Shown piece after piece: positions 1 through 64,000 of a stretch of DNA of 64,000 nt. This DNA comes from Ruegeria intermedia (GTDB taxonomy: Bacteria; Pseudomonadota; Alphaproteobacteria; Rhodobacterales; Rhodobacteraceae): contig NZ_FQVK01000006.1 in assembly GCF_900129345.1 (NCBI RefSeq), positions 62,001-126,000 of the forward strand, given 5' to 3'. The notes beneath the pieces were generated by a model, which was not told the origin of the DNA, made no database searches, and worked only from the letters and a program-made list of their open reading frames with translations. The position numbers and the translations under genes were made by a program. Each line of letters begins with the position of its first letter. Position 1 is the stretch's first letter.

Positions 1-1324
1 CGCCAAGATTCACGGGCGAAAACGCATCCGCCCCCTTGCGCGCATAGGACTTGAGCTGCCGCGTGATCGCGCCCATCCGCTCGATCAGGCCATCGATACG
101 GCCAAAGCTGGCCAGCGCCTCTTCGGGGCGGTTGCGGCGCAGCAGCAGCCGCGCGCCCGCCAGATAGGTCTTCATCGCCGCCAACGGCTGATTCAGCTCG
201 TGGCTCACGGCCGCCGACATCTCGCCCAGAGCGGCCAGTTTCGAGCTTTGCGCCAGCGTCTGTTCCGCCACTTCCAGCGTCTTTTCGACCCTTTCGCGCT
301 CGGCGATTTCACGCTGCAGACGGGCATTCAATGCGCGAAGCTCCGCCGACTCGCGCTGAAACAGCGCCATGCGGAACGTGGCCCTGCGGCTGAGCGCATA
401 AAAGGCCAGCGCCAGCAGAATCGCGAAACCCATGATCTCGAGCGCCAGAACGCTGTTCACCTTTTCACGGATCGAGGAATAGGTCGTGAACGAGGTCATC
501 TTCCAACCCCGAAACGGAATCCGCGTCTCCATCCGCATGACCGCCTCGCCCTGCAGATAGGCATCGGGCGGCAGAGCCGTCCAGTCCGCGGTGGCCCGTA
601 TGGCGCGCTCGATGGCCCCCTGCGGGTGCTGCCGCAACAGCGCCTCCTGCTCGTTCAACCCACGCCACTGCGGTTCGGTCGACAGGATGATCGTTCCGGT
701 GCTGTCGGTCACCATCACGGCATCCGAAATTCCGGCCCAGGCGCTTTCGAATTTCTGCAGGTCCACCTCGACGACGATCACGCCCAGAATCTCGGCCCCG
801 GATTCAAGCCGCCGCGAATAGACGAAACGATAGCCGCCGGCCTCGCGCGGGATGACCGAGAAGATCGTTGCATTGGACCGGATCGCCTCGACGAAATAGG
901 CCGCGCTGCGGTGCCCTTCGCCCAACCGGTTGCGGTCGGTCGCGGCGACCGCCCGGCCGTCGCGGTCCAGCAGCATCAGCGACGCCGCGCCGATTTCCTC
1001 GACAAAGGACAGCAGGCGTTGCGTCGACAACGAGAAATCGCCCGACTGCAAGGCCGAGATCAACGTCGGGTCCCGCGCCAGCAACTGCGGCACGATGGCG
1101 TTGCGGCGCAGTTCGCTCAGCAAATTCCCGGAATACAAAGCCAGGCGCAGCTCGGCCCGATTGTGGGTGGATTCGGTGAACCGGTCGGTCAGCAGGCTGT
1201 TGGTGACCCACACGGTCGCCACCGCGGCCAGCAACAGGACGAACACCGCCAACCGCAACCGCCACCCCAGCGGGGCGACGCTGCCGAAGATCGATTTCCA
1301 GCCCTTTTGCGCGTTTGGTATCAT
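1..1324 (-). CDS. DctB-type sensor histidine kinase (3' end outside window)
   Basis: Membrane sensor kinase, read from ATG at 1324 and running off the left edge, so the ATP-binding domain is not visible. An N-terminal membrane segment follows the first 20 or so residues. A large periplasmic sensor region of the type seen in DctB comes next, then a second membrane segment near residues 315-335, a coiled coil, and the phosphoacceptor box SHELNQPLAAMKTY. The ELNQPLAA signature is typical of the DctB family, which usually senses C4-dicarboxylates or related acids and phosphorylates a DctD-type regulator. The ligand here is unknown. The partner regulator would be expected downstream, left of the window. 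It ends 36 bases before purQ begins on the same strand and looks independent of the purine genes. Confidence 0.85.
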   Translation of the reverse strand, partial: MIPNAQKGWKSIFGSVAPLGWRLRLAVFVLLLAAVATVWVTNSLLTDRFTESTHNRAELRLALYSGNLLSELRRNAIVPQLLARDPTLISALQSGDFSLSTQRLLSFVEEIGAASLMLLDRDGRAVAATDRNRLGEGHRSAAYFVEAIRSNATIFSVIPREAGGYRFVYSRRLESGAEILGVIVVEVDLQKFESAWAGISDAVMVTDSTGTIILSTEPQWRGLNEQEALLRQHPQGAIERAIRATADWTALPPDAYLQGEAVMRMETRIPFRGWKMTSFTTYSSIREKVNSVLALEIMGFAILLALAFYALSRRATFRMALFQRESAELRALNARLQREIAERERVEKTLEVAEQTLAQSSKLAALGEMSAAVSHELNQPLAAMKTYLAGARLLLRRNRPEEALASFGRIDGLIERMGAITRQLKSYARKGADAFSPVNLG

Positions 1325-1360
1325 GGGGCGAAGCTACGCGCCCACGCCCCTGACCTCAAG

Positions 1361-2029
1361 TCACGCAGGTGTCAGCACCCCCGCCAATGCGCGGAAGAGC
1401 GCCACCCCGTCGGTGCCGCCATGCGCAGGATCCGCCGCCCGTTCGGGATGGGGCATCATCCCCAGCACGCGCCGGTTGTGCGACAGGATGCCGGCAATAT
1501 TCCCGCTCGAACCGTTCGGATTGTCGACATAGGTAAACGCGATTCGGTCCTCGTCTCGCAGGCGGCTGATGGTATCGTCATCGGCGAAATAGTTGCCGTC
1601 GTGATGTGCGATCGGAATGCGGATCACGTCGCCGGAGTCATAGCCCCGGGTAAAGGCGCTGTCGGCGGTCTCGACCTTCAATTCCACCGTGCGGCAGATG
1701 TATTTCAACCCGGCATTCCGCAGCAGAGCGCCCGGCAGAATGCCGGTCTCGGTCAGGATCTGGAACCCGTTGCAGGTGCCGATGGCATAGCCGCCGCGTT
1801 CGGTATGTTCGACCACGGCCTTGCAGATCGGCGACTGCGCGGCGATCGCGCCGCAACGCAGGTAGTCGCCATAGGAAAACCCGCCCGGAACGCCCACGAT
1901 GTCCACGCCCTGCGGCAGTTGGGCATCCTTGTGCCAGACCATGTCGACCTGGAACCCGGCCTGCTCGAAGGCAACGGCAAGATCCCGGTCGCAGTTGGAT
2001 CCGGGAAACACGACGACGGCAGCGCGCAT
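1361..2029 (-). CDS. purQ: Phosphoribosylformylglycinamidine synthase, glutaminase subunit PurQ
   Basis: Glutamine amidotransferase subunit of FGAM synthase, step 4 of purine synthesis; it passes ammonia from glutamine to PurL. The 222 residues match the usual length of free-standing PurQ. It opens with the family start [14 protein letters not shown]. The nucleophile cysteine lies in [13 protein letters not shown], and the C-terminal catalytic His and Glu lie in [10 protein letters not shown]. It is third in the co-directional set purC-purS-purQ, 33 bases after purS. The synthetase partner is encoded separately at 19987-22146. Confidence 0.96.
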
Positions 2030-2062
2030 GGCAAACCCTCCTTGGGGAAACGGCCGGAAAAC

Positions 2063-2293
2063 TCAGACCAGTTCGATCTCGTAACGTTCGATGACCGTGT
2101 TGGCCAACAGCTTCTCGCACATCTCGGCCACGTCGGCCTCGGTCGCGCCCTCGGCCAGTTCCAGGTCGATCACCTTGCCCTGACGCACGCCTTCGACCTT
2201 GTCGAACCCCAGGGCGCCCAGGGCATGGCGCACGGCCTCGCCCTGCGGGTCCAGAACCCCGTTCTTCAGCATAACGTGCACTCGTGCCTTCAT
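2063..2293 (-). CDS. purS: Phosphoribosylformylglycinamidine synthase subunit PurS
   Basis: Small dimeric subunit that bridges PurQ and PurL in the three-part FGAM synthase found in Bacillus and alphaproteobacteria. The 76 residues begin MKARVHVMLKNGVLDPQGEA and contain the motif VRQGKVIDLEL, both typical of the family. It lies between purC (89 bases upstream) and purQ (33 bases downstream). The presence of purS agrees with the short form of PurL in this window. Confidence 0.95.
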   Translation of the reverse strand: MKARVHVMLKNGVLDPQGEAVRHALGALGFDKVEGVRQGKVIDLELAEGATEADVAEMCEKLLANTVIERYEIELV

Positions 2294-2382
2294 CTCAGGT
2301 CGTCCTCTGGTTCACTTGCGAAACCGTGGGGTCTCGCCATTTCCAAATCCTTGGTGCTTCGGCCCGGGGCTGGGCCTCGGCG

Positions 2383-3138
2383 TCAGTTGATCAGCGTGGG
2401 TTTCGTCACGTTGCTTTTGGGCAGCACGCCCAGCCGCCGCGCCACTTCGGAATAGGCGTCGGTCAGGCTGCCCAGATCGCGGCGGAACACGTCCTTGTCC
2501 AGCTTTTGCCCTGTCTCGATGTCCCACAGACGGCAGCTGTCGGGGCTGATCTCATCCGCGACGATCAGGCGCTGGAAATCGCCCTCGTAGACACGGCCGA
2601 TCTCGATCTTGAAATCGATCAGACGGATACCCACGGCCAGCATCACGCCGCTCATGAAATCATTCACGCGCAAGGCCAGGCTGAGGATGTCGTCCATATC
2701 CTGCTGACTGGCCCAGCCGAAGGCGGCGATGTGCTCCTCGGTCACCAGCGGATCACCCAGCGAGTCGTCCTTGTAGCAATACTCCACGATCGGACGCGGC
2801 AGCTGCGTGCCCTCGGCGATGCCCAGCCGTTTCGACAGCGATCCGGCGGCATAGTTGCGGACGATCACCTCCAGCGGGATGATCTCGCAGCTGCGGACCA
2901 GCTGTTCGCGCATGTTCAGGCGTCGGATGAAGTGGGTCGGCACGCCGATCTGGTTCAGACCGGTCATGAAGAATTCGCTCAGGCGGTTGTTCAGAACACC
3001 CTTGCCGTCGATCACGTCTTTCTTTTCCGCGTTGAACGCGGTGGCGTCATCCTTGAAGTACTGCACGATCGTGCCCGGTTCGGGGCCTTCATACAGGATC
3101 TTGGCCTTGCCTTCGTAAATCTTCTTGCGACGCGCCAT
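2383..3138 (-). CDS. purC: SAICAR synthase PurC
   Basis: Phosphoribosylaminoimidazole-succinocarboxamide synthase joins aspartate to CAIR using ATP. The open frame extends upstream to 3264, but the start at 3138 is chosen because it gives the family N-terminus [18 protein letters not shown], follows a GGAAAGG ribosome site, and gives 251 residues, the normal length. The motifs [11 protein letters not shown] and DFKIEIGR are present. It is the first gene of purC-purS-purQ and diverges from the ATPase zeta gene, with 188 bases between them that should hold both promoters. Confidence 0.96.
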
Positions 3139-3326
3139 GTGCGACCTTTCCAGCGTGGGGCGAGGGAATGAGTCCCTGCGCTCTGGCGCTCTCATAGTGC
3201 AAGCCCCCCTTTCCCGCAAGTTCATGCGCCCGAGAGGCTTTGACGCAGCGCAAATACCTTGCACCCGGCCGCGCCTATGGTCATATCATCAGGAAACATG
3301 TTTTTACTTGAAGAGGCCCAACACCC

Positions 3327-3644
3327 ATGACCACGTTCGACGAACGCGAAAACGCCTTTGAAGCAAAATTCGCCCATGACGAAGAAATGCAGTTCAAGGC
3401 GCAAGCCCGTTGCAACAAGCTGCTGGGCCTGTGGGCTGCGGAAAAACTGGGCAAAAGCGGTGACGAGGCCGCCGAGTACGCCAAATCCGTGGTGATCGCC
3501 GATTTCGAAGAAGCCGGCCACGAGGACGTGGTGCGCAAGGTCGCCGCGGATCTGGGCGATCTGTCCAGCCCCGAGGAAATCCGCGCCAAGATGGCGGAAC
3601 TGCTGCCCGAGGCCAAAGCCCAGGTGATGAGCGAAGCCGACTGA
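3327..3644 (+). CDS. F1FO-ATPase inhibitor zeta subunit (DUF1476)
   Basis: A 105-residue, charged, mostly helical protein beginning MTTFDERENAFEAKFAHDEE, the signature of the DUF1476 family. In Paracoccus denitrificans this family is the zeta subunit, whose N-terminal helix enters the F1 motor and blocks ATP hydrolysis. The first 20 or so residues here keep the acidic and aromatic pattern expected of that inhibitory helix. The gene stands alone, divergent from purC and away from the atp genes. A G-rich hairpin follows at 3692. Confidence 0.88.
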   Translation: MTTFDERENAFEAKFAHDEEMQFKAQARCNKLLGLWAAEKLGKSGDEAAEYAKSVVIADFEEAGHEDVVRKVAADLGDLSSPEEIRAKMAELLPEAKAQVMSEAD

Positions 3645-3691
3645 GGCATCCACCCACCTCATGATCTTCATGAGTATTATGAATTTGATTC

Positions 3692-3744
3692 GACGTCCCG
3701 GTCATGCGACACGGGGCGTCTGAATTTATTGGCCCTCGGGGCCA
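3692..3744 (+). promoter_or_regulatory. Two consecutive hairpins in the bmt leader
   Basis: GACGTCCCG at 3692-3700 pairs with CGGGGCGTC at 3712-3720 (nine pairs, one G-U). TGGCCC at 3730-3735 pairs with GGGCCA at 3739-3744 around a three-base loop. The second hairpin ends 18 bases before the bmt start. The first could end transcription of the zeta gene, though it has only a weak T tract. The layout does not match any SAM or SAH riboswitch I know. Confidence 0.35.
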
Positions 3745-3762
3745 CAACTCCGGACATCTCCA

Positions 3763-4779
3763 ATGACCAACGCGCTGACCAGACTGCTGGAAACGAAGGA
3801 CGCCATTCTTGCCGATGGCGCCACCGGAACGAACCTGTTCAACATGGGGCTGCAATCGGGCGACGCGCCCGAGCTGTGGAACACCGACCAGCCCGACAAG
3901 ATCCGCGCCCTGTATCGGGGGTCTGTGGATGCGGGCAGCGACCTGTTCCTGACCAACACATTCGGCGGCACCGCCGCACGTTTGAAACTGCATGATGCGC
4001 ATACCCGCGTGGCCGAGTTGAACCGCGTGGGCGCCGAACTGGCGCGCGAGGTGGCGGATGCCGCAGGGCGTCCGCTGGTGGTTGCCGGGTCGGTCGGCCC
4101 GACCGGGGAAATCCTGGAACCCGTGGGCAGCCTGACCCATGCCGAGGCGGTCGAGATGTTCCACGAACAGGCCGAAGCGCTGAAAGCCGGAGGCGTCGAC
4201 GTGCTGTGGCTGGAGACCATCAGCGCCCCCGAGGAATTCCGCGCCGCGGCCGAGGCCTTTGCCCTGGCCGACATGCCCTGGTGCGGCACCATGAGTTTTG
4301 ACACCGCCGGGCGCACCATGATGGGCGTCACCTCGGCCGATCTGGCGCAGCTGGTCGAAACTTTGCCCAACCCGCCGATCGCCTTTGGCGCCAACTGCGG
4401 CACCGGCGCATCCGACATCCTGCGCACGGTACTGGGCTTTGTCGCTCAGGGGACCGAACGCCCCCTGATCTCCAAGGGCAATGCGGGCATTCCGAAATAC
4501 GTCGATGGCCATATCCACTATGACGGCACGCCCGAGCTGATGGGCCGTTACGCCGCCATGGCGCGCGATGCCGGGGCCACCATCATCGGCGGCTGCTGCG
4601 GCACCATGCCCGAACACCTGCGCGAAATGCGCAAGGCGCTGGACACCACGCCGCGCGGCGCGCGTCCGACGCTGGACCAGATCACCGAGGCACTGGGGCC
4701 GTTCTCGTCGGCGAATGATGGCACCTCTGGCGAAGGCAATCAGCCCGAACGGCGCGCGCGCCGGCGCCGCCGGGCCTGA
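3763..4779 (+). CDS. bmt: Betaine-homocysteine S-methyltransferase family protein
   Basis: Zinc enzyme of the homocysteine S-methyltransferase family, 338 residues. It opens with ILADGATGTNLFNMGL, the family's substrate-binding start. The zinc cysteines are in GANCGTGASD and GGCCGTMPEH, the expected Cys and Cys-Cys pattern. Roseobacters commonly use such an enzyme to make methionine from homocysteine with glycine betaine as methyl donor; the donor used here is inferred. A basic tail of alternating Arg and Ala ends the protein. It stops 3 bases before the convergent enoyl-CoA hydratase stop. Confidence 0.85.
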   Translation: MTNALTRLLETKDAILADGATGTNLFNMGLQSGDAPELWNTDQPDKIRALYRGSVDAGSDLFLTNTFGGTAARLKLHDAHTRVAELNRVGAELAREVADAAGRPLVVAGSVGPTGEILEPVGSLTHAEAVEMFHEQAEALKAGGVDVLWLETISAPEEFRAAAEAFALADMPWCGTMSFDTAGRTMMGVTSADLAQLVETLPNPPIAFGANCGTGASDILRTVLGFVAQGTERPLISKGNAGIPKYVDGHIHYDGTPELMGRYAAMARDAGATIIGGCCGTMPEHLREMRKALDTTPRGARPTLDQITEALGPFSSANDGTSGEGNQPERRARRRRRA

Positions 4780-4782
4780 GGG

Positions 4783-5559
4783 TCAGCGCCCCTCGAACCT
4801 GGGGGCGCGTTTTTCCAGAAAAGCCACCACGCCTTCGGCGAAGTCACGGGTGCGTCCGCATTCACCCTGCAGATGGGCCTCGACCTGCAGCTGCTGTTCC
4901 AGCGAGTTTTCCCACGTGCCGCGGATCGCCTTCTTGATCGCCCCGAATCCTGCGGTCGGACCGTTGGCCAGATACGCGGCGCGCTTGCGCCAATGGGCCT
5001 CGAACGCGTCGTCGGGCACGGCTTCGTAGATCAGGCCCCAGTCATCGGCCTGTCGGGCGCTGATCTTGTCGGCGAACAGGGCCGCCCCCATCGCCTTGGC
5101 CATCCCCATCTGGCGCGGCATGAACCAGGTGCCGCCGGCATCGGGCAACAGTCCGATCTTGGCGAATGCCTGCAGAAAATAGGCGCTTTCGGTCGCGATC
5201 GTCACATCGGCACACAGCGCCAGGCTGGCGCCCGCCCCGGCGGCCGGACCGTTGACGGCGGCGATGGTCGGCACAGGGCAATCCCAGATCGCCTTCAGCA
5301 TCGGCTCGTATTCGTCGCGCAGCGTGCCTTCCAGGTCGATCTTGCCGGTGCTGGACGCATCACCCAGATCCTGCCCCGAGCAGAAGGCCGGCCCTGCCCC
5401 GGTCACGACCACGGCCCGCGCGTCATGGGCGGCCTGCTTCATCGCGTGGGTGATCTCGGCCCGCATCTGGGTGGTCAGCGCGTTCATCTTGTCGGGCCGG
5501 TTCAGCGTCAGCACCGCCAGACCGTCCGTGATGTTCAAAAGCACCGTTTCGTATTCCAT
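4783..5559 (-). CDS. Enoyl-CoA hydratase/isomerase family protein, PaaG-like
   Basis: Crotonase-fold protein of 258 residues from ATG at 5559; an in-frame extension to 5601 lacks family likeness. The oxyanion-hole segments FCSGQDLGD and VNGPAAGAGASLALCADV are clear, followed by KIGLLPDAGGTWFMPRQMG, which resembles PaaG (ring-epoxide isomerase of phenylacetate breakdown). No other paa genes are in the window, so a general enoyl-CoA hydratase role, including for methacrylyl-CoA, is possible. It is the last gene of the minus-strand run and lies 72 bases after ccmH. Confidence 0.75.
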   Translation of the reverse strand: MEYETVLLNITDGLAVLTLNRPDKMNALTTQMRAEITHAMKQAAHDARAVVVTGAGPAFCSGQDLGDASSTGKIDLEGTLRDEYEPMLKAIWDCPVPTIAAVNGPAAGAGASLALCADVTIATESAYFLQAFAKIGLLPDAGGTWFMPRQMGMAKAMGAALFADKISARQADDWGLIYEAVPDDAFEAHWRKRAAYLANGPTAGFGAIKKAIRGTWENSLEQQLQVEAHLQGECGRTRDFAEGVVAFLEKRAPRFEGR

Positions 5560-5631
5560 GAAGTCCTCACCTGGCACAGATTTTCCCGAACCCTGACGCA
5601 ATTGCCCGGCAAGGGAAAGTCAAACCACGCG

Positions 5632-6087
5632 TCAGTCTTCCAGAATACGGCGCAGCCGCTCCTGTTCTTCCTCGCTCAGAGCGTCGGTTTCGGCGGTTTC
5701 GGCGCTGCGGGCGCGGCCGCGCAGAAAACTCCAGCCCATGATCGCCGCGATCAGCAACATGATCGGTCCGGCCAGCCACAGCAGCAGGTTCGCCCCCGTG
5801 GTCTTGGGCCTGAGAAGAACATATTCGCCATAGCGGTCCACGATGAAGGCAACCGCCTCTTCGTCCGTATCGCCGGCCACCAACCGCTCCCGAACCAGCA
5901 GGCGCAGGTCGCGCGCCAGTTCGGCATTGCTTTCGTCGATGCTTTCGTTGCGGCAGACCAGACACCGCAGCCCGGCGCTGATCTCACGCGCACGCTGTTC
6001 CAGAACCGGGTCGTCCAGCACTTCGTCCGGCTGTACCGCCATCAACGGAGACGCCAGCAACATCAAAACAAGGATCAGACGTTTCAT
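5632..6087 (-). CDS. ccmH: Cytochrome c maturation protein CcmH
   Basis: Membrane-anchored thiol-disulfide protein that helps present apocytochrome c for heme attachment. The 151 residues carry a signal sequence (MKRLILVLMLLASPLMA), the redox motif RCLVCRNESI with Cys42 and Cys45, and a membrane segment near residues 100-120 before an acidic tail. The start at 6087 overlaps the ccmF stop by ATGA, indicating coupled translation. This is the short CcmH/CycL form without the CcmI-like tail; ccmI is not in the window. Confidence 0.95.
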   Translation of the reverse strand: MKRLILVLMLLASPLMAVQPDEVLDDPVLEQRAREISAGLRCLVCRNESIDESNAELARDLRLLVRERLVAGDTDEEAVAFIVDRYGEYVLLRPKTTGANLLLWLAGPIMLLIAAIMGWSFLRGRARSAETAETDALSEEEQERLRRILED

Positions 6088-8048
6088 TCTGCTGCGACTC
6101 CTGCGGGCGTGTTCTTGCGCGCCCCCGCCGCCACGCGGAAGCGCCGGTCGGACAGGCTGAGCAACCCGCCCAAGGCCATCAGGATACACCCCCCCCAGAT
6201 CCAGTTCGCCAGAGGCTTGATATAGGTCCTCATGACCCAGCCGCCGTCATCCTGCTGGTCGCCGATCACAACATAAACGTCACGCAGAAAACGATAGTCG
6301 ATCGCCGCCTCGGTGGTGGGCATCGCTGCCACCGGGTAGGTACGCTTTTCGGGATTCAGGGTCGCGACGGTTCGGCCATCTTTTTCCACCAGGACATCCG
6401 CCATGGTCGAAAAATAGTTCGGCCCCTCGACCTCGCGCACCCCATGCAGGGTAAAGTCGAACCCCGCAACCTCGAATGTTTCGCCCACGCGGGCGACGCG
6501 GATGTCTTCGACCTCCCAGGCGGTCAGGCCGGCGATGGCGAACATCGTGACGCCCAGCCCGGTATGGGCCACCGCCTTGCCCCAATCAGCCCCCGGCAGA
6601 CGCATCAGGCGCGCCACGCTGCCCTTGCGGCCCGTTCGGCTCCACAGATCGACGATGGCGCCAAAGGTGATCCAGGCGCCCAGGAACAGCCCCACGGGCC
6701 CCAGCGCGCTGCGCCCCGTCTGCATCGCCCAGACCAGGATCGCCAGCGACACGGCCAAAACGAAGGCATAGCGCAACTGCCACGCAACGCGGCCCAGCTT
6801 GCCCCGCTTCCACGGCAGCATTGCGCCCAGGGGCAGCACGATCCCCAAAACCACCATGAACGGCGTGAACGCGGCGTTGAAGAACGGCGCGCCCACCGAC
6901 AATTTCCGGTCGAACATCATCTCGGCCAGCATCGGCCACATGGTGCCGACGAACACGACAAAGCTGCTGACGGCCAGCAGGATGTTGTTCAGCACCAGCG
7001 CGCTTTCGCGGCTGACCATGCCGAACACCCCCTTGGCCTCCATCGCCTGCGCCCGCGCGGCGAACAGGGTCAGCGCGCCGCCGATGAAGTCCACCAGGAT
7101 GAACAGGATGAACACCCCGCGCTCGGGATCGTTGGCGAAGGCATGGACCGAGGTCAGAAGGCCCGAGCGCACGATGAAGGTTCCGATCAACGAGAAGCCG
7201 AAGGCGATGATGGCCAGCAGGATGGTCCAGCTTTTCAGCGCCTCGCGCTTTTCGACCACGATGGCCGAATGCAGCAGCGCGGCGGCCAGCAGCCAGGGCA
7301 TGAACGAGGCATTCTCGACCGGGTCCCAGAACCAGAAACCGCCCCAGCCCAGCTCGTAATAGGCCCACCAGGACCCCAGCGCGATGCCGATGGTCAGAAA
7401 GATCCACGCCGCCAGCGTCCACGGCCGCACCCAGCGGCCCCATGCGGCGTCGATGCGCCCCTCGATCAGGGCCGCGACCGCAAAGCTGAACGCCATGCTC
7501 AGCCCCACATAGCCCAGGTACAGAAATGGCGGGTGAAACGCCAACCCGGGATCCTGCAGCAGAGGGTTCAGGTCGCGCCCGTCAAACGGGGCCACCGGCA
7601 GCCGGTCGAACGGGTTCGAGGTGAACAGGATGAAGGCATAGAACGCCACGCCGATGGCCCCCTGCACCGCCAGCACCCGCGCCTTCAGCGTGGGCGGCAG
7701 GCCGGCGCCGAAAAAGGCCGCCATGGCGCCAAAGATCGCGACGATCAGCACCCACAACAGCATCGAGCCCTCGTGATTGCCCCAGGTGCCGCTGAGTTTG
7801 TACAGCATCGGTTTGGCCGAATGGCTGTTCTCGACCACGATCCGCAGCGAAAAGTCCGACGTCGCGAAGGCCCAGACCAGCGCTCCGAAGGCGAAGCCGG
7901 TCAGCAGAAACTGCGACACGGCGGCCGGTTCGGCGAAAAACATCCACGAAGGCCAGCGTTTTGCCGCGCCGATCAACGGCACGACGCTTTGCGCGATGGC
8001 CACCAGAAAGGCCAGGATAAGGGCGAAATGTCCAAGCTCGGTAATCAT
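6084..8048 (-). CDS. ccmF: Heme lyase subunit CcmF
   Basis: Polytopic heme lyase of the System I cytochrome c pathway, 654 residues from ATG at 8048. It has many membrane segments and the tryptophan-rich heme-handling motif GWGGFWFWDPVENASFMPW. It works with CcmE, which delivers heme, and CcmH. Its stop overlaps the ccmH start. Upstream on the same strand is the GTA-type holin gene, 74 bases away, which separates ccmF from ccmE. Confidence 0.96.
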   Translation of the reverse strand: MITELGHFALILAFLVAIAQSVVPLIGAAKRWPSWMFFAEPAAVSQFLLTGFAFGALVWAFATSDFSLRIVVENSHSAKPMLYKLSGTWGNHEGSMLLWVLIVAIFGAMAAFFGAGLPPTLKARVLAVQGAIGVAFYAFILFTSNPFDRLPVAPFDGRDLNPLLQDPGLAFHPPFLYLGYVGLSMAFSFAVAALIEGRIDAAWGRWVRPWTLAAWIFLTIGIALGSWWAYYELGWGGFWFWDPVENASFMPWLLAAALLHSAIVVEKREALKSWTILLAIIAFGFSLIGTFIVRSGLLTSVHAFANDPERGVFILFILVDFIGGALTLFAARAQAMEAKGVFGMVSRESALVLNNILLAVSSFVVFVGTMWPMLAEMMFDRKLSVGAPFFNAAFTPFMVVLGIVLPLGAMLPWKRGKLGRVAWQLRYAFVLAVSLAILVWAMQTGRSALGPVGLFLGAWITFGAIVDLWSRTGRKGSVARLMRLPGADWGKAVAHTGLGVTMFAIAGLTAWEVEDIRVARVGETFEVAGFDFTLHGVREVEGPNYFSTMADVLVEKDGRTVATLNPEKRTYPVAAMPTTEAAIDYRFLRDVYVVIGDQQDDGGWVMRTYIKPLANWIWGGCILMALGGLLSLSDRRFRVAAGARKNTPAGVAAE

Positions 8049-8122
8049 GGGCCCGGTATACCCTCGCCCCGCGCCAAGCGCCAATCACTTTCGCCGCCCT
8101 TGCGCGCACATAGTGTCGCGCC

Positions 8123-8698
8123 TCAGGCCCGCAGGCGCCGCCAGTCCTCCAGCGCCGGGTTGGGATCCGGGGCGGTCAGTTGGGCCGTCAGTTCCGCATC
8201 CGTCCCCGGGTCGGCCGCGCCGGGGCTGTCCGCCCGCATCTGGCGCAGCGTCTGAAGGTTGGCCATCACCTGCGGCGCGCGCATCATCGTGACCGAGATA
8301 TCGCGTTGCAGATCCTGCACCTTGGCCTGATGCCGCGCCCCGAAATAGAAGGACACGATCACGCCCAACAGCCACCACAGCGGTTCGGGCACCAGCGCGA
8401 TGCCCTGCATCCGCGCCGCAAACCACAGCGGATCGACCATCGCCGCAACGAACAGCCCCAGCGTGCCCAGGGCCAGCGCCGGACGCGGAAGCCGGTTCAG
8501 CCCGTCCATGAACCGATCGAATCCGCCTTTGCGCGGCACCGCGAATTCGGCGCCGAACTGGCTCATGGCCTGCCCGCGCATCTCGACGTCGCGCACGGCG
8601 CCAGCCTCGGCATTCTCGCGGAAAACCTCGGCTGTTTCGCGCACCACGTTGCGTCCGCCCCCGAACAGCAGATCGAAAATTCCCGCAATCAACCCCAT
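8123..8698 (-). CDS. GTA-type holin family protein
   Basis: A 191-residue protein with two clear hydrophobic stretches (about residues 72-92 and 104-120) and an N-terminal amphipathic GLIAGIFDLLFGGGRNVV. This matches the holin family described as three-helix holins for gene transfer agent release (PF11351). In Rhodobacter capsulatus such a holin acts with an endolysin to lyse cells and free RcGTA particles. It starts 10 bases inside the upstream endolysin gene, so the two are translationally coupled. The tail is rich in Pro and Asp and probably cytoplasmic. Function is inferred from family and pairing. Confidence 0.75.
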   Translation of the reverse strand: MGLIAGIFDLLFGGGRNVVRETAEVFRENAEAGAVRDVEMRGQAMSQFGAEFAVPRKGGFDRFMDGLNRLPRPALALGTLGLFVAAMVDPLWFAARMQGIALVPEPLWWLLGVIVSFYFGARHQAKVQDLQRDISVTMMRAPQVMANLQTLRQMRADSPGAADPGTDAELTAQLTAPDPNPALEDWRRLRA

Positions 8699-9300
8699 GC
8701 TGCGACCCTTTCGTGAAACTCCGCCTCACTCAGATGGTAGGACGGAGACAGAAACGCCTCGGCCCGACGGATCCATCCGCCCTTGCCGCCAGTCCGGCTG
8801 CGCACATATTTGCGCGAGGCCGGTCGCCGGTCGGCCAAACGGAAATAATAGTTCCGCCGCGCCACCCCATAAGCATCGCGCAGCGCCATCGGATCGGGCA
8901 TGGCGGCCTGGGCGCAAGCCGCAGCAGTCTGCGGACCCATCACCCCGTCAACGATCACCGCAAAACCCATCTGCACCAGCAGGCGCTGCAGGATGCGCAC
9001 GGCCTGAGACCCTGCGTTGACATACATGTCGAACAGCGACGGCTGCAGCGCCTCGGGGGCAAGCCCAAGCCGGGGTTTGCGGAAATAATGCGCGATGAAT
9101 ATCTCGACCGCCTGTTCCCGGCTCAGCGCCATCACGTCGCGCCGGTCAACCACGCCATCATCCGTCAGGTCGACCCCGAGGCGGCGCATCGTGTGGATGG
9201 TGACGCCGTATTTCGTCGCCCCGCCCGGGTCATCCGGGTCATCGACGAAGCCACCTTCGCGGGCCACGATCTCCCATGCGATCTGCCGAACCGACTGCAT
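8689..9300 (-). CDS. GTA-type endolysin, glycoside hydrolase family 108
   Basis: Peptidoglycan hydrolase of 203 residues. The N-terminal motif REGGFVDDPDDPGGATKYGV is the GH108 (DUF847) active-site signature, with the catalytic Glu near residue 15. A C-terminal peptidoglycan-binding segment contains GVMGPQTAAACAQ. No signal peptide is seen, so release would need the adjacent holin. The pair resembles the RcGTA lysis genes of R. capsulatus. The 130 bases upstream (9301-9430) separate it from ccmE and may hold its own promoter. Confidence 0.85.
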   Translation of the reverse strand: MQSVRQIAWEIVAREGGFVDDPDDPGGATKYGVTIHTMRRLGVDLTDDGVVDRRDVMALSREQAVEIFIAHYFRKPRLGLAPEALQPSLFDMYVNAGSQAVRILQRLLVQMGFAVIVDGVMGPQTAAACAQAAMPDPMALRDAYGVARRNYYFRLADRRPASRKYVRSRTGGKGGWIRRAEAFLSPSYHLSEAEFHERVAAWG

Positions 9301-9430
9301 GCTGCACCTCTGTGTTCTCGTGCAGCCAAAGCTCGGCCAAAAGATTTAAGGCCTTGAAACGACAGCGGGCGCTGCCCGGCCCATCCGCGCAACGCCCGCC
9401 CAAATCAACCACCCTGCGGCAGAGCCAGGA

Positions 9431-9877
9431 TCAGCTCTCGCCGGCCTCCTTGTAGACGCCCTGCTCTTTCAGAGCGTCCATGACCTCTTTGGGCATGTAG
9501 GTCTCGTCGTGTTTTGCCAGGATCTCGGTGGCCTGGAACACGCCGTCGACATAGCTGCCGGTGCCGACCATGCCCTGGCCCTCGGAGAACAGGTCAGGCA
9601 ACACGCCGGTGAACGACACCGGAACGCTTTCACCGCCATCGGTCACGACAAAGCGCACCGTCTCGCCCTGCCCGCGCACGATCGAGCCTTCTTCGACCAG
9701 TCCGCCGATGCGGAACACCTCGTTCGGCGCCGGCGGTTCGGCGATCACCTGGCTGGGCGAGCGGAAATAGTTGATCCCGTCCCGCATCGCATAGCCGATC
9801 AGCCCCGTCGCCAGAGCCAAGGCCACGAAAGCCAGCAATATGACCTGAATGCGGCGGCGTTTCTTCAGCGTTTTCAT
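9431..9877 (-). CDS. ccmE: Heme chaperone CcmE
   Basis: Periplasmic heme chaperone that binds heme covalently and hands it to CcmF. The 148 residues have a basic start, one membrane anchor (about residues 11-30), an OB-fold and the heme-binding motif HDETY, with His123 and Tyr127 in the HxxxY spacing. The start lies 7 bases after the argC stop, so it is probably cotranscribed with argC. ccmF follows only after the endolysin-holin pair. Confidence 0.96.
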   Translation of the reverse strand: MKTLKKRRRIQVILLAFVALALATGLIGYAMRDGINYFRSPSQVIAEPPAPNEVFRIGGLVEEGSIVRGQGETVRFVVTDGGESVPVSFTGVLPDLFSEGQGMVGTGSYVDGVFQATEILAKHDETYMPKEVMDALKEQGVYKEAGES

Positions 9878-9884
9878 GTCAGCC

Positions 9885-10913
9885 TCATGGGAACAGAGGG
9901 GCCATCGTCAGCCCCGTCGTTTCAGGTTCACCTAACATCAGGTTTGCGTTCTGCAAGGCCTGCCCGCTGCTACCTTTCGTCAGGTTGTCCAGCGCGGCGA
10001 TCACGATGGCACGGCGTTCGATCCGGTCGCCGACCACCCCGATATGGCAGAAATTCGACCCCCGCACATGATGGGTCGAGGGCGTCTCGCCAAAAGGCAG
10101 CATGTGGATGAAGGGCTCGTCCGCGTAAGTCGCGCACAGCGTTTCATACACGCTCTGCGGGTCGCCCTTGACATACGAGGTCGCCAGAATGCCCCGGTTC
10201 GCGGGGATCAGATGCGGCGTGAACTGGATGTGAACCGCGCGACCCGCCAGTTTCGAGAACTCCTGATCGAACTCGCCCAGATGCCGGTGGGTGCCGCCGA
10301 CGGCATAGGCGTTGGTGCCTTCGCTCAGCTCGGCGTGCAGCAGATTCTCTTTCAGCGCCCGTCCTGCCCCCGAAACGGCGCATTTCAGATCAAGAATGAT
10401 GTCGTCCAGGTCGATCACCCCGGCCGAGATCAGCGGCCGTAGCACATATTGCCCCGTCGCCGCGTTGCACCCGGTGCCCGCCACCAGCCGGGCGGCGCGG
10501 ATCTCGTCGCGGTAGAACTCCGTCAGGCCATAGACGGCCTCGGCCTGCCGGGCCAAAGCGACATGCGGGTTGCCATACCATTTCTCGTATTCCGCCGGAT
10601 CGCTCAGCCGGAAATCCGCTGACAAATCAACGATTTTCAGGTCGGAGGGCAATTCGCGGATCACTTCCTGGCTGGTCTTGTGCGGCAGCGCGCAAAAGCA
10701 CAGGTCGATCTGGTCAAAGTCTATTTCCGAGATCTTGCACAGACGCGGCAAATCCAGATGGCGCAGATGCGGAAATACCGCGGCCATGGTCTGGCCGGCC
10801 TTGCGCTCGGCCGCCAGGGCGGTAATTTCCATGTTCCGGTGCCCGGCGATCAGCCGCACCAGTTCGGCACCGGTATAACCCGAAGCGCCCAGGATTGCGA
10901 TTTTGTGGGTCAT
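9885..10913 (-). CDS. argC: N-acetyl-gamma-glutamyl-phosphate reductase ArgC
   Basis: NADPH-dependent reductase of arginine synthesis, acting on N-acetylglutamyl phosphate. The 342 residues start at ATG 10913 with the NADP-binding motif [16 protein letters not shown]; the frame extends to 10958 without family likeness. The catalytic cysteine is in AGTGCNAATG and the His in the [12 protein letters not shown] segment. Length fits the family's longer type. It is followed closely by ccmE; the link between arginine synthesis and cytochrome maturation is positional only. Confidence 0.96.
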
Positions 10914-11006
10914 GTCAGACCTCGTTTCTTGATGTGTCACGACTGGCAACCATCTCATGAACGGTTCCCGGATAAATCCGCGCGCCGGCCCGGTCCTTGA
11001 CCGAAG

Positions 11007-11816
11007 TCAGGCGGCCTGAAAGGTGATTTGTCGTCGCAGAAACTGCGTTGCCCGGTCACTGACCTTCTTGGAATCGCCCGTGGTCAGGAACCCGGCCTCA
11101 CCGGTGCCCAGCATGTCGGGGTGCCGCTGGAGATAATCCGCAAGGCTTTCGGCCACCAGGTCGCCCTGGCTGAACACCTGCACATCCGGTCCCAACGCCG
11201 CCTGAAAGGCTTCGGCCATCAGCGGATAGTGCGTGCAGCCCAAAATCGCAGCCTGCGGATGGGGCATCTTGCGCTTCAGCGCGTCCACATGGCTGCGCAC
11301 AAGGGCCTCGGCCAGGATCATGTCGCCATCCTCGATGGCATCGACCACGCCACCGCAGGCCTGCGCCTCGACATCGACGCCGATGGCGCGGAACGCCAGT
11401 TCACGCTGGAACGCGCGGCTGGCCACGGTCGCCGGTGTGGCAAACAGGGCCACATGCTTGACCGCCACTTCGCGCGGAGGGCTGTTGTCGCCCCACCGGC
11501 GCTCGGTCAGTGCTTCGATCAGCGGGACGAACACCCCCAGAACGCGCTTGCCCTGGGGCACGCCCTCTTCCTGCATCCGCCGCAGCGCCGCGGCGCTGGC
11601 CGTGTTGCAGGCCAGAATCACCAGATCACAGCCGCGCGACCACAGGTCCTGTACCGCGTTTCGGGTCAGGTTGTAGATATCCTCGGCGTCACGCACGCCA
11701 TAAGGCGCGTGCGCGCTGTCCGCGTAATACAGGAAATCCACATCCGGCAGACGTGTCTGCGCGGCGTTCAGGACGGTCAGCCCGCCCAATCCGGAATCAA
11801 AGATGCCTACTGCCAT
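11007..11816 (-). CDS. murI: Glutamate racemase MurI
   Basis: Makes D-glutamate for peptidoglycan. The 269 residues begin [15 protein letters not shown]. The two catalytic cysteines are in [10 protein letters not shown] and [12 protein letters not shown], and the substrate segment [11 protein letters not shown] is present. It starts 8 bases after the stop of the acyltransferase gene and is probably in one transcript with it. argC follows after 93 bases. Confidence 0.95.
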
Positions 11817-11824
11817 TTGCCCCT

Positions 11825-12703
11825 TCAGGCGCGATGCCGTTCCTCGAATTCATAGCCATAGTCATACGACTTCAGCGGCTTCGGAGACAGCTCATACGTG
11901 GCTTTGCGCAAGAAATCCATCATCTTGCGCGTATCGCCGGCCAATGGGTCCAGAACGTCGCGGCCGATGGGCTGCCCCACGACCACATCAACCGGGGTAT
12001 CGACGCGCTTTTTGAACTCTTTGATCAGCAGCCCCATGCGCAGCGTCACATGCAGATGGCTGGCGATCTGGAACAGGCGCGAGGTGTGCCCATCAAAGAA
12101 CAAAGGCACCACGGTGGCGTTTGACTTGGCCACCATCCGCGCGGTGAAACCGCGCCAGCCCGGGTCCATCGGGTGCGTGAACGGCCGGGCCGCCGTGCTG
12201 ACCGTACCGCCGGGAAAAATCCCGATTGCGCCACCCTGCCCCAGATAATCCAGGGCGGTTTTTCGGGTCTGAAGGTTCAGCCGCATCGCCTCTTTGGTGT
12301 GATCGAAGGAGATCGGCAAGATGATGCGGTTCAGATCCTCGGCCTTGTGGAACACATGATTGGCCAGAATCCGGAAATCTCCGCGGGTCTGGGACAGCAC
12401 ATGCCCCATCATCAACCCATCCAGAATCCCGTAGGGGTGGTTGGCGATCAGGATCAGCGGGCCGTCCCTGGGGATGTTCGACAGCGCCCCGCCCACCACG
12501 TTCAGGCTCAGACCGTAACGTTCGACCATGACGGACCAGAAATCGCGGCCATTGGCGACCTCGCGCTCGTAGCCTTCGGCACGCCGGATCAGGCGCAGCC
12601 GGCCGGTCGTGTTCTCGATCAGCTTGATGACCATGCGCCCAGCCCGCGTTTCGGCGGAATGGGCGTAGGAAATGTCCCGAGCGATTTGGCGGCGTGATTT
12701 CAT
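11825..12703 (-). CDS. Lysophospholipid acyltransferase family protein
   Basis: A 292-residue acyltransferase of the PlsC superfamily. The start at ATG 12703 follows GGAGA at good spacing; a GTG codon lies directly before it. The catalytic block reads NHPYGILDG, a His-X5-Asp form rather than the classical His-X4-Asp, as in the hemolysin-like branch of the superfamily. FPGGTVSTA fits the second acyltransferase motif. It probably transfers an acyl chain to a lysophospholipid or ornithine-lipid precursor; the substrate cannot be read from sequence. It lies directly upstream of murI. Confidence 0.78.
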
Positions 12704-12779
12704 CACGGGTCTCCGACGTGGCCGTCACGGGACGGCGCGGACCGGAACTCTATCGCGCCTCCGTGACACCGATATGACG

Positions 12780-15700
12780 TTACTCGGCCGCGGCCCGCGT
12801 CTCGGTCCCTCCCCGCCGGATCACGGCCAGAAGTTCCTCGCGCCGCTTGGCGGCCTTGGCTTCGTTGGCGGCCAATACCGGACCGAAGCCGCGGATGTCC
12901 AGCGGCAACCGCGCCAGCGCGACGATCGCATCGCCGGTGTTGTCATCCAGCTTGGGCAGGACCTCTTTCATGTCCTTCTCGTATTGACGGATCAAGGCCC
13001 GCTCCATCCGCCGCTCGGCGGTATAACCGAAGATGTCCAGCGGCGTGCCGCGCAGCCCCTTCAGCTTGGCCAGAACCTTCATCGGCCCCAGCAGCCATTC
13101 GCCGAATTGCCGTTTGCGTGGACGCCCGTCCGGCCCTTTGCCCCCGAGGATCGGCGGAGCGAGGTGGAAGGTCATCTTGAAGTCGCCGTCGAATTCGGCG
13201 GCGGCCTTGTCGCGGCTGTCCAGCAGCAGGCGGGCCACCTCGTATTCGTCCTTGTAGGACAACAGCTTGTGATACCCACGCGCGACGGCATCCCGGACCT
13301 TTGGGTCTTCGATCGACTCGACCAGCTTGAGATAGCGCTTGGACAACCGTTTGCCCTGATAGGCCACCAGATGATCGGCCCGGAAGGTGATGGCCTGCTC
13401 GGGCGTCTTTGGCAATTCGGTCACCGTGGGGGTCACGATGCGCGCCACGTCCTCGGGGTGCAAAACCGCCCAGCGGCCGACCTCGAAGGCGCGCTTGTTG
13501 CGCTCGACCGCAGCGCCGTTCAGCTCGATTGCGGTCATGATCGCCTCGTGGCTGACAGGCAGCAGACCGCGCTGCCAGGCCGCCCCGAACACCATCATGT
13601 TGGAATAGATCGAATCGCCCATCACCGCGCGTGCCAGCTCGGTCGCGTCGAACAGGGCTAGCCCATCCTTCAACCGCGCCTCCAGCGCCAGTTCCAGCCG
13701 GTCGACCGGAATGTGGAACTCGGTGTTGCGGGTGAAATCGCCGGTGATGATCTCGTGGCTGTTGACCACCGCGCCGGTCTGACCGGTGCGCGTCAGGCCC
13801 AGCGTCTTGGCCCCGGCCGACACGACCAGATCGCCGCCGATCAGCGCATGCGCCTCGCCGGTGGCCACGCGGATGGCGCTGATGTCTTCAGGCTTGTTGG
13901 CCAGGCGACAGTGGATATGCACCGCGCCCCCCTTCTGCGCCAGCCCGGCCATTTCCATCATGCCCGCGCCCTTGCCGTCGATCTGCGCGGCCTGCGCCAG
14001 AACCGCCCCGATGGTCACGACGCCGGTGCCGCCGACGCCGGTGATGACCACGTTGTGCGTGCCCTCGATCTGCGGCAGAACAGGCTGCGGCAGATGGGGG
14101 ATGTCGATCTCGGTGGTGGCTTCCTTGCGGATCCTGGCGCCTTCCAGCGTGACGAAGGACGGGCAGAACCCGTTGAGGCACGAGAAATCCTTGTTGCAGC
14201 TGGACTGGTCGATCGCCCGCTTGCGGCCCAGCTCGGTTTCCTTCGGCACGATCGAGACACAGTTCGACTGCACCCCGCAATCGCCGCAGCCCTCGCAGAT
14301 GTCCGAGTTGATGAACACGCGCTTGTCCGGGTCCGGGAAGGTGCCGCGCTTGCGGCGGCGGCGTTTCTCGGCGGCGCAGGTCTGGACGTAGACGATGACC
14401 GACACGCCTTCGATCTCGCGGAACTTGTTCTGAACCGCCATCAGCTCGGCCCGTTCGTGGGTTTCCACGTCGCCGGGCAGCGCCTTGAAGTTCACGTCTT
14501 CCTTCTCGTCATAGACGACGGCCACATGCTGGACACCCATGGCCTTGACCTCGCGCACGATGCGCTCGGCGGTCAGATGGCCCTCGTTCTCCTGCCCGCC
14601 AGTCATGGCGACCGCGTCGTTGAACAGGATCTTGAAGGTGATGTTGGTTCCGGCCGCCAGCGCCGCCCGGATCGCCTGAACACCCGAGTGGTTGTAGGTA
14701 CCGTCGCCCAGGTTCTGGAACACGTGTTTCGTGGTCGAGAACGGCGCCTCACCGATCCAGTTGGCGCCTTCGCCGCCCATCTGGGTAAAGCCGGTCGTGT
14801 TCCGATCCATCCACTGCACCATGTAGTGACAGCCGATCCCTGCATAGGCCCGGCTGCCTTCGGGCACCTTGGTGGACGTATTGTGCGGACAGCCCGAGCA
14901 GAAATACGGCAGCCGCGTCGCGATCTCCTGCGCGTTGTCGTTGCGGCGCGCCTCTTGCAGGCTGGCCAGTCCGGCGCGGATTCCGTCGGTTTCGCGACCT
15001 TCCTCGATGAAGATCTCGCCCAGCTTCTCGGCGATCATGATCGGATCAAGCGCGCCACGGGTCGGGAACAGCTCTTCGCGGTGCAGCGTGCCTGCCCCGC
15101 CCTTGTACCAGCCGTACACGCGACGTCCGCGACGGTCGTCAAAGATCGCCTCTTTGACCTGCACTTCGATCAGCTTGCGCTTTTCTTCGACGATGATGAT
15201 CAGGTCCAGCCCCTCGGCCCAGTCATGGAACCCCTTCATGTCCAGCGGGAAGGTCTGACCGATCTTGTAGGTGGTGATCCCCAGCCGTTCGGCCTCGGCC
15301 TCGTCGATGTTCAGCAGCGACATGGCGTGGACCAGATCCAGCCAGTTCTTGCCCGCCGCGGCGATGCCGATCTTGGCGCCCGGCTTGCCCCAGACCCGCC
15401 GGTCCATCCGGTTGGCGTGTGAAAACACCTCGGCCGCGAACCGCTTGTAGTCGATGATCCGCGCCTCCTGCAGGTGCGGCGTGTCGCCCAGCCGGATGTT
15501 CAGCCCACCCTCGGGCATGTCGAATTCCGGCGTCACCAGCTGCATCCGGTCGGGCCGGCCATCCACGACCGAGGTCACCTCGATCGTGTCCTTCATCGTC
15601 TTGAGCCCGACCCAGACCCCGGCAAACCGGCTGAGCGCAAAGCCGTAGATTCCATAGTCGAGGATTTCCTGCACCCCGGCCGGACTGACGACGGGCATGT

Positions 15701-16199
15701 ACATGTCGACCATCGACCATTCCGACTGGTGCAGCACGGTCGAGCTTTCGCCCGTGTGATCATCGCCCATCGCCATCAGAACGCCGCCATGCTTGGCGCT
15801 GCCGGCCATGTTGGCGTGGCGCATCACGTCGCCCGAGCGGTCCACACCCGGCCCCTTGCCGTACCACAGGCCGAACACGCCGTCATATTTGCCGTCCCCG
15901 CGCAGACCCGCCTGCTGGCTACCCCACAGCGCCGTGGCGGCCAGGTCCTCGTTCAGGCCGTACTGGAACACTACGTCGTTTTCGGCCAGCTGCTTCTGCG
16001 CACGCGACATCTGCAGGTCGACCGCCCCCAGCGGCGAACCCCGGTATCCAGTGACCAAACCGGCAGTGTTCAGACCCGCCGCCCGGTCGCGTTCCTTTTG
16101 CATCAGCATCAGGCGCACCAGCGCCTGCGTGCCGTTCAGAAGAACCGGGCTTTTGGTCAGATCGAAACGGTCGTTGAGCGAAATCTTTGGCTGACTCAT
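12780..16199 (-). CDS. Fused indolepyruvate:ferredoxin oxidoreductase family protein
   Basis: Single-chain 2-oxoacid:ferredoxin oxidoreductase of 1139 residues, joining the IorA-like thiamine-diphosphate part and the IorB-like gamma part. The start at 16199 follows GGAGG; an upstream ATG at 16244 is less likely. A ferredoxin-like cluster CEGCGDCGVQSNC lies near residues 633-645, followed by more cysteines (SCNKDFSCLNGFC). The gamma domain has VGGTGVVTIGAVLAQAA near residue 720. It oxidises aryl or branched 2-oxoacids, such as indolepyruvate from aromatic amino acids, to acyl-CoA. A LysR gene diverges from it and is the likely regulator. Confidence 0.85.
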   Translation of the reverse strand: MSQPKISLNDRFDLTKSPVLLNGTQALVRLMLMQKERDRAAGLNTAGLVTGYRGSPLGAVDLQMSRAQKQLAENDVVFQYGLNEDLAATALWGSQQAGLRGDGKYDGVFGLWYGKGPGVDRSGDVMRHANMAGSAKHGGVLMAMGDDHTGESSTVLHQSEWSMVDMYMPVVSPAGVQEILDYGIYGFALSRFAGVWVGLKTMKDTIEVTSVVDGRPDRMQLVTPEFDMPEGGLNIRLGDTPHLQEARIIDYKRFAAEVFSHANRMDRRVWGKPGAKIGIAAAGKNWLDLVHAMSLLNIDEAEAERLGITTYKIGQTFPLDMKGFHDWAEGLDLIIIVEEKRKLIEVQVKEAIFDDRRGRRVYGWYKGGAGTLHREELFPTRGALDPIMIAEKLGEIFIEEGRETDGIRAGLASLQEARRNDNAQEIATRLPYFCSGCPHNTSTKVPEGSRAYAGIGCHYMVQWMDRNTTGFTQMGGEGANWIGEAPFSTTKHVFQNLGDGTYNHSGVQAIRAALAAGTNITFKILFNDAVAMTGGQENEGHLTAERIVREVKAMGVQHVAVVYDEKEDVNFKALPGDVETHERAELMAVQNKFREIEGVSVIVYVQTCAAEKRRRRKRGTFPDPDKRVFINSDICEGCGDCGVQSNCVSIVPKETELGRKRAIDQSSCNKDFSCLNGFCPSFVTLEGARIRKEATTEIDIPHLPQPVLPQIEGTHNVVITGVGGTGVVTIGAVLAQAAQIDGKGAGMMEMAGLAQKGGAVHIHCRLANKPEDISAIRVATGEAHALIGGDLVVSAGAKTLGLTRTGQTGAVVNSHEIITGDFTRNTEFHIPVDRLELALEARLKDGLALFDATELARAVMGDSIYSNMMVFGAAWQRGLLPVSHEAIMTAIELNGAAVERNKRAFEVGRWAVLHPEDVARIVTPTVTELPKTPEQAITFRADHLVAYQGKRLSKRYLKLVESIEDPKVRDAVARGYHKLLSYKDEYEVARLLLDSRDKAAAEFDGDFKMTFHLAPPILGGKGPDGRPRKRQFGEWLLGPMKVLAKLKGLRGTPLDIFGYTAERRMERALIRQYEKDMKEVLPKLDDNTGDAIVALARLPLDIRGFGPVLAANEAKAAKRREELLAVIRRGGTETRAAAE

Positions 16200-16247
16200 C
16201 AGACGCCTCCCCACGTCGGAATAGTGTGCTGTATTTGACGTCATTTT

Positions 16248-16266
16248 AGGTCATAATTTCTGACCT
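16248..16266. promoter_or_regulatory. Inverted repeat between oxidoreductase and LysR genes
   Basis: AGGTCA at 16248-16253 and TGACCT at 16261-16266 form a perfect six-base inverted repeat with a seven-base AT-rich spacer. It lies 49 bases upstream of the oxidoreductase start, near a TATACAAT sequence. The size and place suit a LysR-type binding site for the divergent regulator. Confidence 0.45.
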
Positions 16267-16368
16267 GTATACAATTTTCCCCCTGCAGCGTAACGATTTC
16301 CGCGTTTGAATGTGGAATTTGTTACCTCTTTCATATAGGGCTGCGGAAGGATAACGAAAGTTGCGACG

Positions 16369-17277
16369 ATGAATTGGGACAAGCTCAGAATCTTTCACGC
16401 TGTGGCGGATGCCGGCAGCCTGACGCATGCCGGAGACAAGCTGAATCTGTCCCAATCCGCCGTCAGCCGGCAGATCCGCGCGCTGGAAGAGGCGCTGGGC
16501 GCCACCCTGTTCCATCGCCATGCGCGCGGCCTGATTCTGACCGAACAGGGCGAGCTTCTGTTCGACGCCACCACCGCCATGTCCAAGCGGCTGGAAACGG
16601 CCGCCGCCCGCATCCGCGACAGCGAGGAAGAGGTGTTCGGAGTCCTGCGCGTCACCACCACCTTCGGTTTCGGCACCCTGTGGCTGGCTCCGCGCCTGCC
16701 GAAACTGTACGAAAAATACCCCGACCTCAACATCGACCTGATGCTGGAAGAGCGCGTGCTTGACCTGCCCATGCGCGAGGCCGATGTCGCGATCCGCATG
16801 AAGGAACCCAGCCAGGCCGATCTGGTGCGCAAACGCCTGATGACGGTGCGCATGATCCTTTATGCCACCAAAACCTATCTGGACAGCCACGGCGGCGCGC
16901 CGCAGAATCTGGAAGACATCTCGAAACACCGGCTGATCTGCCAGACCCCGGCGGCGCCGCAGGTGGGCGTGGGCGCCCGGATGGTCAACCATCTGATGGC
17001 CTATGAGCCCAGTTCGCTGCTGACGGTGAACAACTATTTCGGCGTTCTTCAGGCGGTTCTGAACAATCTTGGCCTGGGCGTCCTTCCCGACTATGTCACC
17101 GAGGATTTTCCCGACCTGGTGCCCGTTCTGTCGGATATCGAAACCGCCGATGTTCCGGTCTACCTCGCCTATCCCGAGGAACTGCGCCATTCCAAACGCG
17201 TCGCGGCCTTCCGGGACTTTGTCCAGGACGAGATCATCGCCCACCGCAAACAGCTGAAGCAACTTGGAAAACTATAG
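16369..17277 (+). CDS. LysR-family transcriptional regulator
   Basis: A 302-residue regulator. The N-terminal winged helix-turn-helix reads GSLTHAGDKLNLSQSAVSRQ, followed by the linker helix and a two-lobed effector-binding domain. It diverges from the fused oxidoreductase gene with 169 bases between starts, the classical layout for a LysR protein controlling its neighbour. The effector is unknown; a 2-oxoacid or aromatic amino acid derivative would suit the neighbour. A small RNA gene follows. Confidence 0.88.
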   Translation: MNWDKLRIFHAVADAGSLTHAGDKLNLSQSAVSRQIRALEEALGATLFHRHARGLILTEQGELLFDATTAMSKRLETAAARIRDSEEEVFGVLRVTTTFGFGTLWLAPRLPKLYEKYPDLNIDLMLEERVLDLPMREADVAIRMKEPSQADLVRKRLMTVRMILYATKTYLDSHGGAPQNLEDISKHRLICQTPAAPQVGVGARMVNHLMAYEPSSLLTVNNYFGVLQAVLNNLGLGVLPDYVTEDFPDLVPVLSDIETADVPVYLAYPEELRHSKRVAAFRDFVQDEIIAHRKQLKQLGKL

Positions 17278-17326
17278 CCATGCGCCTGCTGCATAGCGGG
17301 CATGAGAATTCTTTCGTTAAAAATTC

Positions 17327-17354
17327 TTGATCGTTCACAAACTGATCCCTAAAT
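17327..17354 (+). promoter_or_regulatory. Candidate promoter of the small RNA
   Basis: TTGATC at 17327-17332 and CTAAAT at 17349-17354 with 16 bases between them resemble a housekeeping promoter. Transcription would begin near 17361, giving an RNA of about 84 bases ending at the terminator. Confidence 0.45.
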
Positions 17355-17360
17355 GACCAC

Positions 17361-17444
17361 TCGAAGGCGATGATGCTGAAACGCTCATCATCTTCATACC
17401 TCCCTGTTGGACTACGGCCGAGCTTAGTGCTCGGCCTTTTTTTT
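17361..17444 (+). ncRNA. Probable MmgR/suhB-type (alpha-r8) small RNA
   Basis: No open frame fits here, but the sequence has the layout of the alphaproteobacterial MmgR/suhB RNA family. The first hairpin is GATGATG (17369-17375) pairing perfectly with CATCATC (17386-17392). A single-stranded stretch with CCTCCCTGTTGGACT follows; MmgR RNAs carry a conserved CCTCCCT core in this place. It ends with a strong terminator hairpin. The predicted length of about 84 bases is close to the 77 bases reported for S. meliloti MmgR. The family name is from memory of the motif and not from a covariance search. Confidence 0.62.
17416..17444 (+). terminator. Rho-independent terminator of the small RNA
   Basis: GGCCGAGC (17416-17423), loop TTAGT, GCTCGGCC (17429-17436), then eight T. 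It is one of the strongest terminators in the window and lies 139 bases after the LysR stop, which is too far for a simple LysR terminator. Confidence 0.9.
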
Positions 17445-17539
17445 GCCTCACCGCCGCATCCGGTCGCGTTTTGTTTGTAAAATGCGCTCTGCGCTGCCTA
17501 TGATCGCAAAAAAACAATCATTTTGTGATCGAGGGAACG

Positions 17540-19789
17540 ATGGCAACACATTTCATGCGTATTCTGATGGCGGTGGTTTCGGCCCTCATGCTGACCCTGC
17601 CCGCAGCGGCCCAAGAGGCCGGCAGTTCCGCCGCCCCGGTGTCGATTCCCGAAGATCTGACGCCCGAACAAGTCGACGATTTGGTCGCGCGCATGTCCGA
17701 CGATCAGGTGCGCGCCATCCTCCTGGAACGGTTGGACGCGGTCGCAAGGCAGCAGGCCGAACAGCAAGGCGCAAAGCGCGGCCTGATTCAGACCATTTCG
17801 GATTCAGCCAGCCAGATGGCCGCATCATGGATGGACGTGATCCGCAAGGTCCCGGTTCTGATATCGGCCCAGGTCGAGGCCTTTTCCAATTTCGGCAACA
17901 AGTTCGGTGCAAACGGCCTGATGACCCTGTTCGGGTTCACCTTTCTGGCGCTTGCGATCGGGTACGCGGCCGAAAAACTGTTCGGCCTGTGGACCCGCCG
18001 CTGGATTCGGCTGATCCCCGAAGACGCGTCCTCGGACCTCAAGGGCGCGGTGCTATACCTGTTCAAACGCTTCTGCGGCGAGTTTCTGGGCCTGCTGGTC
18101 TTTTACTACACCCTGGTAATCGTCGGTCGGCGGCTGCTGGACGATGCGCAGATCGAACAGGCGGCGCCTTTCGTGTTCTACCTGATCTGGTTCCCGCGGC
18201 TGGGGGCGGCGATCTCGCGGTTCATCCTTGCCCCACAGCAGCCCCGGCTGCGGCTGGTCAGCATCGACGACAAATGGGCCAAGTACCTGCATCGCAACCT
18301 GATCGGTCTGTTTCTGCTGATCGGCTTCACCATGTTCATCCTGGATTTCAACATGATGAACGGCGTTCAGCCAGGCGAGTCGCGGCTGGGGTTCTGGCTG
18401 AACAGCTCGATCCACATCTACATCGCCGTGATGGCCTGGACGGCCCGCGCGGGGCTGACCGACATGATGCGCGGCTCGGATCCCGACCGCACGCAGTTCG
18501 ATGAAGAGGTGGCGCGCTACTATCCCTTTTTCGCCATTGCTGTCTCCATCGGCACCTGGCTGCTGGTCGAATTCCTGGCCGCGCAACGCGATCCTCGGGT
18601 TTTCGCCCTGCTGGCGGGGGGGGCGCACTACGTCACCATGTTCTGGCTGCTGATCGCGCCGGCGCTCGATACCCTGATCCGCGGACTGACCCGCCATCTG
18701 TTGCCGCCGATGATCGGCGACGGGCCGGTCGCCGAACGCGCCTACAAGGCAACCAAGCGCAGCTATATCCGCATCGGGCGGGTTCTGGCTGGTGTTCTGG
18801 TCGTGCTGATGATCGCCAACGCATGGGATCTGGACTTGCAGGAAATCGCGGGCGGAGACTCTGAAGCGGGCAGCAAGCTGGTTCAGTTCTTCATCATCAT
18901 CGCGGTGGGCTACATCCTGAACGAGGTCGTCTCGCTCTGGATCAACCGCCGGCTGGCCAAAGAGCAGACAGCTTCGGAGCAGAGCCCCGACGAGGAAGCC
19001 GGCGAAGGCGGCGGTGCCGGCGGCTCGCGCCTGGCCACGGTTCTGCCTTTGCTGCGCGTGACCGCTCAGGTCGCGATCTCGGTGATCTTCGCCCTGCTGG
19101 CGCTGGGCGCGCTGGGCCTGGACATCACGCCGCTTCTGGCCGGTGCCGGTATCCTGGGTCTGGCCATCGGCTTTGGTGCGCAGAAACTGGTCTCGGACAT
19201 CGTGGGCGGCATCTTCTTCCTGATCGACGACGCGTTCCGCGTCGGCGAATACGTCGATGTGGGCGGCACCACAGGCACGGTGGAAAAGATCTCGATCCGC
19301 TCGATGCAGCTGCGCCACCATCGCGGCCCGGTGCACACCATTCCTTATGGCGAGATCCAGAAGCTGACCAACTACAGCCGCGACTGGGTCATCATGAAGC
19401 TGAAATTCACCGTGCCCTTCGACACCGATCCGAACAAGGTCAAGAAGATCTTCAAGAAGATCGGCGCCGAGATGATGGAGGACCCGGTCCACAAGGATGG
19501 CTTCCTGCAGCCGTTCAAGTCGCAGGGCGTGTTCGATTTCGACGATGTCGGCATGATCATCCGCGGCAAATTCATGGCCAAGCCGGGCAAGCAGTTCACC
19601 CTGCGCAAGGAAATCTTCAACCGGGTCAAGGCCGCCTTCAAGGAGAACGGGATCGACTTTGCCCGCCGCGAGGTGCGCGTCGCCATCCCGGGTTTGGAAG
19701 AGGCCGAAAACCTGACCGAACAGCAGAAAGCGGCGATCGGCGCGGCAGCGGCCGACGCCGTGAACAAGAAAGAAGAGCCGCCTCAATAA
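17540..19789 (+). CDS. MscS-family mechanosensitive ion channel, large form
   Basis: A 749-residue inner-membrane protein. The start at 17540 follows GAGGGA and gives a signal peptide ending LPAAAQ. A long N-terminal region with about eight membrane helices precedes a Ser/Glu/Gly-rich loop near residue 490. Then comes the pore-lining helix and MscS core: LLAGAGILGLAIGFGAQKL followed by VSDIVGGIFFLIDDAFRVGE and a cytoplasmic beta/alpha-beta domain. This fits the larger MscK/YbdG-like channels, which guard against osmotic downshock. The neighbouring genes give no further clue. Confidence 0.88.
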   Translation: MATHFMRILMAVVSALMLTLPAAAQEAGSSAAPVSIPEDLTPEQVDDLVARMSDDQVRAILLERLDAVARQQAEQQGAKRGLIQTISDSASQMAASWMDVIRKVPVLISAQVEAFSNFGNKFGANGLMTLFGFTFLALAIGYAAEKLFGLWTRRWIRLIPEDASSDLKGAVLYLFKRFCGEFLGLLVFYYTLVIVGRRLLDDAQIEQAAPFVFYLIWFPRLGAAISRFILAPQQPRLRLVSIDDKWAKYLHRNLIGLFLLIGFTMFILDFNMMNGVQPGESRLGFWLNSSIHIYIAVMAWTARAGLTDMMRGSDPDRTQFDEEVARYYPFFAIAVSIGTWLLVEFLAAQRDPRVFALLAGGAHYVTMFWLLIAPALDTLIRGLTRHLLPPMIGDGPVAERAYKATKRSYIRIGRVLAGVLVVLMIANAWDLDLQEIAGGDSEAGSKLVQFFIIIAVGYILNEVVSLWINRRLAKEQTASEQSPDEEAGEGGGAGGSRLATVLPLLRVTAQVAISVIFALLALGALGLDITPLLAGAGILGLAIGFGAQKLVSDIVGGIFFLIDDAFRVGEYVDVGGTTGTVEKISIRSMQLRHHRGPVHTIPYGEIQKLTNYSRDWVIMKLKFTVPFDTDPNKVKKIFKKIGAEMMEDPVHKDGFLQPFKSQGVFDFDDVGMIIRGKFMAKPGKQFTLRKEIFNRVKAAFKENGIDFARREVRVAIPGLEEAENLTEQQKAAIGAAAADAVNKKEEPPQ

Positions 19790-19986
19790 GCGCGGCGGGA
19801 CAGCGGCACACACGCTGCTGTCCCCGTCAAACCGGTGATGCGACGGGCATTTTCCCGGTCGCAGACCGCTGCATTCAGCCAGCAAAAGGCCGGCTCCCGT
19901 CCGCTGCGCGCTCTTGACCCTTTCCCAAATCGTCCGGTTGCCCTAAAAGGCCCGCAATCCCGGCCACCTTGGAAACAGGACACACG

Positions 19987-22146
19987 ATGCAAGAGCCCGC
20001 CATCACACCGGATCTGATTGCCGCACACGGGTTGAAACCCGAAGAATACGACATGATCCTCGAGATTATCGGGCGCGAGCCGACCTTTACCGAACTCGGC
20101 ATCTTCTCGGCCATGTGGAACGAGCACTGTTCCTACAAATCCTCGAAGAAATGGCTGCGCACCCTGCCCACCTCGGGACCTCAGGTGATCTGCGGCCCGG
20201 GTGAAAACGCCGGTGTGGTCGATATCGGCGACGGGCAGGCCGTGGTCTTCAAGATGGAAAGCCACAACCACCCTTCGTACATCGAACCCTATCAAGGCGC
20301 GGCAACCGGCGTGGGCGGCATCCTGCGCGACGTGTTCACCATGGGCGCGCGGCCCATCGCGGCAATGAACGCGCTGTCCTTCGGCGAACCCGACCACCCC
20401 AAGACCCGCCAGTTGGTCAACGGCGTGGTCGAAGGCATCGGTGGCTACGGCAACTGTTTCGGCGTGCCGACCGTGGGCGGAGAGGTGCGCTTCCACCCGG
20501 CCTACAACGGCAACTGCCTCGTGAACGCCTTCGCCGCCGGGCTGGCTGACGCCGACAAGATCTTCTATTCGGCCGCGTCGGGCGTGGGCATGCCCGTTGT
20601 CTATCTGGGCGCCAAGACCGGCCGCGACGGCGTGGGCGGCGCCACCATGGCCTCGGCCGAATTCGACGATACGATCGAGGAAAAGCGCCCAACCGTGCAG
20701 GTCGGTGACCCCTTCACCGAAAAACGCCTGATGGAGGCGACGCTGGAACTGATGCAGACCGGTGCCGTGATCTCGATTCAGGACATGGGCGCAGCGGGCC
20801 TGACCTGCTCGGCCGTCGAGATGGGCGACAAGGGCGGGCTGGGAGTGCGCCTTGACCTGGAAAACGTGCCACAGCGCGAAGAGAACATGACGGCCTACGA
20901 GATGATGCTGTCCGAGTCCCAGGAACGCATGCTGATGGTGCTGAAGCCCGAGCTTGAGGCCGAAGCCCGCGCCGTGTTCGAGAAATGGGATCTAGATTTC
21001 GCCATCGTCGGCGAAACCATCGCCGAAGACCGGTTCCTGATCATGCACAACGGCGAAATCAAGGCCGACCTGCCGCTGTCGAAACTGGCCTCGACGGCAC
21101 CGGAATACGACCGCCCCTGGGTTCCCACCCCGACGGCCGAAGATCTGGGCGAGGTGCCGCAGATCGACCCGATCGACGGGCTGCGGGCGCTGATCTCGTC
21201 GCCCAACTACGCCAGCAAGCAGTGGGTCTATGAGCAATACGACACCATGGTCATGGCCGATACGGCGCGCACGCCGGGCCTGGGTGCAGGCATGGTGCGC
21301 GTCCATGGCACCGACAAGCTGCTGGCCTTCACTTCGGACGTGACCCCGCGATACGTGCGCGCCAACCCCGAGGAAGGCGGCAAGCAGGCCGTGGCCGAAG
21401 CCTATCGCAATCTGACCGCCGTGGGGGCCAAGCCGCTGGCCACCACCGACAACCTGAATTTCGGCAACCCCGAAAAGCCCGAGATCATGGGCCAGTTCGT
21501 CGGTGCGATTCGAGGCATCGGCGCCGCCGTGGCCGCGCTGGACATGCCGATCGTTTCGGGCAACGTGTCGCTGTACAACGAAACCGATGGCCAGGCGATC
21601 CTGCCCACACCGACCATCGGTGCGGTCGGCCTTTTGCAGCACGCCGACGAAATCATCGGCACCGAAGTTCGCGAAGGGCATGTGGCACTGGTGATCGGTG
21701 AAACCGACGGGCATCTGGGCCAATCCGCCCTGCTGGCCGAGGTCTTCAACCGCGAAGACGGCGACGCCCCGCATGTGGATCTGGACGCCGAGAAACGCAA
21801 CGGCGATTTCATCCGCGCCAACCGTGACCTGATCAAGGCCTGCACCGACCTCAGCGATGGCGGGCTGGCGCTTGCGGCCTTCGAACTGGCCGAAGCCTCG
21901 GGCGTGGGCGTGCATCTTGATGACGCCTCGACCGAATTCTTGTTCGGAGAGGATCAGGGCCGGTACCTCGTGGCCTGCAATTTCGATCAGGCCGAGGCCC
22001 TGATGATCGCCGCGGGCCAGGCCGGTGTACCGATCACCAGCGTCGGCCGCTTTGCCGGGGACACCGTGCGCATCGGCGCGTCCGAGGCCCCTCTGGCCGA
22101 ATTGTCGACGATCTATCGCACCAGCTTTGCCGAGGCCGTCGCCTGA
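19987..22146 (+). CDS. purL: Phosphoribosylformylglycinamidine synthase subunit PurL
   Basis: Synthetase subunit of FGAM synthase, 719 residues: the small form that needs separate PurQ and PurS. The start at 19987 gives [20 protein letters not shown]. The catalytic segment [15 protein letters not shown] and the ATP/FGAR region [20 protein letters not shown] are intact. It is 18 kb from purC-purS-purQ. The 197 bases upstream (19790-19986) hold no gene. bolA follows after 139 bases on the same strand. Confidence 0.97.
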
Positions 22147-22285
22147 GTCTCGGCAACACCCTTCATGCCCTGCACCCTGCGCCTGCCGAACCGGCGCAGC
22201 GTGCGTGTTTCGCCTTTGCCCGCGCCCCCTTGCACGGGCTTTGGCATCGCTCTACATCTTGGAAAAGACCTTCAGGAGAACCTAC

Positions 22286-22522
22286 ATGCCGATGAGCGCT
22301 CATGAAATCGAAACCCTGCTGCGCGAGGCCTTTCCGAACGCCGACATCAAGGTCGGGGGAAGTGACGGCGTGCACATGTCCGCGATGGTCGTGGACGAGA
22401 GCTTTCGCGGCAAGAACCGGGTCCAGCAGCAGCGCGCCGTCTATGCGGCGCTCAAGGGCAAGATGGATGGCCCGGACGGAGAGCTGCACGCGCTGGCCTT
22501 GACCACCCGCGCGCCCGAGTAG
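22286..22522 (+). CDS. bolA: BolA-family protein
   Basis: A 78-residue BolA protein. ATG 22286 follows AGGAGAA. The invariant His is in GSDGVHMSAMVVDESFRGKN, and the tail reads VYAALKGKM and ELHALALTT, both typical. BolA proteins bind a [2Fe-2S] cluster together with monothiol glutaredoxins and help in Fe-S trafficking or iron sensing. The glutaredoxin partner, grxD, is 294 bases downstream in the same direction. Confidence 0.93.
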   Translation: MPMSAHEIETLLREAFPNADIKVGGSDGVHMSAMVVDESFRGKNRVQQQRAVYAALKGKMDGPDGELHALALTTRAPE

Positions 22523-22530
22523 CCCCTGCC

Positions 22531-22776
22531 GTGGCCTGGGAGCTGTTGATCTGGGCCGGCAAGGCGATCGTGATCCTGATCGTGGTCGCCGCCCTGATCG
22601 AAGCCTGGACCAAGCGCCACAAATCCCGTCGGCTGGTCGATATGCGACCCGATGCCGACACCCTCAGAAAACGCCCGTGGGAGGCGGACGGGGTGACCAA
22701 AGTCAATGACCCGGACCGGGTCCTGAACCAGAACCGACAATCGAAAAGCCGATGGATCGCCCACCGGCGGAAATGA
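22531..22776 (+). CDS. Small single-pass membrane protein, unknown function
   Basis: An 81-residue frame with a GTG start 8 bases after bolA. It has one hydrophobic helix near residues 3-22 (ELLIWAGKAIVILIVVAAL) and then a strongly basic soluble tail. I do not recognise a family. Its position between bolA and grxD, tight spacing and codon use like its neighbours suggest a real gene, perhaps linked to Fe-S or thiol chemistry at the membrane. Confidence 0.6.
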   Translation: MAWELLIWAGKAIVILIVVAALIEAWTKRHKSRRLVDMRPDADTLRKRPWEADGVTKVNDPDRVLNQNRQSKSRWIAHRRK

Positions 22777-22816
22777 CCGCCCGCCGCCACGGCGGGCCCA
22801 GCCGAGGAAACGCGAA

Positions 22817-23179
22817 ATGACCGACGTGAAGACCCAGATCGACGAAACCGTCAAGAACAACGACGTGGTGCTGTACATGAAGGGCACCAAGGAGATGCCG
22901 CAATGCGGGTTCTCCTCGCGCGTGGCAGGCGTTCTGAACTACATGGGCGTGGATTACGTCGATGTGAACGTTCTGGCCGACGAGAACATTCGCCAGGGCA
23001 TAAAGGACTATTCAGACTGGCCGACCGTTCCGCAACTGTATGTCAAAGGCGAATTCGTCGGCGGCTGTGACATCGTCACCGAGATGACCCTGTCGGGCGA
23101 GTTGGACACCCTGTTCGATGAAAACGGCGTGGCCTACAACAAGGAAGCCGCCGACAAGATCCGCGAAGCCAACGCCTGA
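22817..23179 (+). CDS. grxD: Monothiol glutaredoxin, Grx4 family
   Basis: A 120-residue Grx4-type glutaredoxin with the active site CGFS (Cys30) and the glutathione-binding segments WPTVPQLYVKGEFVGGCDI. These proteins carry a glutathione-ligated [2Fe-2S] cluster and pair with BolA. It is the third gene of the bolA set. Confidence 0.96.
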   Translation: MTDVKTQIDETVKNNDVVLYMKGTKEMPQCGFSSRVAGVLNYMGVDYVDVNVLADENIRQGIKDYSDWPTVPQLYVKGEFVGGCDIVTEMTLSGELDTLFDENGVAYNKEAADKIREANA

Positions 23180-23191
23180 GCCTGCGGCTCA
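23177..23191. terminator. Short hairpin between convergent grxD and MliC-like genes
   Basis: TGAGCC (23177-23182), loop TGC, GGCTCA (23186-23191) spans both stop codons. It lacks a T tract on either side, so termination activity is uncertain. Confidence 0.25.
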
Positions 23192-23536
23192 GCGGCTTGT
23201 GCAGCCCGTCAGAACATCGGTTTCGCCGCCACCCCCGGCCGCGGCGAAACTGACCACCGCATCCCAGCCCTTGGACCGCAGAACATAGGTCCCCTGCCCG
23301 CCGACCGACTCGTAGCGGATACCCGATCCGCTGGGAACCTGCCGCAGGGCAATCAACTGACCGTCCACCACCATGGCCGCAGCCCCGTCGCCTTCGGCCG
23401 GGTTGAAATACGTGACGGGAAGCCGGACCCCGCCGGTACAGGTGAAGGTGACGGGCAGGATGTCGATCTGAGCCTGCGCCGCGGATGCACACAGCGCCGT
23501 CAGACCGACCAGATACGTCAATCGGATCGATTTCAT
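23189..23536 (-). CDS. MliC-family lysozyme-inhibitor-like secreted protein
   Basis: A 115-residue exported protein with signal peptide ending SAAQAQ. The mature part has the MliC pattern: FTCTGG, then TYFN, then SGSGIRYES and LRSKGWDA. MliC proteins inhibit C-type lysozymes through the SGSGxxY loop; both that loop and two cysteines are present. No lipobox is seen, so it is likely a periplasmic or secreted form. Its start overlaps the zapA stop by 4 bases. Confidence 0.72.
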   Translation of the reverse strand: MKSIRLTYLVGLTALCASAAQAQIDILPVTFTCTGGVRLPVTYFNPAEGDGAAAMVVDGQLIALRQVPSGSGIRYESVGGQGTYVLRSKGWDAVVSFAAAGGGGETDVLTGCTSR

Positions 23537-23928
23537 TGCCCTGATTTCTCCCCTACCATTTCCGCCAATGCCTCGGCGCGCGCGGCCAGTTCAGCCAGCG
23601 TGTCCGTCACCGAGGGCGGCACCACGGCCACTTCGACCCGCTCGGGCTCGGGTGGCGGCGCGTTGCGCAGATTGTCCAGTTCCGCCTGCGCCTCGGCCAG
23701 TTGCGCCTCCAGAGCCCTGATCCTGTCATCGGTCGCCGCGGCCTTGTCGGCCAGCATCAGCCCCGCCATCAACAGCATGCGAGATTCCGGCATGCGCCCG
23801 ATCTGATCGGTCAGAACCTGCGCTTCGTCGTCCAGCAGCTTGGCAGCGGCATGCAGGAACGGCTCTTCCCCGTCCTGGCACGACACTTCGAAACCGCGCC
23901 CGCCGATATGAATGGTCACTTCCGGCAT
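23533..23928 (-). CDS. zapA: Cell division protein ZapA
   Basis: FtsZ-ring stabilising protein of 131 residues. It begins PEVTIHIGGRGFEVSCQDGE, contains ESRMLLMAGLMLADKAA, and then a coiled-coil region, all as expected for ZapA. A Pro/Glu-rich tail follows. Start and stop codons overlap with the upstream coiled-coil gene and the downstream MliC-like gene, so the three are probably cotranslated. Confidence 0.9.
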   Translation of the reverse strand: MPEVTIHIGGRGFEVSCQDGEEPFLHAAAKLLDDEAQVLTDQIGRMPESRMLLMAGLMLADKAAATDDRIRALEAQLAEAQAELDNLRNAPPPEPERVEVAVVPPSVTDTLAELAARAEALAEMVGEKSGQ

Positions 23929-24716
23929 TACTCCACCTCTCCTTCGGCCAGGTTGGCATGGGTCAGCAGCGGCTCGAGCCGGGCCAGAACCGCGTGGGCC
24001 TCGGCCGCGTCGGAGGCCCGCGCAGCACGGATTGCCTCAAGCTCGGCCTCGGTCGCGCGGTTCAGCAACTCGGCATCGGGCAACCCGTCCGCGACGGCCT
24101 TGCGCAGCTCTTCCACGGTTTCCTGCAACTGGGCGTTGGCCTTGCGCAGACGCTGAAGATCGTCATCGAGGCGCGACATCGCCGCGCCGTGGCTCACCCG
24201 CTCGGCGCGCAGCATCTCGAGCTCGGCGTTCAGTTCGGCCACACGTTCGCCATCGGCCAGTTCCGCCTTGAGGCGCGCGATCTCGCTCCGCATCACCTCG
24301 ACCTGTTCTTCGGATGGCTTCAGGCGCTCGAGCTCGGCGCGCAGTTGGGCCAGTTCCTCGCTGTCATCCGGTCGGGCGCGCAGGCTCTCGATCTCGGATT
24401 TCAACGCCGCCAGTTCATCCTGGTTTTCCAGCGCCGCCTTGGCCTCGGCCAGTTCGGCCCGCGCGGCTTCGACCGCGGCAAGCTGGGACTTGGCCTCGCC
24501 CAATTGCCCGCGCAGGGTGTCGATTTCCTGCTCATAGCGCTCCTTGACGGATTTCAGGCGTTCCTCCAATTGCGCGTTGGCCAGACGCTCTTCGTCCAGC
24601 GCGACCCGCAATTTGCCGTCGTCGCCGCTCCCTCCGGCCTGCATCGCCTCGATCCCGGCACCGATCCGGTCCATCGCGGCGGTGATGCGTCTGTGAAGGT
24701 CTTCGATCTGACTCAT
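23928..24716 (-). CDS. Coiled-coil protein upstream of zapA, unknown function
   Basis: A 262-residue, highly charged protein that is almost all heptad-rich coiled coil (many repeats of leucine with Glu/Ala/Arg), starting SQIEDLHRRITAAMDRIG. There are no membrane segments or catalytic motifs. It overlaps the zapA start by one base. A scaffold role at the division site, similar in spirit to ZapB, is a guess from coupling with zapA. I do not recognise a named family. Confidence 0.78.
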   Translation of the reverse strand: MSQIEDLHRRITAAMDRIGAGIEAMQAGGSGDDGKLRVALDEERLANAQLEERLKSVKERYEQEIDTLRGQLGEAKSQLAAVEAARAELAEAKAALENQDELAALKSEIESLRARPDDSEELAQLRAELERLKPSEEQVEVMRSEIARLKAELADGERVAELNAELEMLRAERVSHGAAMSRLDDDLQRLRKANAQLQETVEELRKAVADGLPDAELLNRATEAELEAIRAARASDAAEAHAVLARLEPLLTHANLAEGEVE

Positions 24717-24951
24717 TGCCCCTGTTGCCCTTTTGCCAAGGTTCGCTCTGTTCTTCGGCTGGCCGAATCAAGCCCGCCCAATCTCTTTCATAGTCTAGCG
24801 GAATGTGCGCCAAAATACCCAGTGTTTGCTTTCAACCACTTGGACAGCACAGTTCAACCGCACGCCAGGCGCCACGGCCGGTTCCGCTTGCACTTTGAGG
24901 GGCGGATGGTATTCAGCGCGCAATCTGCCCGTAACCCAAAGGAAAACATCC

Positions 24952-26973
24952 GTGGACCTGACAGCGCTGCGCAATGCCAACCCTGAACACTGGGCCAAGG
25001 CTGCGGCCATCCGCACCCTGACCCTCGATGCCGTCGCGGCCGCCAATTCCGGCCATTCGGGAATGCCCATGGGCATGGCCGATGTCGCGACCGTTCTGTT
25101 TGAAAAGCATCTGAAATTCGACGCATCCGCCCCCAAATGGCCCGACCGCGACCGGTTCATCCTGTCGGCCGGGCACGGCTCGATGCTGATCTATTCGCTG
25201 CTGTACCTGACGGGCTACGAACAAGTCACGCTGGACGAGATCAAGAATTTCCGCCAACTGGGCGCCAAGACGGCCGGCCACCCGGAAAACTTCCTGCTGG
25301 ACGGCGTTGAAACCACCACCGGCCCGCTTGGGCAAGGGATCGCCAACGCCGTGGGCTTTGCCATGGCCGAAGAGATCCAGCGCGCGCATTACGGCAAAAA
25401 GGTCGTCGATCACTATACCTATGTGATCGCCGGTGACGGCTGTCTGATGGAGGGCGTCAGCCAGGAGGCGATCACTCTGGCCGGCCGGCACGAGCTGAGC
25501 AAGTTGATCGTGTTCTGGGACAACAACAACATCACCATCGACGGCACCGTGGACATCGCCGACCGGACCGACCAGGTGCGCCGGTTCACCGCCTCGGGCT
25601 GGCACGTGATCGAGATCGACGGCCACGACCCCAAAGCCATCGATGCCGCGATTGTGCAGGCCAAAGCGTCGAAAAAGCCGTCGATGATTGCCTGCAAAAC
25701 CCATATCGCCCTGGGCCATGCCGCGCAGGACACCTCGAAAGGCCATGGCGCGCTGACCGATGCCGAACAGCTGAAAGCCGCGAAAGAGGCCTATGGCTGG
25801 CCCTACGGCCCGTTCGAAATCCCTGCCGAGGTCAAGGCGGCCTGGGAAGCGATCGGTGCTCGCGGCGCTGCGGACCGCGCGGCTTGGGAAGAGCGTTTCG
25901 CGCAACTGTCTGAACGCAAGCAGGCCGAGTTCAACCGCGCCTACGCGTTCGAGGTGCCGAAAAAGCTGGCCGGCGCAATCCGCGCGCTGAAAAAGCAGAT
26001 CTCGGAAGACCAGCCCAAGCTGGCCACCCGCGCCTCGTCGGAAAAGGTGCTGAACGTCGTGAACCCGATCATGACCGAGACGGTCGGCGGTTCGGCGGAC
26101 CTGACCGGATCGAACAACACCAAATCGGCCGATATGGGCGTGTTCCTGCCTGAAAACCGCAAGGGCCGCTATATCCACTACGGCATCCGTGAACACGGCA
26201 TGGCCGCGGCGATGAACGGCATGGCGCTGCATGGTGGCATCCGTCCCTATGGCGGCACCTTCATGGCCTTCACCGACTATGCGCGCCCGTCGATGCGCCT
26301 GGCCGCGCTGATGAAAATCCCCAGCGTTTTCGTGATGACCCATGACTCGATCGGTCTGGGCGAAGACGGCCCGACGCACCAGCCGGTGGAACACCTGGCG
26401 ATCTCGCGCGCGACGCCGAACACCTATGTGTTCCGCCCTGCCGACACCGTCGAGACCGCCGAGGCCTGGGAACTGGCGCTGACCTTCAAGGACAGCCCCT
26501 CGGTTCTGTCGCTGACCCGCCAGGGCGTGCCGACCGTGCGCACCCAGCACAAGGCCAAGAACCTGACCGCCCAGGGCGCCTATGTTCTGGCCGAGGCCGA
26601 GGGCAAGCGACAGGCGATCCTGATCGCGACCGGGTCCGAGGTGTCGCTGGCCATGGAAGCCAAAGCGATGCTCGAGGCCGAAGGGATCGGCACCCGCGTC
26701 GTTTCGATGCCCTGCATGGAGCTGTTCGCCGAGCGGGACGAAGCCTATCGCAAGAAGGTCCTGCCCGCCGGCCCCGTCCGCGTCGGCATCGAGGCCGCCG
26801 TCCGTGCCGGCGGCTGGGACCGCTGGCTGCTGGGCGAGCGTGGCCGCGAGGCCAAGGCCGGCTTCATCGGCATGTCGGGCTTTGGCGCGTCCGCTCCGGC
26901 CGGTGAACTGTACAAGCATTTCGGCATCACCGCCGAGGCGACGGTTGCCAAGGTCAAGGAATTGCTGGGCTGA
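24952..26973 (+). CDS. tkt: Transketolase
   Basis: Thiamine-diphosphate enzyme of the pentose phosphate and Calvin-type sugar rearrangements, 673 residues. A GTG start at 24952 is chosen because it follows AAAGGAAAA and gives the family N-terminus [20 protein letters not shown]. The catalytic His is in [15 protein letters not shown], the ThDP motif is [13 protein letters not shown] through [11 protein letters not shown], and [13 protein letters not shown] binds the cofactor from the other chain. A terminator follows the stop. The gap genes lie 1.2 kb downstream, so central carbon enzymes cluster here. Confidence 0.97.
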
Positions 26974-26996
26974 TCCAGCCGATCCGAGCAATCAAG

Positions 26997-27025
26997 GGGC
27001 GGCCATCGAGCCGCCCTTTTCTTTT
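26997..27025 (+). terminator. Rho-independent terminator after tkt
   Basis: GGGCGGC (26997-27003), loop CATCGA, GCCGCCC (27010-27016), then TTTTCTTTT. It lies 23 bases after the tkt stop and just before the convergent DUF808 gene. Confidence 0.85.
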
Positions 27026-27030
27026 GGACC

Positions 27031-28002
27031 TCAATGGTCCGCTGTCTGCTCTGCCTTTTTGGGCCGCAGCGGCGCGATCACCTTGGTCGCCAACGGGATC
27101 AGAACGAACCCCCAGGCCAGCCCGAACACGCCGTCCATCGCTGCCTTGCTGATCCACTCCACCGCGCCGGCCCATTGATCGGACACGGCATGACCGGCCG
27201 CATAAGCCCAATCGTGGATATGGTGCCCCAGCCAGCCAAAGCCCAGCACCTCGAGCCCATGGATCATGATCGAGCCGCCAACCCACAGCATCGCCGCCGT
27301 GCCCACGACCGACAGTGTCTTCATGACCTTTGGCATCGCCTTGACCAGCCCGCGGCCCACACCGCGGCCAATCGGTGTCGGCGCGTTCTTGGCAAGATAA
27401 AGCCCGACATCATCCATTTTTACGATCAACGCGACCGAGCCATAGACGGCCACAGTCACACCAACCCCCACAACCGCCAGCGTCGCCGCCTGCATCCAGA
27501 CATTCGGCGCCTCGATGGCAGAAAGCGCGATGGTCATGATTTCGGCCGACAGGATGAAATCGGTCTTGATCGCGCCCTTGATCTTCTGCTCTTCCAGATG
27601 ACCCGGATCGCGCACGCTCATGTCCTCTTCGATCACGTGACTTCCATGTGGGAACAATACGTGAAAAATCTTCTCGGCCCCTTCGAAGCACAGGTATGAG
27701 CCACCGACCATCAGCAAGGGCGTTATCAGCCACGGCGCGAAGTTCGCCAGCAACAACGCAACCGGCAACAGCAGTATGACCTTGTTGAACATCGACCCGC
27801 GCGCGATGCGCCAGATGATCGGCAACTCGCGCGCCGGAGCAAACCCTTGGACGTATTTCGGCGTAACGGCCGCGTCATCGATGATCACGCCGGCGGTCTT
27901 GGCCCCCGCCTTGCCGGCGGCCGCCGCAACATCGTCGACCGAGGCCGCCGCCACTTTGGCGATTCCTGCCACATCGTCCAACAGGGCCAGCAAACCGCTC
28001 AT
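27031..28002 (-). CDS. DUF808 family membrane protein
   Basis: A 323-residue inner-membrane protein of the YedI/DUF808 family, from ATG 28002 (an in-frame extension to 28080 runs into the operator region). The start MSGLLALLDDVAGIAKVAAA and the segments DDAAVTPKYVQGFAPARELP and IWRIARGSMFNKVILLLP are typical. It has about six membrane helices. No function is established for the family; it is widely conserved. It diverges from gap1. Confidence 0.88.
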   Translation of the reverse strand: MSGLLALLDDVAGIAKVAAASVDDVAAAAGKAGAKTAGVIIDDAAVTPKYVQGFAPARELPIIWRIARGSMFNKVILLLPVALLLANFAPWLITPLLMVGGSYLCFEGAEKIFHVLFPHGSHVIEEDMSVRDPGHLEEQKIKGAIKTDFILSAEIMTIALSAIEAPNVWMQAATLAVVGVGVTVAVYGSVALIVKMDDVGLYLAKNAPTPIGRGVGRGLVKAMPKVMKTLSVVGTAAMLWVGGSIMIHGLEVLGFGWLGHHIHDWAYAAGHAVSDQWAGAVEWISKAAMDGVFGLAWGFVLIPLATKVIAPLRPKKAEQTADH

Positions 28003-28054
28003 GCCGCATCCTTTCCGTTCATCCGTCGCCCTTCGGACCCTAACCGATCCGACA

Positions 28055-28097
28055 GCTAGCGCAAGCGTTAGCGCAACCACGCCAAGTTTGCGCTAAC
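28055..28097. promoter_or_regulatory. Cluster of LacI-type operator sites upstream of gap1
   Basis: Three related half-palindromic sites occur: GCTAGCGCAAGC (28055-28066), GTTAGCGCAAC (28067-28077) and GTTTGCGCTAAC (28086-28097). The last two centres are 19 bases apart, about two helical turns. They resemble GTTAGCGCTAAC, the perfect site found before gap2. The LacI-family regulator CceR controls gap and other central carbon genes in Rhodobacter sphaeroides and is the likely binder. Confidence 0.6.
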
Positions 28098-28184
28098 ACA
28101 TTGCAACTATGGCATTTTCTCTCTTTTTTGATTGCCCCATGACCGCTATATCGCCCGAAACGCAAGCGGATTTGGAGACGTCAC

Positions 28185-29186
28185 ATGAACATCAAGGTCG
28201 GCATCAATGGTTTTGGCCGCATCGGCCGCTGTACCCTGTCGCACATCGCCGCGTCAGGCCGCAACGACATCGAAGTGATCAAGGTCAACGCCACCGGACC
28301 GCTTGAAACCTCGGCGCATCTGCTGAAATACGACAGCATCCACGGCCGCTTTCCGCGCGAGATCTCGATCAGCGGCAACACGATGGACCTGGGCCGCGGG
28401 CCGATGCAGATGTTCTCGACCTACGACATGAACGAACTGGACTGGGAAGGCTGCGACGTCGTTCTGGAATGCACCGGCAAGTTCAACGACGGGCTGAAGG
28501 CCAAAACGCACCTTGAACGAGGCGCGCAGAAGGTTCTGCTGTCGGCCCCGGGCAAGAACGTGGACAAGACGATCGTGTTCGGCGTCAACCACAACAGCCT
28601 GACCGCCAATGACAAGATGGTGTCGAATGGCTCGTGCACCACGAACTGCCTTGCCCCGCTTGCCAAGGTTCTGGACGAAGGCATCGGCATCGAAAACGGC
28701 ATCATGACCACGATCCACGCCTATACCGGCGACCAGCCCACGCTGGACCGCCGCCACAATGACCTGTACCGCGCCCGCGCCGCCGCCATGTCGATGATTC
28801 CCACCAGCACCGGCGCCGCCAAGGCCCTGGGCGAGGTTCTGCCGAACCTCAAGGGGCGTCTGGACGGCTCGGCCATTCGCGTGCCCACGCCGAACGTGTC
28901 GGCCGTGGATCTGACCTTCCGCGCCGCGCGCGAGGTTACCGTCGACGAGGTCAACGCCATCGTCGCCGAGGCCGCCAAGGGGCCGATGCAGCGCGTTCTG
29001 GGCTATGAACCGGCGCCGCTGGTGTCGACCGATTTCAACCACACCGAGGAAAGCTCGATCTTCGCGCCCGACCAGACCCGTGTCGTCGATGGCCGGATGG
29101 TCCGCGTGCTTGCCTGGTACGACAACGAATGGGGCTTCTCGGTGCGCATGGCCGATGTGGCCGTCGCCATGGGGCGCCTTAACTGA
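28185..29186 (+). CDS. gap: Glyceraldehyde-3-phosphate dehydrogenase, GapB-like
   Basis: GAPDH of 333 residues with INGFGRIGR at the N-terminus and the catalytic Cys151 in NGSCTTNC. The adenosine-ribose pocket reads VNATGPLETSAHLLKYDS: the acidic residue that favours NAD is replaced by Ala36, as in B. subtilis GapB, which is NADP-preferring and gluconeogenic. An anabolic role is therefore inferred. It sits upstream of a second gap gene, and both have LacI-type operators. A hairpin follows the stop. Confidence 0.92.
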   Translation: MNIKVGINGFGRIGRCTLSHIAASGRNDIEVIKVNATGPLETSAHLLKYDSIHGRFPREISISGNTMDLGRGPMQMFSTYDMNELDWEGCDVVLECTGKFNDGLKAKTHLERGAQKVLLSAPGKNVDKTIVFGVNHNSLTANDKMVSNGSCTTNCLAPLAKVLDEGIGIENGIMTTIHAYTGDQPTLDRRHNDLYRARAAAMSMIPTSTGAAKALGEVLPNLKGRLDGSAIRVPTPNVSAVDLTFRAAREVTVDEVNAIVAEAAKGPMQRVLGYEPAPLVSTDFNHTEESSIFAPDQTRVVDGRMVRVLAWYDNEWGFSVRMADVAVAMGRLN

Positions 29187-29209
29187 CATCACCAAGTTCG
29201 CTTGCGCAG

Positions 29210-29242
29210 AAACGCCCGCTCAGGTTATCTGGGCGGGCGTTT
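29210..29242 (+). terminator. Hairpin after gap1
   Basis: AAACGCCCGC (29210-29219) pairs perfectly with GCGGGCGTTT (29233-29242) around a 13-base loop. Only a short T run follows, so partial termination or mRNA end protection is likely. Confidence 0.6.
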
Positions 29243-29257
29243 GCGTTCGGAGCGGCA

Positions 29258-29401
29258 ATGACAAACCAAATCGCGATCTGGCTTGGAGTGCTCATTCTGG
29301 GTGGCGTGATGCTGGACTATGCCCTTGTCGGAACCGAGCATCTCCTGTTCCTAGGAAAGAAATTCTACGACCTTCTCGATTGGGTCGCCTTCTGGCGCTG
29401 A
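29258..29401 (+). CDS. 47-residue membrane peptide between the gap genes
   Basis: A short frame starting at ATG 29258 with CGGAG upstream. It encodes 47 residues with one hydrophobic helix (IAIWLGVLILGGVMLDYAL) and an aromatic C-terminus (FYDLLDWVAFWR). It ends 12 bases before the -35 element of gap2. It is too short for usual gene calling. The clean start site, membrane helix and fixed place between two metabolic genes argue that it is real. No function is known to me. Confidence 0.6.
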   Translation: MTNQIAIWLGVLILGGVMLDYALVGTEHLLFLGKKFYDLLDWVAFWR

Positions 29402-29413
29402 CCGAGGTTTTTC

Positions 29414-29450
29414 TTGACATTTTCGTCTGACTGCCCTTGTTAGCGCTAAC
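29414..29450 (+). promoter_or_regulatory. gap2 promoter with perfect LacI-type operator
   Basis: TTGACA at 29414-29419 is a consensus -35. The 12-base perfect palindrome GTTAGCGCTAAC (29439-29450) covers the -10 position, where a bound LacI-family protein would block RNA polymerase. The same half sites occur before gap1. CceR is the likely regulator by analogy with Rhodobacter. Confidence 0.7.
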
Positions 29451-29492
29451 TGATTTCAATCGCGGCCAACGGCCATTCAGACGGAGCGCGAC

Positions 29493-30497
29493 ATGACACT
29501 CAAACTTGCAATCAACGGATTTGGACGGATCGGGCGCGGCGTTCTGCGCGCCCTGATGGAGAGCGGTCGCACGGATGTGCAGATCGTGGCGATCAACGAC
29601 CTGGCCAAGCCGGAAATGAACGCGCATCTGTTCGAGTTCGACAGCGTGCATGGCCGCTACGCCAAGCCGGTCACCCTGACCGAGGCCGGGCTGGACGTGG
29701 GCGCCGGCCCGATCCGCCTGACCAGCGAGCGCGACCCCGAGGCGCTGGATTGGTCGGACGTGGACGTGGTTCTGGAATGCACCGGCGTATTCCGCACGCG
29801 CGAAGCCGCGTCGCGCCATTTCAGGAACGGCGCGAAAAAGGTTCTGATCTCGGCGCCGGCGCGCGGCGATGGCGAAGTGAAGACCGTGGTGTTCGGCGTG
29901 AACGACCACGAACTGACCGCCGCCGACACCGTGGTTTCCAACGCATCCTGCACCACCAACTGCCTGTCGCCGGTCGCGGCCGCGCTGGACGCGGGCCTGG
30001 GTATCGTGCACGGCAACATGACCACGGTGCACGCCTATACCGCCAGCCAGCCGGTGCATGACACCGCCGGCAAGGACCCGTACCTGTCGCGCGCGGCTGC
30101 CCTGTCGATGATCCCGACCACCACCGGCGCGGCTTCGGCCGTGGGGCTGGTTCTGCCGCAACTGCAGGGCAAACTGACCGGTCAGGCGATCCGGGTTCCC
30201 ACTCCGAACGTCTCGGTCGTCGATCTGGTGGTCGAGGTATCGCGCCCCACCACCGAAGACGAGGTCAACGCCCTGTTCACCGAGGCCGCGGCAAAGATCC
30301 CGACGGTTCTGGCCGCGGAAACCCGCCCGTTGATCTCGATCGACTTCAACCACGATTCCCATAGCTCGACCGTGTCGCTGGCCGAAACCAAGGTGACCGA
30401 CGGCACGCTGGTCCGCGTTCTGGCCTGGTATGACAACGAGTGGGGCTTCTCGAACCGGATGCTGGATACGGCCGCCGCGATGGGCGCCCTAGCCTAA
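29493..30497 (+). CDS. gap: Glyceraldehyde-3-phosphate dehydrogenase, NAD-type
   Basis: GAPDH of 334 residues with INGFGRIGR, the catalytic Cys153 in NASCTTNC and the NAD-type pocket IVAINDLAKPEMNAHLFEFD with Asp36 kept. This is the classical glycolytic type. Compared with gap1 upstream it differs in the cofactor pocket and in much of the NAD domain, so the two are old paralogs and not a recent duplication. Its last 9 bases overlap the end of convergent coaD. Confidence 0.94.
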   Translation: MTLKLAINGFGRIGRGVLRALMESGRTDVQIVAINDLAKPEMNAHLFEFDSVHGRYAKPVTLTEAGLDVGAGPIRLTSERDPEALDWSDVDVVLECTGVFRTREAASRHFRNGAKKVLISAPARGDGEVKTVVFGVNDHELTAADTVVSNASCTTNCLSPVAAALDAGLGIVHGNMTTVHAYTASQPVHDTAGKDPYLSRAAALSMIPTTTGAASAVGLVLPQLQGKLTGQAIRVPTPNVSVVDLVVEVSRPTTEDEVNALFTEAAAKIPTVLAAETRPLISIDFNHDSHSSTVSLAETKVTDGTLVRVLAWYDNEWGFSNRMLDTAAAMGALA

Positions 30498-30980
30498 CCG
30501 CTCTTTCAGCGCAGTATTGACCCGGGGCGTGACGAATTTCGACACGTCCCCTCCCAACCGGGCGATTTCCTTGACCAGTTTCGATGCGATCGCCTGGTGG
30601 CGGGCCTCGGCCATCAGGAACACGGTTTCGATGGAATCGTCCATCGCCCGGTTCATCCCCACCATCTGGAATTCATACTCGAAATCCGCCACCGCGCGCA
30701 GGCCACGCACGATGATCTGGGCGCCTACGTCCCGGGCGCAGTCGATCAGCAGGTTCTCGAACGGATGCGCGACGATCTCGGTGCCGGTCTGCGCGGTCAG
30801 ATGGGCGCATTCGGCCTCGATCATGGCCACCCGTTCTTCCAAGGAAAACAAGGGCCCCTTGTCGCGGTTGATTGCAACGCCGATCACCAGCTTGTCGACC
30901 AGCATCGCCGCACGCCGGATGATGTCGATGTGACCCAAGGTGATCGGATCAAAGGTTCCGGGATACAATCCAACCCGCAT
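30489..30980 (-). CDS. coaD: Phosphopantetheine adenylyltransferase CoaD
   Basis: Fourth step of coenzyme A synthesis, 163 residues from ATG 30980. The nucleotide-binding start RVGLYPGTFDPITLGH holds the (T/H)xGH motif, and GLRAVADFEYEFQM is the family's second hallmark. It is convergent with gap2, with a 9-base overlap of coding ends. Confidence 0.96.
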   Translation of the reverse strand: MRVGLYPGTFDPITLGHIDIIRRAAMLVDKLVIGVAINRDKGPLFSLEERVAMIEAECAHLTAQTGTEIVAHPFENLLIDCARDVGAQIIVRGLRAVADFEYEFQMVGMNRAMDDSIETVFLMAEARHQAIASKLVKEIARLGGDVSKFVTPRVNTALKERLG

Positions 30981-31063
30981 CTGGGCCTCCTGAGCAAGAA
31001 AATTTCTGCGCAAGCAAACACAAGTTTTCCGCAGCTGCAAGAGGCCGCTTCAGTGGCGCGGGG

Positions 31064-31501
31064 CTAATGGCCCATGATCATGCCCTGCAAGGCATCCTTT
31101 TCCATCGCCAGTTCCGACAATTGCGCCTTGACCGCGTCACCCAGCGTCACGATTCCGACCAGCTGGCCATCCTCGACGATCGGCATGTGGCGAAACCGGC
31201 CTTCGGTCATGCGGGCCAGAACGTCCTGCACCTTGTCCTGCTTGCTGGCGGTAACCAGCTTTTTGGTCATGTAGGCGCTGACCGGCTCGGTCAGGCACCC
31301 GCTGCCGCTGGCGGCCAGTTCGCGCACGATGTCGCGTTCCGACAGAATGCCCATGGCGGTCTTGCCCCCGTCCTCCGACACCACGACGGTACCGATGCGC
31401 TTTTCGGCCAGGATCCTGGCGGCGTCGGAAACGGTCGTCGAAGGCGCCACCGTCACGACCTCGTCCGTTGCCTTCGAACTCAGAATGGCCTGAACAAGCA
31501 T
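31064..31501 (-). CDS. CBS-domain protein
   Basis: A 145-residue protein made of two CBS domains, about residues 10-65 and 75-135. The hallmarks ILAEKRIGTVVV and MGILSERDIVREL lie in the first domain, and MTEGRFRHMPIVEDGQLVGI in the second. Such stand-alone pairs bind adenine nucleotides and sense energy state. The target is unknown. Start at 31501 chosen; a longer frame to 31567 has no likeness. Confidence 0.88.
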   Translation of the reverse strand: MLVQAILSSKATDEVVTVAPSTTVSDAARILAEKRIGTVVVSEDGGKTAMGILSERDIVRELAASGSGCLTEPVSAYMTKKLVTASKQDKVQDVLARMTEGRFRHMPIVEDGQLVGIVTLGDAVKAQLSELAMEKDALQGMIMGH

Positions 31502-31563
31502 GGGCAATACCTCCGATAATAATCTTCCTGTATTCCAAAGCGTTGCCGGAATAGGCACCCCTG

Positions 31564-32466
31564 TCAAGCTTGGGCTTGAGCTTCCAGCCGCGCAACCTCG
31601 TCGCGGATGCCGCGACTCAGCGCCTCGGCAAAACGATTGAGACGTTCATTGCGCTGATCGCCCTGATGGCGCACCAGGTAGAAGCTGCGGGTCAGACTGA
31701 CTTGATCCGTCAGGATTTTCCGCAGCCCGGGATGGAACGGCAGCGTAAAGTCATGGGCCACGCAGACCCCGGTGCCCAGCGATGCCTGCCGCAACTGGAC
31801 CGAGACCGAATTCGATGCAAGCGCGACACGGTCAATGCCGATGTCGTTGAGGTAGTCCAGCTCGCGATCGAAGATCATGTCGGGGATGTAGCCGATCATG
31901 CGATGCCCCCGCAGATCCGCGAGCGTGCGGATCGGGGCATGGCGTGCCAGGTAGCCTTCGGTCGCGACCATATGCAGGCGATAGTCGCTGACCTTCTGCA
32001 CCAGCAACTTGCCGGCGGTGGGCGCGCTGACGGTCAGCGCCATGTCGGCCTCGCGCCGCGACAGGTTGATGATGCGCGGCAGGGCAAGAATCTGAATGTC
32101 AAGGTCCGGGTTCGCGTCGCTGATGCGGGCACAGACCTGCGGCAGCAGATAGTTCGCGCTGCCATCGGGCGCGCCGATGCGGATCTGCCCGCTCAGCGCC
32201 TTGGTGGACCCGTCCATCGCTCCGGCCGCCGCGCGCATCGCCTCTTCGGCGGATTGGGCGTGTTCGAACAGGCGCTCTCCGGCCGAGGTCAACAGATAGC
32301 CTTGGGGCGATTTGGTGAACAGCGGCGCCTTGAGCGCCGTCTCCAGCCGCGCGATCCTGCGTCCCACCGTGGCCGGATCGATCTTCAGCCGCCGCCCCGC
32401 CGACGACAGGCTTTCCTCGCGCGCGACGGCCAGAAACACGCGCATGTCGTCCCAATTGGGGGTCAT
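31564..32466 (-). CDS. LysR-family transcriptional regulator next to mmsA
   Basis: A 300-residue LysR-type protein. The DNA-binding region holds ESLSSAGRRLKIDPATVGRR, a form seen in the branch that uses PATVGRRI in the recognition helix. The effector domain follows. It diverges from mmsA with 102 bases between starts and probably controls it in response to a valine breakdown intermediate; the effector is inferred from position only. Confidence 0.85.
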   Translation of the reverse strand: MTPNWDDMRVFLAVAREESLSSAGRRLKIDPATVGRRIARLETALKAPLFTKSPQGYLLTSAGERLFEHAQSAEEAMRAAAGAMDGSTKALSGQIRIGAPDGSANYLLPQVCARISDANPDLDIQILALPRIINLSRREADMALTVSAPTAGKLLVQKVSDYRLHMVATEGYLARHAPIRTLADLRGHRMIGYIPDMIFDRELDYLNDIGIDRVALASNSVSVQLRQASLGTGVCVAHDFTLPFHPGLRKILTDQVSLTRSFYLVRHQGDQRNERLNRFAEALSRGIRDEVARLEAQAQA

Positions 32467-32568
32467 CCCTCACCTTTGCATTTTTGCAAAACTCTTTTGA
32501 GACATTGCCCCTGTTCAGGCGATTTATGCAAGCCTATGCTGCGCCCAAATTCTGCGGAGGAGTTTGCA

Positions 32569-34068
32569 ATGCAAGACCTGACCCATTTCATCAACGGCGA
32601 ATACGCCCCCGGCACCTCGGGCCGGTTCGACGACGTCTACAACCCCGCCACCGGCGAAGTTCAGTACAGATGCCCGATGGCCAGCGCCGCCGAAACCACG
32701 GCCGCCATCGAACACGCCGCCGCCGCCCAGCCCGCCTGGGGTGCGACCAACCCGCAAAAGCGCGCCCGGGTGATGATGAAGATGGTTCAGTTGATGAACC
32801 GCGACATGGACAAGCTGGCCGAAGTGCTGAGCCGCGAGCATGGCAAGACCCTGCCCGACGCCAAGGGTGATCTGCAGCGCGGGCTAGAGGTGATCGAATA
32901 TTGCATCGGCGCCCCGCAGATGCTGAAGGGTGAGTTCACAGACAGCGCCGGCCCCGGCATCGACATGTATTCCATGCGCCAGCCGCTGGGCGTTGTCGCC
33001 GCGATCATGCCGTTCAACTTCCCGGCCATGATGCCCCTGTGGCATGTCGGCCCGGCGCTGGCCTGCGGCAACGCGGTGGTGCTGAAACCCTCGGAACGTG
33101 ACCCATCGGTCCCGCTGATGCTGGCCGAACTGTTCGTCGAGGCCGGTCTGCCCAAAGGCGTGTTCCAGGTGGTCAACGGCGACAAGGAAGCCGTGGATAC
33201 CCTGCTGGACAGCGAGATCATCCAGGGTGTGTCCTTCGTCGGATCGACCCCGATCGCGCAGTACATTTATGCCCGCGCCACGGCGAACGGCAAACGCGCC
33301 CAGTGCTTTGGCGGGGCCAAAAACCACATGATCGTCATGCCCGACGCCGACCTGGATCAGGCCGCCGACGCGCTGGTGGGCGCCGGTTTCGGCGCTGCCG
33401 GCGAACGCTGCATGGCCGTTTCGGTGGCCGTTCCCGTGGGCGAGGAAACCGCCGACGCGCTGATTGAAAAGCTGGTGCCGCGCATCGAAAAGCTGAAGGT
33501 CGGCCCCTATACCGCGGGCGACGACGTCGACATGGGGCCGGTCGTGACAGCCGCTGCCAAAGAACGCATCCTGGGCCTGATCAACTCGGGCGTGGAACAG
33601 GGTGCGAAGCTGGTGGTCGACAACCGCGACTTCAAGCTGCAGGGCTATGAGAACGGCTTTTTCGTCGGCCCGCACCTGTTCGACCATGTCACCCCCGACA
33701 TGGACATCTACAAACAGGAGATCTTCGGCCCCGTTCTGTCCACCGTCCGCGCCGGATCCTACGAAGAGGCGCTGAAGCTGGCGATGGACCATGAATACGG
33801 CAACGGCACCGCGATCTTCACCCGCGACGGCGACACCGCCCGTGATTTCGCCCACCGGGTCAATATCGGCATGGTCGGCATCAACGTCCCGATCCCGGTC
33901 CCGCTGGCCTATCACACCTTCGGCGGCTGGAAGAAATCCATGTTCGGCGACCTGAACCAGCACGGCCCTGACAGTTTCAAGTTCTACACGCGCACCAAAA
34001 CCGTGACGTCGCGCTGGCCGTCAGGCATCAAGGAAGGTGGCGAGTTCAACTTCAAGGCAATGGACTAA
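32569..34068 (+). CDS. mmsA: Methylmalonate-semialdehyde dehydrogenase (CoA-acylating)
   Basis: Converts methylmalonate semialdehyde to propionyl-CoA, the last step of valine breakdown, and malonate semialdehyde to acetyl-CoA. The 499 residues start at 32569 after GGAGGAG. The motif MPFNFPAMMPLW and the catalytic Cys in GAAGERCMAVS are typical of MmsA, which lacks the general-base Glu of other aldehyde dehydrogenases. The other valine genes lie at 38610-41670. A strong terminator follows. Confidence 0.95.
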   Translation: MQDLTHFINGEYAPGTSGRFDDVYNPATGEVQYRCPMASAAETTAAIEHAAAAQPAWGATNPQKRARVMMKMVQLMNRDMDKLAEVLSREHGKTLPDAKGDLQRGLEVIEYCIGAPQMLKGEFTDSAGPGIDMYSMRQPLGVVAAIMPFNFPAMMPLWHVGPALACGNAVVLKPSERDPSVPLMLAELFVEAGLPKGVFQVVNGDKEAVDTLLDSEIIQGVSFVGSTPIAQYIYARATANGKRAQCFGGAKNHMIVMPDADLDQAADALVGAGFGAAGERCMAVSVAVPVGEETADALIEKLVPRIEKLKVGPYTAGDDVDMGPVVTAAAKERILGLINSGVEQGAKLVVDNRDFKLQGYENGFFVGPHLFDHVTPDMDIYKQEIFGPVLSTVRAGSYEEALKLAMDHEYGNGTAIFTRDGDTARDFAHRVNIGMVGINVPIPVPLAYHTFGGWKKSMFGDLNQHGPDSFKFYTRTKTVTSRWPSGIKEGGEFNFKAMD

Positions 34069-34085
34069 CCCTTTCAGAAAACACC

Positions 34086-34120
34086 AAAAGGCCGCCACAA
34101 TCGGGCGGCCTTTTTTGTTT
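34086..34120 (+). terminator. Rho-independent terminator after mmsA
   Basis: GGCCGCC (34090-34096) pairs with GGCGGCC (34104-34110), with A-rich 5' flank and TTTTTT at 34111-34116. Confidence 0.92.
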
Positions 34121-34257
34121 GGGAGCCTCCCTTGGGCAATGGTTCGCCGGCACCCGCGACAGTCACGAAAAATTCAGCCTTCCCCTCTGGCCGGGCACCT
34201 TCCAAAGTCATAAACTCCGGGCAAAACAAAAAAGCAGTCATTCGTCAGGAGGCTCCG

Positions 34258-34854
34258 TTGACCAGCAAGATCACCCGCCGCTCAGCCCTTTTGGGCGTCG
34301 TGTCTGCCCTGACCGCCCCATCGGTGTTGCGCGCCCAAAGTCAGGATGCGTTTCCGCAGTCCGAGGACGCGATCAGCGTGCAGCCGCCCGTGCGCCGGAA
34401 CATCTCGTCCTTTTCGCAGCAGAACTGGCAGGACCATTTCGACGAAATCGGCGTCGGCTGCCTGCTGGCCGACATCACCAGCCGCGCCGTGCACTATTGG
34501 GGGCCGGACGGGACCTACAAGCTGTATCCCAGCTCGGTCCCCATGAGCGAGGAACTGACCAAGCGCGGCTATGCCGAGGTGGTGCGCAAGGCGGAAAATC
34601 CCAGCTGGACCCCGACGCCGTCCATGCGCGAGCGCGACCCGACCCTGCCGCAGCGCATCGAGGGCGGCGACCCGGGCAACCCGCTGGGCACCCGTGCCAT
34701 GTATCTGTCATGGCCCGCCTATCTGGTTCACGGCACGCATGATACGCGCAAGATCGGGCGACAAAGCTCGTCGGGCTGCATCGGCTTGTACAACCAGCAT
34801 GTCGAGGAACTGTATCCGCTGGTCCAGATCGGTACGCAGGTTCGGCTTTTGTGA
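34258..34854 (+). CDS. Tat-exported L,D-transpeptidase (YkuD family)
   Basis: Cell-wall cross-linking enzyme, 198 residues. The start is TTG at 34258: it follows AGGAGG at good spacing and gives a compact twin-arginine signal TSKITRRSALLGVV ending VLRAQ. The catalytic motif is HGT (His158) followed by SSGCIGL (Cys174), as in ErfK/YbiS/YkuD enzymes that form 3-3 cross-links or attach proteins to peptidoglycan. Tat export suggests folding before transport. It is flanked by terminators on both sides, so it is a single-gene unit. Confidence 0.9.
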   Translation: MTSKITRRSALLGVVSALTAPSVLRAQSQDAFPQSEDAISVQPPVRRNISSFSQQNWQDHFDEIGVGCLLADITSRAVHYWGPDGTYKLYPSSVPMSEELTKRGYAEVVRKAENPSWTPTPSMRERDPTLPQRIEGGDPGNPLGTRAMYLSWPAYLVHGTHDTRKIGRQSSSGCIGLYNQHVEELYPLVQIGTQVRLL

Positions 34855-34861
34855 ACTGAAA

Positions 34862-34891
34862 AAGCCCCGGGCCGCGCAGGCACCGGGGCTT
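34862..34891 (-). terminator. Terminator between L,D-transpeptidase and fasciclin genes
   Basis: AAGCCCCGG (34862-34870) pairs with CCGGGGCTT (34883-34891). On the minus strand the hairpin is followed by TTTTT, so it ends the fasciclin transcript; it may act for the convergent gene as well. Confidence 0.8.
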
Positions 34892-34914
34892 GTCTGCGTT
34901 GGTGAGTGGTAGCG

Positions 34915-35391
34915 TTATTCCGGCAGCAGAACCTTGTCGACCACGTGGATCACGCCGTTGCTGGCCTCGATGTCGGCCTGCACAACATTTGCGCCGTCAA
35001 CCTTGACTCCGTTCTTTGCGTTCACGCTCAGGCGGTCGCCCTGAACGGTCAGCACCTGCGCGCGCTTGCCGGCGATGTCCCCGGACATCACCTTGGCGGG
35101 GACGACGTGATAGGTCAGGATCGCAACCAACTGATCCTTGTTCTCGGGTTGCAGCAAGCTTTCGACCGTTCCCTCGGGCAGCGCTGCGAACGCCTCGTCC
35201 GTCGGCGCGAAGACGGTGAACGGGCCCTTGCCTTTCAATGTGTCAACCAGACCTGCGGCCTGAACGGCGGCGACCAGCGTGGTGAACGATCCCGCAGACA
35301 CGGCGGTATCCACGATGTCTGCGGCCTTGGCATTGATCGGCATGGCCAGGGCGATGGCGGCGGCTGCGCCCATGAAAGTGCGACGGAACAT
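34915..35391 (-). CDS. Secreted fasciclin (FAS1) domain protein
   Basis: A 158-residue exported protein with signal peptide ending INAKA and one FAS1 domain. The two conserved FAS1 boxes are [17 protein letters not shown] and the end segment [17 protein letters not shown]1 proteins are adhesive or matrix proteins; bacterial single-domain forms are common in Rhodobacteraceae but poorly understood. It has its own terminator and appears to be monocistronic. Confidence 0.92.
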
Positions 35392-35463
35392 GGCTGATCT
35401 CTCCTCTCCAGCGTGTTGTGGAAAGGGGTACGGCGCGGTCGCGAAACCGGATCACGAAAAAAT

Positions 35464-36315
35464 TCAGGCCCCGGCCCGTTGCACCCAGATACTCTGCGCC
35501 CTGCCGCCTTTCAGAAACGGAAGCGCCTCGACCGCGTCGGGGCGGGCGCGTTGAAGGTAATACCCGGGCCAAAGCATTGAAAACGCACCCGATTGCAGCA
35601 GCGCGTGCAGCATGTACTGCTCGCCCCATCCGGGGCAGTCATAGAAGAACCGCTTGGGATATTCGTAGGGCAGAAAAACATCGTGCACATGGATCACCAC
35701 CCCCGGTTTGAGGGCCGGAATGATCCGGCAGAACAGGTGCGCCACGTCGTTGCTCATCCGCACGACATGGCTGGAGTCGATGAACAACACATCGCCCGCA
35801 TTCAACTCGGCGAACAGCGCCGGGTCCACCTCCTCCAGCCGCTTCTGCTCGAACCGGTCGACAACATGGGCGATGTCGGCGCGGGGATAGGGGTCGATGG
35901 CCGTGAGTGTCGTGGCCAGCCCACCATCGATGATCGCCTGCCGGGTCACGCGGGTCGAGTTGCCACAACCGACCTCGATCACCCGCTTGGGGCGAAACCG
36001 CCGGATCATAAGGTACAGCGCCTCGGCGTCCGGGCTGTCATAGTATCCGTTGCCGATGCGGTATCCGGTCTGGTTGCGGGCCGGGTCCTTCAGGGCCGCC
36101 AGCGCATCCTTGTGCGCGGCGTATTCGGCAACCAAGGTGCTTATGTCGAAATCCTGCATCCCCGGCGACAGGGCATAAGCCGGACGCTCCAGCCCGCCGG
36201 CTTGCTCAAAAGCCTCAAGCCGCGCGCGCTCATCGCGTTCCGGCGCCTTGTCGATCAGCTTGACGCCAAAACGGTCCAGAATGGAGTTCAACTTGGGAAA
36301 TTTTCTGGGTTTCAC
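35464..36315 (-). CDS. Class I SAM-dependent methyltransferase
   Basis: A 283-residue soluble protein with a Rossmann methyltransferase fold. The SAM-binding motif is VIEVGCGNSTRVT, the second acidic strand is LTAIDPYPRAD and the following strand is VLFIDSSHVV. The downstream segment HVHDVFLPYEYPKRFFYD is seen in relatives near polysaccharide genes. The substrate is unknown. It stands alone on the minus strand, divergent from ybdK. Confidence 0.8.
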   Translation of the reverse strand: MKPRKFPKLNSILDRFGVKLIDKAPERDERARLEAFEQAGGLERPAYALSPGMQDFDISTLVAEYAAHKDALAALKDPARNQTGYRIGNGYYDSPDAEALYLMIRRFRPKRVIEVGCGNSTRVTRQAIIDGGLATTLTAIDPYPRADIAHVVDRFEQKRLEEVDPALFAELNAGDVLFIDSSHVVRMSNDVAHLFCRIIPALKPGVVIHVHDVFLPYEYPKRFFYDCPGWGEQYMLHALLQSGAFSMLWPGYYLQRARPDAVEALPFLKGGRAQSIWVQRAGA

Positions 36316-36456
36316 GGTGGCGACTCCGGCTTGGCAATTGGCTGCAGGTTGCTTACCGCCGCACGCGGTGTCAGTGCAAGGCGGATCGCCTCAAACCCTT
36401 GGCAAATTGGGAAATTTCGTATTCACTGATCCCGAATGGGAACAGGGAGGCCCCGC

Positions 36457-37572
36457 ATGCAGCAGGATTTCACCGTCGGCATCGAAGAGGAATACCTGCT
36501 GGTCGACCGCGACAGCCTGCAACTGACCGAGGCACCCGCCGCGCTGATGGAGGCCTGTCAGGCCGATTTCGAAGGCCAGGTCAGCCCGGAATTCCTGCAA
36601 TGCCAGATCGAGGTCGGCACCCGCCCCCATGCCACGATCAAATCGGCGCGCGAGGATCTGAAACGCCTGCGGTCCTGCGTGGCCCGGCGCGCCGCCGAAC
36701 ACAACATGGCGCCGATCGCCGTATCCTGCCACCCGTTCGCGGATTGGAAGGATCAGCACCACACGCGCAAGGAACGCTATGACAACCTGCAACACGCCCT
36801 GGGCGGCGTGGCACGACGGATGCTGATTTGCGGCATGCATGTGCATGTGGGCGTCGAGGACAAGGCGCAGCGGGCCGACCTGATGCCGCAGCTCAGCTAT
36901 TTCCTGCCGCACTTGCTGGCCCTGTCCGCCTCGTCCCCCTATTGGAGCGGGCGCGACACCGGGCTGTCCTCGTACCGGTTGACGGTGTTCGACAACCTGC
37001 CCCGCACCGGCCTGCCGCCCGTGTTCGGCAGTTGGGCCGAATATGAACGCACCACCGGGGTGCTGGTCGAGCTGGGGGTGATCGAGGACACCTCGAAAAT
37101 CTGGTGGGACCTGCGCCCTTCGCACAGCTATCCGACTCTGGAAACGCGGATCATGGACGTGCAGCCGCGGTTGGAACACGCCCTGTCACTTGCGGCGCTG
37201 GTGCAGGCGCTGACCCGGATGCTGTGCCGACTGAAGGACCGCAACCTGCGCTGGCGGGTCTATGACCGGTTCCTGATCGGCGAGAACCGATGGCGTGCGC
37301 AGCGCTACGGCGTGGGCGAAGGTCTGATCGATTTCGGCGACCGGTCGATCAAGCCGATGCCCGAGCTGATGGGCGAGCTGATGGGCATGCTGGCCGAAGA
37401 CGCCGAGGCCCTCGGAACGATGGCCGAGTTGGCGCAGTTGCGCCAGATTGCCGAAACGGGCACGTCCGCCACGCGTCAACGGCGCGTACACGCCGAAGCG
37501 CAGGCCAGGGGCGATGATCCTGGCCAGGCGGTCGTGCGTCACCTGATCGAGGAATTCCACGCCGATCTCTGA
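36457..37572 (+). CDS. Carboxylate-amine ligase, YbdK/GCS2 family
   Basis: A 371-residue protein starting [17 protein letters not shown] after AGGGAGG. This is the GCS2-type fold of glutamate-cysteine ligases. E. coli YbdK has weak glutamate-cysteine ligase activity. The conserved segments [12 protein letters not shown] and [19 protein letters not shown] are present. The true substrate pair is unclear. It ends 3 bases from the convergent hydrolase stop. Confidence 0.88.
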
Positions 37573-37575
37573 CCG

Positions 37576-38433
37576 TCAGACCGCCGCCAGAACCTTCTGG
37601 ATGCGGGCGGCGACCGGCTCGTACAGATCGCGATCTTTCCAATAGCCGTTGTGCGACAGCGGGTTCCACGAGGTGAAGATCTTGCCCGCGTTGATCGGCA
37701 GGTCGCGTATGGCCTCGGACTGCACCAGCTGGGCATAGCTGGGCGCGATCTTGCCCAGCGGAAACCCGAGAACATCGTGCTTGTCGAAATAATTGTGCCA
37801 CCAGGTACGGAAACGCAGCGCGGCAGGCAGGGCCCGATTGGGCGGCTGGATCGGGAAAATGCCCGCCTCGGGATAGGCGAACAGAAAGATCGGAATGCTG
37901 CAGCCGAAAGTGATCAACCCGGCCACGGTTTCCATGTTTTCGATCGGGGTCGCATGTTTGGGCGGCCCGCCACTGCGCAGGTACCGCTGCGCGTCATAAA
38001 TGTAGTTCGACATGATGTGACCGCCCAGCGAATGCGCCAGGATCAGAACCGGCGCCCGGTCGCTGATCTGGTGGCGCAGAACCCGCATCACCAGTTCCAC
38101 CTTCTTGTGGATCTCGTCATAGGTTTTGTCGCTGGCATCCGGCGTCTGCCGGTACGAGGCCGCGTCCGACAGGTTGCACACCACGAACTCGCGCAGTTGA
38201 TCATAGCCGGTGCTGCGCTTGATCTTGCGCAGATACTCTTTCTGTCGCTCCTGCAGGATCTGGGCCCAGACCACCTCGTGCCAGGCCACCTTGTTCATGT
38301 CCGCGCCGACCCGCCGCGCCACCCGACGGTGCAGGTCCTTCGAAAAGGTCGGCACCGAGGACGGTGGATGCGGCTTGCGGTACTGGCTGCCCATGCCGTG
38401 AATGACGACGACGGCCATCTTGTAGTTCGGCAT
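37576..38433 (-). CDS. Alpha/beta hydrolase-like protein
   Basis: A 285-residue protein with the oxyanion segment AVVVIHGMGSQ and the nucleophile elbow LAHSLGGH, so an alpha/beta-hydrolase fold is clear. The lid region and C-terminus do not match a lipase family that I recognise. No signal peptide is visible, although there is a hydrophobic stretch near residues 177-187. The substrate is unknown. Confidence 0.75.
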   Translation of the reverse strand: MPNYKMAVVVIHGMGSQYRKPHPPSSVPTFSKDLHRRVARRVGADMNKVAWHEVVWAQILQERQKEYLRKIKRSTGYDQLREFVVCNLSDAASYRQTPDASDKTYDEIHKKVELVMRVLRHQISDRAPVLILAHSLGGHIMSNYIYDAQRYLRSGGPPKHATPIENMETVAGLITFGCSIPIFLFAYPEAGIFPIQPPNRALPAALRFRTWWHNYFDKHDVLGFPLGKIAPSYAQLVQSEAIRDLPINAGKIFTSWNPLSHNGYWKDRDLYEPVAARIQKVLAAV

Positions 38434-38564
38434 AATACGCTCCGATCAATTCCTGAATGAAAGACCCCATCATACCAGCCCTCGGCGTTTGGCCCAAATC
38501 GGCGCCCGGACGCGTCACGGGGTTTGCCCCGCGTGAAAAATTTCTGTAAGGATTGCGCAATAAA

Positions 38565-38578
38565 TAAACAGTCGTTCA
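38565..38578. promoter_or_regulatory. Candidate operator of the valine operon
   Basis: TAAACAGTCGTTCA has dyad symmetry (T-AAC----GTT-A on both strands) and lies 32 bases upstream of the acyl-CoA dehydrogenase start. It resembles TetR-family sites that control acyl-CoA breakdown genes. No regulator gene is adjacent. Confidence 0.35.
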
Positions 38579-38609
38579 ATTCACGTCGCCACAAAGGGGG
38601 AGACCGGCC

Positions 38610-39752
38610 ATGGATTTCGCGCTGACCGAGGAACAGACGGCCATTTTCGATATGGCCTACGCGTTCGGGCAAGAACAGATCGCACCTTTTGCCCGCCAGT
38701 GGGAGGCCGAGGGCACCATCCCCAAGGATCTGTGGCCCAAAGTCGGCGAACTGGGCTTTGGCGGGCTCTACGTGTCCGAAGAAAGCGGCGGCTCGGGCCT
38801 GACCCGTCTGGACGCCACGCTGGTGTTCGAGGCGCTGTCGATGGCCTGCCCCTCGGTCGCGGCTTTTCTGTCGATCCACAACATGTGCGCCAAGATGCTG
38901 GACAGCTTCGCCAGCGACGAACTGAAATCGCGCATCATGCCCGACGTTCTGAGCCTGAACACGGTACTCAGCTATTGTCTGACCGAACCGGGTTCGGGGT
39001 CGGACGCAGCGGCGCTCAAGACGCGGGCCGAGCGCACCAACGACGGCTACACGCTGAACGGCACCAAGGCCTTCATTTCGGGCGGCGGCTATTCCGATGC
39101 CTATGTCTGCATGGTCCGCACCGGCGGCGACGGACCCAAGGGGATCTCGACCGTCTATGTCGAGGACGGCACGCCGGGCCTCAGCTTCGGGGCGCTGGAA
39201 CAGAAGATGGGCTGGAAAAGCCAGCCCACCGCGCAGGTCCAGTTCGACGACTGCAAGATCCCGGCAGAAAACCTTGTCGGGACCGAGGGCGACGGGTTCA
39301 AATACGCGATGATGGGCTTGGACGGCGGGCGCCTGAACATCGCCTCGTGCTCGCTGGGCGCGGCACAGGCGGGGCTGGACATGACGCTGCAGTACATGTC
39401 CGAGCGCAAGGCTTTCGGCCAGACCATCGACCAGTTCCAGGCCCTGCAGTTCCGGCTGGCCGACATGGAGATCGAGTTGCAGGCCGCCCGCACCTTCCTG
39501 CGTCAGGCGGCTTGGAAGCTGGATCAGGGCGCGCCCGACGCCACCAAATTCTGCGCGATGGCCAAGAAATTCGTGACCGAGACCGGATCGAAAGTGGTCG
39601 ATCAGTGCCTGCAGCTGCATGGCGGTTACGGCTATCTGGCCGATTACGGCATCGAAAAGCTTGTGCGCGATCTGCGGGTGCATCAAATTCTGGAAGGCAC
39701 GAACGAGATCATGCGCGTGATCGTCGCCCGCCAACTGCTCGCCCATCGCTGA
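38610..39752 (+). CDS. Acyl-CoA dehydrogenase, probably isobutyryl-CoA dehydrogenase
   Basis: FAD enzyme of 380 residues. It has CLTEPGSGSDAAALKTRA (FAD-binding), the MGWKSQPTAQVQFDDCKIP stretch shared with isobutyryl-CoA dehydrogenases (ACAD8 type), and the catalytic Glu in HQILEGTNEIMR. It should oxidise isobutyryl-CoA to methacrylyl-CoA in valine breakdown. It is first of three genes spaced by 7 and 3 bases. Confidence 0.88.
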   Translation: MDFALTEEQTAIFDMAYAFGQEQIAPFARQWEAEGTIPKDLWPKVGELGFGGLYVSEESGGSGLTRLDATLVFEALSMACPSVAAFLSIHNMCAKMLDSFASDELKSRIMPDVLSLNTVLSYCLTEPGSGSDAAALKTRAERTNDGYTLNGTKAFISGGGYSDAYVCMVRTGGDGPKGISTVYVEDGTPGLSFGALEQKMGWKSQPTAQVQFDDCKIPAENLVGTEGDGFKYAMMGLDGGRLNIASCSLGAAQAGLDMTLQYMSERKAFGQTIDQFQALQFRLADMEIELQAARTFLRQAAWKLDQGAPDATKFCAMAKKFVTETGSKVVDQCLQLHGGYGYLADYGIEKLVRDLRVHQILEGTNEIMRVIVARQLLAHR

Positions 39753-39759
39753 GGATTCC

Positions 39760-40794
39760 ATGTCCGATATCGACATCCGCACCACGGGCCGCGCCGGCCG
39801 GATCACCCTGACCCGGCCCAAGGCCCTGAATGCGCTGAGCTACGAGATGTGCATCGCCATCGACACCGCGCTGCGCAATTGGCGCGAGGATGACGAGGTC
39901 GATCTGGTCATCCTGGACGCCGAGGGCGAAAAGGCCTTTTGCGCGGGCGGAGACATCGCCGAGTTGTACACAACGGGCACCAAGGGCGACTATGCCTATG
40001 GGCAGAAGTTCTGGCGCGATGAATACCGCCTGAACGCGATGATCTTCGAGTATCCCAAGCCCGTGGTCAGCTTCCTGCAGGGCTTTACCATGGGCGGCGG
40101 CGTAGGCATCGGCTGCCACGGCACACACCGGATCGTCGGCGAAAGCTCGAAGATCGCAATGCCCGAATGCTCGATCGGGCTGGTGCCGGATGTGGGTGGG
40201 TCGCTGCTGCTGGCGCTGGCGCCGGGGCGGCTGGGCGAATATCTGGGCGTCACCGGCGCGCGCATGGGTCCGGGCGACGCGATCTATGCCGGGTTCGCCG
40301 ACCACTTCATCCCGCAGGACCAATGGCCCGACATGATCGAGATGCTCGAGGCCTCGGGCCAGGCCGACCTGCTGGCCGAACATGCCGCCCCTGCCCCGGA
40401 CCGCACCTTGCCGCAGGACGACATCGACCGTTTCTTCGGTGGTGAAACCCTGGGCGACGTGCTGACCGACCTGCGCAATGGAGACACCGAATTCACCCGC
40501 GGCGCGCTCGAGGCGATGGGCCGCAATTCGCCGCTGTCCATGGCCTGCACGATCGAGATGCTGCACCGCCTGCGCGGCCCCGCCCTAACCATGCGCAAGG
40601 CGCTGGAGCTGGAATACCGCTTTACCTTCCGGTCGATGGAGCACGGCGATTTTCTGGAAGGTATCCGGGCGCAGATCATCGACAAGGACCGCAACCCGAA
40701 ATGGCAGTTTGCGGACATGAACGTGCCGGCCACCGCGGTATCAAGGATGCTGATGCCGCTAGGTGCGGACACGCTGACATTCGAGGAGGAGTGA
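39760..40794 (+). CDS. 3-Hydroxyisobutyryl-CoA hydrolase (crotonase family)
   Basis: A 344-residue crotonase-family protein; the long C-terminal region, beyond the usual 260 residues of hydratases, marks it as HIBCH-like. Oxyanion segments are CAGGDIAELYT and GFTMGGGVGIGCHG; PECSIGLVPDVGGS carries the catalytic acidic residue. It should split 3-hydroxyisobutyryl-CoA to 3-hydroxyisobutyrate. It sits between the dehydrogenase and mmsB, exactly where the pathway needs it. Confidence 0.88.
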   Translation: MSDIDIRTTGRAGRITLTRPKALNALSYEMCIAIDTALRNWREDDEVDLVILDAEGEKAFCAGGDIAELYTTGTKGDYAYGQKFWRDEYRLNAMIFEYPKPVVSFLQGFTMGGGVGIGCHGTHRIVGESSKIAMPECSIGLVPDVGGSLLLALAPGRLGEYLGVTGARMGPGDAIYAGFADHFIPQDQWPDMIEMLEASGQADLLAEHAAPAPDRTLPQDDIDRFFGGETLGDVLTDLRNGDTEFTRGALEAMGRNSPLSMACTIEMLHRLRGPALTMRKALELEYRFTFRSMEHGDFLEGIRAQIIDKDRNPKWQFADMNVPATAVSRMLMPLGADTLTFEEE

Positions 40795-40797
40795 AAC

Positions 40798-41670
40798 ATG
40801 AAGATCGGATTCATTGGCCTGGGCAACATGGGCGCGCCGATGGCGGCCAATCTGGCCAAGGCCGGTCACGACGTGACCGGGTTTGACACCGCGGGCGTGT
40901 CGGTCGAGGGCGTGACCAAGGCCGAAACGGCCACTGATGCGGTCGGTGGGGCCGAGGCGGTCATCACCATGCTGCCCAATGGCGACATCCTGCGCGCGGT
41001 GGCCGATCAGATCATTCCGCACATGGAGAAAGGCGCGGTATTCATCGACTGCTCGACCGTCGATGTGGACAGCGCCCGCGCCATGGCCGATCAGGCCGAG
41101 CAGGCCGGGCTTCTGGCCGTGGACGCGCCCGTTTCGGGCGGAATAGGTGGCGCGGCCGCCGGCACGCTGACCTTCATGGCCGGCGGCTCGGACGCGGCCT
41201 TTGCCGAGGCGGCCCCGCTGTTTGACATCATGGGCCAGAAGGCGGTGCATTGCGGTGCGGCGGGCGCCGGTCAGGCCGCCAAGATCTGCAACAACATGAT
41301 CCTGGGCGTCACCATGATCGCCACCTGCGAGGCCTTTGCCCTGGCCGACAAGCTGGGCCTGGACAGGCAGAAGATGTTCGACGTGGTCAGCACCTCGTCG
41401 GGCTACAGCTGGAGCATGAACGCCTATTGCCCCGCCCCCGGTGTCGGACCGCAGTCGCCCGCCGACAACGGCTACAAGCCCGGTTTCGCCGCCGAGCTGA
41501 TGCTCAAGGACCTGCGGCTCAGCCAGCAGGCCGCCGAAAGCGCCGACGCCGACACGCCGATGGGCCAGATCGCCACTGCGCTGTACGAACAGTTCGTCGA
41601 AGCCGAAGACGGCAAGGGCATGGATTTCTCGGCCATGCTGCCCCGTTTCGAAAAGCGCGGCCGCAGCTGA
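40798..41670 (+). CDS. mmsB: 3-Hydroxyisobutyrate dehydrogenase
   Basis: NAD enzyme of 290 residues oxidising 3-hydroxyisobutyrate to methylmalonate semialdehyde, the substrate of MmsA. The dinucleotide motif is IGFIGLGNMGAPMAANLAKA, the substrate-binding segment is DAPVSGGIGGAAAGTL, and the catalytic Lys is in GAGQAAKICNNM. It is the last gene of the valine operon, 3 bases after the hydrolase. Confidence 0.95.
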   Translation: MKIGFIGLGNMGAPMAANLAKAGHDVTGFDTAGVSVEGVTKAETATDAVGGAEAVITMLPNGDILRAVADQIIPHMEKGAVFIDCSTVDVDSARAMADQAEQAGLLAVDAPVSGGIGGAAAGTLTFMAGGSDAAFAEAAPLFDIMGQKAVHCGAAGAGQAAKICNNMILGVTMIATCEAFALADKLGLDRQKMFDVVSTSSGYSWSMNAYCPAPGVGPQSPADNGYKPGFAAELMLKDLRLSQQAAESADADTPMGQIATALYEQFVEAEDGKGMDFSAMLPRFEKRGRS

Positions 41671-41772
41671 GCTTGGGCGGCATTTCGCCGCCCAGGGCTT
41701 GCACGTCTGGCGGGCATTCCAAAATATCGGGAAACGCGGCATGACGGCGCGACGAACCGAGGGGAACCGCCC

Positions 41773-42162
41773 ATGAAGACACTGTTGCATATTGCACTGC
41801 TTGCCGGCCTGTCACTGACCCCGGTCGCGACGCTGGCTGACATCGGCAAAGGCAAGGGAAAGACCAAGAGCACGTTCTCGGTCGAGCGCGTGGCCCCGCA
41901 GAAGGGCGCAAAATCCGTTGCCAATTGCCCGCCCGGGTAGGCCAAGAAGGCCGTGCCCTGCGTCCCGCCCGGCCAGGTCAAGAACTGGTACAAGGTCGGT
42001 GACCGGATCAACCGCGACTATGTCTGGATCGACGATCCGTATCGCTATGGTCTGAAACGCGGCGGCAACTACGTTCGCGCGGGCGACTACGTCTACAGCA
42101 TCGACTCCGATACGCGCAAAGTGCTGAACCTGATCGGCGCGGTGGCGGATATTCTGTACTGA
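41773..42162 (+). pseudogene. Small secreted RcnB-like gene broken by an amber codon
   Basis: One reading frame runs from ATG 41773 to TGA 42162 (129 codons plus stop) but has TAG at 41938-41940. The first half has a signal peptide (TLLHIALLAGLSLTPVATLA). The stop falls in CPPG-stop-AKK, a motif that recurs just after as CVPPGQVKN, so the lost residue was probably Gln (CAG to TAG). The second half (YKVGDRINRDYVWIDDPYRY and an RAGDYVYSIDSD strand) looks like the RcnB periplasmic family. A GTG at 41953 could start the second half but without a signal peptide. Confidence 0.75.
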
Positions 42163-42174
42163 CGCGCAGCCAGC

Positions 42175-45033
42175 CTATTCGGCCGCCACGCGTTCGGGGT
42201 TCAACATCGGTTTGAGGTATCGCCCGGTGTGGCTGCGCTCGCATTCGGCGACCTCTTCCGGGGTTCCCACGGCCACGATCTCGCCGCCGCCATCGCCACC
42301 CTCCGGGCCGATGTCGATGATCCAGTCGGCGGTTTTCACAACGTCCAGATTGTGTTCGATCACGACGACAGTATTGCCCTGATCGACCAGTTCATGCAGA
42401 ACTTCCAACAGCTTGCGCACGTCTTCAAAATGCAGGCCGGTTGTGGGCTCGTCCAGGATGTACAGGGTCCGGCCGGTCGAACGTTTTGCCAATTCTTTCG
42501 ACAGCTTGACCCGCTGCGCCTCGCCGCCTGACAGGGTCGTGGCCTGCTGGCCGACCTTGATATAGCCCAGCCCGACCCGGGCCAGCGCATCCATCTTGTC
42601 GCGGATCGAGGGCACGGCCTTGAAGAACTCCTGCGCGTCTTCGACCGTCATGTCCAGCACGTCGGCGATGGACTTGCCCTTGAACTTGATCTCGAGCGTC
42701 TCGCGGTTGTAGCGCGCGCCCTTGCAGGTCTCGCAAGTGACATAGACGTCGGGCAGGAAGTGCATCTCGATCTTGATGACCCCGTCGCCCTGGCAGGCCT
42801 CGCAGCGCCCGCCCTTAACGTTGAAGCTGAACCGCCCGGGCTTGTAGCCCCGCGCCTTGGCCTCGGGCAGACCGGCGAACCAGTCGCGGATCGGGGTGAA
42901 GGCGCCGGTATAGGTGGCCGGGTTCGACCGCGGCGTGCGCCCGATGGGCCGCTGGTCGATGTCGATCACCTTGTCCAGATGTTCGAGCCCCTTGATCGTT
43001 TCGCAGGGCGCAGGCGTCTGACGCGCGCCGTTCAGACGCATCGACGCGGTTTTGAACAGCGTCTCGATCGTCAGGGTTGACTTGCCGCCGCCCGACACCC
43101 CGGTCACGCAGACGAACTTGCCCAGCGGAAACTCGGCCGTCACGTCTTTGAGGTTGTTGCCCGAAGCCTTTACGACCGTTACCTTTTTCTTGTTCCCCTT
43201 GCGCCGCTCGGCGGGCACCGGAATTTCCCGCACCCCCGACAGATACTGCCCGGTGATCGAGGCCGCATCCGCCGCGATCTGCTCGGGCGTGCCGTGGCTG
43301 ACCACCTGCCCGCCATGCACACCGGCACCAGGCCCGATGTCGAACACATAGTCCGCTTCGCGGATGGCTTCCTCGTCATGCTCGACGACGATCACGGTAT
43401 TGCCCTGATCGCGCAGGTTCTTCAGCGTGCCCAAAAGGCGGTCATTGTCGCGCTGATGCAACCCGATCGAGGGTTCGTCCAGCACGTAAAGCACCCCGGT
43501 CAGGCCCGAGCCGATCTGGCTGGCCAGCCGGATGCGCTGGCTTTCGCCGCCGGACAGGGTGCCACTTGAACGAGACAGCGTAAGATATTCCAAACCAACG
43601 TTATTCAAGAATCCCAGCCGCTCGCGGATCTCTTTCAGAATCGCGCGGGCAATCTCGTTTTTCTGGGCACTCAGATGGTTCGGCGCGTCCTCGACCCAGG
43701 CCAGAGCCTCTTTGATCGACATTTCGACCACCTGGCCAACATGCAGCCCTGCGATCTTGACGGCCAGCGCCTCGGGGCGCAGGCGATAGCCCTCGCAGGT
43801 GTTGCAGGGACGGTTGTTTTGATAGCGCTCGAATTCCTCGCGGATCCACGCGCTGTCGGTTTCGCGATAGCGGCGCTCCATGTTCGGGATCACGCCCTCA
43901 AAGCTGCGGGTCACCTGATAGACCCGCCCGCCCTCGTCATAGCGGAACTGGATTTCATCATCGCCCGAGCCGTACAGAAACACTTGCTGCACATGCGCCG
44001 GAAGGTCTTTCCACGGCGTATTCTTGTCGAACTCATAGTGGCGCGCGATCGCCTCGATCGTCTGCAGGAAATAGGGCGACTTGCCCTTGCGCCACGGGGC
44101 CAGTGCGCCGTCATACAGTTTCAGCGTCTGATCGGGCACCACAAGCCGTTCATCGAAAAACAGCTCGACGCCCAGCCCGTCGCAATCCGGGCAGGCCCCG
44201 AAGGGCGCGTTGAACGAAAACAGGCGCGGTTCGATCTCGGGGATGGTGAACCCGCTGACCGGACAGGCAAAGTTCTCGGAGAACGTGATGCGCTCGGGCT
44301 CGCCCTCGCGCGGGGCGGTCTCCAGAATCGCGATGCCGTCGGCCAGGTCCAGCGCGGTGCGCAAGCTGTCGGCCAGACGGGTCTCCATCCCCTCGCGCAC
44401 GACGATCCGGTCAACGACCACGTCGATGTCATGGCGGAACTTCTTGTCCAGAGTCGGCGGCTCGTCCAGTTCATGGAACTGGCCATCGACCTTGACGCGC
44501 TGGAACCCCTGCTTGCGCAGTTCCAGAAACTCTTTCTTGTACTCACCCTTTCGGTCGCGAACGATGGGCGCCAGAAGATAGCCGCGGGTGCCCTCCTCCA
44601 TCGCCATGATCCGGTCGACCATGTCCTGCACCTGCTGGGCCTCGATCGGCAACCCGGTGGCGGGGCTGTAGGGCGTTCCAGCCCGTGCAAATAACAGGCG
44701 CAGATAATCATAGATCTCGGTCACCGTTCCCACGGTCGAGCGCGGGTTCTTCGACGTGGTCTTCTGCTCGATCGAGATCGCCGGGGACAGCCCGCTGATG
44801 TGATCAACATCGGGCTTTTCCATCATGTCCAGGAACTGGCGCGCATAGGCCGACAGGCTTTCGACATAGCGGCGCTGGCCTTCGGCATAGATCGTGTCGA
44901 ACGCCAAGGAAGACTTGCCCGACCCCGACAGCCCCGTGATGACAACCAGCTGATCGCGCGGAATGTCCACGTCGATGTTTTTCAGGTTGTGCTCGCGCGC
45001 GCCGCGCACCTCGATATTCTTCAGCTCAGCCAT
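42175..45033 (-). CDS. uvrA: Excinuclease ABC subunit A
   Basis: Damage-recognition ATPase of nucleotide excision repair, 952 residues. Two ABC modules are present, with Walker A segments [15 protein letters not shown] and [15 protein letters not shown] and signature motifs [11 protein letters not shown] and [11 protein letters not shown]. The second zinc finger is complete (CEACQGDG and CETCKGAR). In the first finger, CPVSG replaces the usual CPxCG, a change common in alphaproteobacteria as far as I recall. An SOS box lies 68 bases upstream of the start. Confidence 0.98.
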
Positions 45034-45100
45034 TCAGGCCCCCAACACACAAGTGCCCTAGAGATAGGCGAGCGACGCCGAGTCTCCAACTGAAAAATTA

Positions 45101-45115
45101 GAACAAAGTGTGAAC
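45101..45115 (-). promoter_or_regulatory. LexA SOS box of uvrA
   Basis: GAAC-N7-GAAC on the plus strand is GTTC-N7-GTTC read toward uvrA. This is the direct-repeat LexA site known for alphaproteobacteria. It is 68 to 82 bases upstream of the uvrA start, a position where LexA would block transcription until DNA damage. Confidence 0.88.
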
Positions 45116-45212
45116 GCGCGACTTTTCTCCGACATCCGCAGCAATACCATAAGGACAAACCGCACAACCGCTTGCGCTTTTGAACAAAGACCTGTGGCTG
45201 CACTTGAGGAAA

Positions 45213-45289
45213 TGGCGCGGTTGACGGGGCTCGAACCCGCGACCCCCGGCGTGACAGGCCGGTACTCTAACCAACTGAGCTACAACCGC
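45213..45289 (-). tRNA. tRNA-Asp (GTC), copy 1
   Basis: On the minus strand a full cloverleaf runs from GCGGTTG to CAACCGC, with discriminator G and encoded CCA (77 bases). The anticodon loop CTGTCAC gives GTC. The T arm GGTTCGAGCCCC is standard for this gene. It is identical to copy 2. Confidence 0.96.
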
Positions 45290-45339
45290 GCATTAGGGTC
45301 TATGTCGATCCCTTTGCCCGGATCAAAGGCTGGCAGCGA

Positions 45340-45416
45340 TGGCGCGGTTGACGGGGCTCGAACCCGCGACCCCCGGCGTGACAGGCCGGTACTCTAACCA
45401 ACTGAGCTACAACCGC
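45340..45416 (-). tRNA. tRNA-Asp (GTC), copy 2
   Basis: Same 77-base cloverleaf as copy 1, same strand, 50 bases apart, including encoded CCA. The tandem pair is probably transcribed together, this copy first. Confidence 0.96.
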
Positions 45417-45907
45417 CCGCTGCCCGTTCATTGCTGAACGTTGGGGTGTATTATGGCCCTGCCTCGGCATCGTCAAGCGGGGTTTTGAAGTTTTTTCGAA
45501 GATCGCGAGATTTTTTGTGACGCGGCTCGAACCACCCCCGCCGAATGGCCGTTTTACCCCTTGTGCCACGGTCTCCTTCCGCGCCTGCAGGCTCGGGGTG
45601 ACGCCAACGGCGACCTTTGCTGCCACCAGGCGCTGCACGCCCGACCTTGAGACAGACGCAACGCCTTCCGAGACGGCTCCGGGGCGTCGGCAACCCAGGC
45701 GCGACTCGGGTTCTGGCGGCAGCCCGGCCGACAGTTCCGGCACCCCGGCGCCTGAAAGCTGACCGAAATCGGCGCACAGACTTGGACCTTGCAAGCGCTC
45801 CAGATCCCGGCCCGAGCCACGACAGAATCGAAAATTCACCCGCCCCTTCATTTTTGCCGGGACACCCCTTGCAGACCGCGCAGAACCACTGTAATAGCCC
45901 GGCTGAC
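45417..45907. other. 491-base stretch without a recognised gene
   Basis: This lies between divergent tRNA-Asp and tRNA-Val genes. Several open frames on both strands overlap each other; their products are Arg/Pro/Gly-rich with no domain, no good ribosome site and no signal peptide. I see only presumed tRNA promoters here and nothing else that can be supported. Confidence 0.6.
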
Positions 45908-45982
45908 GGGTGATTAGCTCAGTGGTAGAGCGCTTCGTTCACATCGAAGATGTCAGGAGTTCGAATCTCTTATCACCCACCA
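45908..45982 (+). tRNA. tRNA-Val (CAC)
   Basis: A 75-base cloverleaf with acceptor GGGTGAT pairing with ATCACCC, D arm GCTCAGTGGTAGAGC, anticodon stem CTTCG/CGAAG with loop TTCACAT (anticodon CAC), T arm AGGAGTTCGAATCTCTT and encoded CCA. Confidence 0.95.
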
Positions 45983-46070
45983 TTCTCTCTCTTTTTGTGC
46001 GACCATCTGCCCGAGCGCTTCCGGCCGGCATGCACCACAATGGGTCGGCACTGCCGCTGGTGAGCGGCAT

Positions 46071-46100
46071 GAAAAAAGGGCGGGATGAAACCCGCCCTTT
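46071..46100 (-). terminator. Terminator of lon
   Basis: AAAGGGCGGG (46075-46084) pairs with CCCGCCCTTT (46091-46100) around ATGAAA. Read on the minus strand the hairpin is followed by a T run, 22 bases after the lon stop. Confidence 0.9.
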
Positions 46101-46122
46101 CACGATTGCTTGTGCTGTTCGG

Positions 46123-48531
46123 TCAGTGCGCCGTGGCGACCGGATTGCCGCCCTCGGCGGCCTTGGCTGCGGCTGCAGCGGCCTCCTCGGCGGCCTCGTC
46201 CCATTCGATCGGCTCGGGTTTGCGCACCAGCGCGCGCTCCAGAACCTCGGACACGTGCTTGACCGGGATGATCTCCAACCCTTCCTTCACGTTGTCCGGG
46301 ATGTCGGCCAGGTCCTTCTCGTTCTCTTCCGGAATCAGCACCGTCTTGATGCCACCCCGCAGAGCCGCGAGCAGTTTCTCCTTCAACCCGCCGATCAGCA
46401 TGGCGTTGCCGCGCAGGGAAACCTCGCCCGTCATGGCGATGTCCTTGCGGACCGGGATACCGGTCAGGACCGACACGATCGAGGTCACCATCGCCAAGCC
46501 GGCGCTGGGGCCATCCTTGGGCGTCGCGCCGTCAGGCACGTGCACATGGATGTCGATCTTGTCGAACTGCGGCGGCTTCACACCGATCTCGGGCGCGATC
46601 GAACGGACATAGGACGAAGCGGCGTCGATGGATTCCTTCATTACATCGCCCAGCTTGCCCGTGGTCTTCATGCGGCCCTTGCCCGGCAGCTTCAGCGCCT
46701 CGATATGCAGCAGATCGCCGCCGACCGAGGTCCAGGCCAGACCGGTCACCACGCCCACCTGATCGTCCTGTTCGGCCAGACCATAGCGGTACTTGGGCAC
46801 GCCCAGGAATTCGTGCAGGTTCTCGGCGGTCACGGTCACCGACTCGGATTCCTTCTTGATGATCCGGGTCAGCGCCTTGCGCGCCACCTTGGCGATTTCG
46901 CGCTCCAGGTTCCGCACGCCCGCCTCGCGGGTATAGAACCGGATGATCGCGGTCAGCGCCTCGTCGGTCAGTTCGAACTCCTTGGCCTTCAGGCCGTGGT
47001 TCTTGACCTGCTTGGGGATCAGGTGCCGCTTGGCGATCTCGCGCTTTTCGTCCTCGGTATAGCCGGCCAGCGGAATGATCTCCATCCGGTCCAGCAGCGG
47101 CCCGGGCATGTTGTAGCTGTTCGACGTGGTCAGGAACATCACGTTCGACAGGTCGTATTCCACCTCAAGGTAGTGGTCCATGAACGTGCTGTTCTGTTCC
47201 GGGTCCAGCACCTCGAGCATGGCCGAGGCCGGATCACCACGGAAGTCCTGCCCCATCTTGTCGATTTCATCGAGCAGGATGAGCGGGTTCGTGGTTTTCG
47301 CCTTTTTCAGCGCCTGGATGATCTTGCCGGGCATCGAGCCGATATAGGTCCGGCGGTGGCCCCTGATCTCGGATTCATCGCGCACGCCGCCCAGCGAGAT
47401 GCGGATGAACTCGCGCCCCGTGGCCTTGGCGACCGATTTGCCCAGCGAGGTCTTGCCCACGCCCGGCGGGCCGACAAGGCACATGATCGGGCCTTTCAGC
47501 TTTTTCGAGCGCTGCTGCACGGCCAGATACTCGACGATCCGCTCCTTGACCTTTTCCAGGCCATAGTGATCGGCGTCCAGGATCTCCTGCGCGCGGCCGA
47601 GGTCTTTCTTGACCCGCGACTTGGTGCCCCACGGCAGCGACAGCAACCAGTCGAGATAGTTCCGCACCACCGTCGCTTCGGCTGACATCGGGCTCATGTT
47701 GCGCAGCTTCTTCAGCTCGGCCTCGGCCTTTTCGCGGGCTTCCTTCGACAGCTTGGTCTCGGCGATCTTGGCTTCCAGTTCGGCGATCTCGTTCGCGCCG
47801 TCCTCGCCGTCGCCCAACTCCTTCTGAATGGCCTTCATCTGCTCATTCAGGTAGTATTCGCGCTGGGTCTTCTCCATCTGCGACTTGACGCGGGTCTTGA
47901 TCTTCTTCTCGACCTGAAGAACCGACATCTCGCCCTGCATCAGGCCATAGACCTTTTCCAGCCGCTCGCTGACGCTGAGCGTCTCCAGCAGGTCCTGCTT
48001 CTGTTCGACCTCGATGCCCAGATGCCCCGCGACCAGATCGGCCAGCTTGGCCGGATCGGTGGTGTCGCTGACCGCGGTCAACGCCTCTTCGGGGATGTTC
48101 TTGCGCACCTTGGCGTAACGCTCGAATTCATCCGCAACCGTGCGCACCAGCGCCTGTGTCGTGGTCACGTCGCCGGGGATTTCATTGAGATACTCGGCGC
48201 GGGCCTCGAAGAACTCGGCGTTGTCGACGAATTCGGTGATCCGTACGCGCGCCTGACCTTCGACCAGAACCTTCACGGTCCCGTCGGGCAGCTTCAGCAG
48301 TTGCAGCACATTGGCCAGCACGCCGGTGCGATAGATGCCGTCCGTATCCGGATCGTCGACCGCCGGGTCGATCTGGCTGGACAGCAGAATCTGCTTGTCG
48401 TCCTGCATCACCTCTTCCAGCGCGCGCACCGATTTTTCACGGCCCACGAACAGCGGCACGATCATGTGCGGAAACACAACGATGTCGCGCAGCGGCAGGA
48501 CGGGGTATGAGGAATTAAGAGGCTCTTGCAT
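46123..48531 (-). CDS. lon: ATP-dependent protease Lon
   Basis: Cytoplasmic quality-control protease of 802 residues. It has the N-terminal substrate domain ([20 protein letters not shown]), coiled coil, AAA+ module with Walker [11 protein letters not shown], and the serine protease domain with the catalytic Ser in [10 protein letters not shown] and Lys in [15 protein letters not shown] low-complexity Ala/Glu tail ends the protein. It stands alone with its own terminator. Confidence 0.98.
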
Positions 48532-48756
48532 GCTCTATCCTTATCATTGGCAAGATGGCGCTGACCCCTGTCGCAGGCAGCCCTTGGCCATCTCCTTCAT
48601 TCGACGATAAAGGTGGGGCGCGGATCGCCCGGTTTCAACCTCGTCGCCTAACCTGTGCCGGTCAGAATGGCCCGAGGTTCCCCCGACTGCAAGGCATCAC
48701 GACAACATATCCACCGAAATGAACAAGACATCCTTATTCACTTCGCGGTTTCGGGA

Positions 48757-49164
48757 TCAGAACACCTGCTGCACGGCCCGAGACAGAAAAAAGCCGTGGC
48801 CATCCAGGTTGCGGCATTCCAGACCTTTGGTGGATGAACTGCAGGTAAATCCTCCGAACCGGCCGGTGACACCGTATTCCGCACGGTCAAATCCGTCCCG
48901 GTTCCGATTCAGTGGCTGGCACAGCATTTGCACGGGACCGGTGTCGAACATCTGAAAGTCATGCCCCCAGTCAGATTGACAGTTCGCGGGGCGCGGCAAC
49001 GCCGGTGGGCCGTGCCTTTCTATGATCGTACACCGAATGTCCGAGGACTCGGCGCTTTCGCCCACCGAACACTGAATGTTTTCGGATGGAGTTTCAAAGG
49101 TCCAGACGTCTGCAATGGCGGGGGATGCGCAAAAAATGACTGCGCCGAGGAAAAAGCGGAACAT
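48757..49164 (-). CDS. Small secreted DUF6636-like protein
   Basis: A 135-residue exported protein with signal peptide MFRFFLGAVIFCASPAIA. The mature part begins VWTFETPSENIQCSVGE and has six cysteines, including CTIIERHGPP and GGFTCSSSTKGLECRN. This pattern fits the DUF6636 family of small secreted proteins; no function is known. ATG 49164 is preferred over the TTG just before it. It lies between lon and tgt without tight spacing to either. Confidence 0.7.
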   Translation of the reverse strand: MFRFFLGAVIFCASPAIADVWTFETPSENIQCSVGESAESSDIRCTIIERHGPPALPRPANCQSDWGHDFQMFDTGPVQMLCQPLNRNRDGFDRAEYGVTGRFGGFTCSSSTKGLECRNLDGHGFFLSRAVQQVF

Positions 49165-49252
49165 CAAAAGTACTCCGGGTCACAAAAACAACTCTGAGCA
49201 AAGCTGTTTCAGAATACCGGAAAACCCCGCGATTGTCACCGGAACGGACAGG

Positions 49253-50383
49253 TTACAGGGGCTCGATATCGCCCTGCGCCCGCTGCGCGTGGAACTCCGC
49301 CTGCCAGGCTTCGAAGGTACCGGCGGCGATGGCGTCCCGCATGCCCTGCATGATTTCCTGGAAATAGTGCAGGTTGTGCCAGGTCAGCAGCATGCCCGAG
49401 ATCATTTCGTTGGCGCGGAACACATGGTGCAGATAGGCACGCGAGTAATTCGAGCAGGCCGGACAACTGCACTGTTCGTCCAAAGGGCGCGGATCGTCGG
49501 CATGGCGCGCGTTCTTGATGTTCACGACACCGCGGCGGGTGAACACCTGCCCCGTCCGCCCAGAACGCGACGGCAGCACGCAATCCATCATGTCGATCCC
49601 GCGCGCCACGGCGCCCACGATGTCATCGGGCTTGCCCACGCCCATCAGATAGCGCGGCTTGTCGGTGGGCAGGAAATCGGGCGCATAGTCCAGACAGTCG
49701 AACATGGCCTCCTGCCCCTCGCCCACGGCAAGGCCGCCAACGGCATAGCCGTCGAAACCGATGGCCTTCAGCGCCTCGGCGCTTTCTTCGCGCAGGTCGC
49801 GCTCCAACCCGCCCTGCATGATCCCGAACAGAGCATGGCCGGGCCGGTCACCAAAAGCCTCGCGCGACCGTTCGGCCCATCGCATCGACAGGCGCATCGA
49901 CTCGGCGATCCGGTCGCGGTCGGCGGGCAAGGCGGGACATTCGTCAAAGCACATCACGATGTCCGACCCCAGCAGGCGCTGGATCTCCATCGACCGCTCG
50001 GGTGTCAGCTCGTGTTTGGAACCGTCGATATGCGATTTGAAGGTCACGCCCTTCTCGGTCAGCTTGCGCAGGCCCGCCAAGGACATCACCTGAAACCCGC
50101 CCGAGTCGGTCAGGATCGGGCGTTCCCAGTTCATGAACTTGTGCAGCCCGCCCAAGCGGTCGATCCGTTCGGCCGTGGGCCGCAGCATCAGGTGATAAGT
50201 GTTGCCCAGCAGGATGTCGGCGCCGGTGGCCCGCACGCTTTCGGGCATCATCGCCTTGACCGTGGCGGCCGTGCCCACGGGCATGAAGGCCGGCGTGCGC
50301 ACCTCGCCCCGCGGCGTGTGGATCACGCCGGTGCGGGCCTTGCCGTCGGTGGCCTTCAGTTCGAATGAAAAACGCTGGGTCAT
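49253..50383 (-). CDS. tgt: Queuine tRNA-ribosyltransferase
   Basis: Inserts preQ1 at the wobble base of GUN-anticodon tRNAs, including tRNA-Asp(GTC) found in this window. The 376 residues start at ATG 50383. [17 protein letters not shown], the catalytic Asp region [12 protein letters not shown], and the zinc site [16 protein letters not shown] are intact. A longer frame to 50437 is unlikely. It is preceded by a nucleoside hydrolase gene on the same strand. Confidence 0.97.
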
Positions 50384-50446
50384 GTCATCGCCTCGGGTCG
50401 CTGAACCGGGCAGGCTTTGCCCGATCGACGCGCGCAATGCAACCCG

Positions 50447-51358
50447 TCAGGGCAATGTCGCAACCCGCTGCGTGAACAGATCCACGACTTGATCTCCGTT
50501 CACGTCGGTGCACACCAGTACCGGCGGGCGCGACGGATCGGGTCGGGTCGCGCCCCGCGCCTCGCCATCCTGGACGACCCGCAAGCCGGTTTCGTGCAGG
50601 CCGAACATCGACCGGTGCGAACAGGCGATGACGGCGGTCGAGTCGTGCAGGCCGCAACCGTCCAGCCCCGCCACCTCGCGGTAGAAGTTCAGGTAGAACC
50701 GGGAAATGTCACGCAGGAACCCGCCCGTTTCGGGGGCGTTTTTGGCCAGTGACTCGAAATCATCGGCGCGGTACAGCGTTTTCAGCGTGACATCCAGCCC
50801 CACCAGAACCGTCGGCGCTGCGGTCGAGAACACCTCGTCCGCCGCAACGGGATCGTGAAAGATGTTGGCCTCGGCATGAGCATTGATGTTGCCGGGGCAG
50901 AACACCGCCCCGCCCATGATGACCAATTGCCCGATGTTGCGCGCAAAATCCGGGTCCAGCCGCATCGCGTCTGCGATGTTGGTCAACGGCCCCACCGCGC
51001 AGACTGTCAGGTCCTTGCCGTGCCGGCGCGCCATCTCCACCAGGAATTCCGCCGCCGGCAGATCGTGGTTCTGCCCGATCTCGGGGATCTCGGTCAGGTC
51101 GCCAAACCCCTCGTCGCCGTGAACGTGCCGCGAGGGCATATGACCGTCCGCGCCTCGTGCGACGCCCGCCCCCGAGGCAACCGGAACGTCCAGACCCAGC
51201 CGGTGCGCCAGATAACGGGCGTTGCGGCTGGATTGTTCCACATGCGTGTTGCCGAATACGGTGGTCAGCCCCACCAGGTCGAATTCCGGCGCAGCGGCGG
51301 CATAGGCGATGGCCATCGCGTCGTCGATGCCCGGATCGGTGTCGATGATCAGTTTCAT
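50447..51358 (-). CDS. Nucleoside hydrolase (IunH family)
   Basis: Calcium-dependent N-ribohydrolase of 303 residues. The N-terminal DTDPGIDDAMAIAYA holds the Asp cluster that binds calcium and the ribose. NINAHAEANIFHDPVAADEV and GLHDSTAVI supply the remaining active-site residues. It splits ribonucleosides to base and ribose; base preference cannot be read. It is 63 bases upstream of tgt on the same strand. Confidence 0.92.
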   Translation of the reverse strand: MKLIIDTDPGIDDAMAIAYAAAAPEFDLVGLTTVFGNTHVEQSSRNARYLAHRLGLDVPVASGAGVARGADGHMPSRHVHGDEGFGDLTEIPEIGQNHDLPAAEFLVEMARRHGKDLTVCAVGPLTNIADAMRLDPDFARNIGQLVIMGGAVFCPGNINAHAEANIFHDPVAADEVFSTAAPTVLVGLDVTLKTLYRADDFESLAKNAPETGGFLRDISRFYLNFYREVAGLDGCGLHDSTAVIACSHRSMFGLHETGLRVVQDGEARGATRPDPSRPPVLVCTDVNGDQVVDLFTQRVATLP

Positions 51359-51533
51359 CCCGCCCCGATAGCGCAACCAGCCAAGGATGCAAAGCGGTCA
51401 CAGACCGGAATTTCGGCAGCGCGATGCAGCAATCCGTCGTGGGATTCAAAAACCGTTCCCGTCATACCAGAGTTGAAATTACGCGACTCACTCCCCAAAT
51501 GTATACAGTCGTACACAACAAAAGAGGACAGAC

Positions 51534-52424
51534 ATGACCGAAGACCAGATCATCGGATTGCTTTCATCCAACATCATTTTCCTTCTGGCGGCCGTCCTGA
51601 TGGTCGTCGTCATCCTGAAGGGCATCAAGATCGTACCGCAATCCGAGAAATACGTGGTCGAACGGTTCGGACGCCTGCATTCGGTGCTGGGCCCCGGAAT
51701 CAACTTCATCGTGCCGTTTCTGGACGTTGCGCGCCACAAGATCTCGATTCTGGAACGCCAGTTGCCCAACGCCACGCAGGACGCCATCACCAAGGACAAC
51801 GTTTTGGTGCAGATCGACACATCCGTCTTCTACCGCATTCTGGAACCCGAAAAGACCGTGTATCGCATCCGTGACGTCGATGGCGCCATCGCCACCACCG
51901 TGGCAGGCATCGTGCGCGCCGAGATCGGCAAGATGGATCTGGACGAGGTTCAGTCGAACCGCGCACAGCTGATCGAGCGCATTCAGGAAAGCGTTGAAAC
52001 CGCCGTCGACGACTGGGGCATCGAGGTGACCCGGGCCGAGATTCTGGACGTGAACCTGGACCAGGCCACCCGCGACGCGATGCTTCAGCAGTTGAACGCC
52101 GAACGCGCCCGCCGCGCCCAGGTGACCGAGGCCGAGGGCCAGAAGCGCGCCGTCGAGCTGCAGGCCGATGCCGAACTTTATGCCGCCGAACAGACCGCCA
52201 AGGCCCGCCGCATCCAGGCCGACGCCGAAGCCTATGCGACCCAGGTCGTGGCCAAGGCAATCCAGGACAACGGTCTGGAAGCGGCCCAGTATCAGGTCGC
52301 CCTGAAACAGGTCGAAGCGCTGAACGCCCTGGGGCAAGGCAATGGCAGCCAGACGATCGTGGTGCCCGCCAACGCGCTCGAGGCCTTCGGCAATGCCTTC
52401 AACATGCTGAAAGGGGGCAAATGA
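51534..52424 (+). CDS. SPFH/stomatin-like membrane protein (QmcA type)
   Basis: A 296-residue membrane-anchored SPFH (band 7) protein. One N-terminal membrane helix is followed by IVPQSEKYVVERFGRLHSVL and the SPFH domain, then a long alanine/glutamate-rich coiled coil. Such proteins form cage-like oligomers in the membrane and regulate proteases. It overlaps nfeD by four bases; SPFH and NfeD genes are paired in many bacteria. Confidence 0.92.
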   Translation: MTEDQIIGLLSSNIIFLLAAVLMVVVILKGIKIVPQSEKYVVERFGRLHSVLGPGINFIVPFLDVARHKISILERQLPNATQDAITKDNVLVQIDTSVFYRILEPEKTVYRIRDVDGAIATTVAGIVRAEIGKMDLDEVQSNRAQLIERIQESVETAVDDWGIEVTRAEILDVNLDQATRDAMLQQLNAERARRAQVTEAEGQKRAVELQADAELYAAEQTAKARRIQADAEAYATQVVAKAIQDNGLEAAQYQVALKQVEALNALGQGNGSQTIVVPANALEAFGNAFNMLKGGK

Positions 52425-52702
52425 TGGCTGATCCGTTCTGGCTGACCTGGTGGCTGTGGCTGGCGGCGGCACTGGTGCTGGGCATCCTCGAAGTCGCCCT
52501 GCCCGGCTTCATCTTCCTGGGCTTCGCGATCGGCGCCGCCATCACCGGGCTGCTTCTGGCAATCCCCGGCATTGCGCCGGGCCTGGCCGTGCTGCTGCTG
52601 ATCTTTGCGGCCCTGTCCCTGATCGCCTGGCTGATCCTGCGGCGCATGTTCGCCCTGCCGCACGGTCAGGTAAAGACCTTTGACCGTGACATCAACGAAT
52701 GA
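52421..52702 (+). CDS. NfeD-like membrane protein
   Basis: A 93-residue protein with three hydrophobic helices (WLAAALVLGILEVALPGFIF and following) and a short tail. This is the short NfeD form without the ClpP-like protease part. It overlaps the SPFH gene by ATGA, which supports coupled expression and a joint complex. Confidence 0.88.
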   Translation: MMADPFWLTWWLWLAAALVLGILEVALPGFIFLGFAIGAAITGLLLAIPGIAPGLAVLLLIFAALSLIAWLILRRMFALPHGQVKTFDRDINE

Positions 52703-52796
52703 CCACGATGGCGCCCGGCCCTTGGGCGCCATCCGCCTCTGGACGCTGGCGGCGGCTTTCCCTATATAATCGCTCAGGTAACAAGCCGAGGCATCC

Positions 52797-53159
52797 ATGA
52801 CCCACCCAAGCGAACAGTTGGAAGGCACCCCGTTGATCGCGCCTTCTACCGTCGAGCATCCTCTGTACGAGTCCGTGGTCGAGGCCTGCCGGACCGTCTT
52901 TGACCCTGAAATTCCCGTGAACATCTATGATCTGGGTCTGATCTACACGATCGAGATCAGCGACGACAACGCGGTCAAGGTCATCATGACGCTGACCGCG
53001 CCGGGGTGCCCCGTGGCGGGCGACATGCCGGGCTGGGTGGTCGAGGCGATCGAGCCGGTGGCCGGGGTCAAAGAGGTCGACGTCGAATTGACCTGGGAAC
53101 CGCCCTGGGGCATGGAAATGATGTCGGACGAGGCCCGCCTGGAATTGGGCTTCATGTAA
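52797..53159 (+). CDS. SufT-like Fe-S cluster assembly protein (MIP18/DUF59)
   Basis: A 120-residue MIP18-family protein. It has VFDPEIPVNIYDLGLIYTIE and the TAPGCPVAGDMP segment with the conserved Cys. In suf operons such proteins (SufT) help mature Fe-S proteins. Here it stands apart from a suf cluster, but an A-type carrier gene follows 0.55 kb later on the same strand. Confidence 0.88.
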   Translation: MTHPSEQLEGTPLIAPSTVEHPLYESVVEACRTVFDPEIPVNIYDLGLIYTIEISDDNAVKVIMTLTAPGCPVAGDMPGWVVEAIEPVAGVKEVDVELTWEPPWGMEMMSDEARLELGFM

Positions 53160-53207
53160 CGCCGCACGTCCGGGGGACCCGGCATCGCGATCTTTCTTTG
53201 CCTGCGC

Positions 53208-53522
53208 TCATTTCAGGCCACAGGTTGCCTTGATCTCGGCGGCGCGGGCGTCCAGTTGCTCGACATAGTCGCCCGACAGCATCTTCAGCCTTTTCTGCTC
53301 GGTCCCCGCGACCAGCCCCAGCAAGGCGCCGGCCGGCGTGATGGCCAGGATGCTTTCGGCCTGCTGCGCCTGGGCGTGCTTCCTTTCGGCGGCAATGGCT
53401 CTCAGATCGCCCTCGGCGGTGGCGCAATTGACCGGATGCCGGGCCGGATCAGCCACGGCCGGAAAGGCAGTCAAGGCCGCGAAAACGCTGCACAAGATCG
53501 GGGCGAAAAGGGATCGTGTCAT
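53208..53522 (-). CDS. Small secreted protein, unknown function
   Basis: A 104-residue protein with a signal peptide ending FPAVA. The mature part has two cysteines (VNCATAEGD near the start and KATCGLK at the end), probably joined by a disulfide, with a helical Ala/Gln/Glu-rich middle. I do not recognise a family. It lies between the two Fe-S genes but on the other strand. Confidence 0.7.
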   Translation of the reverse strand: MTRSLFAPILCSVFAALTAFPAVADPARHPVNCATAEGDLRAIAAERKHAQAQQAESILAITPAGALLGLVAGTEQKRLKMLSGDYVEQLDARAAEIKATCGLK

Positions 53523-53713
53523 TTCGGGGCCTCCTGTCCCAAAGCGGCGGCGCGATCACACCGCCCCACCTTTAGCATAGAGAGATGAACGCCACGGGCA
53601 ATCTCGGCCATGGGCCAGGCGCGCCCGGCAGAAAAAGACACGAAACCACCGGGCTGGCTTGAGCCTTTGCCCCGGCCGCCCTAGATTATGAATAACGCGC
53701 GAATACGGAGAGC

Positions 53714-54082
53714 ATGATGTTTGGCATTCCCGGCAAGCAGGCCGTGACGATGACCCCGAAGGCGGCCGAGCAGATCGTTCGGCTGATGAAGTCGGGCGGC
53801 CATGCCGGCCTGCGCATCGGCGTCAAGAAGGGCGGATGCGCCGGCATGGAATACACGATGGAATATGTCGATCAGGCCGACCCGAATGACGAGGTCGTCG
53901 AACAGGACGGCGCCCGGGTGATGATTGCGCCCATGGCCCAGATGTTCCTGTTCGGCACGGAAATCGACTATGAAACCTCGCTGCTGGAATCGGGGTTCAA
54001 ATTCAAGAACCCCAACGTGGTCGATGCCTGCGGCTGCGGCGAATCGATCAAGTTCGACGAGTCGCTGGCCCAGCAGGGTTAA
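53714..54082 (+). CDS. A-type Fe-S carrier (IscA/SufA/HesB family)
   Basis: A 122-residue A-type scaffold. The three ligand cysteines are in GGCAGMEYT and ACGCGES. Two ATG codons follow GGAGAGC; either could be the start. It ends with a four-base overlap of stop codons with the convergent oxygenase gene. Confidence 0.93.
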   Translation: MMFGIPGKQAVTMTPKAAEQIVRLMKSGGHAGLRIGVKKGGCAGMEYTMEYVDQADPNDEVVEQDGARVMIAPMAQMFLFGTEIDYETSLLESGFKFKNPNVVDACGCGESIKFDESLAQQG

Positions 54083-54999
54083 GGGTTCTGTTTCAGGTGC
54101 AGATAGGTTTCCTGAAAGCGCCGGGTCAGATGGTCCCCGGCGCTGATCGTCCGGCCTGAACCGGGCGGCGCGACATTGGTGTCGTAGGACGGGTTGAAGA
54201 ACAGCGGAACCGAGATCCGCTCGTCCCGACCGCCCCTGACGCGGTGCATGGTGGCCTTGACGCGCCCCGCGGTCCAGAATTCCAGCATTTCCCCGAAATT
54301 GATGATGAAAGTGCCAGGGTCAGCCTGCACCGGTTGCCATTCGCCTCCGGGCATTTGAACTTCGAGCCCGGGCTGACCGTCGGTGGCCAGAAGAGTCAGA
54401 CAGCCATAGTCGGTATGCGCGGCGATGCCGAAATCCTTTGCGCCTGCCCAGTCCGGGCGCCGGGGATAGTAGTTGCCGCGCAGCAAGGCCATCGGCGTGT
54501 CGAATGCCCGGTCGAAACTGTTGGCGTCCTGCCCCAGGGCGCAGGCGATGGCCCGCAGGATCCGCATCGCCACCGCACAGGCATCCGCGTAATAGGCTTG
54601 GATGACGGCGCGAAACTCGGGCGGCTGCGCGGGCCACAAGTTCGGCGCATAGACGCTCAGCCCCCGGCCCTGATACGGGTTTCCCGGCGGCAATTCGTAC
54701 CCGCAATCGAATACTCCCTTGTAGTCGGGGTTGGCATCCGGGTCGACCTGCTCGGACCCGGGCGCGCCCCAGCCGCGGTTCGCGCCCGTCCGCGCCATGT
54801 CCACCGCCCGCTTGTCGGCGCGCGGCAGGTGGAAGAACGCGCGGTAGGTTTCGATGACGGAACGCACGCGATCTGCGGTCAATCCGGTATTTGAGACCGT
54901 CAGAAACCCGACCCGTTGCGCTGCATCGGCAAGGCGCGCCAGATCTTCGGGCGCGCGGCGGTCCAGTTTTGCAAGATCCAGGTCGTCGATCATCGGCAT
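54079..54999 (-). CDS. 2-Oxoglutarate/Fe(II)-type oxygenase, IPNS-like family
   Basis: A 306-residue non-heme iron oxygenase of the isopenicillin-N-synthase-like family. The iron triad is HTDYG (His and Asp) and MHRVRGG (His), and ERISVPLFFNP carries the Arg-x-Ser co-substrate site. The N-terminal domain begins IDDLDLAKLDRRAPEDL. The start is ATG 54999 or 54993. The substrate is unknown. It is convergent with the A-type carrier and divergent from tpiA. Confidence 0.87.
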   Translation of the reverse strand: MPMIDDLDLAKLDRRAPEDLARLADAAQRVGFLTVSNTGLTADRVRSVIETYRAFFHLPRADKRAVDMARTGANRGWGAPGSEQVDPDANPDYKGVFDCGYELPPGNPYQGRGLSVYAPNLWPAQPPEFRAVIQAYYADACAVAMRILRAIACALGQDANSFDRAFDTPMALLRGNYYPRRPDWAGAKDFGIAAHTDYGCLTLLATDGQPGLEVQMPGGEWQPVQADPGTFIINFGEMLEFWTAGRVKATMHRVRGGRDERISVPLFFNPSYDTNVAPPGSGRTISAGDHLTRRFQETYLHLKQNP

Positions 55000-55126
55000 A
55001 CAGGTCCAATTGGCCCCCGCAGAGTGGCGGCGAAACCGGCGCCTCGCAACCGGAATTGTCACGCCCGGGCAGCGGTGCTAACTGGAGTACAACCATAAAC
55101 GCATCAACGACCGCGGAGGACCCGAC

Positions 55127-55873
55127 ATGCGACGCAAGCTGGCGGCAGGCAACTGGAAGATGAACGGAACCGGGGCCGCGCTGTCCGAGCTGCAAACGCT
55201 GGAGCAAAGCCACCCCGCGCCCACGGTCGATATTCTGATCTGTCCGCCGGCCACCCTGATCCACCGCGCGGCGCAAACGGTCGGGGACAGCATCGCCATC
55301 GGCGGTCAGGATTGCCATGCCGAACGCTCTGGCGCGCATACGGGCGACATCAGCGCCGAGATGCTGAAGGACGCGGGTGCGACCCATGTGATTCTGGGCC
55401 ATTCCGAACGGCGCGAGGACCACGGCGAACAGGACGAGGACGTGCGTGCCAAGGCCCGTGCGGCCATGGATGCCGGCCTGGTCGCCATCATCTGCGTCGG
55501 CGAAAGCCTCGAGCAGCGCGAAGCCGCCAACACGCTGGACATCATCGGCGGGCAACTGTCGGGGTCGGTGCCCGACCAGTCGACCGGCGAAAACCTGGTG
55601 ATTGCCTACGAGCCGATCTGGGCCATCGGCACCGGCAAGGTCCCGACGCTGGACGAGATCGGCGAGGTTCACGACTTCATCCGCGCCCGGCTTGAACGTC
55701 GGTTCGGCGAGGGTGTGGGGCGGTCGGTGCGGTTGCTGTACGGAGGCTCGGTAAAACCCGCCAATGCGGCCGAGATCTTCGGCGTGTCGAACGTGGATGG
55801 TGCGCTGGTCGGCGGGGCCAGCCTGAAGGCCGGCGATTTCTCGGGCATCATCTCGGCGCTCGAACAGGCCTGA
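55127..55873 (+). CDS. tpiA: Triosephosphate isomerase
   Basis: Interconverts dihydroxyacetone phosphate and glyceraldehyde 3-phosphate, 248 residues. [10 protein letters not shown] (Lys), LGHSERRED (His) and [12 protein letters not shown] (Glu) are the catalytic segments, and [10 protein letters not shown] binds the phosphate. A glycosyltransferase follows after 64 bases on the same strand. Confidence 0.97.
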
Positions 55874-55937
55874 CCCGTCTGCCGCCAATCGAATGCCGGC
55901 TTGGCCGTGCGATCACCTCAAACCCGGGGCCGGAACC

Positions 55938-56744
55938 ATGAAAGTCTGTGTCATCTGCATGAAATGGGGCAATCTCTACGGCCCCGAATACGTCAACCTG
56001 CTGTACCGGGCGGTTCAGGACAACCTGTCGATCGAGCACGATTTCATCTGCATCTCCGATGATTTCACGGGACTCGAGCCCGGCATCAAACGGCAGCCCT
56101 TTGCCTTTCCCCAGTTGGACCGCCCGCTTTGGACGCATGGAAAATGGCCCAAGCTTCAGATGTTCGACCGCCGGATCGTCGGCCAGTACGATGCGGCGCT
56201 GTTCCTGGACCTCGACCTGCTGATCACCGGCGATCTCGACCCGCTGTTCCAGATCACGCTGGACAAGGGCGGGCTGTATCTGATGCCCAAGTTCCGCGGC
56301 TTCGTCTGGCGGATGATTCCGGCCGGTTTCTGGGATCTCGTGCCGTGGCTGATGAACAAGGTCACCCGTGGCAATTCATCCGTGGTGGGCTTTGTCCCGT
56401 CCCAGCAATATCACCTGTTCGACGAGTTTGACGGCGACACCCATCTGCCGAAATACGAAAACGACCAGAACTATATTTCGGCCCTGGCCTACAGGCGTCG
56501 GTGCTTCCCCAAGAACTGGTGCATCGGCCTGATCCACCTGGTGCCCTACTGGCCGTTCGGCCTGATCTACAAACCCTATCGGAACCTGCCCCGGCGTCCC
56601 AAGATCGTGATCTTCAACGGCCGGCCCAATCCCGACGAACTTGTCAACGACGACATCGGATCCTGGGGTGCGCGGCGGCGGCGGGCCTACGGAGGCATCC
56701 GGTGGGTCGCGGACTATCTGGCGAAATACGGCGACCCGGCCTGA
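55938..56744 (+). CDS. Glycosyltransferase-like protein
   Basis: A 268-residue soluble protein with a GT-A-like fold. It begins KVCVICMKWGNLYGPEYVN. The DxD-type metal/nucleotide-sugar site is in LFLDLDLLITGDLDPLF, and a Trp/Arg-rich C-terminal part follows. Similar proteins in Roseobacters occur with surface polysaccharide genes. Donor and acceptor are unknown. It lies downstream of tpiA, perhaps in its transcript. Confidence 0.72.
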   Translation: MKVCVICMKWGNLYGPEYVNLLYRAVQDNLSIEHDFICISDDFTGLEPGIKRQPFAFPQLDRPLWTHGKWPKLQMFDRRIVGQYDAALFLDLDLLITGDLDPLFQITLDKGGLYLMPKFRGFVWRMIPAGFWDLVPWLMNKVTRGNSSVVGFVPSQQYHLFDEFDGDTHLPKYENDQNYISALAYRRRCFPKNWCIGLIHLVPYWPFGLIYKPYRNLPRRPKIVIFNGRPNPDELVNDDIGSWGARRRRAYGGIRWVADYLAKYGDPA

Positions 56745-56786
56745 GGGATCCGAACCGGCGCACCGGTTCGGATCGGATCCTTCCCG

Positions 56787-58163
56787 CTAGTTCGTTATGA
56801 TCTCGGGGCCCATGAAGGTGTTCGGCAGCACCGTCGAGATCCACGGGATGTAGGTGACCATGATCAGGAACACGAACAGCACCGCCAGGAAGGGCAGCGC
56901 GGCGCGGACCACGCTCATCATCGGCATGCCTGCGACGCCCGAGGTGACGAACAGGTTCAAACCCACGGGCGGCGTGATCATCCCGATCTCCATGTTGACC
57001 ACCATGATGATGCCCAGGTGAATCGGGTCGATGCCCAGCTCGATGGCGATCGGGAAGACCAGCGGCGCCACGATGACCAGCAGGCCCGAGGGCTCCATGA
57101 ACTGACCACCGATCAGCAGGATCACGTTCACCACGATCAGGAACGCCACCGGCCCCAGCCCTGCCGACAACATCGCGTTGGCGATATGCTGCGGCACCTG
57201 CTCGTCGGTCAGAACATGCTTGAGGATCAGCGCGTTGGCGATCACGAACAGCAGCGTCACCGTCAACTTGCCGGCCTCGAACAAGGTGTGCTTCGTGTCA
57301 GCGTGGAAGAAGGCGGTAATCAGCGCATGGGGCTTTTTCAGCAGCGACATGTTCTGTTCGCCATCGGCCGTGCGCAACGGCCCCATGTCCTTGTAGACGA
57401 AGCTGGCGATGAAGAAGGCATAGACGGCCGCCACCGCCGCGGCCTCGGTCGGGGTGAAGATCCCGCCATAGATGCCGCCCAGGATGATGACGATCAGGAA
57501 CAGGCCCCAGGCCGCCTCGCGCGCCGATTCAAAGATCTCGCCCCAGCCCAGCCAGTCGCCCTTGGGCAGGTTCTTGACCTTGGCCATGACGTAGATCGTG
57601 ACCATCAGCATCAGCCCCGCCAACAGGCCCGGAATGACGCCCGCCAGGAACATCCGGCCCACCGAGACCTCGACGGCGGCGGCATAGACGACCATCACGA
57701 TCGACGGCGGGATCAGGATGCCCAGCGTGCCCGCGTTGCAGATCACGCCGGCGGCGAATTCCTTGGAATAGCCCACCTGCCGCATCCCGGCAATCACGAT
57801 CGAGCCGATGGCGACCACCGTCGCGGGGCTCGAGCCCGACAGGGCCGCGAACAGCATGCAGGCGAACACGCCCGCGATTGCCAGACCGCCCGGCAGGTGC
57901 CCCACGCAGGCGATCGAGAACCGGATGATCCGCCGCGCCACCCCGCCGGTCGTCATGAAGGACGAGGCCAGGATGAAGAACGGGATCGCCAGCAGGGTGA
58001 AGTGGCCCTCGAAGGCTTCGAACAAAGTGGCGGCGACCGAGGCCAGCGAGCTGTCGGAATAGATCAGCAGGAACAGAGTCGAGCTGAGGCCAAGCGCCAC
58101 CGCAATCGGAACGCCGATCAGCAGCAGCCCCACGACCATCGAGAAAAGAAGAACAACGTCCAT
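56787..58163 (-). CDS. dctM: TRAP transporter large permease DctM
   Basis: A 458-residue polytopic protein of the DctM family: GLLLIGVPIAVALGLSS at the start, GVFACMLFAALSGSSPATV and IPPSIVMVVYAAAVEVSVG follow. It couples sodium flux to uptake of the solute delivered by DctP. It starts one base inside the dctQ stop (TGATG), so translation is coupled. The central insert near residues 265-290 is charged. Confidence 0.95.
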   Translation of the reverse strand: MDVVLLFSMVVGLLLIGVPIAVALGLSSTLFLLIYSDSSLASVAATLFEAFEGHFTLLAIPFFILASSFMTTGGVARRIIRFSIACVGHLPGGLAIAGVFACMLFAALSGSSPATVVAIGSIVIAGMRQVGYSKEFAAGVICNAGTLGILIPPSIVMVVYAAAVEVSVGRMFLAGVIPGLLAGLMLMVTIYVMAKVKNLPKGDWLGWGEIFESAREAAWGLFLIVIILGGIYGGIFTPTEAAAVAAVYAFFIASFVYKDMGPLRTADGEQNMSLLKKPHALITAFFHADTKHTLFEAGKLTVTLLFVIANALILKHVLTDEQVPQHIANAMLSAGLGPVAFLIVVNVILLIGGQFMEPSGLLVIVAPLVFPIAIELGIDPIHLGIIMVVNMEIGMITPPVGLNLFVTSGVAGMPMMSVVRAALPFLAVLFVFLIMVTYIPWISTVLPNTFMGPEIITN

Positions 58164-58840
58164 CAGTCATGCTCTCCCTGCTGGGCCCGGACCTCTTCGA
58201 TTTCGTCCTCGACCTCGTGACTGGCCACAAGACGGTCGGTTTCACCGCGCCAGATCTGCACGCCCACCTGGGCGAAGCGGATCACCAACAGCAGCATGGA
58301 AACCGGCAGCACCAGATAAGGCACGACCTTGGGCAGTTTTTCGTAGTGATCGCCATAGTTTATGAGGTCTTCCAGAAAGCGTAGCGGCGCGACCATGGGA
58401 ATGTCGTCCACCTCATAGAAACTCTGGCTGCGGGCCGAAAAGTCGAACCCCGTGGGGAACCAGCGCCCCGAAGTCGGCGGCAGATCGGCAAACACGGCCC
58501 AATAGTCATAGGCCCCTTTCAGCATCAGCAGCGAGAAAATCAAACAGAAGCCCACGGATACCAACGCCATGACCCGGCGCGGCCCGGGGGCCAGCATGTT
58601 CAGGATCGCGTCCACGCCCAGATGGGCGTGCTTCTTGACCGCGTAGGATGCGCCCAGCAGCACCAGCCATCCAAAGGCGAACACGGTCAGTTCCAGCGCC
58701 CACAGGATGTTGGAATTGAAGACGAAGCGCGCGATCACGTTGGCGAAGGTCACCGCCGTCATCAGCCCCAGCAGCAGCGCGATCAGGGTTTCCTCGATAT
58801 GGTCGACCAGCCCCGTCGGGCCGGATTTCGCACCAGACAT
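58163..58840 (-). CDS. dctQ: TRAP transporter small permease DctQ
   Basis: A 225-residue membrane protein with four helices. The LWALELTVFAFGWLVLLGAS and AVKKHAHLGVDA segments are hallmarks of the DctQ family. A loop of about 50 residues between helices 3 and 4 makes it longer than common DctQ proteins. It lies between dctP and dctM. Confidence 0.93.
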   Translation of the reverse strand: MSGAKSGPTGLVDHIEETLIALLLGLMTAVTFANVIARFVFNSNILWALELTVFAFGWLVLLGASYAVKKHAHLGVDAILNMLAPGPRRVMALVSVGFCLIFSLLMLKGAYDYWAVFADLPPTSGRWFPTGFDFSARSQSFYEVDDIPMVAPLRFLEDLINYGDHYEKLPKVVPYLVLPVSMLLLVIRFAQVGVQIWRGETDRLVASHEVEDEIEEVRAQQGEHD

Positions 58841-58876
58841 CTTTCTGTTCCCACGTTTTTCATTGAGAGAATTGGC

Positions 58877-58933
58877 GGCGGGCCGTCGGGCCCGCCCTGC
58901 CCGCCCCTCGGCAACTCGCAGGTTGCCAAGGGG
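58877..58933 (-). repeat. Two strong hairpins between dctP and dctQ
   Basis: GGCGGGCC (58877-58884) pairs with GGCCCGCC (58889-58896) around a four-base loop. CCCCT-GGCAAC (58904-58915) pairs with GTTGCC-AGGGG (58922-58933) with one mismatch. They begin 15 bases after the dctP stop. Such structures often protect the upstream message and let the binding protein be made in excess over the permease. Confidence 0.7.
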
Positions 58934-58948
58934 TCGGGCGCGGCCGGA

Positions 58949-59950
58949 TCAGAATCCGGCGTTGATGGCCTGCGCCGCGTCGATCTTGTCCTGACCGACG
59001 TCACCGGCGAACTTTTCCCAGACCGGCTTCATCGCATCGACCCAAGCCTGACGCTGTTCCGGCGTCAGTTGGCGGATGGTGCCGCCGGCGTCGATGATCG
59101 CCTGCTTGGCCTGCTCGTTCACGGCAAACGCCTCTTTGTTGCGCTGCTCGGTCACCTCGGCGAGGATGGTCAGGAACTGGTCACGCACGTCCGGATCCAG
59201 GCTGTCCAGCCAGTCCACCGAGGTCACGACCAGATAGTCGATGATGCCGTGGTTGGTTTCGGTGATGCCGTCCTGCACCTCGAAGAACTTCTTGCCGTAG
59301 ATGTTCGACCAGGTGTTCTCCTGCCCGTCCACAACGCCCTGCTGCAGGGCACCGTAAACCTCCGAAAAGGCCATTTTCTGCGGGCTGCCGCCGATGGCTT
59401 CCATCTGCGCGACCAGCACGTCCGAGGACTGCACGCGGAACTTGAGCCCCTCGGCGTCGCTGGGCAGAAGCAGCGGCTTGTTGGCCGACATCTGCTTCAT
59501 GCCGTTGTGCCAGAAGGCCAGCCCCTGCAGGCCACGGCGTTGCATGCTGTCCTTCATCTCCTGGCCGGCCTCGGACGCCTGGAAGGCATCCACCGCGTCG
59601 ATGTTCTTGAACATGAACGGCAGGTCGAACAGGCGGAACTGCTTGGTGAACTTCTCGAATTTCGACAGCGAGGGCGCGGCCAGTTGCACGTCGCCCTGCA
59701 GCATCGCCTCAAGCACCTTGTCGTCATTGTAGAGCGTGGAGTTCGGATAGACCTCCATGCACATCTTGCCGTCCATTTCCTCGTTCACGCGCTTTTCCAG
59801 CAGCGAGGCGGCGATCCCCTTGGGGTGCTTGTCGGTGTTGGTCACATGCGCGAATTTGACGACGATCTCACCGTCGTCGCATTGGGCGAAGCCGGCCGTC
59901 GCGGTCACGGACAGGGCCAGAGCGGTTGCAGCTGTTGCAAGGAATTTCAT
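58949..59950 (-). CDS. dctP: TRAP transporter solute-binding protein DctP
   Basis: Periplasmic binding protein of 333 residues from ATG 59950 with signal peptide ending TAGFAQ. The family segments VVKFAHVTNTDKHPKG and LKFRVQSSDVLVAQMEAIGG hold the Arg that contacts the solute carboxylate. AFSEVYGALQQGVVDGQENT is another DctP hallmark. A C4-dicarboxylate or similar organic acid is likely. The frame is open up to 60271 but that part overlaps the regulator gene end and promoter. Confidence 0.94.
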   Translation of the reverse strand: MKFLATAATALALSVTATAGFAQCDDGEIVVKFAHVTNTDKHPKGIAASLLEKRVNEEMDGKMCMEVYPNSTLYNDDKVLEAMLQGDVQLAAPSLSKFEKFTKQFRLFDLPFMFKNIDAVDAFQASEAGQEMKDSMQRRGLQGLAFWHNGMKQMSANKPLLLPSDAEGLKFRVQSSDVLVAQMEAIGGSPQKMAFSEVYGALQQGVVDGQENTWSNIYGKKFFEVQDGITETNHGIIDYLVVTSVDWLDSLDPDVRDQFLTILAEVTEQRNKEAFAVNEQAKQAIIDAGGTIRQLTPEQRQAWVDAMKPVWEKFAGDVGQDKIDAAQAINAGF

Positions 59951-60138
59951 GTTGATGTCCTCCCAGACGTTTTGAAACCTCCGTTGGCGCCCTCCAAGGC
60001 GCCAGATGCGCAGAAGTGAAGCGAATCGGACGCAGCCGATCAACGTTTCGGCGAGCCTGCGGGGATTTTGATTTTTTTTCTTTATTTTCTGTGTCTTAAA
60101 AAGCGTATCCAACATACCTGAATGGCCGCCCGGAGAGT

Positions 60139-60190
60139 GCTGTGCGAAAATCCGCACAGCAAGGTGCGCGCCCGTGCGAAAAACCGCACA
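60139..60190. promoter_or_regulatory. Two palindromes upstream of dctP
   Basis: GCTGTGCG (60139-60146), six-base spacer, CGCACAGC (60153-60160) is a perfect 8-base inverted repeat. A second, GTGCG (60174-60178), six bases, CGCAC (60185-60189), lies 32 bases further up, about three helical turns. They are 190 to 240 bases before the dctP start, just after the end of the regulator gene, and have the look of binding sites for the Fis-type domain of the adjacent DctD-like protein. Confidence 0.6.
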
Positions 60191-60221
60191 CCCGTCGAAT
60201 CGACCGCGAATCGACATCGGC

Positions 60222-61451
60222 CTAGCGGCGATAGTCCTCGGGGCGGATGCCGTAACGCGCCAGCTTGTCATAGAAGGTCTTGCGCGGAAGCTTCAGCGAC
60301 CGCGCAGCCTCCGAGGCCTTGCCGTTGTGCCGCCCCAGCGCCGCGATCAAAAGCGACCGCTCGACCCGGGCCATCTGCTCGGCCAATCCCAGATCGGCCG
60401 CCGCCGCCACCTCCTCGGGCATGCCCAGGACAAAACGCATGGCAGCCGACATCAGCGACCGGGCGTTGCCCGGCCAGTCGCGCGCCATCAGGCTGGCCAG
60501 GTGTTCGGGCGTGACGTCGGGCGCGGCGATCCCGGCCTGTTCGGCCGCCTGGGCCACATAGTGACGAAAGATCACCGGGATATCCTCGGGGCGTTCCGCC
60601 AAGGACGGCACCCGAACCCGCATCACGTCCAGCCGATAGAACAGATCGGCGTTGAACTGGCCCTCGGCCACCAGCGCGGCAAGATCCGCGGTCGTGCCGG
60701 CGATGATGCGCACCCCGGCGCCCGCTTCGATCAGGTCGAGCGTGGCGTATTGAGTGGCCTCGGGCATGGCCGACACCTCATCGAGAAACAGAGAGCCGCC
60801 GGCCGCATCCCCTGCCACCTGTCGCAGGTCCTGCGCCGTCAGCCCGGCCGCCGGGCGCTTGACGAACGGCCCCTGCGCGCGCGGCGACATCAGGTGGACA
60901 ACCTCGGCAACCTTGGAAATCCCGCTTCCCGGCGGACCGGTCACCAGAACCTCGGCCTGGGTCGGGGCCACGCTGCGCACGCGGGCACGCAGGTCTTCGG
61001 CCTGGGGCGAGTGTCCGAACAGCAGCCGCGCGGCCGGGTCGCCCTTTTCCAGCTCGCGTTTGGCCCGGCGTTCGGCCAGCACCTCGGCCCGCTTGGCAAA
61101 GGCCCGATCCAGCACCGCCAACAGATCCGCGGCCGCGCAGGGTTTTTCCAGAAAGTCAAACGCCCCCTGCCCCATGGCCTGCACCGCCATGGGTATGTCG
61201 CCCTCGCCCGTCAGCAGGATCACCGGCAGGTCGGGATCGACCGACCGGGCATGCGCCAGCAGGTGAAACCCGTCGCGCCCCGGCATGCGGATGTCGGACA
61301 GGATCACGCCGGGAAAGCCGGCTTGGATATGATCCTTGGCGGCCACGAACGACCCCGCCGGAATGACCGTCAGTTCGGCCAGTTCCAGCGTCTGGGCCAG
61401 GGCCTCGCGCACGGCGGCGTCATCATCGACCAGCAGGACCGAGCGGATCAT
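60222..61451 (-). CDS. DctD-like response regulator with degenerate AAA+ domain
   Basis: Response regulator of 409 residues in the NtrC/DctD mould. The receiver has Asp9-Asp11, phospho-acceptor Asp53 and Lys103. The AAA+ part keeps Walker B (GGSLFLDEV) and FYRLDVMRVRVPSLAERPED. But Walker A is GPPGSGIS, with Ile178 where the essential Lys should be, and the stretch that should carry the GAFTGA sigma54 loop is deleted. The Fis-type helix-turn-helix at the end (LGRHNGKASEAARSLKLPRK) is intact. It probably activates or represses dctPQM as a plain DNA-binding protein. It overlaps the kinase gene by ATGA. Confidence 0.88.
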   Translation of the reverse strand: MIRSVLLVDDDAAVREALAQTLELAELTVIPAGSFVAAKDHIQAGFPGVILSDIRMPGRDGFHLLAHARSVDPDLPVILLTGEGDIPMAVQAMGQGAFDFLEKPCAAADLLAVLDRAFAKRAEVLAERRAKRELEKGDPAARLLFGHSPQAEDLRARVRSVAPTQAEVLVTGPPGSGISKVAEVVHLMSPRAQGPFVKRPAAGLTAQDLRQVAGDAAGGSLFLDEVSAMPEATQYATLDLIEAGAGVRIIAGTTADLAALVAEGQFNADLFYRLDVMRVRVPSLAERPEDIPVIFRHYVAQAAEQAGIAAPDVTPEHLASLMARDWPGNARSLMSAAMRFVLGMPEEVAAAADLGLAEQMARVERSLLIAALGRHNGKASEAARSLKLPRKTFYDKLARYGIRPEDYRR

Positions 61452-63181
61452 GCGGCGGCTTCCTTTTCGTACGGCTCCAGTTCGACGGTGAATTCGGCAC
61501 CATCCTCGGTGTTGGCGCCGCGAATCTCGCCGCCGAAGCTTTGCACCAGACCGTACGAGATGGACAGGCCCAACCCCATCCCCTCGGACGAGCCGACCGT
61601 CTTGGTCGTATAGAACGGCTCGAACACGCGGTCGGGGTCGGCGATGCCGGGGCCGGTGTCGCGGATGCCCACCCGGATGCGCTCGGCCCGGTCAAGGGTG
61701 ATGGTCAGCTGCCGCCGGTCGCGGCCCTCCATGGCGTCAGCGGCATTGTTGATGAGATTCACGAAAACCTGCACCAGCCGCACCTCGCCGCCCCAGGCCG
61801 GAACGGGGGCATTGGGCGGGCGCCACTTGACGGCGATACCGTCGGATTTCAGGCGGCTTTCGGTCATCTCGACGGCGGTGTTCAACACCTGCACCAGATC
61901 GACCTTGCCCATCGGCTCGCTTTCATTGCGCGCAAAGGCCCGTAAGTTCTTGATGATTCGCGCCATTCGCGCGGCCATGTCCGCGATCCGGCCCAGGTTT
62001 TCCCGCGCCTTTTCGGAGTTGCCCCGGGCCAGAAAGGCGGCGCCGTTGTCGGCGAACTGGCGGATCGCCATCAGCGGCTGGTTCAATTCGTGGCTGATGC
62101 CGGCCGACATCTTGCCAAGCGCGCTGAGCTTGCCGGCCTGGACCAGATCGGCCTGCGCGCGTTTCAGCGCGGCTTCGGCCTCCTGCCGTTCGGCCACTTC
62201 GCGACGCAGGGCGGCGTTCGCGGCCGTCAGCGCGCGGGTGCGCTGAGCCACGCGGCTTTCCAGAACCGCGTTGGCCTGCGCCAGGGTGCGCCGACGTTCG
62301 GTAGCCAGAAACAGCAAGGCCCCGAAAGCAAGGCAGATCGCCGCCACCGCCGCTGCCTGCAAGGCGGCAAGCCGGCGGGCGGGCGCGACATCCATCAGCA
62401 CCTCGCCCGTCATGCCGATCACCGGAAGATCCCGGGTCAGGTGCAAGGCCCGCCGGGGCAGATACGGCCCCCACCCGATGGTCCACACTTCATGCGGACC
62501 GATCCGGGTGGACCGGAAGTCCCCCGCCGGCTGACCGGGGGGCCGCAGTCCCACCTCGCCCGGTGGTCGGGACCAGAACAGCAGCTCGGACCGGTTGGTG
62601 ATGAAAACCTGCCCCGACCGGTCGACGAAGAACACCGCCTCGGTGCTGCCGCGCCAGGTGCGTTCGACATCTTCGACATCGGCAATCACCATCAACACAC
62701 CGCTGACCCGTCCGTCGGGCGCAAAGGACGGCGCGGCGTAGGAATAGATCCGGTTCCCGGTCTCGCCCAATACGCCATGCGCGCTGCCCAGGGCGCCCTG
62801 CATCGCGCGCCGAAACGCCGGGTATTCGGCCACGCTGCCCCCGACTACGTCCTGCGCCGCCGCCAGCACGCGACCCGAGGTATCCGCAAAGATCACATCC
62901 ACCGCCGAGGACTTGTCGGCAACCTCCAGCAGCAGCGCCCGCGCGGCGGCCCGGTCGGCCTCGGTTTCCAGGTTGCGCAGCGCCGGATGCTCGGCCATCA
63001 GAACCGCCAGTTCCTGATACACCTGCAACTGCGAGCTCAGACGGTCCGAGGCCAATTCCAGATCTGCCTGCGCCTTTTCGCTCAGCTGAAACAGGGCCTG
63101 CCGATAGCCGTAGGACCACACCCCGGCCGCCAACAGCGCGACCGCCAACAGAAACCCGACCGGAACAAGAAGCCTTTGCAT
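61448..63181 (-). CDS. DctB-type sensor histidine kinase
   Basis: Membrane sensor kinase of 577 residues from ATG 63181 (a GTG at 63202 is an alternative). It has an N-terminal membrane helix, a large periplasmic sensor region, a second helix near residues 275-295, coiled coil, then the phosphoacceptor box SHELNQPLMAIRQF, N box NLINNAADAME and G boxes DTGPGI and GMGLGLSISYG. It should sense the TRAP substrate and phosphorylate the overlapping regulator. It diverges from a P450 gene with very little space. Confidence 0.92.
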   Translation of the reverse strand: MQRLLVPVGFLLAVALLAAGVWSYGYRQALFQLSEKAQADLELASDRLSSQLQVYQELAVLMAEHPALRNLETEADRAAARALLLEVADKSSAVDVIFADTSGRVLAAAQDVVGGSVAEYPAFRRAMQGALGSAHGVLGETGNRIYSYAAPSFAPDGRVSGVLMVIADVEDVERTWRGSTEAVFFVDRSGQVFITNRSELLFWSRPPGEVGLRPPGQPAGDFRSTRIGPHEVWTIGWGPYLPRRALHLTRDLPVIGMTGEVLMDVAPARRLAALQAAAVAAICLAFGALLFLATERRRTLAQANAVLESRVAQRTRALTAANAALRREVAERQEAEAALKRAQADLVQAGKLSALGKMSAGISHELNQPLMAIRQFADNGAAFLARGNSEKARENLGRIADMAARMARIIKNLRAFARNESEPMGKVDLVQVLNTAVEMTESRLKSDGIAVKWRPPNAPVPAWGGEVRLVQVFVNLINNAADAMEGRDRRQLTITLDRAERIRVGIRDTGPGIADPDRVFEPFYTTKTVGSSEGMGLGLSISYGLVQSFGGEIRGANTEDGAEFTVELEPYEKEAAA

Positions 63182-63210
63182 GTTACAGGGTCTTGCATTC
63201 ACGAAGGCTC

Positions 63211-64000
63211 ATGGCAAGTCTGTCTGCCATGATCATCCTGTCGCAAGCCCCCACCGACCCGACCTTCGTGCAGAACCCCTATGCGTTCTATCACTCCGCG
63301 CGACAGCACGGCGATCTGGTGTACTGGCCCGAATATGACATGCCCGCCGCGGTGTCGCTGGCCGCCGTGCAGGCCTTGCTGCGCGATCGGCGGTTCGGGC
63401 GCGAGGTGCCGCCCGAGCAGGCGACCGCCGGCCCAGATCACCTGGCGCCCTGGCTCTCGGTCGAGGCGCATTCGCTGCTCGAGGCCGAGCCGCCCCGCCA
63501 CACCCGCCTGCGGTCATTGGTGCTGCGCGCCTTCACGTCGCGGGCGATCACCGCGCTGGCACCTGATATCGAACGGCTGTGCCATGACCTGATCGACGCC
63601 TTCCCGGACGCGCCCTTCGACCTGCTGGATGCCTATTGCACCCAGGTTCCGGTGATCACGATCTGCCGCCTGCTGGGCGTGCCCGAATCCATGGCGCCGC
63701 AACTGCTGGACTGGTCGCACGCGATGGTGGCCATGTATCAGGCCAGCCGCACGCGCCAGACCGAGGACGATGCCGCCCGCGCATCCGCCGCATTCACCGC
63801 GTTTCTGAACGACTACGTGGATCGGCGCCGCCTGGACCCGCGGGACGACCTGATCACCCGGCTGATCGCGGCCGAGGAGGATGGCGAGAAACTCTCGCGC
63901 GATGAACTGATCGCCACCTGCATCCTGCTGCTGAATGCCGGTCACGAGGCGACGGTGCATTCGCTGGGCAATGGCGTGAAAACCCTGCTAGAGACGGGAA
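63211..64000 (+). CDS. Cytochrome P450 (3' end outside window)
   Basis: N-terminal 263 residues of a soluble bacterial P450. The start is ATG 63211 (with GAAGG close by) or ATG 63229. The C-helix segment EPPRHTRLRSLVLRAFTSR and the I-helix oxygen-activation motif LNAGHEATVHSLGNGV are present; the heme Cys loop lies beyond the window. The substrate is unknown. It starts 29 bases from the divergent kinase. Confidence 0.9.
   Translation, partial: MASLSAMIILSQAPTDPTFVQNPYAFYHSARQHGDLVYWPEYDMPAAVSLAAVQALLRDRRFGREVPPEQATAGPDHLAPWLSVEAHSLLEAEPPRHTRLRSLVLRAFTSRAITALAPDIERLCHDLIDAFPDAPFDLLDAYCTQVPVITICRLLGVPESMAPQLLDWSHAMVAMYQASRTRQTEDDAARASAAFTAFLNDYVDRRRLDPRDDLITRLIAAEEDGEKLSRDELIATCILLLNAGHEATVHSLGNGVKTLLETG

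Follow-up and report, generated by a model that had tools for sequence, protein, structure and literature searches.

A probable gene transfer agent lysis cassette behind ccmE in Ruegeria intermedia, its promoter motifs and its position across Rhodobacterales

An endolysin-holin pair and the gene transfer agent genes of the same genome

The DNA analysed here (the window, 64,000 nt of the R. intermedia genome) carries on its minus strand an endolysin gene (8689-9300; 203 aa), encoding a GH108 N-acetylmuramidase with a PG_binding_3 domain, and directly downstream a holin gene (8123-8698; 191 aa) of the PF11351 GTA_holin_3TM family, their reading frames overlapping by 10 nt (8689-8698, minus strand). 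Upstream on the same strand lie argC (9885-10958) and ccmE (9431-9877), and downstream ccmF (6084-8048) and ccmH (5632-6111). A preliminary description of this DNA had placed a GH108 endolysin and a PF11351 holin, with a 10-nt overlap, between ccmE and ccmF, and the ORFs, coordinates and family scores agree with it. Using profile searches, the endolysin scored 83.5 bits with PF05838 (cut-off 21.2), 81.8 bits with PF09374 (cut-off 24.6) and 348 bits with the NCBIfam equivalog NF040573, 'holin-associated N-acetylmuramidase' (cut-off 240), and its relatives in the PDB include 2nr7_A (E 4.5e-13) and 6v40_A. Likewise, the holin scored 100.6 bits with PF11351, 'Holin of 3TMs, for gene-transfer release' (cut-off 24.8), while only two hydrophobic segments (70-86 and 99-115) rose above a simple hydropathy cut, so that its three membrane spans depend on the family name. 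The same 10-nt overlap was seen in 102 of 117 endolysin-holin pairs, the window's included, with a 4-nt overlap in 11, and is likely to couple translation of the two genes.

The window lies on contig 6 of a 3.86 Mb genome in 86 contigs, and an RcGTA-type cluster was found on contig 4, where TerL, portal, protease, capsid, connectors, tail tube, short tape measure, hub, NlpC and megatron follow one another in the gene order of RcGTA. The tape protein matched NF058675 (RcGTA_tape) with 376.5 bits (cut-off 220) and the megatron matched NF048004 (GTA_megatron) with 1540.5 bits (cut-off 800). In addition, a GafA-like gene is present on contig 6 at 153597-154694, ~28 kb past the end of the window, adjoining a gene that we take from its sequence to be guaA. 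Its product scored 206.9 bits at the C-terminus with PF20057, which we infer to mark GafA, and its HTH-like N-terminus scored below cut-off. PF08299 (DnaA C-terminal) was also tried as a GafA probe and discarded, its single match being taken as DnaA itself. Upstream of the GafA-like gene is a CtrA-like site, TTAAC-N6-GTAAC, of the kind reported before gafA in R. capsulatus and in a 14-species alignment (Fogg 2019, PMC6363796). The preliminary description had proposed a genome search for the structural cluster and GafA; the former was found, and for the latter a candidate, the GafA-like gene. Its refuting condition, a genome with no GTA structural genes and lysis genes with no profile homology, does not hold, as GTA structural genes are present and both lysis families score above cut-off. 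Its claim of a GTA-type lysis pair unlinked to the main cluster is supported, the cluster being on contig 4 and the pair on contig 6. Given its families, and the RcGTA-type cluster and GafA-like gene in the same genome, we class the pair as an RcGTA-type lysis cassette, composed of a GH108/PG_binding_3 endolysin and a PF11351 holin directly downstream and overlapping it.

The pair is of the same kind, matched by family alone, as rcc00555 (endolysin) and rcc00556 (holin) of R. capsulatus, for which a part in particle release is reported (PMC3423380, PMC6363796), and like them it is unlinked to the structural cluster and has a putative CtrA half-site in its promoter, such putative half-sites being reported for the R. 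capsulatus lysis promoter (PMC9638019). It also resembles Dshi_1756/1757 of Dinoroseobacter shibae, an endolysin/holin system named in GTA release (PMC6473078). Disruption of the R. capsulatus endolysin is reported to lower gene transfer and to leave particles accumulating inside, a result that the same source describes as no direct proof, by itself, of lytic activity (PMC3423380). We consider it very probable that the R. intermedia pair belongs to the RcGTA-type gene transfer agent of this genome and serves as its lysis cassette, under predicted control of CtrA and GafA and in a unit apart from those of ccmE and ccmF. The lysis genes themselves are of a known kind, and the new detail is their conserved address and a shared pattern of promoter motifs.

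Position of the pair across Rhodobacterales

Among the 80 best-scoring related loci, a set skewed to near relatives (Ruegeria, Sulfitobacter, Tateyamaria, Roseovarius and others), the pair lies between ccmE and ccmF in 73, and the usual order is argC-ccmE-endolysin-holin-ccmF-ccmH; three of the remaining seven end at contig edges (L022, L059 and L063) and four are true exceptions (L045, L049, L051 and L066). We also surveyed 121 Rhodobacterales genomes drawn evenly from the order, of which 116 matched PF11351, 121 CcmF and 120 CcmE. The pair in the 116 holin genomes is flanked by both ccmE and ccmF in 79, by ccmE only in 24, by ccmF only in nine and by neither in four, with ccmE directly upstream in 103, and the 24 ccmE-only against nine ccmF-only genomes indicate that it is tied more tightly to ccmE than to ccmF. 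The view of the pair as inserted into the ccm gene run, with which the preliminary description had begun, does not hold as a local oddity, since the same place is occupied across the order (103/116 behind ccmE). The comparison of the ccmE-ccmF interval that it had suggested, run here on the 121 genomes, confirmed that the pair is usually there (79/116 with both flanks) and spoke against a recent insertion, and the position at ccmE appears to be ancestral in Rhodobacterales. No statement of a ccm location for the lysis pair was found in the portions of the literature that were searched, and the survey provides a testable rule, that the GTA lysis pair of Rhodobacterales usually stands behind ccmE.

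Two exceptions look like decay in place, with the remains of the pair still between ccmE and ccmF: in G085 the endolysin persists and the holin is gone, and in G042 the endolysin is diverged and the holin truncated. G081 has ccmE with no pair behind it, and G110 has neither lysis gene in the stretch read. Outside Rhodobacterales, PF11351 was matched in 46 of 189 alphaproteobacterial genomes, and in 26 such loci examined over ~1.5 kb on each side, CcmE/CcmF was matched in none and an endolysin in three. A second CcmF_C-type gene is present in the R. intermedia genome (contig 21, 49422-50408), while most of the 121 genomes show one match only. Separately, ccmE is listed among 14 gene families whose codon-usage trend is reported to follow GTA genes (PMC9765227); that it also adjoins a lysis cassette is possibly a coincidence.

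The distribution also bears on whether the pair could be a stray leftover of some prophage that has no connection with the GTA of this genome. This would suit the finding of PF11351 outside Rhodobacterales and the three further megatron-bearing prophage-like loci in the R. intermedia genome, yet the pair occupies the same place in most of the order, 112 of the 116 holin genomes have a single PF11351 match, and a promoter motif is common to the pair and the GTA cluster (see below). Furthermore, a comparison with 50,697 phage records returned nothing for the holin and a single weak match (30%) for the endolysin, leaving the pair with no close relative there, and the G+C of the pair does not differ from that of its surroundings. 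A profile scan of the eight ORFs at 5632-12706, the pair included, found no flanking phage genes, the neighbours being argC, ccmE, ccmF, ccmH, a racemase and an acyltransferase. We regard a stray remnant as scarcely credible, and the phage-record and G+C results would fit a long-domesticated gene pair. As a side observation, the prophage-like loci, which carry TIGR02217 and megatron homologues, are on contigs 19, 27 and 40 (L088, L086 and L087), and their megatron parts are 71-95% alike to each other versus 43-51% to that of the GTA cluster.

Promoter motifs and transcription units

We compared the regions upstream of the endolysin in 118 loci, comprising the window, the 115 other holin genomes, G042 and G085. 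TTAA was present at -75 to -20 of the endolysin in 111 of the 118 (nine in a control interval; 14.3 expected from shuffles), TTAAC in 92 (seven; 4.6) and TTAACC in 67 (none; 1.2). Alignment on TTAA, possible for 110 of the 118 loci, showed a preference for A at +16 (0.68) and for T at +20 (0.83); we take these two bases to be positions -11 and -7, respectively, of a putative -10 element. An unguided search returned a second motif, CCGNACGSTG, beginning exactly 23 nt before TTAA in 64 of the 110, with a log-likelihood of 202 (best of 12 starts) versus 36-47 in four shuffles (best of five starts). On the minus strand of the window, the TTAA of a CtrA half-site-like element lies at 9346-9349, 49 nt upstream of the endolysin ATG, and reads TTAAATC (9349-9343), off the TTAACC consensus; this degenerate half-site is a difference from the rcc00555/rcc00556 system. 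The second motif is GCGCCCGCTG (9363-9372, minus strand; 7.8 bits), a weaker copy with one mismatch, and a -10-like GAGCTT with the conserved A and T is at 9329-9334 on the same strand, from which transcription would start near 9322. In Ruegeria KLH11, TTAACCAT is described as a CtrA half-site and TTAA alone is said to be sufficient for some CtrA binding (PMC3692519). With the conserved A placed at -11, the distance from the end of TTAAC to the predicted start is 22-23 nt, similar to that in the CtrA-activated fla2 promoters of R. sphaeroides, where the CtrA element ends 23-24 nt before the start and the -11 A is invariant (PMC6180460). However, the fla2 promoters have a full CtrA site, whereas the cassette has a half-site and a second motif, and its start is a predicted one. 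Overall, the lysis cassette promoter looks like one of the CtrA type.

In R. capsulatus, endolysin expression is reported to need CtrA, and GafA is reported to bind the promoters of the structural genes, of gafA and of the lysis genes (PMC6363796). Of 38 regions upstream of TerL, deleted and fused loci included, 31 had the anchor, and 14 of these carry CCGNACGSTG at one and the same offset, against a mean over offsets of 0.28; this offset was the best of 110, the next among those listed having four, while 17 of the 31 regions lack the motif at the cut-off and a single genus supplies five of the 14 positives. The motif also scores 10.8 bits in the R. intermedia gafA promoter. Because R. capsulatus GafA is reported on these three kinds of promoter, CCGNACGSTG, GCGCCCGCTG of the window included, is a candidate GafA operator, supplied by the two-part promoter motif that the lysis cassette has in common with the structural cluster. 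Many GTA loci also have a conserved leader around CATGCTAGAAGAAGTGGGC upstream of TerL (for example L085:5950-6000), ~30 nt behind CCGNACGSTG where that motif is present. As a regulon finder, the composite pattern CGNACGST-N14-TTAAC was rejected, as it matched 93 places genome-wide, in 59 of the 121 genomes, which is fewer than the 120 of the reversed control. With 37 of the 93, in 35 genomes, lying within 1.6 kb of the holin, the composite is instead a mark of the lysis promoter. In 22 loci with ccmE-endolysin gaps of 41-45 nt, the stop codon of ccmE shares bases with TTAA and the second motif falls within the ccmE gene, and a promoter embedded in the end of ccmE is a possible reason for the tight tie to ccmE in these loci.

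Between ccmE and the cassette, the window contains a terminator-like hairpin on the minus strand (9364-9400) with a 12-bp stem, a 13-nt loop and a weak T tract, the 3' arm of which overlaps the second promoter motif. Hairpins scoring at least 20 are present in 14 of 29 loci with ccmE-endolysin gaps of 100-400 nt, the window included, compared with 3% of shuffles, and 12 of the 14 have at least four T behind them; under the same demand there are none in 75 loci with gaps below 100 nt, which indicates that many genomes tolerate an adjoining upstream ccmE without a visible terminator. Just upstream of ccmF is a promoter-like TTGG-N20-TATA on the minus strand (8057-8084, coordinates computed from the -36 offset), and TTGG-N15-20-TATA ending just before the ccmF ATG occurs in 40 of 90 loci, again including the window, where shuffles expect 0.2. 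From the cassette's own promoter motifs, the hairpin and this promoter-like sequence, we read three putative transcription units, argC-ccmE, endolysin-holin and ccmF-ccmH, with the proviso that ccmE transcripts may enter the cassette.

The preliminary description had suggested instead that the cassette could be reached by transcription from argC-ccmE, or that lysis is tied to respiratory state. Leakage or drive from argC-ccmE, which would link lysis to cytochrome assembly or respiration, is consistent with ccmE lying directly upstream on the same strand in 103/116 genomes, with the 75 short-gap loci that have no terminator-like hairpin, and with a reported influence of redox regulators on the CtrA regulon of D. 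shibae and of R. capsulatus (PMC7232146). However, the cassette has conserved promoter motifs of its own and promoter-like sequence follows it before ccmF, in the window a hairpin separates the two, ccmE and cassette, and the pair is kept where the link to ccmF (24 genomes) or to ccmE (nine) has been lost, all of which makes such a drive highly unlikely. For the respiratory tie, we found nothing beyond the neighbourhood, which alone is insufficient to demonstrate coupling, and the promoter found appears to be of the CtrA type.

Under our preferred reading, of a GTA lysis cassette controlled by CtrA and GafA, phosphorylated CtrA and GafA would act jointly, late in GTA production, at the promoter in the ccmE-endolysin gap, and the endolysin and holin would be translated as a coupled pair. 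The holin would open the inner membrane, the muramidase would cut the peptidoglycan, and the cell would burst and free the particles, with ccmE and ccmF being neighbours in what would be separate transcription units. Binding of CtrA and GafA at the R. intermedia promoter is predicted here from the motifs, with the TTAAATC half-site and the mismatch in the window's second motif counting against it, and lysis by the R. intermedia pair from its resemblance to known systems.

Loss and fusion of the structural cluster

The RcGTA tape gene was matched in 104 of the 121 genomes, in 103 of them above cut-off, leaving 17 that are tape-less. The holin is kept in 16 of these 17, with the endolysin open (189-203 aa) and carrying the REGG motif in 16/16, and the linkage between the lysis pair and the GTA is consequently not strict. 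Four genomes have the tape gene and no PF11351 match (G013, G042, G081 and G085), and PF20057 is present in all 121. When tape-less genomes were compared in four pairs, the lysis genes gave dN/dS values of 0.04-0.14, with dS saturated in two of eight values. These data raise the alternative of a lysis programme that runs even where no GTA particles are made, for example to free nutrients or DNA, and in which the pair would serve and so outlive the GTA cluster. Its favour lies in the kept and open genes of the tape-less genomes, the universal PF20057 and the low dN/dS, but G042 keeps the tape gene with a decayed pair, G085 has lost the holin, and the cluster losses seem to be dispersed over the tips of the trees, so that low dN/dS, both in the lysis genes and in the fusion parts described below, may only reflect the time before loss. 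For this reason we rejected dN/dS as proof of GTA-independent selection, and we regard a GTA-free role as unlikely.

The megatron was matched in 16 of the 17 tape-less genomes (not in G010), in 11 of them as a C-terminal half from about position 640, and these 16 loci were examined for fusion. In ten genomes from eight genera, the reading frame runs from TerL codon 184 straight into megatron codon 665/666 and the intervening cluster is gone (G002, G007, G009, G027, G074, G078, G079, G082, G110 and G111, at loci L277, L280, L282, L283, L285-L288, L291 and L292). An eleventh, G102 (L290), has a break near the same TerL codon and decayed afterwards. The fusion ORF is intact in nine of the 11, at 826-872 aa, and stops at 418 in G002 and at 199 in G102. 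Other, different deletions of the cluster are present in G091 (L278), G001 (L279), G005 (L281), G020 (L284) and G095 (L289). The same fusion in 10 of 121 genomes, with the decayed eleventh, amounts to a natural experiment on GTA loss. Pseudogenization and loss of GTAs, and 'cheaters', are discussed in PMC10883770, and in a limited literature search the TerL-megatron fusion was not found described in the parts consulted of PMC9836097, PMC10883770 and PMC11409702.

Directly behind the junction, the codon agrees with the megatron of congeners that have an intact cluster in g1 (L), g3 (Y), g8 (F) and g33 (I), agrees with one of three congeners in g25 and differs from the only one compared in g4. 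In trees built from the TerL part (38 rows) and from the megatron part (37 rows), the fusion is dispersed, requiring 10 changes, of which at least eight are forced by well-supported branches. Fused G079 groups with intact G069, a pairing that the TerL tree supports well. G009, also fused, groups with the intact G029, with good support in the megatron tree and no resolution in the TerL tree. This scatter points either to a recurrent breakpoint or to an old allele exchanged by recombination up to the junction, and the few letters shared at the joint seem insufficient to account for recurrence.

A broader reading would make the lysis pair and a GafA-type regulator a host programme that predates particle production and can be separated from it, with the cluster repeatedly removed by the one in-frame TerL(1-184)-megatron(665-end) fusion, its ~830-aa product maintained and the lysis pair staying behind. 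The maintained fusion might then be, for example, a non-producer ('cheater') allele that fits the 4-kb particles, which are too small for the intact 14-kb cluster. We put this forward as a doubtful proposal. The fused genomes all keep the lysis genes except G110, and lysis genes kept beside the fusion bear on the question of GTA cheaters.
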